Below, in pieces: positions 1 to 26,422 of a stretch of DNA of 26,422 bases. This DNA is from a virus, in the IMG/VR virus record IMGVR_UViG_3300031569_000033, positions 1 to 26,422 of that record. One strand, given 5' to 3'. The notes under the pieces are model-generated. The model was not told where the DNA came from, made no database searches, and saw only the letters and a list, made by a program, of their open reading frames with translations. Positions within the stretch are counted from its first letter, which is position 1. Each line of letters opens with the position of its first letter. The translations under genes were made by a program, and so were the position numbers.

Positions 1-578
1 AATACGGTAGTGTAGAAAAAAACGAAGCTGGTGATGCTACATTGCCTCATAATGAATTAACAAGATGGCGCACTAGAACCGGTCATCAAATTCTTATGCA
101 TAATACAGAAGATTTAATTTATATAGGTAATGCTAAAGGATCAACTTGGATTGAAATGACCTCAGCAGGAAAAATAGATATTTTTGCAAACGATAGTGTT
201 AGCGTACATACAAAAAATGATTTAAACATTACTGCTGATAGAGACATTATAATGACTGCTGGAAGAAACATAAGTTTGAAAGCAGGAAAAGACGGGTTAA
301 TTACTGCCGGCGAAGGCACCCATATTTCTGCAAAAACTCATACAGAAACTGCCCCAGATGGGATTCATATGAACGGACCTGCAGCAACACCTGCTTATAC
401 TCCTATGCGAACTCCGCAACATGAGCCTTGGATGGGACACGAAAATTTAAGTCCTGGAGATTTTACTTCAGCAAAAACAGCAGCTGATCCTACTTCGGGT
501 AACACTGCTGATGCTACAGGCAATAATTTCACTGCTGCATACACTCCGGTTGCAGATACTTTTAGAAAAGGACAATAA
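1..578 (+). CDS. gp5: gp5-like baseplate central spike, C-terminal part (left-truncated)
   Basis: The reading frame is open from the first full codon at position 3, so the gene begins upstream; the TTG at 42 is an internal Leu codon, not a start. The visible 191 residues resemble the C-terminal half of T4 gp5 and VgrG. A segment with GHQILMHNTEDLIYIG and WIEMTSAGKIDI (OB-fold to helix junction of spike proteins) is followed by six consecutive eight-residue repeats at 198-341 (VSVHTKND, LNITADRD, IIMTAGRN, ISLKAGKD, GLITAGEG, THISAKTH). This octad period is what a trimeric beta-helix needle would give. A C-terminal tail of about 75 residues contains HEPWMGHEN and then Ala/Thr-rich sequence. 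The product should sit at the centre of the baseplate and puncture the outer membrane. Any lysozyme domain would lie outside the window. The next gene starts 2 nt downstream. Confidence 0.85.
   Translation, partial: YGSVEKNEAGDATLPHNELTRWRTRTGHQILMHNTEDLIYIGNAKGSTWIEMTSAGKIDIFANDSVSVHTKNDLNITADRDIIMTAGRNISLKAGKDGLITAGEGTHISAKTHTETAPDGIHMNGPAATPAYTPMRTPQHEPWMGHENLSPGDFTSAKTAADPTSGNTADATGNNFTAAYTPVADTFRKGQ
198..341 (+). other. Octad repeats of spike beta-helix
   Basis: Six contiguous 24-nt units encode eight-residue repeats with hydrophobic or Thr residues alternating in the first half and Gly/Asn/Asp near the end. This is the pattern of the gp5C and VgrG trimeric beta-helix. The repeats are visible at protein level only; the DNA copies have diverged. 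Confidence 0.75.
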
Positions 579-580
579 CA

Positions 581-871
581 ATGAATTACCTAGCAAAAAT
601 GTACAGCCGCAACAAGCCGGCAGTAGAGAGCTCATCTAAGGATAAGAATCCTAATCGTGTTAGTGGAGGCTTAAAGGCACAAGGCGGCGATCACTTTACT
701 ATGATTGCTGAGAATGGCTTAGAGCAGCAGATACCTACACAACGCTATGTACAGAGTTTAGAAGAGCAGTCGAGAAAACAGCGAACATCTATTACTGTAT
801 TAGAGCGTAAGATAACTCGCTGCGAAACAGCAATTGAACAGTTGAAGTCTGTAGTTAGAAACGGAGAGTAA
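581..871 (+). CDS. Small coiled-coil protein of unknown function (baseplate operon)
   Basis: A 96-residue protein that I do not recognise. The N-terminal 35 residues are basic and polar, suggesting a flexible arm. A short segment containing DHFTMIAENGLEQQIPT follows. Residues about 57-92 (VQSLEEQSRKQRTSITVLER onward) are charged, with hydrophobic residues at heptad-like spacing, so a coiled coil is likely. There is no signal peptide or membrane segment. The start is supported by AAAGGA at 567-572, at the end of the spike gene, which is only 2 nt upstream. Its place between the spike gene and gp25 suggests a spike- or hub-associated structural or assembly protein. It has no visible PAAR or gp5.4-type Pro/His motif, so a tip role is not supported. 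The real coding status is supported by packing, frame continuity and RBS. Confidence 0.7.
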   Translation: MNYLAKMYSRNKPAVESSSKDKNPNRVSGGLKAQGGDHFTMIAENGLEQQIPTQRYVQSLEEQSRKQRTSITVLERKITRCETAIEQLKSVVRNGE

Positions 872-873
872 GG
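863..873 (+). promoter_or_regulatory. Ribosome binding site of gp25 gene
   Basis: GGAGAGTAAGG overlaps the stop codon of the upstream gene. The AAGG part ends 10 nt before the ATG at 884. This supports the chosen start and translational coupling with the upstream gene. Confidence 0.5.
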
Positions 874-885
874 TAAATATAGTAT
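874..885 (+). promoter_or_regulatory. TAAATATAGTAT element, copy 1 (late-promoter-like)
   Basis: This 12-mer lies in the 12-nt gap before gp25 and runs into its start codon. The identical 12-mer recurs at 1363-1374 before gp6. The core TAAATA matches the 3' part of the T4 late promoter (TATAAATA). Here only 4 nt separate it from the ATG, so a transcript started from it would lack the RBS of gp25. It is therefore a doubtful promoter for that gene, though it could serve downstream genes. Confidence 0.3.
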
Positions 886-1336
886 GAGCAATTTAGAAAA
901 ACAACTTTACAAACAAATTAGGGTTCCTAGTAAAAAAACTACGAGCCAAGCTATTCCGGGGTCTCGTACATATAGAGGAATTAGCACAGTTAACGAAGGC
1001 AATTCTTCTAAAGTTTTATATGACCTTGCTCTAATAAAACAAGATATTTTAAATCACTTTCATATAAGACAGGGTGAAAAATTAAGCGATCCGGAATTTG
1101 GAACTATTATTTGGGACGCACTTTTTGAACCGTTTACTGGCGATATGAAAAACGCAATAATTGAGAATGTTTCAACTATTATAAATTATGATCCAAGAAT
1201 AAAAGTTAATAACGTTGTAGTTGATCAGTACGAGAGTGGCCTGCAGATAGAAGTAAATCTTACCTATCTTCCTTATAATATTTCAGAAAATATGAAATTA
1301 ACATTCGATCAAAACAACGGATTTTTAAACACATAA
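884..1336 (+). CDS. gp25: gp25-like baseplate wedge protein
   Basis: A 150-residue member of the GPW/gp25 family, slightly longer than T4 gp25 (132 residues). The family hallmark is clear: IRQGEKLSDPEFG followed by IIWDALFEP at residues about 61-85, then a conserved alpha/beta body with YDPRIKVNNVVVDQ and a final strand LQIEVNLTYLP. The N-terminal 35 residues are basic and probably extended. In T4, gp25 bridges the inner wedge (gp6 and gp53) to the tail-tube/sheath interface and helps trigger sheath polymerisation; the same role at the baseplate core is expected here. It is preceded by the small coiled-coil gene (12 nt gap) and followed after 51 nt by gp6. The homologous proteins are in the same order as in marine T4-like phages, whereas T4 itself has gene 25 elsewhere. 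Confidence 0.92.
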   Translation: MSNLEKQLYKQIRVPSKKTTSQAIPGSRTYRGISTVNEGNSSKVLYDLALIKQDILNHFHIRQGEKLSDPEFGTIIWDALFEPFTGDMKNAIIENVSTIINYDPRIKVNNVVVDQYESGLQIEVNLTYLPYNISENMKLTFDQNNGFLNT

Positions 1337-1360
1337 TAATATACGTACTTATCTCATTCA

Positions 1361-1370
1361 GCTAAATATA
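1361..1370 (+). promoter_or_regulatory. Late-promoter-like motif upstream of gp6
   Basis: GCTAAATATA lies in the largest intergenic gap of the window (1337-1387, otherwise featureless). The TAAATA core ends 19 nt before the gp6 ATG, leaving room for a short leader with the Shine-Dalgarno AAGGAAG at 1377-1383. It resembles the T4 late promoter core, and the 12-mer starting at 1363 is identical to that at 874-885. The sequence is AT-rich, so chance matches to TAAATA are expected. Confidence 0.5.
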
Positions 1371-1387
1371 GTATAGAAGGAAGAGCC

Positions 1388-4300
1388 ATGTCATCCACAG
1401 ATAGACAAAACAGATTATTAGTAGCAGAGGATTGGAAACGTATATATCAGACGTATAACAACGCTGATTTTAAATCATACGACTTTGATAATCTCCGCAG
1501 AACTATGATCTCGTATTTGAGAGAGAATTATCCAGAGGACTTTAATGATTACATTGAAAGTTCAGAATACCTTGCAATAATTGATCTTATTGCATTTTTA
1601 GGACAAAACCTTGCATTTAGAATTGACTTAAATGCTAGAGAAAATTATTTAGAATTAGCTGAACGTAGAGAGTCGGTATTACGTCTTGCACGTTTGCTTT
1701 CATACAATCCTAAACGAAATATTGCTGCTAACGGTTTACTTAAAATTGAAAGCGTAAGAACTACTGAAACGCTTTTAGATAGCAATAACTTTAATTTAGA
1801 ACAACAAACAATTTTGTGGAACGATCCGTCTAACCCAGACTGGAACGAGCAATTTACAAAAGTTTTAAACTCTGCATTACCAGTTAATGGAACTTTTGGC
1901 AGACCAGTCAAAAAAGAAGTTGTAAACGGAGTACCTACACAACAATACAGATTTAACAGTACAAATGCTGATGTTCCTGCATATAGCTTTTCAAAACCTG
2001 TAGACGGCTCAACAACAAGATTTGAAATTGTGTCAACAGATATTTCCGATGGTGCTATTTTAGAAGAATCGCCCTTTCCGGGAAACAACTTTGCATTTTT
2101 ATATAGAGACGACGGACGTGGCCCAGCAAGTTCAAACTCGGGGTTCTTTTGTCACTTTAGACAAGGTACGTTAGATCAAGGAACATTTAACGTATCTAAT
2201 CCTAGTAGTAATCAAACTGTAGCAGTTGATGCAACAAATGTAAACAACACAGATGTTTGGCTCTACAAATTAGACAGTTTTGGAAATGAAGTCGAACAGT
2301 GGACTAAAGTAGAAGCTGTTGAAGGCAACAATGTAATTTACAATAGTTTGTCAAAAAATATTAGAAATATTTTTAGTATATTAACTAGAATTGACGACAG
2401 AGTAAGTTTAATATTTTCCGATGGCGTGTTTGGCAATTTACCTCAAGGCAACTTTAGAGTTTACTATAGAACTAGTAAAAATCAAAGACTTGTTGTAGAT
2501 CCTAAAGATATGCGTGGCATAAGCATAGATATACCGTATGCGTCAAGAACAGGAAAAATTGAAACTATATCAATAACCTATAGTTTACAAACTACAGTTG
2601 ATAATGCAACAGTATCTGAAACTAATGCTAATATACGTCAACGTGCTCCAGCTACTTACTATACACAAAATAGATTAGTAACCGGCGAAGATTATCAAAT
2701 TGGACCGTTGGGAGTAAGCCAAGAAATTATAAAAACTAAATCAGTTAATAGAACTGCAAGTGGCATTAGTAGATATTTTGATTTATTAGATGCTACTGGA
2801 AAATATAGCAAAACTAACCTGTTCGGTACAGATGGTGTGCTGTATAAAGAATTTACAACTAATAAAGAAAAATTTACATTTGTTACACAGACTGATGTTT
2901 CGGGAGTAATACTTAATAATATAACTCCGATATTATCAAGTAAGCAAATGAGAAATTATTACTTTGTAAAATTTCCAAAAACTGACACAAGTGATTTGAA
3001 TATTACTTGGGTACAATCTTCTTCGGATACAAATTTAAGTACAGGCTATTTACAAAACGTAAACAGCATTAAACAGTTATTGGGAACATTTACAACTAGC
3101 ATTTTAAAACTAATACGTCCCGGCACAAGTTTGAAATTTAATGCACCTGCAGGCAAACATTTTATGCCTGACGGTACTTTAATGGACGGCGAAGCAACTC
3201 ATTTAAATTCAAGATCTTACAAATGGGTTAAAGTAATAAGTGTATCAGGAAACGGAACCGAAGTGAGTGCAACAGGAACAGGTCCTGTTACGTTTAATGA
3301 TATTATTCCTAGCACTGCAAAACTAGTTGAAATTAAACCATTCTTAGCTAAAAATTTACAAACGGATGTGCAAGCACAACTTACTGATCAAATTTTTGCT
3401 TATAAGACATTTGGTTTAAGATTTGATATTAATTTAGGTCAATGGCGTATAATTACAGAAACTAATTTAAACGTTACTGGAGCATTTAATACAGGTAAAA
3501 CTGGTGACAATACTAATCAACAATTAGATGCAAGTTGGTTGTTAAAGTTTACAAATGACGGCGAAACATATACTGTTGAATCAAAAGGCAGTAGATATGT
3601 GTTTGAAAGCGATCAAGAAATAAGATTCTATTTTGATAGTAGTGACAAAATATACAACAGCCTTACAGGAAAAATAGTTAAAGATAAAATTGGTGTATTA
3701 AACAATAATAATAAACCTGATAGTGTTAATAGTTTCACAGTTGACATGGATTGGGAAATTACAAAAGAATATCGAGACGTTGAAGGATATGTAAACAGTA
3801 AAAAAGTTGAAGTTACATTCTTTGATGAAGACGACGATGGAGTAGTTGACGATCCTGAAATTTTTGATGTTATTGTTGATGAAGATATTAACCCATTAAC
3901 CAAATACGTGTTTCAGAAAAAACTTGTTACAACTGACGGTGTCGAAGATTATAATTATGTAGACAATGCAGTTGAAGGCATTCTTATAAAACTAAACGAA
4001 GATACAGTAGGTGCGCTAAGTGCTTATAATAATAATCAAATTTTTTACTTAACTAACACAGAAGTTTTTAAGAAATACGATTCGTCTTTGGGAACACTAA
4101 CATTAATAACAGATTATAAAGCACATATAGGCAGAGATAAACTTAAATTTCAATATGTACATGCTGCTGACGATAACACTCGAATTGATCCTAGTTCAAG
4201 TAATATAATTGATACGTATTTGCTTACTAGAACATATGATACAAGTTATAGAAAATATCTAGACGGTACAACAATAACAAAACCGTTAACGCCGTCTAGT

Positions 4301-4873
4301 GATAGTTTATTCCAATCATATGGTGCTGAAATTAATAAAATAAAATCATTAAGTGACGAAGTTATATATCATCCTGTAAAATATAAAGTTTTATTTGGAG
4401 CCAATGCTACTTTAGATTTACAATCATCTTTTAAAATTGTAAAGAATCCAGAGTTAGTATTAAATGATAACGATATTAAATCAAGAGTAATTAGTGCAAT
4501 CAATGAATTTTTTGCATTAGAAAATTGGGAGTTTGGCGATATCTTCTATTTCTCAGAACTTTCGACATATGTAATGAATCAATTATCACCTGACGTAGTA
4601 ACATTCTTAATTGTTCCTGCGCAAGTATCACAATCTTTTGGTTCGTTATACGAAATTAAATCAGAATTAGATGAAATTTTTATAAGCGGAGCAACTGTTG
4701 ATAATTTAGAAATAATAGATGCTATAACAGCAACTAAAATTAGTGCATCAGGAACTGTTGTAACAAGTTCTATAACAGCAAACACAGGCATTACAAGTTC
4801 AAGTAGTTCAAATACAGGGATTACAAGTTCAAGTAGTTCAAACAATAGCAGTAGCGGAGGTAGTAGTTACTAA
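1388..4873 (+). CDS. gp6: gp6-like baseplate wedge protein, enlarged
   Basis: A protein of 1161 residues against about 660 in T4 gp6. The N-terminal domain is typical: FDNLRRTMISYLRENYPEDF and YLAIIDLIAFLGQNLAFRID at residues about 35-80, then AERRESVLRLARLLSYNP. The central RQRAPATYYTQNRLVTGEDY (417-436) is the gp6/J-type signature. Residues about 1000-1085 (INEFFALENWEFGDIFYFSE) form the C-terminal dimerisation-type domain. The extra length lies mainly between residues about 450 and 1000 and in a Ser/Thr-rich tail after residue about 1115. Residues 813-824 match the EF-hand calcium loop. gp6 forms the inner ring of the baseplate and clamps neighbouring wedges. The start is set by AAGGAAG, about 5-7 nt upstream. 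The stop overlaps the next start (TAATG). Confidence 0.92.
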   Translation: MSSTDRQNRLLVAEDWKRIYQTYNNADFKSYDFDNLRRTMISYLRENYPEDFNDYIESSEYLAIIDLIAFLGQNLAFRIDLNARENYLELAERRESVLRLARLLSYNPKRNIAANGLLKIESVRTTETLLDSNNFNLEQQTILWNDPSNPDWNEQFTKVLNSALPVNGTFGRPVKKEVVNGVPTQQYRFNSTNADVPAYSFSKPVDGSTTRFEIVSTDISDGAILEESPFPGNNFAFLYRDDGRGPASSNSGFFCHFRQGTLDQGTFNVSNPSSNQTVAVDATNVNNTDVWLYKLDSFGNEVEQWTKVEAVEGNNVIYNSLSKNIRNIFSILTRIDDRVSLIFSDGVFGNLPQGNFRVYYRTSKNQRLVVDPKDMRGISIDIPYASRTGKIETISITYSLQTTVDNATVSETNANIRQRAPATYYTQNRLVTGEDYQIGPLGVSQEIIKTKSVNRTASGISRYFDLLDATGKYSKTNLFGTDGVLYKEFTTNKEKFTFVTQTDVSGVILNNITPILSSKQMRNYYFVKFPKTDTSDLNITWVQSSSDTNLSTGYLQNVNSIKQLLGTFTTSILKLIRPGTSLKFNAPAGKHFMPDGTLMDGEATHLNSRSYKWVKVISVSGNGTEVSATGTGPVTFNDIIPSTAKLVEIKPFLAKNLQTDVQAQLTDQIFAYKTFGLRFDINLGQWRIITETNLNVTGAFNTGKTGDNTNQQLDASWLLKFTNDGETYTVESKGSRYVFESDQEIRFYFDSSDKIYNSLTGKIVKDKIGVLNNNNKPDSVNSFTVDMDWEITKEYRDVEGYVNSKKVEVTFFDEDDDGVVDDPEIFDVIVDEDINPLTKYVFQKKLVTTDGVEDYNYVDNAVEGILIKLNEDTVGALSAYNNNQIFYLTNTEVFKKYDSSLGTLTLITDYKAHIGRDKLKFQYVHAADDNTRIDPSSSNIIDTYLLTRTYDTSYRKYLDGTTITKPLTPSSDSLFQSYGAEINKIKSLSDEVIYHPVKYKVLFGANATLDLQSSFKIVKNPELVLNDNDIKSRVISAINEFFALENWEFGDIFYFSELSTYVMNQLSPDVVTFLIVPAQVSQSFGSLYEIKSELDEIFISGATVDNLEIIDAITATKISASGTVVTSSITANTGITSSSSSNTGITSSSSSNNSSSGGSSY
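3824..3859 (+). other. EF-hand-type calcium loop in gp6
   Basis: Residues 813-824 read DEDDDGVVDDPE. They fit the 12-residue loop consensus: acidic residues at positions 1, 3, 5 and 9, Gly at 6, a branched hydrophobic at 8 and Glu at 12. The flanks look like beta strands (VEVTFF, IFDVIV) rather than helices, so this would be an isolated calcium loop and not a paired EF-hand domain. Metal binding is inferred. Confidence 0.55.
4781..4840 (+). repeat. Tandem 30-nt direct repeat in the 3' end of gp6
   Basis: Two head-to-tail 30-nt copies (4781-4810 and 4811-4840) differ at two positions and encode NTGITSSSSS twice. A weaker related unit precedes them around 4761-4780. They form the core of a Ser/Thr/Gly tail, probably a flexible linker, and look like a recent slippage duplication. 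Confidence 0.85.
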
Positions 4874-4875
4874 TG
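4856..4875 (+). promoter_or_regulatory. GGAGGT RBS and TAATG stop/start overlap
   Basis: GGAGGT at 4856-4861, inside the last codons of gp6, precedes the giant gene's ATG by 11 nt. The gp6 stop TAA (4871-4873) shares its last A with that ATG (4873-4875). This implies translational coupling between gp6 and the giant protein. The RBS encodes part of the Gly/Ser tail of gp6. Confidence 0.65.
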
Positions 4876-7800
4876 GCATACGACAAAGATCAAATGGAGC
4901 CAGCACTTCCAGGTGGCGATGATAGCATTAGAAGAAAAAGCGAAAATCACTTACCTAGATATTTCAGAACTTCACACAACTCTAAATTTTTATCTAGCAC
5001 ACTTGACCAGTTAATACAACCGGGAGTAGCAGAAAAGTTAAACGGCTATCTTGGACGTAAAGTTAGTAAAGCATTTAAGCCTACAGATAATTATATTGGA
5101 GCAGTTACTAGCAGTAGAGAACAATATCAACTTGAGCCTGCGGCAGTTATTAAAGATAACTTAGGTAATGTTACCTATTATAAAGACTATAATGATTATA
5201 TAAACACTGTAAGTAATCTTGGCGGAAGTGTAACAGATCATAGTAGACTAAACACTCAAGAAACATATGCTTGGAACCCGCATATTGATTGGGACAAGTT
5301 TACAAATTATAGAGAATACTATTGGCTACCTAATGGCCCTGACCTAGTGACAGTTATAGGACAAACAAAAGATGTTATTAGTACATACACTGTTGCCTTA
5401 GGACAAAATGTTGATAATGTAACATATGTATTTTCACCCGACGGTCTAACAAATAATCCAACGTTGAAACTATATAGAGGCCAGACTTATAGATTTGAAA
5501 TTGACACACCAAATCATCCTATGGCGTTTGCAACAAAGAAAAGTTTCACACCTGGCGAAGCAGTAGTTATTGAAACTACAGATGGTGTTCGTAGTTCAGG
5601 CGTATTTGATGTTGTCTTGTATGATCAAGACGGTACAGCATATGATGCTGGCGGGTTTATTATAGATCCTGTAACTCAAGCACAGGCAGTTGGAAGTGTA
5701 AGTTTTGGAGATGCAACTAATACTAGTTTAATATATGATACTGGTATTTCTAAGGTTGACGCTGACGGTAACGCACTTGCTACAGTCTATATTGAAAAAG
5801 GTATCATAGAATTTACAATACCGGATACTGCTCCAGATGCATTATATTACATTTCAAAAAATGATCCTAATGTAGCAGGATATATGCAGATCTTTGACAT
5901 TGAAGATAATACTGCTATTAATGTCGAAGCAGACATTTTAGGTAAAAAAACTTATACTACTAGTAACGGGTTTGCCTTGTCAAATGGCATGAAAGTAGAG
6001 TTTGCTGGAGAAGTTACGCCTGTAAAATATGCCTCTAATGAATGGTATGTTGAAGGTGTTGGCGACAAAATAAAATTAGTGCGCCAATCAGATCTAACAG
6101 TTAGTGGATCATTTACTGACGATATTTCTGTACCCTTTGACGCCCAAGGATTTGACTTTTATCCATTTAGTGATGCAATAGGATATCCTACTAAAAAAGA
6201 TTATATAGTTATTAACCGTGCAAGTTTAGATGGAAATCTATGGAGTAGATACAATAGATGGTTCCATAAATCTGTTGTCGAAACAAGTAATACGTTAAGC
6301 AATAATCCGTCAACAATACTAGAAGACTCTAGAGCAAAAAGACCAATTATTGAATTTAATCAGGGTTTAAAATTATTTAATTTTGGAACAAAGTCTAAAA
6401 CAGATGTTGATTTAGTAGATACCTTTACAACAGATATATTTTCTACTATTGAAGGTAGTGCAGGATACAATGTTGACGGAGTGAATCTTACTAACGGAAT
6501 GCGTGTATTATTCACAGCAGATACAGATGACTTAGTAAGTGGAAAGATTTACAAAGTAAGTTTTATTACTTTTAGGAACAACATCCAAATATCATTAGTT
6601 GAAGAAACAGACACTCCTCCAGTTACTAATGAAAACGTTTTTGTAAAATTTGGCACAGTTAATGGCGGAAAGTTTTTTAGTTATAACGGAACTACGTGGA
6701 CAGTAAGTCAACAAAAAACTTCAATTAATCAACAACCGTTATTTGACATGTACGATGCTAAAGGAAATGCGTTTAGTAATACAACTAACTATAATTCAAC
6801 AACGTTTGCTGGTAATAAGATATTTGCATATAAAGTTGGTACAGGAACTAATGATGCAGAATTAGGATTTCCGCTTTCGTATAGAAATATAACAAATACT
6901 GGTGATATAACATTTGACTTTGCATTAACTGGTAATACATTTACATACCAAGTTGGCACTGTACTTTATACATCTAAAACAGAAACAGGGTTCTTAAGAA
7001 AGTATTCTACAATTGATACTTTTGAATATACGAATGGATGGCTCAAAACAGCTAAACTAAGTAACCAGCCTGTAATCAGACAATACATATACGATAATAC
7101 AACTGATAACTTCTATATAGACGTTTATAATAATGTTGATTACATTACTAACTTGTGGTTAACAGTTTACTTAAACAACAAACTGCAATTCAAAGATGTT
7201 GACTACACTGTTGCGCAAGACGTAAACGGAGTTTCATATATTACATTTGCAAATAGTCTTACTACAGATGATGTAATTGTTTTAAAAACAAAAAGTAAAT
7301 ATCCTAAGAACGATAATGGATATTATGAAATAGCTAAAAACTTAGAGCGCAATCCGCTTAACGATGATATTACGGAATTTACTCTAGGTGAAGTTAATGA
7401 TCACGTATCTACAATAGTTGAAGAAATTAATAATTTTTCAGGAGTATTTCCTGGACCAAGTAACTTGCGTGATATAGGAAATTTATCAGCTAACGGCAAA
7501 AAGTTTTTAAAACATAGTGGTCCTATAAATTTAGCAATGTATCATTTAGTTGACCCTCAAGCAAACATTGTAAAATCAATGCGTTATGCTAGAAGAGAAT
7601 ACGGCAAGTTTAAAAGACAATTTTTAGAAACTGCAAACACCTTAGGCTTTGAAGGTCCAGTTAAAGAACACGTAGATAATATATTAAAAGAAATGAACAA
7701 AGATAAAACGTCTAGTATGCCGTTTTACTTTAGTGACATGATTCCACAAGGCGGTTCTGTAAAAACTACCCATGCTGTATTAGATTCAGATGAAAGATAT

Positions 7801-10800
7801 TTTCCATTAAGTGCAACATTTTCAATGTCGGTGCTTAGTAGAAAAGCAGTACAGATATACTTAAATGGAACACAATTAACTCACGGTAAAGATTATACAT
7901 TTAACTCAGAAGGATTTGCTGATGTAACTGCAACAAAGGCAGTCGGCGATGCAATTGATGTATACGAGTATGATAGTACTAATGCAAGTTTTGCTCCACC
8001 TACTCCTACAAAGCTAGGATTATATCCAGCATATCATCCTCAAATTTATACAGATAATACTCCGGTAGTTCCTGTAACAGTAATTGAAGGTCACGACGGT
8101 AGTAAATTTGTTGGGTATGACGACTTTAGAGACAATTTATTATTAGAATTAGAATTAAGAATTTATAATAATATTAAGATTTCTTATGATACTAATATTT
8201 TTGACATACATAATCTTTTACCAGGCAAAGATAGAGACACTGGATTTACACGACAAGAAATAAATTCTTCAATGACAGCTGATTTCTTACAATGGAATCA
8301 ATTAGTTGACGGAGATTATGTTTCAAATTCTGGCTTTGATAGAAATAACGCATTTACGTTTAATTATTCTAGCACACGGTATAAAAATGGTACACAGAAT
8401 TTACCAGGTCATTGGCGCCAGACTTATATGTATGCGTTTGATACTGATCGCCCACACACCCATCCTTGGGAAATGCTAGGCTTTACAATTAAACCAACTT
8501 GGTGGGAAACAACATACGGACCTGCGCCATACACCCGCAATAATAAAGTGTTGTGGCAAGATTTAGAGCAAGGCATAGTTAGAGAACCTAAAAAGTCAAT
8601 TGTAGTGCGCTCTAAGTATATACGTCCTGGTTTACAAACTACTATTCCTACAGATGACGGCGGAAACCTTTTAAGTCCAAACGCATCGGGCATTTTAGAT
8701 AATTTTAATTCTGAATATGTTACAGATAACTGGGTAGTCGGAGACGGTGGCCCAGTTGAGTCGGGTTGGAGACGTAGCAGCGAATATCCGTTTAGTTTAA
8801 TAACAGCTTATATACAAAATCAACCAAATGCAATTTTTGCTGCAGGATTTGATAGGTCTAGACAAAAAAGAAACTTAGCAAATCAAATTGTGTACGGTGA
8901 TTCAGGCGTTTCAATTAAACTTAGTAATATTGTATTTCCAAATACGATCGACGATACTTCACAGATTTTTACTAGTGGACTTATAAATTATATTTCAAAT
9001 TATTTAAGTAGTAACACTGCTGCTTCGTATACAAAATATAAACAGAATTTGGTTGCAATTAAAAATCAAATAGGTAGTAAAATTGCAGGATACACTGATA
9101 AAGAAAAATTTAGATTAATACTTGACTCTCGCACACCTACTAATGAAGGCAATGTCTTTATACCCAAAGAAAATTACAATTTAATTCTAAACACTAGTAG
9201 CCCTATACAAACTGTTAGTTATAGTGGTGTAATGATCGAAAAACAAGCCGAAGGGTATGTTATAAGAGGTTATGATAACTTTGTACCTAATTTTAAATAT
9301 TATAAAAGAATAGTACGAACAAATGATCCTATAATAAATGTTGGCGGCATATCAGAATCGTTTGTTAATTTTGATAGTGACAAAACATACTCTGTAGGAC
9401 AAATAATAAAAACTGGCGAGTCGTTCCTGAGAGTAACAACAACTCATATTAGTAGTACAAATATAGATGCTAGTAAATTTGCAACTATTCCTGAACTTCC
9501 GTTAATTGGCGGAGCAGTTGCTTCAATGCCACGAGTGTTTGAAGATACATTAAGTACTTTAAATTATGGCGACAAATTATCTACGTTACAAGATGTTGTT
9601 GACTTTTTATACGGCTACGGAAAATATCTAACAGACCAAGGATTTGCTTTTGAAGAACGCATCGAAGGGTCAAACGAAGTAGCGAACTGGCCAACAAGTG
9701 CAAAACAGTTTATGTTCTGGACTACACAAAATTGGGCAGCAGGAACTTTAATAACTATATCTCCTGGTGCAAAAAAATTAAAACTACAGTCTAGTTATAG
9801 TGTTGTTGATAACATATATGATACTTTTTACGGATATAGTATTTTAAAAGGTGACGGGAAAAAATTAAACAGCGAGTATATACGTATTGCAAAAGGTGTA
9901 GAAAACGAATGTACTGTAACTGTTGTTAATTCAGCAGACGGCATTTTTGCTGCAAGATTTCCATTAGTTCAAAAAGAACATGTATTACTTTTAGATAATA
10001 AAACAGTGTTTAATGATGTAATTTATGATCCAGCTCCTGGTTATAGACAAGAACGAATTAAAGTATTAGGTTATCGTACTGATAACTGGAACGGCAGTTT
10101 AAATATTCCTGGCTTTATATATGATAATGCAAATGCTGTTGAGTGGGAAGCCTGGTCAGATTATACTATTGGCGATCTAGTTAAGTACAAAGAGTTTTAT
10201 TATAGTGCAGATAAGAAAGTTACAGGCACGCAATTATTTAATGCAGATGATTGGAATAGATTAGATAAAAAGCCAGAAGCTGGCTTACTAACAAACTTTG
10301 ATTACAAAATTAATCAGTTTGCAGACTTTTATGATTTAGATAGTGACAATTTTGATACAGAGCAACAACGATTAGCACAGCATTTAATTGGATATCAGAA
10401 ACGAACTTACTTAGAAAATATTATTAATGACGATGTAAGTCAATATAAATTTTATCAAGGGTTTATTTTAGATAAAGGTTCTAAAAACTCTCTTACTAAA
10501 TTATTTGATGCTCTTGCTAGTGCTGATCAAGAAAGTTTAGAATTCTTTGAAGAGTGGGCAATTAAAGACGGTCAGTATGGAGCAAGTGAAGGCTTTGAAG
10601 AAGTTGAATACTTGCTTGACGAAACGCAGTTTAGATTAGATCCACAACCAATTCTATTAACTGATACTGGCACTGGACAGGAAACTGATTTAGTTTATAG
10701 AATAAAAGACCACGAAACTTATTTAAAAAGCAATAACTACGATCATTCACCATTCCCTACAAAGTATATTCAAAAAGGATATACAAAGGACTCAGGATAT

Positions 10801-13800
10801 GTAAATCCTAAAGATGTTGATCTAGTTGTTTCTACATATAATGACATTGCTAATAAAAACTTTGACGATATTAATAGTCAAGATTATGTATGGGTCGGCA
10901 ATGTTAATCAATCATGGTCTGTTTATCAACATGTTATTACAGACTACATAATCGAAGCAGTAGAAACATCAGCAGGTGAATTTACAATTACTGTTAATGC
11001 AACTCCGCTAGATATAAGCACTGGTGATGTGTTAGGTTTATTTAATTTACTTATAAAAACATATGCACCGGGTCAGTTTGACAGCGCACTAGACTTAACA
11101 CAAACAGTAAGTCCGATTAAAGGTTTTTACAAAGTTAAATCTGTAGCACTAAACAAAATTACATTTGAAACTACTGAAACTATTGTAGCAGTAGAGGAAT
11201 GTGAAGGTAAATTAAGTAAATTTATTAGTGTTAGAGTTGGCAATTTATCCGAAGCTAATACACTAGCTGAACAAGAAATAGATGCAGAAGAAAAATTGTG
11301 GATAGACAATGCAGGAAATGACAAATGGTTAGTTTTACAAAATAAAAACAAGTTCAATGTCCAGCAAGAATTGTCAAATAGCGAAACAGGCACAGACCAC
11401 AACTATGGAACATCGATTGCAGTTGATGACAGAAATGTTAGATTAGCTGTAGGTGCTCCTGACTTAGGTGACAATGGTAAAGTGTTTGTATACAATAGAT
11501 CAAGCAATGCTTTAAATTATACATTGTCGCAAGTATTAGATCCAGAAGCAAACATTACTGCTACAGGTCAAAAATACGGGTATGATGTGTCAATGAGTGG
11601 CGATGGAGAATATATCATTGTTGGCGCCCCGTATGCATCTAATGTAAAAACAAACTTTAAAAATGCATTTAGCACTACTGCTAATTACGCTGCTGGTGAC
11701 ATAGTTAGTTTAAATAACGGCTTATGGCAAGCAGACGATGCAATTTTAGGTGCAGTATCAAATATTACGTTTAATAGCTTTGATAGTGTAGCACAGATAA
11801 ATTATGATATTAATAATTATACCCAAGATGCAGTAGATATTCCAGTAATATTAACTGGCGACTATCCTTTTAAAAATATAACTACTGATCATTTCTTATT
11901 ACGTGCTCCTAAAGCAATGTATGACGGTTCAGGACAGGGTGATCAAATATATTTAAGATGGAACAGCCTTGCTAATGCTAATCAAACACAGATTAACTTA
12001 ACTACACGGGCGCCGTTTGATGGTAGTATTCCGTACTTGTCAAAAGAATACTTAGAATCAGAACATACCATTAGTTATAAAATTGATGCAATATTATATA
12101 TTGACGCATCTAACAATATACCAGCTGTTGGTGATATAGTTACTACACAAGGAGCAACAGCAACAGTTGTTTATGTACATAATGAATCAGCTCAGTTAAC
12201 AATTTATGTTAATAATATAAACGGTGAATTTCCATTAGAAAACAGTTTGTTTATAAATGGAAACGATTTTATAGGCGAATATCAGCGCATAGGACCAAAC
12301 GAATCCATAACTACAACTGGTTCATGGGGCGGCTATTGGTTCATTCAATCAAGTAATCCTTATGCTGTAGGAAGCACTAATGCAGATGCTGGTAGATCTT
12401 TAGTGTTTAAAGACTTTGTATCAATATCCGATGTAGCTACAGATAGTACGTTAGACGGATATTACTATAACAGTTTAGATTATGCAACTAGTATACAAAA
12501 TAGCGAAAGCGTAATTAATAGTTTTATTCAAACGTTAAGTTTTACCGGCACTCCGGGACCATTAGGAAGTTCAACTCCTGTAGTAAGTAGAAAATTTGTT
12601 GTACGGGCTCCTAAACTATTATCAGATGCTTCTTCAGCAGGTGAAAAGTTTACACTCTATTTAAATAATTTACCAGATACTGTAACAACAGTAAAATTTG
12701 ATTCATTGTTATCAATCGGCGCTGGAGAAATTATTACACAGGCTGTTACAGGTGCAACGGCAGTAGTGTTAGAAAATACAACTAGCAGTTATACAGCAAA
12801 AGTTAATAGCATTACTGGATCGTTTGATTTAATTAACTTATTATCATTTAGTTCCAGCGGTAATCTTGGTATTAAACTAACAGAATTGCCAGTGCAATCA
12901 TTTATATCAGATCCTAGTGCTATAGGATTAAATTTTAGTGCTACTAATAAAGAGCACACTATTGACGATATATGGGACGGATATATTTCATTTGTTAATA
13001 CAAAGTTTTTAAATGGCGAACCTTTTGAGCCTATTGTAGGCCAAACAGTTAGAGATAAATCAACTCAGGCTACTGCTGAAGTAGCGTATTATCAAAGAAG
13101 TTTAAATAATGTAACAATATTTGTTAAAAATGTTTCAGGTAACTGGAGTTTAGGTAATCAATTCGGTAACAACGCTGAAATAGAAATGATGCCATATGCT
13201 CCAGGACCAAACCCAGACGTCTATGGCCGTAGCGGAATTTACACTATTCCAAGAGTAATGGGTCAAATACAGCGTGTTAACTTAGGCACTGATTCAGCAG
13301 GTATTGGTAAGTTGTTTGTTGTAGATACAAACGCAAATATTACTGCACCAGCCGGCGATTTTAGAACTGCTTCACAGCTTGGTGCAAAAATTGTTAACAA
13401 TTCATTAACTGGAGACTTTGCATACTTAGAACCAGATACTAATTTTGAATACTGGATGTATAAGCAAACTGTAATTAATGGCATTCCGCGTTCTGCAAAT
13501 ACTCCGACGAGTGATAACCTAGATTGGACTGAAGTCTATAAAGTTCCTACAGCGTCAACCGGCAGTATTGGTGATACTCCATTTACAAACGAGGGAATTT
13601 ACTACATATACCAAAAAAATAATGGCGGCATTTATATCAGCCTAGGTAGTTTTGTTGGACCAGAAAGACAGTCTAATAATTACTTAGGTTCTATAGTAGA
13701 AGTTACTAAAAGTGCAACCGGAATTTACAGAGGATTTGTTAGTGCGCCAGCAGACACAACAGTATCTAATCCTGGAAAGATTTATTTCTTAAAGAATGGA

Positions 13801-16800
13801 ACAGAAAACGGCATTTTGTATAATTGGGAATATGCTAAAAATAAAAATTACAAAGGCGAATTTAATGCTTCGTCTAGTTATTTTACAGGAAATATTGTTT
13901 CATTAGATGATAAATTGTACAATGCTGTTACAAATATTACAGCAGGTACGTTTAATGCATTACAGTGGAATAGCACAGATGATTTAATTGACTATGTAGG
14001 GTATGTTCCAAATGACACCGGCGTTAGTATTATAAACGACAGTAGTTATGATCTTAGTACAGTATTAGATCAAGGGCTATTGTACGATTTCGCAAATAGC
14101 TTTGATGTTACGCCTGATGGTGAAGTGTTAATTGTAAATGCTAAGTATGGCAACGGAAAACCTAACTTAGTTGTTGTTTATAGAATCTTAAACGGACAAT
14201 ATCAGCGCTCACAGCAACTTACTTCGCCTAGCAATACAGAAGCATTCGGCGAAAGTATTGCTATTAGTACTGATGGTAAATTAATTGCAGTATCGGCTCC
14301 GTTAGACGATACTAATAAAAATAATCAAGGCAAGGTTTATATTTACAAAAAGGTAAATGAGATATTTGTATTCTCTCAAACACTAATGAGTCCTAACAAT
14401 AAGACTTCTCAGTTTTTTGGAGACAAGATTGATTTTGACGGCAACAGATTAGTTGTAAATTCTAAAAACGGCAACAACTGGGTTGATACAACTTTTGATG
14501 TTTATTCATCACCTACTGGCGTTGGATATACATTAGATAAAACTAGTACAAAAAATCTTTCTAGTACAGTGTTTGATAACGATTTTACAACATACAAAAA
14601 ACAATATGAACAACAAGGTTCTATATATGTGTATGAAGTTATAAATGACACACTAATGTATGCACAGCAACTACAATATCAAAATACAACTAGTGCTGTT
14701 ACTGAATTCGGTAAAGACTTTAAACTTAAAAACAACCATGTTTATGTTGGATTGCCTAAAGTAAGTGTAAATGCTGTGTACACCGGTAGTGTTATTGACT
14801 TTAGAATACCTGACAATAAAATGATTTGGGAAACTTTAAGACAGCCAAAAGACGCTGTAGATATTTCAAAAATTAAACGTGCAATTTTATATAATGTAAA
14901 AACAAATAAGTTACTTACATATTTAGATTATATTGACCCAGTACAAGGAAAAGTTGCAGGACCAGCTGAACAAAATCTTACATATAAAACATATTACGAT
15001 CCTGCATATTATACTGTAGGGGATAATAACGTAACTGTTATGCCCTCAGCAAGTTGGGGAGCAGAACAAGTTGGCGAACTGTGGTGGAATCTTACAAATG
15101 CAAAATACTTAAATGCGTATCAGTCAGATGTTATATTCTCAGCAAATAACTGGAGTCAGTTATTTGATAGTAACACAGTTGATGTCTACGAATGGGTAGA
15201 GTCTGATGTATTGCCTAGTGTGTGGAATAGCCAAACTAACCAAACTGCCGCAGTTGTAGATGGTATAGATGGTACCAGTTTATATGCTGATACAGTTTAT
15301 TCATCTAGACAAACATATGATAAAATAAGTGGCACGTTAGGTATTAAGTATTACTTTTGGGTTAAAAACAAGCGAACAATGCCCGATGTAGATTTTAGAA
15401 CAATAAGCTCGTTTGATGTTGCAAAATTAATTGAAGACCCTAAGGGACAAGGATATAAATTTGCGGCACTTATTTCAGAAAATAGTTTCACATTATATAA
15501 CTGTGAAAGTTTGTTAGAAAATAAAGATGTTGCATTTAGTTTACAGTATTGGACTATTGATAACCAAGATATAAACATTCATAATCAGTATCAAATTGTA
15601 ACTGACGGACTTTCAACAAGTAAACCTAATAGAGATATTGAACGTAAGTGGTTTGATAGTCTAGTAGGTTATGATGAGCAAAGTAAACAGGTACCTTCAC
15701 CAAATTTATCACCTAAACAAAAATACGGAATTTTAAATAGCCCAAGACAGAGTTGGTTTGTAAATAGCGCCGAAGCTCTTAAACAAGTGATGGAAAGAGT
15801 AAATGCCGTATTACTAGAAAATTTAATAATTGATAATAAAGATCTTACAAAGATCAAAGCATCAGCCCTGCAACCTAGTGTAGTAAGTAGGGAGTTTGAC
15901 ACAACTGTTGATACTGTTGCAGATTTAGAGTTTATTGGTGTTGCAAAGGCACAGCAAGCAACTATGCAGTTAACAGTTAACGACGGTGTAATTACAAATG
16001 TTGTTGTATTAAATGCAGGCCGCGGTTACCTTGTTGCTCCTACGTATAAAATTGTAGGAACAGGAACAGGTGCTGAATTAGAGTTTACAATAAACAATTT
16101 AGGTGTTATAACAAATGTAAGTGTAGTCAACGGCGGAACAAACTATAGTTCAACTGCCGTAATTACAATTAGAAGATACACAGCACTAGTAAAAACTGAC
16201 GAAACTATATTAGGTAAGTGGGCTTTATATGAAAGAGATAGTACAGCAAGAATTTGGCAACGAACAGCAAGCCAATCATACGATGTAACATTATTTTGGG
16301 ATTATATTGATTGGTATGCAACCGGTTACACTCAATTTACAGAGACAAATTTTGTAATTGAGGGAGCATATCAACTACCAAGTATTAATGATACAATTGG
16401 GGACGTTGTTAAGATAAACAATGTTGGCTCAGGCGGTTGGCTATTACTTAGAAAAATAACTAACCAGGCTAATGTAGATTATACAATTAACTATGAAACT
16501 ATTGGTAGACAGAATGGTACTATTAAATTTAAGAATACACTCTACGACACAACTGCAAGTGCAACTGGATTTGATATTATTAGTTTTGATTCTCAATTCT
16601 TTGACAGTGTACCTAGCACAGAAATTAGAGCTGTTTTAAATTGTATTAAACATGATCTGTTTACTGAAGAATTGGCACTTGAATATAATAAACTGTTTTT
16701 TGCAAGTTTACGTTATGTATTCTCAGAACAACAAAATGTTGACTGGGCGTTTAAGACAAGTTTTGTAAAAGCAAAACACAATGTAGGACAGCTTCGTGAA

Positions 16801-19800
16801 GACATTACGTTTAACAATGATAGTCTACCTAGTTATGAAAAATATCTAGAAGAAGTAAAGCCATTTAAAACAAAGTTACGTGAATACCTAAGTGCTTACG
16901 AAAAACTTGACAACAGTCAAAGTAGAGTTACAGACTTTGATTTACAGCCGATATATAATGACACTACAAAACTAATAGAACCGCAAAATGTAAAAGTAGT
17001 TGGCGATACATTAATTGGTATAAATGATTCTTTAGAAACATATCCGTTTAAAAATTGGACAGATAATGTTGGATTTAAAGTAACAGAAATACAAATAGCT
17101 AATGGCGGATCAGGGTATACACAGGCACCTACTATTAAATTAACAGGCGGTGGCGGCACTGGTGCTACAGCTATTGCTAAATTAGGAGTAAACGGAACTG
17201 TAACAAGTGTAGAAGTTACAAATAAAGGAAGTAGTTATATTACTGCTCCTACATTAATGTTAACTGGCAGTGTATCTGAAACAGGTAAAAATGCAAAACT
17301 TAGTGTTATCCTAGGAGACGGATTAACAAGAGGAATGCTAAACGTAGTAAAATTTGATAGAGTAAGCGGTGATTATTCTATTACTAGTATTAATGAAACA
17401 GAAACATTTACAGGCACTGGCTCCAAGTACATTTACGAACTAAAATGGCCAATGGATCTTAAAACTACAAACGTTACTGTAACTGTAAATAACATTGAAC
17501 TTTTAAGAAGTGAATATAGCTTTATTAATATAAAAGATAGTACCACAACAAGTTATACTAGGTATCATGGAAAAATTACACTTGCAGAACCAACACCTGT
17601 TAACACTTCTATTGTTATTACTTACAAAAAAGCAATTAGCTTATTAACAGCACAGGATAGAATAAACATTGCGTACAATCCTGTAACAGGTCAATTTGCA
17701 AAAGACCTTGGACAGTTAATGGACGGGGTTGACTATGGCGGAGTAGAAGTTAAAAGTTTCGACTTTGGCGGCCCTACAGGCTGGGATACAGCCCCTTGGT
17801 TCACTAGCGAGTATGATACTTACGACCAAACTTTTGAAGATGAAACGTTTACTTTAGATGGTAGTACAATTAGTGTTACATTAGCTACGCCTTTAGAAAG
17901 CGGAGTTGTATATAACTTATACAAAAATGGTGTAAGATTAGATGACCCAGACTGGGTAAATGACAGTTCGCAGTTTACAAATCCAAATGCCGTAATGAGA
18001 AGTATAACAGGTGATGGAGTACAAACATTAATTGAGTTAGATGAATTAGGTATATCTAATGGAGCAAATGATGTTATAGTTATACGTAAGAGTACTAGCG
18101 ATGGAAGTTTCCTTCCTGTTCCAGGAACGTATGACACACTTATTGAAGGCGGCGCCTTAGAATACAATACTGCTAAAGGCATACTTGCAGAAGAAATTAA
18201 TATTGACGGTGACGGGTTTGCAACAACTGCTAACAGCGGCGGCCCAGACGAGAATCTGCCAGGCAGAGTATTTGACACAGTTGATATAAAGGTTTATGAA
18301 AGGCCTACGGGCGGATCTAGTAAAATACATTCAAGAAATTACGTAGGCGACGGTACAACTACAGATTATGATATTGGAACAACCCCTATATTAGACGAGC
18401 TAGTATTTGTAAAAGTTAATAATGTTATACAAACAGCATACACTATTGATTATGAAACTAACAAAGTTAAATTTACTACTGCACCAACATTAGCATCTAA
18501 AATTAATCTTGTAACTCTAGACTATAGTGGTACAAACATATTAGACTTAGATGAATTTATATCGGATGGTAGTACAGCTGATTTCTTAACAAACATTACA
18601 CATACTCCTAATTTAAGTAGTTTAGTTACTATTGACGGTAAAAAAGTTGAGCATGTTCTTACAAAAAGTAACAACACATATGCTGCAGAAAATAGAATTG
18701 TTATCCGATTTGCAGAACCTCCTAAGATTGATGCTGTAGTAAAATATGCAATTTTTGAAGGACCTATACAAAACTTTAGTGCAGTGACTATAGACGAGTT
18801 TATTGCTGATGGTAGCACGATATTGTTTGATCTTACACAAACACCGTTTACACAAAAGCCACATGAATGGTTTACTATTGTACAAGTAAACAACACAATA
18901 TTAAATGCAGGATATTCTCAAAAATATGTTATGACAGAGTCAAGAGAATATCAGTTAAAGCTATGGCAAGTACCTACAGGTTCTGTAAGGTCAGGACAGT
19001 TAAGAATTTACTTAAACGGTCAAAAAATTAACTATATTGACGATTGGTCATTTACAAGTGCAGGTCAGTATAATTCTGCATTAGACGCTGACGATCAACT
19101 AGGTAGTGCGGTATTGTTAAATGCCAGTGTTGGAGCACCTGGTGACATCTTAAGAATATATATTGTAGGACAAGAAGACAGTACTGCCGCAGGCGGAGAT
19201 TATAGATATGGTTACTTTGACAACGACAATAACTTTGTAGAAGATGACGGAAAATTATCTATCTATTCTACTTTGTCAAACGGTGACAAGGTTAAAGTTT
19301 ACCAGTTTAGTAACCACGACACTCAAGGTATTGAACGACAGAGTTTAGATGTTGTTGAGCGTACACTACTATCCCCAGGTGTTGCAGCTAACAGACAGGT
19401 ATTTGAAATTGACGGAAGCACAGCAAATTTAAATTTATTACCGCCACTGGCAGCTAGAAAGCAATATGCAGTATATTTAAATAATACAAGAATTGACGAT
19501 CCAAATTACAATACTGCACAGCAAACAAACGACAACGCAGTACTATTAACAATTACTGGAGCAGAGCAAACTATTTTTGATGCGCAAGCAACAGGACTTG
19601 TTCTTATTACAGGTGATATTTTAGAAATTGTAGAACTTGGTGCTAGTGTTACTCCTGACAGCGGTACAGCTGACTGGTATGAACTAAGACAACTAAGAGC
19701 TGGGTATATAAATTTACAAAGTCCAGCAGTTGACGATCAGTACGTTTGGGTTGTTAAAAACGGAACCTTATTAGATCCATCAGTTGACTATGTTGTTACT

Positions 19801-20625
19801 CCTAATAAAATGCGTATTAAGTTAAAAGAAAACTTAGATGAGAACGACACTGTTGAAACTTTCCATTTTGCAAAAGAAACTTTGAAAAATAAGTTTGGAT
19901 GGCGACAATTTAAAGATATATTAAACAGAGATATCTATAAGAGATTAGATGGTAGACAAAATTACAGATTATCTGAACCATTAGCATTTAATGATAAGGT
20001 AATTACAGTAGATAATAGTACTAATTTACCTGACCCAGTTCCAGGATCAAAGTATCCGGGTGTAATATTTGTTGACAATGAACGTATAGAATACTTTAGA
20101 AAGACTGGTAATACTCTTGGACAGCTAAGAAGAGGAACATTGGGTACTGGAATTAAATCAATTTATTCTGTAGGCACAGAGCTGTATGATCAAAGTCAAA
20201 CAGCAACTATGCCATATAAGGACGAAGTATTAACAAGTACATTTACAGCTGATGGTACATCAGCAGCTTATGATCTTGACTTTACTCCTGCTAGTGTAAA
20301 CGAGTTTGAAGTATTTGTTGCAGGTCGTAGACTAAGAAAAACAGCATTAGAGTCGTATCAGTTAGATACAACGTTGCGTACAACATATGCAACATCGACA
20401 GAACAAATTAGTCAAGATTCTCCATTAGGAGATGTAACTTTACCAGCAGAGTTTAGCATACAGAACAGCAACGAATTAGTGTTGCTAGAAACACCAGGAG
20501 TAAATCAAAAGGTAATAGTAATAAGAAAACAAGGTAGAATATGGAATGTTCCAGGCACAGCGTTAAGTAATGCAGAATCCGACATTAGTAGATTCTTAAG
20601 ATCAGCAACGGTTGACTTACCCTGA
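4873..20625 (+). CDS. Giant modular virion structural protein (5250 aa), probable outer baseplate
   Basis: One uninterrupted ORF of 5250 residues (roughly 0.58 MDa at 110 Da per residue). It lies directly after gp6, where T4 encodes gp7 and the other outer baseplate proteins. No catalytic domain, signal peptide or membrane helix is evident. Modules in order: N-terminal conserved region with LPRYFRTSHNSKFL and NYREYYWLPNGP (1-158); degenerate cupredoxin (197-345); RPIIEFNQGLKLF region (458-516); helical segment with AMYHLVDPQANIV (870-955); KPTWWETTYGPAPYT region (about 1194-1220); carbohydrate-binding-like units (1499 and 1757); conserved helical core with AQHLIGYQKRTYLENI (1814-1930); interrupted FG-GAP propeller (2177-3298); GSGY repeats (3702-3766, 4070-4132); DGST-type beta modules (4326-5170); RIEYFRKTGNTLGQLRRGTL near 5071-5090. 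Several of these motifs recall very large structural proteins of marine T4-like phages. The exact gp number and function are not established here; a wedge, fibre-network or adhesin scaffold role is inferred. Confidence 0.8.
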   Translation: MAYDKDQMEPALPGGDDSIRRKSENHLPRYFRTSHNSKFLSSTLDQLIQPGVAEKLNGYLGRKVSKAFKPTDNYIGAVTSSREQYQLEPAAVIKDNLGNVTYYKDYNDYINTVSNLGGSVTDHSRLNTQETYAWNPHIDWDKFTNYREYYWLPNGPDLVTVIGQTKDVISTYTVALGQNVDNVTYVFSPDGLTNNPTLKLYRGQTYRFEIDTPNHPMAFATKKSFTPGEAVVIETTDGVRSSGVFDVVLYDQDGTAYDAGGFIIDPVTQAQAVGSVSFGDATNTSLIYDTGISKVDADGNALATVYIEKGIIEFTIPDTAPDALYYISKNDPNVAGYMQIFDIEDNTAINVEADILGKKTYTTSNGFALSNGMKVEFAGEVTPVKYASNEWYVEGVGDKIKLVRQSDLTVSGSFTDDISVPFDAQGFDFYPFSDAIGYPTKKDYIVINRASLDGNLWSRYNRWFHKSVVETSNTLSNNPSTILEDSRAKRPIIEFNQGLKLFNFGTKSKTDVDLVDTFTTDIFSTIEGSAGYNVDGVNLTNGMRVLFTADTDDLVSGKIYKVSFITFRNNIQISLVEETDTPPVTNENVFVKFGTVNGGKFFSYNGTTWTVSQQKTSINQQPLFDMYDAKGNAFSNTTNYNSTTFAGNKIFAYKVGTGTNDAELGFPLSYRNITNTGDITFDFALTGNTFTYQVGTVLYTSKTETGFLRKYSTIDTFEYTNGWLKTAKLSNQPVIRQYIYDNTTDNFYIDVYNNVDYITNLWLTVYLNNKLQFKDVDYTVAQDVNGVSYITFANSLTTDDVIVLKTKSKYPKNDNGYYEIAKNLERNPLNDDITEFTLGEVNDHVSTIVEEINNFSGVFPGPSNLRDIGNLSANGKKFLKHSGPINLAMYHLVDPQANIVKSMRYARREYGKFKRQFLETANTLGFEGPVKEHVDNILKEMNKDKTSSMPFYFSDMIPQGGSVKTTHAVLDSDERYFPLSATFSMSVLSRKAVQIYLNGTQLTHGKDYTFNSEGFADVTATKAVGDAIDVYEYDSTNASFAPPTPTKLGLYPAYHPQIYTDNTPVVPVTVIEGHDGSKFVGYDDFRDNLLLELELRIYNNIKISYDTNIFDIHNLLPGKDRDTGFTRQEINSSMTADFLQWNQLVDGDYVSNSGFDRNNAFTFNYSSTRYKNGTQNLPGHWRQTYMYAFDTDRPHTHPWEMLGFTIKPTWWETTYGPAPYTRNNKVLWQDLEQGIVREPKKSIVVRSKYIRPGLQTTIPTDDGGNLLSPNASGILDNFNSEYVTDNWVVGDGGPVESGWRRSSEYPFSLITAYIQNQPNAIFAAGFDRSRQKRNLANQIVYGDSGVSIKLSNIVFPNTIDDTSQIFTSGLINYISNYLSSNTAASYTKYKQNLVAIKNQIGSKIAGYTDKEKFRLILDSRTPTNEGNVFIPKENYNLILNTSSPIQTVSYSGVMIEKQAEGYVIRGYDNFVPNFKYYKRIVRTNDPIINVGGISESFVNFDSDKTYSVGQIIKTGESFLRVTTTHISSTNIDASKFATIPELPLIGGAVASMPRVFEDTLSTLNYGDKLSTLQDVVDFLYGYGKYLTDQGFAFEERIEGSNEVANWPTSAKQFMFWTTQNWAAGTLITISPGAKKLKLQSSYSVVDNIYDTFYGYSILKGDGKKLNSEYIRIAKGVENECTVTVVNSADGIFAARFPLVQKEHVLLLDNKTVFNDVIYDPAPGYRQERIKVLGYRTDNWNGSLNIPGFIYDNANAVEWEAWSDYTIGDLVKYKEFYYSADKKVTGTQLFNADDWNRLDKKPEAGLLTNFDYKINQFADFYDLDSDNFDTEQQRLAQHLIGYQKRTYLENIINDDVSQYKFYQGFILDKGSKNSLTKLFDALASADQESLEFFEEWAIKDGQYGASEGFEEVEYLLDETQFRLDPQPILLTDTGTGQETDLVYRIKDHETYLKSNNYDHSPFPTKYIQKGYTKDSGYVNPKDVDLVVSTYNDIANKNFDDINSQDYVWVGNVNQSWSVYQHVITDYIIEAVETSAGEFTITVNATPLDISTGDVLGLFNLLIKTYAPGQFDSALDLTQTVSPIKGFYKVKSVALNKITFETTETIVAVEECEGKLSKFISVRVGNLSEANTLAEQEIDAEEKLWIDNAGNDKWLVLQNKNKFNVQQELSNSETGTDHNYGTSIAVDDRNVRLAVGAPDLGDNGKVFVYNRSSNALNYTLSQVLDPEANITATGQKYGYDVSMSGDGEYIIVGAPYASNVKTNFKNAFSTTANYAAGDIVSLNNGLWQADDAILGAVSNITFNSFDSVAQINYDINNYTQDAVDIPVILTGDYPFKNITTDHFLLRAPKAMYDGSGQGDQIYLRWNSLANANQTQINLTTRAPFDGSIPYLSKEYLESEHTISYKIDAILYIDASNNIPAVGDIVTTQGATATVVYVHNESAQLTIYVNNINGEFPLENSLFINGNDFIGEYQRIGPNESITTTGSWGGYWFIQSSNPYAVGSTNADAGRSLVFKDFVSISDVATDSTLDGYYYNSLDYATSIQNSESVINSFIQTLSFTGTPGPLGSSTPVVSRKFVVRAPKLLSDASSAGEKFTLYLNNLPDTVTTVKFDSLLSIGAGEIITQAVTGATAVVLENTTSSYTAKVNSITGSFDLINLLSFSSSGNLGIKLTELPVQSFISDPSAIGLNFSATNKEHTIDDIWDGYISFVNTKFLNGEPFEPIVGQTVRDKSTQATAEVAYYQRSLNNVTIFVKNVSGNWSLGNQFGNNAEIEMMPYAPGPNPDVYGRSGIYTIPRVMGQIQRVNLGTDSAGIGKLFVVDTNANITAPAGDFRTASQLGAKIVNNSLTGDFAYLEPDTNFEYWMYKQTVINGIPRSANTPTSDNLDWTEVYKVPTASTGSIGDTPFTNEGIYYIYQKNNGGIYISLGSFVGPERQSNNYLGSIVEVTKSATGIYRGFVSAPADTTVSNPGKIYFLKNGTENGILYNWEYAKNKNYKGEFNASSSYFTGNIVSLDDKLYNAVTNITAGTFNALQWNSTDDLIDYVGYVPNDTGVSIINDSSYDLSTVLDQGLLYDFANSFDVTPDGEVLIVNAKYGNGKPNLVVVYRILNGQYQRSQQLTSPSNTEAFGESIAISTDGKLIAVSAPLDDTNKNNQGKVYIYKKVNEIFVFSQTLMSPNNKTSQFFGDKIDFDGNRLVVNSKNGNNWVDTTFDVYSSPTGVGYTLDKTSTKNLSSTVFDNDFTTYKKQYEQQGSIYVYEVINDTLMYAQQLQYQNTTSAVTEFGKDFKLKNNHVYVGLPKVSVNAVYTGSVIDFRIPDNKMIWETLRQPKDAVDISKIKRAILYNVKTNKLLTYLDYIDPVQGKVAGPAEQNLTYKTYYDPAYYTVGDNNVTVMPSASWGAEQVGELWWNLTNAKYLNAYQSDVIFSANNWSQLFDSNTVDVYEWVESDVLPSVWNSQTNQTAAVVDGIDGTSLYADTVYSSRQTYDKISGTLGIKYYFWVKNKRTMPDVDFRTISSFDVAKLIEDPKGQGYKFAALISENSFTLYNCESLLENKDVAFSLQYWTIDNQDINIHNQYQIVTDGLSTSKPNRDIERKWFDSLVGYDEQSKQVPSPNLSPKQKYGILNSPRQSWFVNSAEALKQVMERVNAVLLENLIIDNKDLTKIKASALQPSVVSREFDTTVDTVADLEFIGVAKAQQATMQLTVNDGVITNVVVLNAGRGYLVAPTYKIVGTGTGAELEFTINNLGVITNVSVVNGGTNYSSTAVITIRRYTALVKTDETILGKWALYERDSTARIWQRTASQSYDVTLFWDYIDWYATGYTQFTETNFVIEGAYQLPSINDTIGDVVKINNVGSGGWLLLRKITNQANVDYTINYETIGRQNGTIKFKNTLYDTTASATGFDIISFDSQFFDSVPSTEIRAVLNCIKHDLFTEELALEYNKLFFASLRYVFSEQQNVDWAFKTSFVKAKHNVGQLREDITFNNDSLPSYEKYLEEVKPFKTKLREYLSAYEKLDNSQSRVTDFDLQPIYNDTTKLIEPQNVKVVGDTLIGINDSLETYPFKNWTDNVGFKVTEIQIANGGSGYTQAPTIKLTGGGGTGATAIAKLGVNGTVTSVEVTNKGSSYITAPTLMLTGSVSETGKNAKLSVILGDGLTRGMLNVVKFDRVSGDYSITSINETETFTGTGSKYIYELKWPMDLKTTNVTVTVNNIELLRSEYSFINIKDSTTTSYTRYHGKITLAEPTPVNTSIVITYKKAISLLTAQDRINIAYNPVTGQFAKDLGQLMDGVDYGGVEVKSFDFGGPTGWDTAPWFTSEYDTYDQTFEDETFTLDGSTISVTLATPLESGVVYNLYKNGVRLDDPDWVNDSSQFTNPNAVMRSITGDGVQTLIELDELGISNGANDVIVIRKSTSDGSFLPVPGTYDTLIEGGALEYNTAKGILAEEINIDGDGFATTANSGGPDENLPGRVFDTVDIKVYERPTGGSSKIHSRNYVGDGTTTDYDIGTTPILDELVFVKVNNVIQTAYTIDYETNKVKFTTAPTLASKINLVTLDYSGTNILDLDEFISDGSTADFLTNITHTPNLSSLVTIDGKKVEHVLTKSNNTYAAENRIVIRFAEPPKIDAVVKYAIFEGPIQNFSAVTIDEFIADGSTILFDLTQTPFTQKPHEWFTIVQVNNTILNAGYSQKYVMTESREYQLKLWQVPTGSVRSGQLRIYLNGQKINYIDDWSFTSAGQYNSALDADDQLGSAVLLNASVGAPGDILRIYIVGQEDSTAAGGDYRYGYFDNDNNFVEDDGKLSIYSTLSNGDKVKVYQFSNHDTQGIERQSLDVVERTLLSPGVAANRQVFEIDGSTANLNLLPPLAARKQYAVYLNNTRIDDPNYNTAQQTNDNAVLLTITGAEQTIFDAQATGLVLITGDILEIVELGASVTPDSGTADWYELRQLRAGYINLQSPAVDDQYVWVVKNGTLLDPSVDYVVTPNKMRIKLKENLDENDTVETFHFAKETLKNKFGWRQFKDILNRDIYKRLDGRQNYRLSEPLAFNDKVITVDNSTNLPDPVPGSKYPGVIFVDNERIEYFRKTGNTLGQLRRGTLGTGIKSIYSVGTELYDQSQTATMPYKDEVLTSTFTADGTSAAYDLDFTPASVNEFEVFVAGRRLRKTALESYQLDTTLRTTYATSTEQISQDSPLGDVTLPAEFSIQNSNELVLLETPGVNQKVIVIRKQGRIWNVPGTALSNAESDISRFLRSATVDLP
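5461..5907 (+). other. Degenerate cupredoxin-like domain in giant protein
   Basis: LYRGQTYRFEIDTPNHPMAF (residues 200-219) is the opening half of a cupredoxin-like fold and keeps the first His ligand (H215). TIPDTAPDALYYISKNDPNV (315-334) is the closing half. Against the usual LYYYCxxHxxMGG, the Cys, His and Met ligands are replaced by S328, D331 and V334. About 95 residues separate the halves, longer than usual. The fold is likely structural without copper. Confidence 0.55.
9367..9513 (+). other. CBM5/12-like unit 1 in giant protein
   Basis: Residues 1499-1547 follow the pattern of chitin-binding-type CBM5/12 and many phage fibre modules: TYSVGQIIKTGESFLRV, then a Thr/Ser/Asp stretch. The final Trp of the typical module is absent. 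Carbohydrate binding is not demonstrated. Confidence 0.35.
10141..10275 (+). other. CBM5/12-like unit 2 in giant protein
   Basis: Residues 1757 to about 1801 give the best match of the four: W(S/D)DYTIGDLVKYKEFYYSA followed by FNADDWNRL, that is an opening Trp, Y-x-x-GD-x-V, an aromatic pair and a closing Trp. It lies just before the conserved helical core. Confidence 0.45.
10312..10662 (+). other. Conserved helical core of giant protein
   Basis: Residues 1814-1930 are predicted helical and charged: FADFYDLDSDNFD, AQHLIGYQKRTYLEN, YKFYQGFILDKGSKNSL, FFEEWAIKDGQYGA, then LDETQFRLDPQPIL. Of the whole ORF this part looks most like a conserved, non-repetitive domain and I recall it from other marine T4-like giant structural proteins. 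It would be the best probe for homologues. Confidence 0.5.
11662..11745 (+). other. CBM5/12-like unit 3, inserted after propeller unit 2
   Basis: Residues 2264-2291 include FSTTANYAAGDIVSLNNGLW, resembling Y-x-x-GD-x-V-x-x-x-x-x-(Y/W). It follows immediately after the second propeller unit. Confidence 0.4.
11896..13167 (+). other. Internally duplicated beta-rich insertion
   Basis: Within the propeller insertion, LLRAPKAMYDGSGQGDQIYL (from residue 2342) pairs with VVRAPKLLSDASSAGEKFTL (from 2576). A second unit, VGDIVTTQGATATVVYV with LTIYVNNINGEFPL (2419-2456), recurs as a diverged copy at 2616-2660 and as VGQTVRDKSTQATAEVAYY with VTIFVKNVSGNWSL (2722-2762). Copies one and three are each preceded by EHTI. 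The function is unknown. Confidence 0.6.
13849..13986 (+). other. CBM5/12-like unit 4, inserted after propeller unit 3
   Basis: Residues 2993 to about 3038 include YKGEFNASSSYFTGNIVSLD, DKLYNAV and a closing ALQW. This is the same pattern and the same relative position (after a propeller unit) as unit 3. Confidence 0.45.
15976..17269 (+). other. Two blocks of GSGY-type glycine repeats
   Basis: Block one (residues 3702-3766) has VVVLNAGRGYLVAPTYKIVG, then VSVVNGGTNYSSTAVITI. Block two (4070-4132) has IQIANGGSGYTQAPTIKLTG, then VEVTNKGSSYITAPTLMLTG. Each block holds two half-repeats of a beta module common in phage and bacterial surface proteins. The region between them (3767-4069) is non-repetitive. 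Confidence 0.65.
17848..20382 (+). other. C-terminal DGST-type beta modules
   Basis: At least six units start with F-x-x-DG-(S/T)-T or a close variant, followed by hydrophobic strands and a V-x-V-(N/D/A)(N/G)-x-x-(L/I) strand: residues about 4326, 4490, 4562, 4643, 4844 and 5124. Units 4326 and 4844 are closer to each other than to the rest: NGVRLDDPDW against NNTRIDDPNY, each followed by NAV and SITG or TITG. They look like stacked Ig-like fibre domains. Confidence 0.6.
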
Positions 20626-20631
20626 TAAATA
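20624..20631 (+). promoter_or_regulatory. Late-promoter-like motif GATAAATA
   Basis: GATAAATA overlaps the stop codon of the giant gene and ends 18 nt before the next ATG at 20650. AGGA at 20639-20642 supplies the RBS. It matches seven of eight bases of the T4 late promoter TATAAATA, and the same octamer recurs at 25231-25238. Confidence 0.6.
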
Positions 20632-20649
20632 ACACAGTAGGATATAAAA

Positions 20650-21264
20650 ATGAACGATAACTTTAAAGAAAAAAACGGTATACTGATCAAAGGTCATATC
20701 AAAATACATAACCCGGAAACGGGGGAAATTTTCATTGATAAAAATAATGCTATTCATTATGAAAATATGAGTATTGCATTAGCAGACAGCGTTGGCAATA
20801 GAGGCAACGGCTGGATATATGAAATGAGCTTTGGCAACGGCGGTACTAGCGTTGATCCTACAGGCATTATTACATACTTGACGCCAAACTCTACAGGAAC
20901 AAATGCAAGTTTGTATAATCAGACGTATACAAAAATTGTAGATGATAACAGTGTAAACAACACTGATCCGGTTAGAAATAAGATCGAAACAAGACACGTT
21001 AGTGGTACAAACTATACAGATGTATTAATAACATGTTTACTAGATTACGGCGAACCTAGTGGCCAGGATGCGTTTGATACGGCAACAGATCAAAACAGTT
21101 TATATGTATTTGACGAGCTGGGATTAAAAGGGTATTCAGCGTCAGGTACTGGAAATTTACTAACACATGTTGTTTTCCACCCTGTCCAAAAGTCTTTGAA
21201 CAGGTTAATTCAAATTGATTATACTGTAAGGATACAAAGTCTTGCAGGGACGGTTGGGGAATAA
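20650..21264 (+). CDS. Virion structural protein, 204 aa, function unknown
   Basis: The protein starts with MNDNFKEKNGILIKGHIKIH and has a beta-rich body with GWIYEMSFGNGGTSVDPTGI (residues 54-73). The C-terminal part contains YVFDELGLKGYSASG and LLTHVVFHPVQKSLNRLIQI, followed by YTVRIQ. I recall this C-terminal signature from small structural proteins next to fibre genes in marine T4-like phages, but no specific function is known to me. The start has AGGA 7 nt upstream and a late-promoter-like octamer before it. The gene sits between the giant protein and three fibre genes, 3 nt ahead of the first. A role joining fibres to the baseplate or capping the giant protein would fit. There is no signal peptide, membrane segment or enzyme motif. 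Confidence 0.75.
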   Translation: MNDNFKEKNGILIKGHIKIHNPETGEIFIDKNNAIHYENMSIALADSVGNRGNGWIYEMSFGNGGTSVDPTGIITYLTPNSTGTNASLYNQTYTKIVDDNSVNNTDPVRNKIETRHVSGTNYTDVLITCLLDYGEPSGQDAFDTATDQNSLYVFDELGLKGYSASGTGNLLTHVVFHPVQKSLNRLIQIDYTVRIQSLAGTVGE

Positions 21265-21267
21265 TAA

Positions 21268-23283
21268 ATGGCATATACAATAGCATATACTGATCAAGCT
21301 AACAAAGGTACAATTACTGTAGAAGATAATACTATCAATACAGAGACTGGGCTAGGCTTACCAGGCAGAAACGCAACAGCATATGGTACAACGATCGCTT
21401 CAAACTTTTTACATATATTAGAAAACTTTGCTAGTGCTACACAACCGTCAACACCAGTTGAAGGACAGTTATGGTACGATACAGCTCCAGGAACAGAACA
21501 ATTAAAAGTTTATGACGGAACAAATTGGGTAGCTAGTGGAGGCCTTAAGAAAGCAAGTACTGCTCCTCAAGCAGGACAAAGTTTAATTGGAGACCTTTGG
21601 GTTGACACTGATAACCAGCAGTTGTATCTGTTTAGTGGATCGGGTTGGGTATTAGTAGGACCTAACTTTAGTGATGGGCTTGTAACGGGAGCATTACCAA
21701 TTACAGTTATTGGTACTGACGACTTAACTTACAACGTATTACAAATTGAAGTTGATGCTAAGCCAGTAGCACTTATTACAACTAAATCGTTTACGCCTAA
21801 AGTTGTAATTCCAGGATTTAGTACACTAAGCCCCGGTATCAATCTTTCTGCAAATAATATCGAAGGCGCCGGAGTACCTAAGTTTTACGGTACTGCTGAA
21901 AAAGCAGAAGGATTAATTGTAAGTGGTAATACTATTGCTGCAGGAAACTTCCTTAGAGGCGATGTTACAAGTACAACGGCTTTTCCTATTAATGTTCAAA
22001 ACAATACAGGAATAAATTACGGTATTAATGCAGAAATGAATATCGGTGTTGAAGGCAACGCTGGTGTATTCCAACATAATATTGCTGGGTCCTCAATGGA
22101 CTTTAAAGTTAAGAACGATGGCATCTTAAAAAATGTTCTTCGATTAGATAGTAATTTAAAAGTTGGCGTTAATAATGTTGCACCTGACCAAGAATTAGAC
22201 GTTACTGGTAACATACAAGCTAGTGGGTTAATTAATACTACTTCAACTGTAAACAGTACAACGTTTAGTAACGGTAGTATTAGAACAGCAGGCGGATTAG
22301 GAGTTTCTCAAGATGTTAATATTGGCGGAGCACTAACTGTCACAGGCGTAACAACAACTAGAAATGTTCTACCTAATGAAAATAATACTAAAAGTATTGG
22401 TAGTACAAGTGCAAAATATGCAAATATATATGCAACTACTTTTGTGGGCAACTTAACAGGTAATGTAAGCGGCACAGTTTCTGGTAGAGCTGGAAGTGCA
22501 GACAGAATAACAAGTGCAACAACATTTAGATTTTCAGGAGATATCACAGCCGCAGATGTAGTATTTGACGGACAAACTGGTGGTACACTAAAAGTTTTTA
22601 ATACTTCTATTAGTAATGACATCGTTGCAGGAAAAACAAACGTATTAACATCACAAGCTGATGATGAATTTTTAATTAACAGAACTTCTGGTGATACTGG
22701 ATTAAAGAAAATTAATAGAATTAATTTGTTTTCAGCTATCCAAGGACTTACTCCTGTAGGTACTGTTGTATCATTTGCAGGTGGATCAGCGCCAATAGGA
22801 TGGTTAATTTGTGATGGTACAGAGTATTTAATAAGTCAATACGGGTCATTGTATGGTGTTGTTGGTACAACATATAAGGCGTCACCAACGTCGGGGTTTT
22901 TTGCATTACCTGACTTGCGTGGAAGATTCTTACTTGGACCAGACAACATGGGAGGCACAAGTGCTAATGTTGTAACATCAGGATCTGCAGATGTTGTTGG
23001 TGCTAAAGACGGTGCTGAAACTATTACAATTGCAACTGAAAACTTGCCAGAACATGAACATGATCTTAGAGGCGAAAGCGGTGACCAGTACTATGCTACA
23101 AGAGATGTTTCTGGAACACCAAACGATAACGATGCAATTATTTATGATTCACCAACTGGCACAGGAGCTGGCCAAGCCTATCCTGCAAGTGGTGGTGTTT
23201 TAACAGATAATAGCTTAGGACAAGCAATAAGTGTTATGAATCCATATATGACAATGAATTTCATAATTTATACTGGAGGGTAA
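21268..23283 (+). CDS. Tail fibre protein with C-terminal tail-collar domain (fibre paralogue 1)
   Basis: A 671-residue fibre. The N-terminal module is shared with the next two genes: ILENFASATQPSTPVEGQLW (GQLWYD at residues 66-71), then GDLWVDTDNQQLYLF (from 108) ending in LVGP. The shaft has VGVNNVAPDQELDVTG (299-314) and IGSTSAKYANIYATTFVG (377-394), both common in fibre shafts. Residues about 498-556 are a phage tail-collar domain: GTVVSFAGGSAPIGWLICDG through LPDLRGRFLLG. NLPEHEHD (592-599, H596 and H598) and the terminal MNPYMTMNFIIYTGG follow, as in short-tail-fibre-type tips. In related fibres HxH pairs bind metal at the trimer tip. The product probably binds a host surface receptor as a trimer. 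GGGGA at 21256-21260, inside the preceding gene, supports the start. Confidence 0.88.
   Translation: MAYTIAYTDQANKGTITVEDNTINTETGLGLPGRNATAYGTTIASNFLHILENFASATQPSTPVEGQLWYDTAPGTEQLKVYDGTNWVASGGLKKASTAPQAGQSLIGDLWVDTDNQQLYLFSGSGWVLVGPNFSDGLVTGALPITVIGTDDLTYNVLQIEVDAKPVALITTKSFTPKVVIPGFSTLSPGINLSANNIEGAGVPKFYGTAEKAEGLIVSGNTIAAGNFLRGDVTSTTAFPINVQNNTGINYGINAEMNIGVEGNAGVFQHNIAGSSMDFKVKNDGILKNVLRLDSNLKVGVNNVAPDQELDVTGNIQASGLINTTSTVNSTTFSNGSIRTAGGLGVSQDVNIGGALTVTGVTTTRNVLPNENNTKSIGSTSAKYANIYATTFVGNLTGNVSGTVSGRAGSADRITSATTFRFSGDITAADVVFDGQTGGTLKVFNTSISNDIVAGKTNVLTSQADDEFLINRTSGDTGLKKINRINLFSAIQGLTPVGTVVSFAGGSAPIGWLICDGTEYLISQYGSLYGVVGTTYKASPTSGFFALPDLRGRFLLGPDNMGGTSANVVTSGSADVVGAKDGAETITIATENLPEHEHDLRGESGDQYYATRDVSGTPNDNDAIIYDSPTGTGAGQAYPASGGVLTDNSLGQAISVMNPYMTMNFIIYTGG
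22759..22935 (+). other. Phage tail-collar domain
   Basis: Residues 498-556 of fibre paralogue 1 carry the W-(L/I)-x-CDG motif (GWLICDG), a YGSLYGVVGTTYK segment and LPDLRGRF. These are the characteristic elements of the tail-collar fold found in T4 gp12 and many other fibre tips. Confidence 0.9.
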
Positions 23284-23291
23284 AGTTAGTG
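23275..23291 (+). promoter_or_regulatory. Strong RBS for a GTG start
   Basis: GGAGGG at 23275-23280, in the last codons of fibre paralogue 1, lies 8 nt before the GTG at 23289. The encoded MSYRLNRTDG aligns with the N-termini of the neighbouring fibres, so the GTG is the likely start. It is the only non-ATG start among the complete genes here. Confidence 0.7.
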
Positions 23292-25220
23292 AGTTATAGA
23301 CTAAACAGAACAGATGGTGCATTACTGGTAGACTTAACTGACGGTATACTCGATACAGCTACCACTGATTTAACATTAATAGGAAAGAATTACAAAGGCT
23401 TTGGAGAGTTTTTAAACGAAAACTTTATTGCATTATTAGAAAATTTTGCATCTACGTCACAACCAACTAATCCTATGGTAGGACAACTTTGGTATGATAA
23501 ACAAGATAATAGATTAAAAATTTATGACGGTGCTACTTTTAGATCTGCAACAGGCAGTGTTGTTAGTAGCACACGACCGTCAAACCTTACTACTGGCGAC
23601 CTTTGGATAGACAATGAAAATAATAAATTGTATATTTGGGACGGTACTGATCTTACATTAGTAGGACCGGAATATAGTGCAGGCCAAGGAAAAAGCGGAT
23701 TTGAAGTATCAAGTCAATTAGACTCTACTGATGTTCAGCGTACTATTCTTAAACTTTTCTTAGGCGGCACATTGGTTGGAATCTACTCTCCAGAAACGTT
23801 TTACATATTGCCAGAATATGCAATAGCTGGTTATCCTCTAATTGTAGGCGATGCGCTGAACAGACAACTTCTTGAAAAAGGATTTAATGTTGTTAGTGCA
23901 GACTTTTTATACAGAGGCACAGCTACAAGTGCAAAAGGCCTTATTGATGATGCAGGTGTTATAAGAAGTGCAAATAATTTTATTCCTACTGATGCTAACG
24001 GTGCCACAACAGGTAGTTTAAAAATTAAAAACAGTGCCGGCCTAAGTGTAGGAGTTGGCGAAACTGAATATTCAATTTTAAAGGTTGCTGGCACTACAGT
24101 AACATTAGAAACGCAACAAAGTAATTCAGACTTTGCAATTAAAGTTAGGTCAGGCAGTAGCTTTTTACCTGCGATGTATGTAGATACTAGTGAAAGCCGT
24201 GTAGGTATATGGAACTCTAATCCTTCATATAGTTTAGATGTAACTGGTACTGGTAGATTTTCAAGTAACCTAACAGTAGGTGGAAATTTACTTGTTGAAG
24301 GAACAACAACGCATCTTAATACTTCAACTTTAAGAGTTGAAGATAAAAATATAGAATTAGGAATACTAGACGATAGTACAGAAGCTAACGACTCGCAAAT
24401 CGACGGTGGTGGTATAATTGTTAGAAGTAGTGAAGGATCTAAAGACTGGACTTGGATAGCTGCAACAGGTAGCTGGACGTCGAATCAAGATATTAACATT
24501 ATATCAGGACCTGACAATCCTGTTCCGCAACTTAAAGTTGATGGAACTAATATTCTAAGCAGTACTGCACTAGGATCAACAGTAACTTCAGCACTAGGTT
24601 TAACACGAGTAGGTACATTAAGTGAACTAACAGTTGATAATATTAAATTAGATGCTGCTACAATTACAAGAATAAGTGGTACAGGATTAAGTATTGTTGC
24701 TGGTGGCGACATAACAGTTGATAGTCAAAACATTACAGGTCTTGCAGAACCATCAGCCGCAACAGATGCAGCAACTAAAAATTACGTTGACGTACAGTTA
24801 TATAGTAAAGATGTTATTATATCGCTTGACGTTACAGGTTTAACAAATCCTGCAGCAATTGGCGCAAGCGACGGTCCAAAAAATAGTATTGCTACACTAT
24901 TACAAAATTTACAATCTGCAGCAACGTTTCAGACAGGAACTACAGCATATGTAATGGCAACGTCATATACGGGATCAACAGTTTCAGGAATCAATGTTAA
25001 TATTACTACAAGTCCTGATACATCTGGTGTATTAACAAAATCAAGTATTGCAGTGGATAAAAACAATGTAAGTAGTGCTGAAACAGTAATACAAGATATT
25101 AGTCAAAGTAATACTGCAAGTGGTGTCGTTGCACTAACGCCAATTAGGTATCTATACGAATATGTAGTGTCAGGCAGTGCTTGGACATTTGTAAGTAGAT
25201 CACTACAGACAGTAACATAA
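23289..25220 (+). CDS. Tail fibre protein (fibre paralogue 2)
   Basis: A 643-residue protein starting at GTG. The shared N-terminal module has LIGKNYKGFGEFLNENFIAL, LLENFAS, GQLWYD (residues 65-70), GDLWIDNENNKLYIW and LVGP. The shaft has VGIWNSNPSYSLDVTG (305-320), parallel to paralogue 1. Next comes LRVEDKNIELG (348-358) with a Gly/Ser/Trp stretch to about 387, then GLAEPSAATDAATKNYVD (484-501), a common tail-fibre motif before a distal domain. The last 140 residues lack a collar domain and HxH motif and are Ser/Thr/Val-rich with a terminal SGSAWTFVSRSLQ. It therefore probably has a different tip and receptor from paralogue 1, or a structural role. It starts 5 nt after paralogue 1 and is followed by a 39-nt gap with a late-promoter-like motif. 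Confidence 0.85.
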   Translation: MSYRLNRTDGALLVDLTDGILDTATTDLTLIGKNYKGFGEFLNENFIALLENFASTSQPTNPMVGQLWYDKQDNRLKIYDGATFRSATGSVVSSTRPSNLTTGDLWIDNENNKLYIWDGTDLTLVGPEYSAGQGKSGFEVSSQLDSTDVQRTILKLFLGGTLVGIYSPETFYILPEYAIAGYPLIVGDALNRQLLEKGFNVVSADFLYRGTATSAKGLIDDAGVIRSANNFIPTDANGATTGSLKIKNSAGLSVGVGETEYSILKVAGTTVTLETQQSNSDFAIKVRSGSSFLPAMYVDTSESRVGIWNSNPSYSLDVTGTGRFSSNLTVGGNLLVEGTTTHLNTSTLRVEDKNIELGILDDSTEANDSQIDGGGIIVRSSEGSKDWTWIAATGSWTSNQDINIISGPDNPVPQLKVDGTNILSSTALGSTVTSALGLTRVGTLSELTVDNIKLDAATITRISGTGLSIVAGGDITVDSQNITGLAEPSAATDAATKNYVDVQLYSKDVIISLDVTGLTNPAAIGASDGPKNSIATLLQNLQSAATFQTGTTAYVMATSYTGSTVSGINVNITTSPDTSGVLTKSSIAVDKNNVSSAETVIQDISQSNTASGVVALTPIRYLYEYVVSGSAWTFVSRSLQTVT

Positions 25221-25230
25221 TGATAAAAGC

Positions 25231-25238
25231 GATAAATA
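25231..25238 (+). promoter_or_regulatory. Late-promoter-like motif GATAAATA
   Basis: It is identical to the octamer at 20624-20631 and ends 21 nt before the ATG at 25260. The RBS AGGGG lies at 25249-25253. It sits in the second-largest gap (25221-25259), which has no convincing terminator hairpin. Confidence 0.6.
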
Positions 25239-25259
25239 AAGTTATAACAGGGGTAACAG

Positions 25260-26422
25260 ATGTCATATACAATTAACAAATATAACAATGTTCAGCTAAC
25301 CGTTGTCGAAGACGGTACTATTGACCAAACTACAGATTTAAAATTGGTTGGTAAAAACTATGCTGGATACGGAGAAATACAAAACGAAAATTTTGTGTTT
25401 CTGTTAGAAAACTTTGCAGGAGCAAATCAACCACCAAAAGCGATCAGCGGTCAACTTTGGTTTGATACTAGTAACAGTAAACTTAAATTTTACGATGGTT
25501 CTAAATGGAGAACTACTGGAGGAGCAGAAGTTGGAGCAACCACCCCTGCTGGACTTGCTCAAGGCGATTTTTGGTGGGATACTGGAAATGAACAGTTGTA
25601 TGCATACAACGGAACGTCATTTGTATTAGTTGGCCCACAAGGCGTTGGCGACACTGTAACACAATTCCAAAGTGCAAATATTAGAGATAATGTTGGCACA
25701 TCAAGACCTGTTATTAAATCTGTTATTAATGATGAAGTAATTCATATTATTAGTGCCCAACAATTTACAATTGGCACAGAAGATGCATCTGCTTATCCTG
25801 GATTTGATGTTATACGACAAGGTATAACACTTAAAAATACAATTAATTCAACAAACGGTGTTACATCAACAGGACATAGGTTCTGGGGAACATCATCAAA
25901 TGCTTTAAAACTTAATGGTATAGATGCAGCTGACTATGTTGTTTCGGTATCAGGACAATCTACTTCGTTTACAACACTTACTGAATTTTCAGACTTAGGT
26001 GTTGCAATCGGCGATGCAAATGATTTAGCAATTAAGATTGTAAATGATAACAAGGCATTACTAGCTAACGAGCAAGGTGATGCAATGTACTTTCAAGTTA
26101 ATAATTCAAGTTCAGCACAAAAGATGCCATTGCGTCTAACAGCAAGTGCTATACTTCCAGGATTCAGTAATGTTACAACTTGGGCAGGCACAGAAACAGT
26201 TGACATTGGATCTTCTGCAAATAAGTTTTCAACAATGTATGCAACGACCTTTAGTGGTACAGCAACAAACGCACAAGCATTAGAAGTTGGAGGAGTTTCA
26301 CGAACTGCTTCTACTAGTGCAACAGCAAATACAGTAGCAGGCAGAGATGCATCAGGTAATTTAACAGCAAATATATTTAACGGTACATCAACAGCCGCAC
26401 AGTTTGCGGATTTAGCGGAAAA
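25260..26422 (+). CDS. Tail fibre protein (fibre paralogue 3), right-truncated
   Basis: The frame runs open from ATG 25260 to the window end (387 full codons seen). The start MSYTINKYNNVQLTVVEDG has AGGGG 6 nt upstream. The shared N-terminal module is clear: LVGKNYAGYGEIQNENFVFL, LLENFAG, GQLWFD at residues 64-69, GDFWWDTGNEQLYAY and LVGPQG. Later come IGSSANKFSTMYATTFSG (316-333), a shaft motif also present in paralogue 1, and AGRDASGNLTANIFNG. The last visible residues QFADLAE resemble the start of an ADLAE-type segment that precedes the C-terminal domain in many marine phage fibres. The tip domain is outside the window. Paralogues 2 and 3 are closer to each other at the N-terminus (LxGKNYxGxGE) than to paralogue 1. 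Confidence 0.88.
   Translation, partial: MSYTINKYNNVQLTVVEDGTIDQTTDLKLVGKNYAGYGEIQNENFVFLLENFAGANQPPKAISGQLWFDTSNSKLKFYDGSKWRTTGGAEVGATTPAGLAQGDFWWDTGNEQLYAYNGTSFVLVGPQGVGDTVTQFQSANIRDNVGTSRPVIKSVINDEVIHIISAQQFTIGTEDASAYPGFDVIRQGITLKNTINSTNGVTSTGHRFWGTSSNALKLNGIDAADYVVSVSGQSTSFTTLTEFSDLGVAIGDANDLAIKIVNDNKALLANEQGDAMYFQVNNSSSAQKMPLRLTASAILPGFSNVTTWAGTETVDIGSSANKFSTMYATTFSGTATNAQALEVGGVSRTASTSATANTVAGRDASGNLTANIFNGTSTAAQFADLAE

Follow-up and report, generated by a model that had tools for sequence, protein, structure and literature searches.

Does the acidic loop of a baseplate protein encoded in an IMG/VR virus record bind calcium and, if so, as an EF-hand or as a site of another kind? The window analysed here, the whole stretch of 26,422 nucleotides at positions 1 to 26,422 of record IMGVR_UViG_3300031569_000033, had received a first-pass annotation that placed a perfect EF-hand-type calcium loop inside an enlarged gp6, where it could stabilise the wedge in seawater or sense ions during infection.

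The protein and its relatives

The loop belongs to a protein of 1161 residues that is, by sequence and by core fold, a T4 gp6-type baseplate wedge subunit. Its reading frame matched phrog_10646 (baseplate wedge subunit) at E 7e-293 and, more weakly, phrog_219 at E 4e-19, and a Foldseek comparison of its AlphaFold2 model retrieved T4 gp6 (5iv5_B, E 1.2e-12) together with Klebsiella KP1 gp6 (E about 1e-12). Alignment of the model with T4 gp6 by VIA gave Z 14.0 over 452 residues, at an rmsd of 15.4 that marks a loose whole-chain fit. The gene also stands in the order typical of the T4 gp6 family, gp25, gp6 and then a large structural protein:

884-1336, upstream of gp6: GPW_gp25 (gp25)
1388..4873, + strand: gp6-type baseplate wedge protein, 1161 aa, from phrog_10646, phrog_219 and Foldseek

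The same arrangement, a small ORF at the place of gp25 followed by gp6 and a long ORF, was found in 10 of 11 named relatives, the exception being SCTP-2, in which the ORF after gp6 has 1362 bases. Homologues have been found in virions: CBB_237 of phage CBB, named gp6, was detected by mass spectrometry with 13 peptides, as reported in PMC5259590, and the database record of the PA5oct homologue gp354 is marked ESI-MS/MS, that is, as a virion protein.

A tblastn search with gp6 returned 63 phage records, 51 of them covering at least 80% of its length and all below 60% identity; they include RaK2-type giant phages, Agrobacterium phage Atu_ph07, Sinorhizobium phage Phosso, Pseudomonas PA5oct-like phages, Salicola SCTP-2, Vibrio phage 2.275.O and others. 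As gp6 measures 970-1319 aa across the 16 named phages examined, its enlargement is a trait of this clade and not of marine phages. The description of the protein as about twice the length of T4 gp6 was right as to enlargement and generous as to extent (1161 vs 660 aa, or 1.76-fold). The clade that carries the inserted loop domain is a large one, made up of mostly giant contractile-tailed phages.

Several minor features of the locus and its relatives were recorded. The ORF directly 3' of gp6 (window 4873-20625) encodes 5250 aa and has matches to phrog_10938 (virion structural protein), FG-GAP_2 and CBM_5_12; it also contains a shorter NIDGDG stretch. By a crude script, 118 of the 124 loci with 2 kb downstream had, right 3' of gp6, a long ORF that continues past the end of the locus. 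One contig (L003:2935-6417) carries gp6 pieces 100% identical to those of the window, where an in-frame stop leaves two ORFs, one of 914 codons and one of 262; the stop is either a sequencing error or a real variant. The C-terminal tail of gp6 (residues about 1129-1161, window about 4772-4870) is serine-rich, of low complexity and of low pLDDT, variable among close relatives and missing from the named giant phages aligned.

The insert and the fold around the loop

The loop was said to lie in the extra region of the enlarged protein, and profile and fold comparisons agree in placing it where T4 gp6 has no counterpart. With hhalign, T4 gp6 aligned only to residues 28-441 of the window protein (probability 40%, E 3e-4). 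Residues 193-360 of a phage Mu protein aligned over 158 positions (rmsd 3.1), spread across residues 427-1108 of the model, so that some 500 residues appear to be inserted; the insert separates two core strands that neighbour each other closely in T4 gp6. T4 gp6 shares its core fold and its place in the wedge with the window protein, but has no equivalent of the loop-bearing insert of roughly 480 residues. The features discussed below are:

2759..4201, + strand: insert, about residues 458-938, with approximate limits estimated from hhalign and fold comparison
3461..4123, + strand: loop-bearing part of the insert, residues 692-912, folded alone with AlphaFold2
3791..3820, + strand: beta strand entering the loop, residues 802-811, in two AlphaFold2 models
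3824..3859, + strand: Dx[DN]xDG-type loop DEDDDGVVDDPE, residues 813-824, from translation, pattern scan and conservation
3848..3850, + strand: Asp-821, loop position 9, proposed extra calcium ligand, from conservation
3860..3877, + strand: short helix after the loop, residues 825-830, in two AlphaFold2 models

The full-length AlphaFold2 model was built from 109 sequences, the window protein and 108 of 110 listed relatives (L244 and L245 were dropped), and reached a mean pLDDT of 85.6 and a pTM of 0.50. For the 221-residue domain, 100 sequences were used, including 99 relatives (8 of the 108 were excluded because of the length of their domain, and L336 was then dropped); its mean pLDDT was 88.5, with values of about 90-93 around the loop. 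In both predicted models strand 802-811 leads into the loop and helix 825-830 follows it (block pLDDT about 84-93), so that the loop sits between regular secondary structures, as Dx[DN]xDG loops do.

Searches by profile and by fold for solved relatives of the loop domain gave none that was confident over the loop, which is no evidence of a new fold. Among the fold matches listed, coverage is concentrated on residues 862-911; in the viral model library a single entry, an uncharacterised phage protein, matched under E 0.001. Residues about 862-911 (window 3971-4120) bear a weak fold likeness to the collagen XV/XVIII trimerization domain and to the T7 gp12 nozzle (Foldseek prob 0.96 but E 0.58; VIA Z 5.0, 44 aligned, rmsd 1.8).

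Conservation of the loop

Translation confirmed the reading of the loop itself: DEDDDGVVDDPE occupies residues 813-824 and codons 3824-3859, residue 813 starting at 3824, with D1, D3, D5, G6, V8, D9 and E12 as had been claimed. None of the nine window ORFs scanned contains another full match to the EF-type pattern. Of 20,000 shuffles of the gp6 residues, 223 (1.1%) contained the PROSITE EF-hand pattern and 163 (0.8%) contained Dx[DN]x[DN]GxxD; a narrower EF pattern had a frequency of 0.15% in shuffled sequences. Taken on its own, the match in one sequence is thus a mild surprise, roughly a 1% event; a chance origin of the loop is ruled out by its conservation across relatives and not by one sequence.

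That conservation was assessed in 419 loci, drawn among the matches listed from six IMG/VR scans and 11 named phage records. Four of them (L070, L071, L072 and L337) yielded no gp6 ORF in the script, leaving 416 with the window included; after removal of 22 sequences shorter than 880 aa, the remaining 394 formed 179 clusters at 80% identity, all spanning the loop. Several loci represent one contig fetched twice and were merged by clustering, and the interrupted ORF of L003 was used only to its in-frame stop. As these relatives were gathered among the matches listed by similarity to chosen seeds, the fractions given here are descriptive and not an unbiased census.

Among the matches listed, D1 is present in 163 of the 179 clusters, [DN]3 in 156, [DN]5 in 154 and G6 in 164, followed by D9 in 166, [DN]10 in 163 and P11 in 168; Asn occupies position 3 in 34. 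Position 12 varies among the same clusters (E in 46, D in 71, Q in 19, N in 15 and T in 7), so that positions 1, 3, 5, 6 and 9 are conserved and positions 2, 4 and 12 are not. Conservation of the ligands in homologues was the check that the first-pass annotation had proposed for its own claim, and positions 1, 3, 5 and 9 bear the claim out, whereas position 12 does not. The strict core D-x-[DN]-x-[DN] is intact in 144/179 clusters among the matches listed (322/394 sequences before clustering). D9 accompanies it in all 144, and persists in 22 of the 35 clusters in which the core is lost. Those 35 clusters retain P11 without exception and F/Y14 in 34 cases; P11 and F14 therefore appear to serve the fold, and positions 1, 3, 5 and 9 resemble a ligand set. 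Within the clusters, still among the matches listed, Dx[DN]x[DN]GxxD occurs at the place of the loop in 134/179, compared with just two occurrences elsewhere in 208,490 residues. Synonymous GAT/GAC and GGN codons are mixed within the conserved motif.

The same pattern holds among closer relatives, since 103 of the 106 listed clusters with at least 50% identity to the window have the core together with D9 and 29 of the 106 have E12. On a FastTree tree built without the loop columns, the strict core changed 11 times, E12 35 times, and D/E at position 12 taken together 32 times. The co-occurrences counted above do not amount to independent events, and joint loss of ligands on independent branches gave sign-test medians of p 0.5-1, with too few informative pairs.

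The loop as a probable calcium site

From the conservation pattern and the predicted models, we infer that the loop is probably a structural Ca2+ site of the Dx[DN]xDG type, located in the inserted gp6 domain. In the survey of Rigden et al. (2011; PMC3123361), such loops are described as a convergent motif occurring in 16 structural contexts, with a bias to extracellular settings. Their ligands are given there as the side chains of residues 1, 3 and 5 and the carbonyl of the residue after Gly, completed by at least one later acidic or amide ligand, which always lies downstream and, in calcium blades, two residues on; Asn is a usual substitution at position 3. The window loop has D1, D3, D5 and G6, and D9 supplies a further acidic residue downstream, presumably as a ligand. 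Since D9 stands at the calcium-blade spacing and is conserved, and position 12 is not, D9 rather than E12 is the likely extra ligand. D813, D815 and D817 would then ligate one Ca2+ through their side chains, and V819 through its backbone carbonyl, with D821 (position 9) as the extra acidic ligand; E824 may contribute in the window phage, but would be dispensable in the family. By tying the beta strand that ends at the loop to the short helix that follows, the ion would stiffen the insert as a structural rivet and not act as a sensor.

The proposed site can be compared with several known ones. With the Dx[DN]xDG loops of PMC3123361 it shares Asp/Asn at positions 1, 3 and 5, Gly6, the downstream acid, the flanking secondary structures and an extracellular setting, here in the virion; it differs in that its host protein is a phage baseplate wedge and its metal is putative. 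In the calcium blades of beta-propellers (integrin alpha and PilY1, according to PMC3123361), the extra ligand two residues after the motif corresponds to position 9 here, but the blades form a propeller, whereas the gp6 loop is a strand-loop-helix in a non-propeller domain. The same one-letter pattern, xDxDxDGxxD, forms a calcium-binding loop in the crystal structure of PepX from Lactobacillus helveticus, an enzyme unrelated to gp6 whose activity was not significantly affected by EDTA, as described in PMC10536834.

With the EF-hand of the calmodulin type, the gp6 loop shares its first six residues and, in the case of the window, Glu-12 as well. A true EF-hand would be a helix-loop-helix with Glu-12 as bidentate ligand, and the window loop does fit the PROSITE pattern, as part of 59/179 clusters in all that do so among the matches listed. 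However, the element before the loop is a strand and no helix in both predicted models, no pairing of hands is visible, and neither Glu nor Asp is conserved at position 12 in the family, although the window has E; Glu-12 itself is confined to 46/179 clusters among the matches listed, with its 35 changes on the tree. In a Pfam search neither the window protein nor the domain matched the EF-hand families, or any other, and EF-hand_1 matched just 1 of 100 members, at E 0.068. The EF-hand reading is rejected on the predicted fold and on position 12, and we leave it next to no probability; what endures of the earlier claim is a probable calcium loop, which would have evolved independently of EF-hands.

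The main rival, which we consider unlikely, dispenses with the metal and takes the loop as an acidic turn in which Asp/Asn residues would cap the helix that comes next and form hydrogen bonds to the loop. Such a cap would suit the D9-[DN]10-P11 segment, which stands before the helix and is in part retained by clusters that have lost positions 1, 3 and 5 (D9 in 22/35 and P11 in 35/35 clusters among the matches listed), so that the fold itself accounts for some of the conservation; it leaves unexplained the spaced conservation of D1, [DN]3, [DN]5 and G6 and the presence of D9 in 144/144 listed clusters with an intact core. It is highly improbable that the loop serves as a regulatory switch by which calcium arms or triggers the baseplate, by analogy with lactococcal phage p2. 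Calcium does rearrange the baseplate of this 936-type phage, as reported in PMC3499812, and the extracellular bias of the motif would suit a switch, but the loop is well ordered between strand and helix in the predicted model, with no sign of motion, and several lineages lack it. As the virion is assembled in low-calcium cytosol, one may conjecture, under the structural reading that we prefer, that the site fills on release. An elaboration of this idea seems improbable: gp6 would fold and assemble calcium-free in the cytosol and bind the ion only at the millimolar calcium met outside, which would stiffen the insert and keep the wedge metastable, loop-less lineages using other means.

The distribution among named phages bears on the proposed role in seawater. 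D1, [DN]3, [DN]5 and D9 are all present in 6/16 (Phosso, Atu_ph07, Deifobo, PA5oct, Xanthomonas XacN1 and RAS14), and the full set is missing in the other 10/16 (SCTP-2, CBB, Vibrio 2.275.O, RaK2, GAP32, PBECO4, XaC1, XbC2, Hallingskeid and Munch); Munch keeps D1, D3 and N5 and has Leu at position 9. With these 10 phages and 35/179 clusters among the matches listed lacking the full set, the ion would be dispensable in some lineages. According to their records, Phosso comes from soil and Deifobo and RAS14 from sewage, and all three keep the loop, whereas SCTP-2, from a solar saltern, and Vibrio 2.275.O, from seawater, have lost it. Salt is therefore no predictor of the loop, and the suggestion that it stabilises the wedge in seawater has to be abandoned, adaptation to seawater being ruled out by the named phages.

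A term search of the available text of PMC3123361 found neither 'phage' nor 'virus', and among titles and abstract openings of open-licence PMC papers we found no report of calcium in gp6 of contractile phages. The contractile-phage baseplate wedge is thus a probable added setting for a convergent calcium motif counted in 16 contexts in 2011, which gives a simple reason to seek metal in solved giant-phage baseplates of this clade, or chelator sensitivity of their virions. Among the relatives without the loop, the gp6 of Vibrio phage 2.275.O (L078:1501-5361) is annotated as a carbohydrate-binding module 5/12 and, in the alignment, contains extra inserted segments.

Follow-up and report, generated by a model that had tools for sequence, protein, structure and literature searches.

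A predicted integrin-type FG-GAP propeller with loop inserts in a giant virion protein of uncultured jumbo-type phages

The window, the whole stretch of DNA analysed here (26,422 nucleotides), comes from one virus record of 26.4 kb, and IMG/VR contains close relatives of it. It encodes a giant protein of 5,250 residues whose middle part carries FG-GAP-like units separated by long insertions. The first-pass annotation counted seven such units, proposed that they form an integrin-type propeller, and saw in them a possible host-recognition head within a baseplate protein. Do the units close into one propeller, what are the insertions, and what might such a domain do on a phage particle? Features of the locus are summarized in Table 1.

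Gene neighbourhood of the giant protein

The giant ORF is real, since a second contig carries it at full length with 99.8% identity and two further contigs carry it with 78-79% identity. The window opens with the 3' part of a gene for a gp5-like hub/lysozyme protein, followed by a gp25-like gene (Pfam GPW_gp25), a gp6-like baseplate wedge gene (phrog_10646, 7e-293) and the giant ORF (phrog_10938, 'virion structural protein', E=0). 3' of the giant ORF lie a gene for a 204-aa protein (phrog_11259) and genes for collar/gp10-like tail fibre proteins. The window shows the gene order 25-6-7 of T4-type baseplates, with the giant in the position of T4 gene 7, after gene 6, and the carrier of the propeller is encoded in a baseplate gene cluster.

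Comparison with T4 gp6-gp10 by hhalign, using single sequences, gave no match, to gp7 or to any of the others; the gp6 positive control likewise gave none. A search of the PDB with the first 1,033 residues of the giant returned no match, and the sole match to its N-terminal core was a chitinase A1 chain (E 0.016). The record of the homologue in phage PA5oct is annotated ESI-MS/MS, which we read as detection in virions. Gene order and this MS-detected homologue place the giant protein in the virion; judging from the same gene order and the mass spectrometry of one distant homologue, its location there is probably the baseplate.

Table 1. Features of the giant gene and its propeller region (residues of the giant protein; positions in the window)
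Feature	Residues	Position	Strand	Basis or remark
Giant virion protein ORF, 5,250 aa		4873..20625	+	directly 3' of gp25-like and gp6-like baseplate genes
Whole seven-bladed FG-GAP propeller with inserts (predicted)	2159-3321	11347..14835	+	AF2 model, integrin match
N-terminal strand, likely closing strand of blade 7 (velcro)	2162-2168	11356..11376	+	model DSSP
Blade 1	2175-2222	11395..11538	+	hhalign, AF2 model
Blade 2, strands 1-2	2232-2255	11566..11637	+	Pfam FG-GAP_2 11560-11652, hhalign, model
Insert 1 (~650 aa), blade 2 strand 2-3 loop	2256-2905	11638..13587	+	absent in 25 relatives
CBM5/12, first half	2256-2295	11638..11757	+	Pfam CBM_5_12; hhalign 98.9 to CBM-only relatives
Probable nested block, ~570 aa	2296-2868	11758..13476	+	flanks match CBM profile, inner chunks do not
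Nested block, unit X copy 1	2305-2395	11785..12057	+	hhalign X1-X2 93
Nested block, unit Y copy 1	2400-2470	12070..12282	+	hhalign Y1-Y2 97-98
Nested block, unit X copy 2	2556-2625	12538..12747	+	hhalign X1-X2 93
Nested block, unit Y copy 2	2700-2790	12970..13242	+	hhalign Y1-Y2 97-98
Probable CBM5/12 second half (conserved W2885)	2869-2893	13477..13551	+	hhalign 65-74, expected register
Blade 2, strands 3-4	2906-2930	13588..13662	+	relatives' alignment, hhalign, model
Blade 3	2935-2988	13675..13836	+	hhalign, AF2 model
Insert 2 (~78 aa), complete CBM5/12 and linker, blade 3-4 loop	2989-3066	13837..14070	+	Pfam, hhalign, model
Blade 4	3067-3118	14071..14226	+	hhalign, AF2 model
Blade 5	3120-3172	14230..14388	+	Pfam FG-GAP_2 14236-14346, hhalign, model
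Blade 6	3176-3268	14398..14676	+	hhalign, AF2 model
Insert 3 (~47 aa), blade 6 strand 2-3 loop	3200-3246	14470..14610	+	relatives' alignment, model
Blade 7	3276-3313	14698..14811	+	hhalign, AF2 model

Fold of the propeller and its inserts

Modelling indicates that residues 2159-3321 almost certainly form one closed seven-bladed FG-GAP propeller. The span first proposed for it, 11401-14766, lies within the domain, but the propeller runs past both ends. Pfam matched FG-GAP_2 (PF14312) in residues 2151-3350 at 1e-16, in three stretches, and in 36 of 41 relatives. When the seven blade sub-profiles were compared all against all with hhalign, most pairs aligned with a probability of 76-99, the weakest being blade 3 with blade 4 (32-50). 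Non-blade controls scored 0-9 against the blades, apart from insert segment a, which reached 33-48 against blade 7.

The region with its inserts (residues 2138-3326) was modelled with AlphaFold2 from a 54-sequence alignment, at a mean pLDDT of 88.2 and a pTM of 0.69; at that pTM for the whole model, the insert domains may be misplaced with respect to the propeller. DSSP assigns 7 x 4 propeller strands. The model aligns with integrin alpha-M at Z 30.9 (3.3 A, 361 residues), and since the match covers model residues 22-1184, the blades flanking the inserts join in one ring. This Z value comes from a VIA realignment; the Foldseek search of the PDB with the whole model was topped by long multi-propeller chains with poor superposition. 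The N-terminal strand likely closes blade 7 as in integrins, since the alignment begins at integrin residue 1.

A natural relative of 434 aa that lacks the large inserts, modelled from a 41-sequence alignment (mean pLDDT 92.4, pTM 0.91), closes into the same fold and aligns with the alpha-M propeller at Z 32.6 (3.1 A, 348 residues). It stood in for a construct proposed earlier, from which residues 2262-2930 and 2978-3066 were to be deleted; these deletions would cut strands 2908-2915, 2921-2928 and 2981-2987, leaving blades 2 and 3 broken. By sequence search alone, the insert-free profile matched integrin alpha chains, at best with 6.4e-8.

It is conceivable that the units form an array of repeats without closing into a single propeller, or that fewer than six of them are true blades: taken singly, only three stretches of the window pass the Pfam search, and blades 4 and 6 lack the canonical GAP motif. 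We consider this very improbable, because seven four-stranded blades appear in both models, the integrin matches cover the whole domain and nearly all pairs of blade profiles support one another. The seven units and the integrin-type closure proposed by the first-pass annotation are thereby upheld, with and without inserts. A search for the calcium motif DxDxDG found none in the window and a generic motif in two of the 142 aligned relatives described below. Since these calcium loops are missing, the domain is an FG-GAP_2 propeller of integrin-type fold and not an integrin.

Two insertions had been placed between blades, each opening with a carbohydrate-binding-like unit. Both are present, together with a third, smaller one in blade 6. 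The large one, put at about 680 residues, is somewhat shorter and lies inside blade 2 rather than between blades, whereas the second does separate blades 3 and 4. The carbohydrate-binding-like units were recovered in both: Pfam matched CBM_5_12 in residues 2151-3350 at 4.2e-7, in two stretches, the first half of a module opening insert 1 and a complete module lying in insert 2. The modules of the two inserts match each other at 96 (hhalign), and CBM_5_12 was found in 8 of 41 relatives, at best with 2.7e-13. Their identity as CBM5/12 follows from these profile matches, and sugar binding is putative.

Insert 1 is probably nested, a CBM5/12 module broken by about 570 residues that contain an internal duplication. 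Both flanks of this block match the CBM and the inner stretches do not, so that the block most likely lies within a CBM that itself lies within blade 2. Together with the propeller strand that follows, the second half of the module (window residues 2869-2912) matches CBM-only relatives at 96.3; without that strand it aligns in register at 65-74 only, which is moderate support. The window model has a strand at residues 2885-2888, at W2885. Insert 3 has low pLDDT in part, and the commonest length of its slot among relatives is 28 aa.

In integrins, the FG-GAP/Cage end of a blade is the ligand-facing end. The FG-GAP/Cage residues adjoin strand 1 and lie in the 2-3 loop, and the calcium-binding 1-2 and 3-4 loops are at the opposite end of the blade (PMC3192720). 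From this strand topology, the three inserts should share one face.

Relatives and the origin of the propeller

Relatives were gathered from viral contigs, all of them located via conserved flanks, and 142 complete middle regions were aligned; 48 relatives that do not reach the C-terminal core were left out of the alignment. The propeller is kept in 142 of the 142, again with the reservation that all were found via their flanks. The blade 2 slot is trimodal in length, with 0-31 aa in 25 relatives, 55-92 aa in about 30 (most of which hold a CBM5/12 module) and more than 300 aa in about 83. The insert 2 slot is filled in 115 and empty in 25. On a FastTree tree of the N-terminal core, the three states of the blade 2 slot require at least 14 changes. 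The state order empty, CBM, nested takes 16 steps, and the other two orders take 18 and 20. This natural series of no insert, CBM alone and nested form makes the role of each layer directly testable by comparing variants. It is also a clear likely case of one module growing inside another, and it helps to account for structural proteins of phages as long as 5,000 residues. Identity between relatives is 0.28-0.37 for the inserts and 0.32-0.41 for the blades. The inserts change no more quickly than the blades, which is not what would be expected of a host-range domain under fast change.

The giant is homologous at both ends to giants of the jumbo phages PA5oct, RaK2, 121Q, Phosso, Atu_ph07 and SCTP-2. 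In PA5oct (gp355), RaK2 (ORF070), 121Q (gp582), Phosso and Atu_ph07, the N- and C-terminal cores are homologous and the gene order is similar; in the giant proteins of the cultured homologues examined, the FG-GAP repeat is absent and no blade was matched. PA5oct can be traced to about window residue 2018 and RaK2, weakly at its end, to about 2055, and the C-terminal cores of both resume at residues 3279-3327. Some 55-75 residues in PA5oct and RaK2 therefore correspond to about 1,270-1,300 in the window. On the tree, a single branch parts the propeller-bearing sequences from the seven cultured ones. A tblastn search of cultured phages with the propeller region gave no match, and a search with the insert-free relative gave one weak match only, to a stand-alone FG-GAP gene. 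No genome encoding a relative was found among the prokaryotic genome contigs scanned. Well over a hundred phage contigs from the environment encode an integrin-like propeller with loop modules, and one of the largest proteins in uncultured jumbo-type phages is partly such a propeller.

Likely role and likenesses to known systems

The most likely role, and in our judgement a moderately probable one, is that of a baseplate platform that binds glycans or surfaces. In this account the propeller, predicted to be closed and of integrin type, forms part of a giant virion protein at the T4 gp7 position, beside the wedge protein gp6. It is the constant scaffold, and three loops, predicted to lie at its FG-GAP/Cage end, bear optional modules: a CBM5/12 in blade 2 (probably with the nested block), a complete CBM5/12 in the loop joining blades 3 and 4, and, in blade 6, a short insert. 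The propeller may jut outward at the rim of the baseplate as a rigid support, one face of which displays several low-affinity modules for glycan binding or docking; these could aid a large particle in holding the cell surface before or beside its dedicated tail fibres. Host-surface binding by the propeller and its modules is plausible and putative in this sense. A bolder reading, which we offer tentatively and think unlikely, is an 'integrin head' shared by a large clade of uncultured giant phages: the ligand-side loops of a baseplate propeller would dock interchangeable adhesive modules, some of them nested within others, that set or tune the surfaces bound, and the resemblance to I-domain integrins would have arisen independently.

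The propeller and its modules might instead serve as an internal assembly scaffold that binds baseplate or fibre proteins through wedge-wedge or fibre-docking contacts, the CBM5/12 modules being structural and not glycan-binding. T4 gp7 is a connector in the baseplate wedge, and a propeller that is kept in every aligned relative (found via conserved flanks), with inserts that change about as fast as the blades and show no hypervariability, would suit such a part. A beta-propeller has reportedly been found among the SU10 tail proteins, which are said to build a nozzle for genome delivery in that phage, so receptor binding may not be the only use of such domains. However, at least 14 gains and losses of inserts are more in keeping with an accessory decoration than with an indispensable interface, and insert 1 is wholly missing from 25 relatives. 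We regard the scaffold as a serious explanation that is nevertheless rather less than probable, and prefer the surface-binding platform.

The closest likeness in fold is to the integrin alpha subunit, especially alpha-M, alpha-L and alpha-X, with which the domain shares seven FG-GAP blades (Z 30-33). The alpha-I domain of integrins sits between blades 2 and 3. These integrins and the window protein both carry a large inserted domain close to blade 2, on what is predicted to be the same face. In contrast to integrins, the window lacks DxDxDG, CBM5/12 and other modules stand in place of an I domain, the large insert lies inside blade 2 (in the strand 2-3 loop), and the carrier is a virion protein of a phage. 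Bacterial integrin-type FG-GAP propellers likewise have seven FG-GAP/Cage blades outside animals, but carry calcium motifs in 7 of 7 blades (PMC3192720), compared with none in the window.

FG-GAP propellers in phage and giant-virus proteins and CBMs in tail-tip loops were already known. In the literature searched, no paper was found that ties FG-GAP propellers to phage baseplates, nor one that describes the combination of a gp6-adjacent giant, an integrin-type propeller, CBM inserts, a nested insert and a series of states. Other phage and giant-virus proteins also have FG-GAP propellers. One is likewise predicted in the 'hemagglutinin' of Atu_ph07, in H6WG31 of cyanophage S-TIM5 and in gene 22 of the uncultured Caudovirales LR797314; these are separate, small, stand-alone proteins and do not lie within a gp6-adjacent giant. 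In evolved Dit, CBMs in loops of a siphophage tail-tip protein bind the host, and as in the window they are loop-inserted and optional between relatives (PMC7291167). The carrier there is instead a galectin domain, the CBMs often have the BppA fold, and the phages are mostly siphophages of Gram-positive hosts. Gp45 of phage phi11 is a baseplate receptor-binding protein with a propeller domain which, unlike that of the window, has five blades and belongs to a separate homotrimeric protein (PMC4901313).

Modules and repeats of the giant protein

The loop between strands 2 and 3 of blade 2 in the FG-GAP propeller may accept different modules, because two relatives (L080 and L118) carry at this position, in place of the CBM5/12 module, one of about 75-90 residues that looks unlike it. 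By eye, more CBM5/12-like units can be recognized in the conserved N-terminal core of the window giant, and the profile of this core has a weak match to chitinase A1 (E = 0.016). The window giant shares glycine-rich repeats of the GYxxAPTxxxxGxGTGA type with its Phosso and Atu_ph07 counterparts; in those two proteins the repeats are present in many copies and occupy the place held in the window giant by the propeller region.

Coordinates of the features discussed
Feature	Giant residues	Position
CBM5/12-like unit	about 1490-1540	
CBM5/12-like unit	about 1795-1840	
Glycine-rich repeats	3682-3766	window 15916-16170
Glycine-rich repeats	4065-4166	window 17065-17370
Three tail fibre-like proteins		window 21268-26420
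Phosso FG-GAP_2 repeats		PV764938.1, about 48-69 and 92-94 kb
Atu_ph07 FG-GAP_2 repeats		NC_042013.1, 243.0-243.3 kb

FG-GAP repeats elsewhere in the related phages

Outside its giant ORF adjacent to the gp6-like baseplate gene, the Sinorhizobium phage Phosso encodes about 40 FG-GAP_2 repeats in total, spread over two further giants of 3,702 and 3,182 aa and two small ORFs of 429 and 398 aa. The Agrobacterium phage Atu_ph07 has such repeats within a 409-aa ORF, possibly the annotated hemagglutinin with a match to the propeller fold.

Tail fibre-like proteins

Three successive tail fibre-like proteins share a similar N-terminal segment (matches to phrog_15511 and phrog_14394), which suggests that they arose by duplication.
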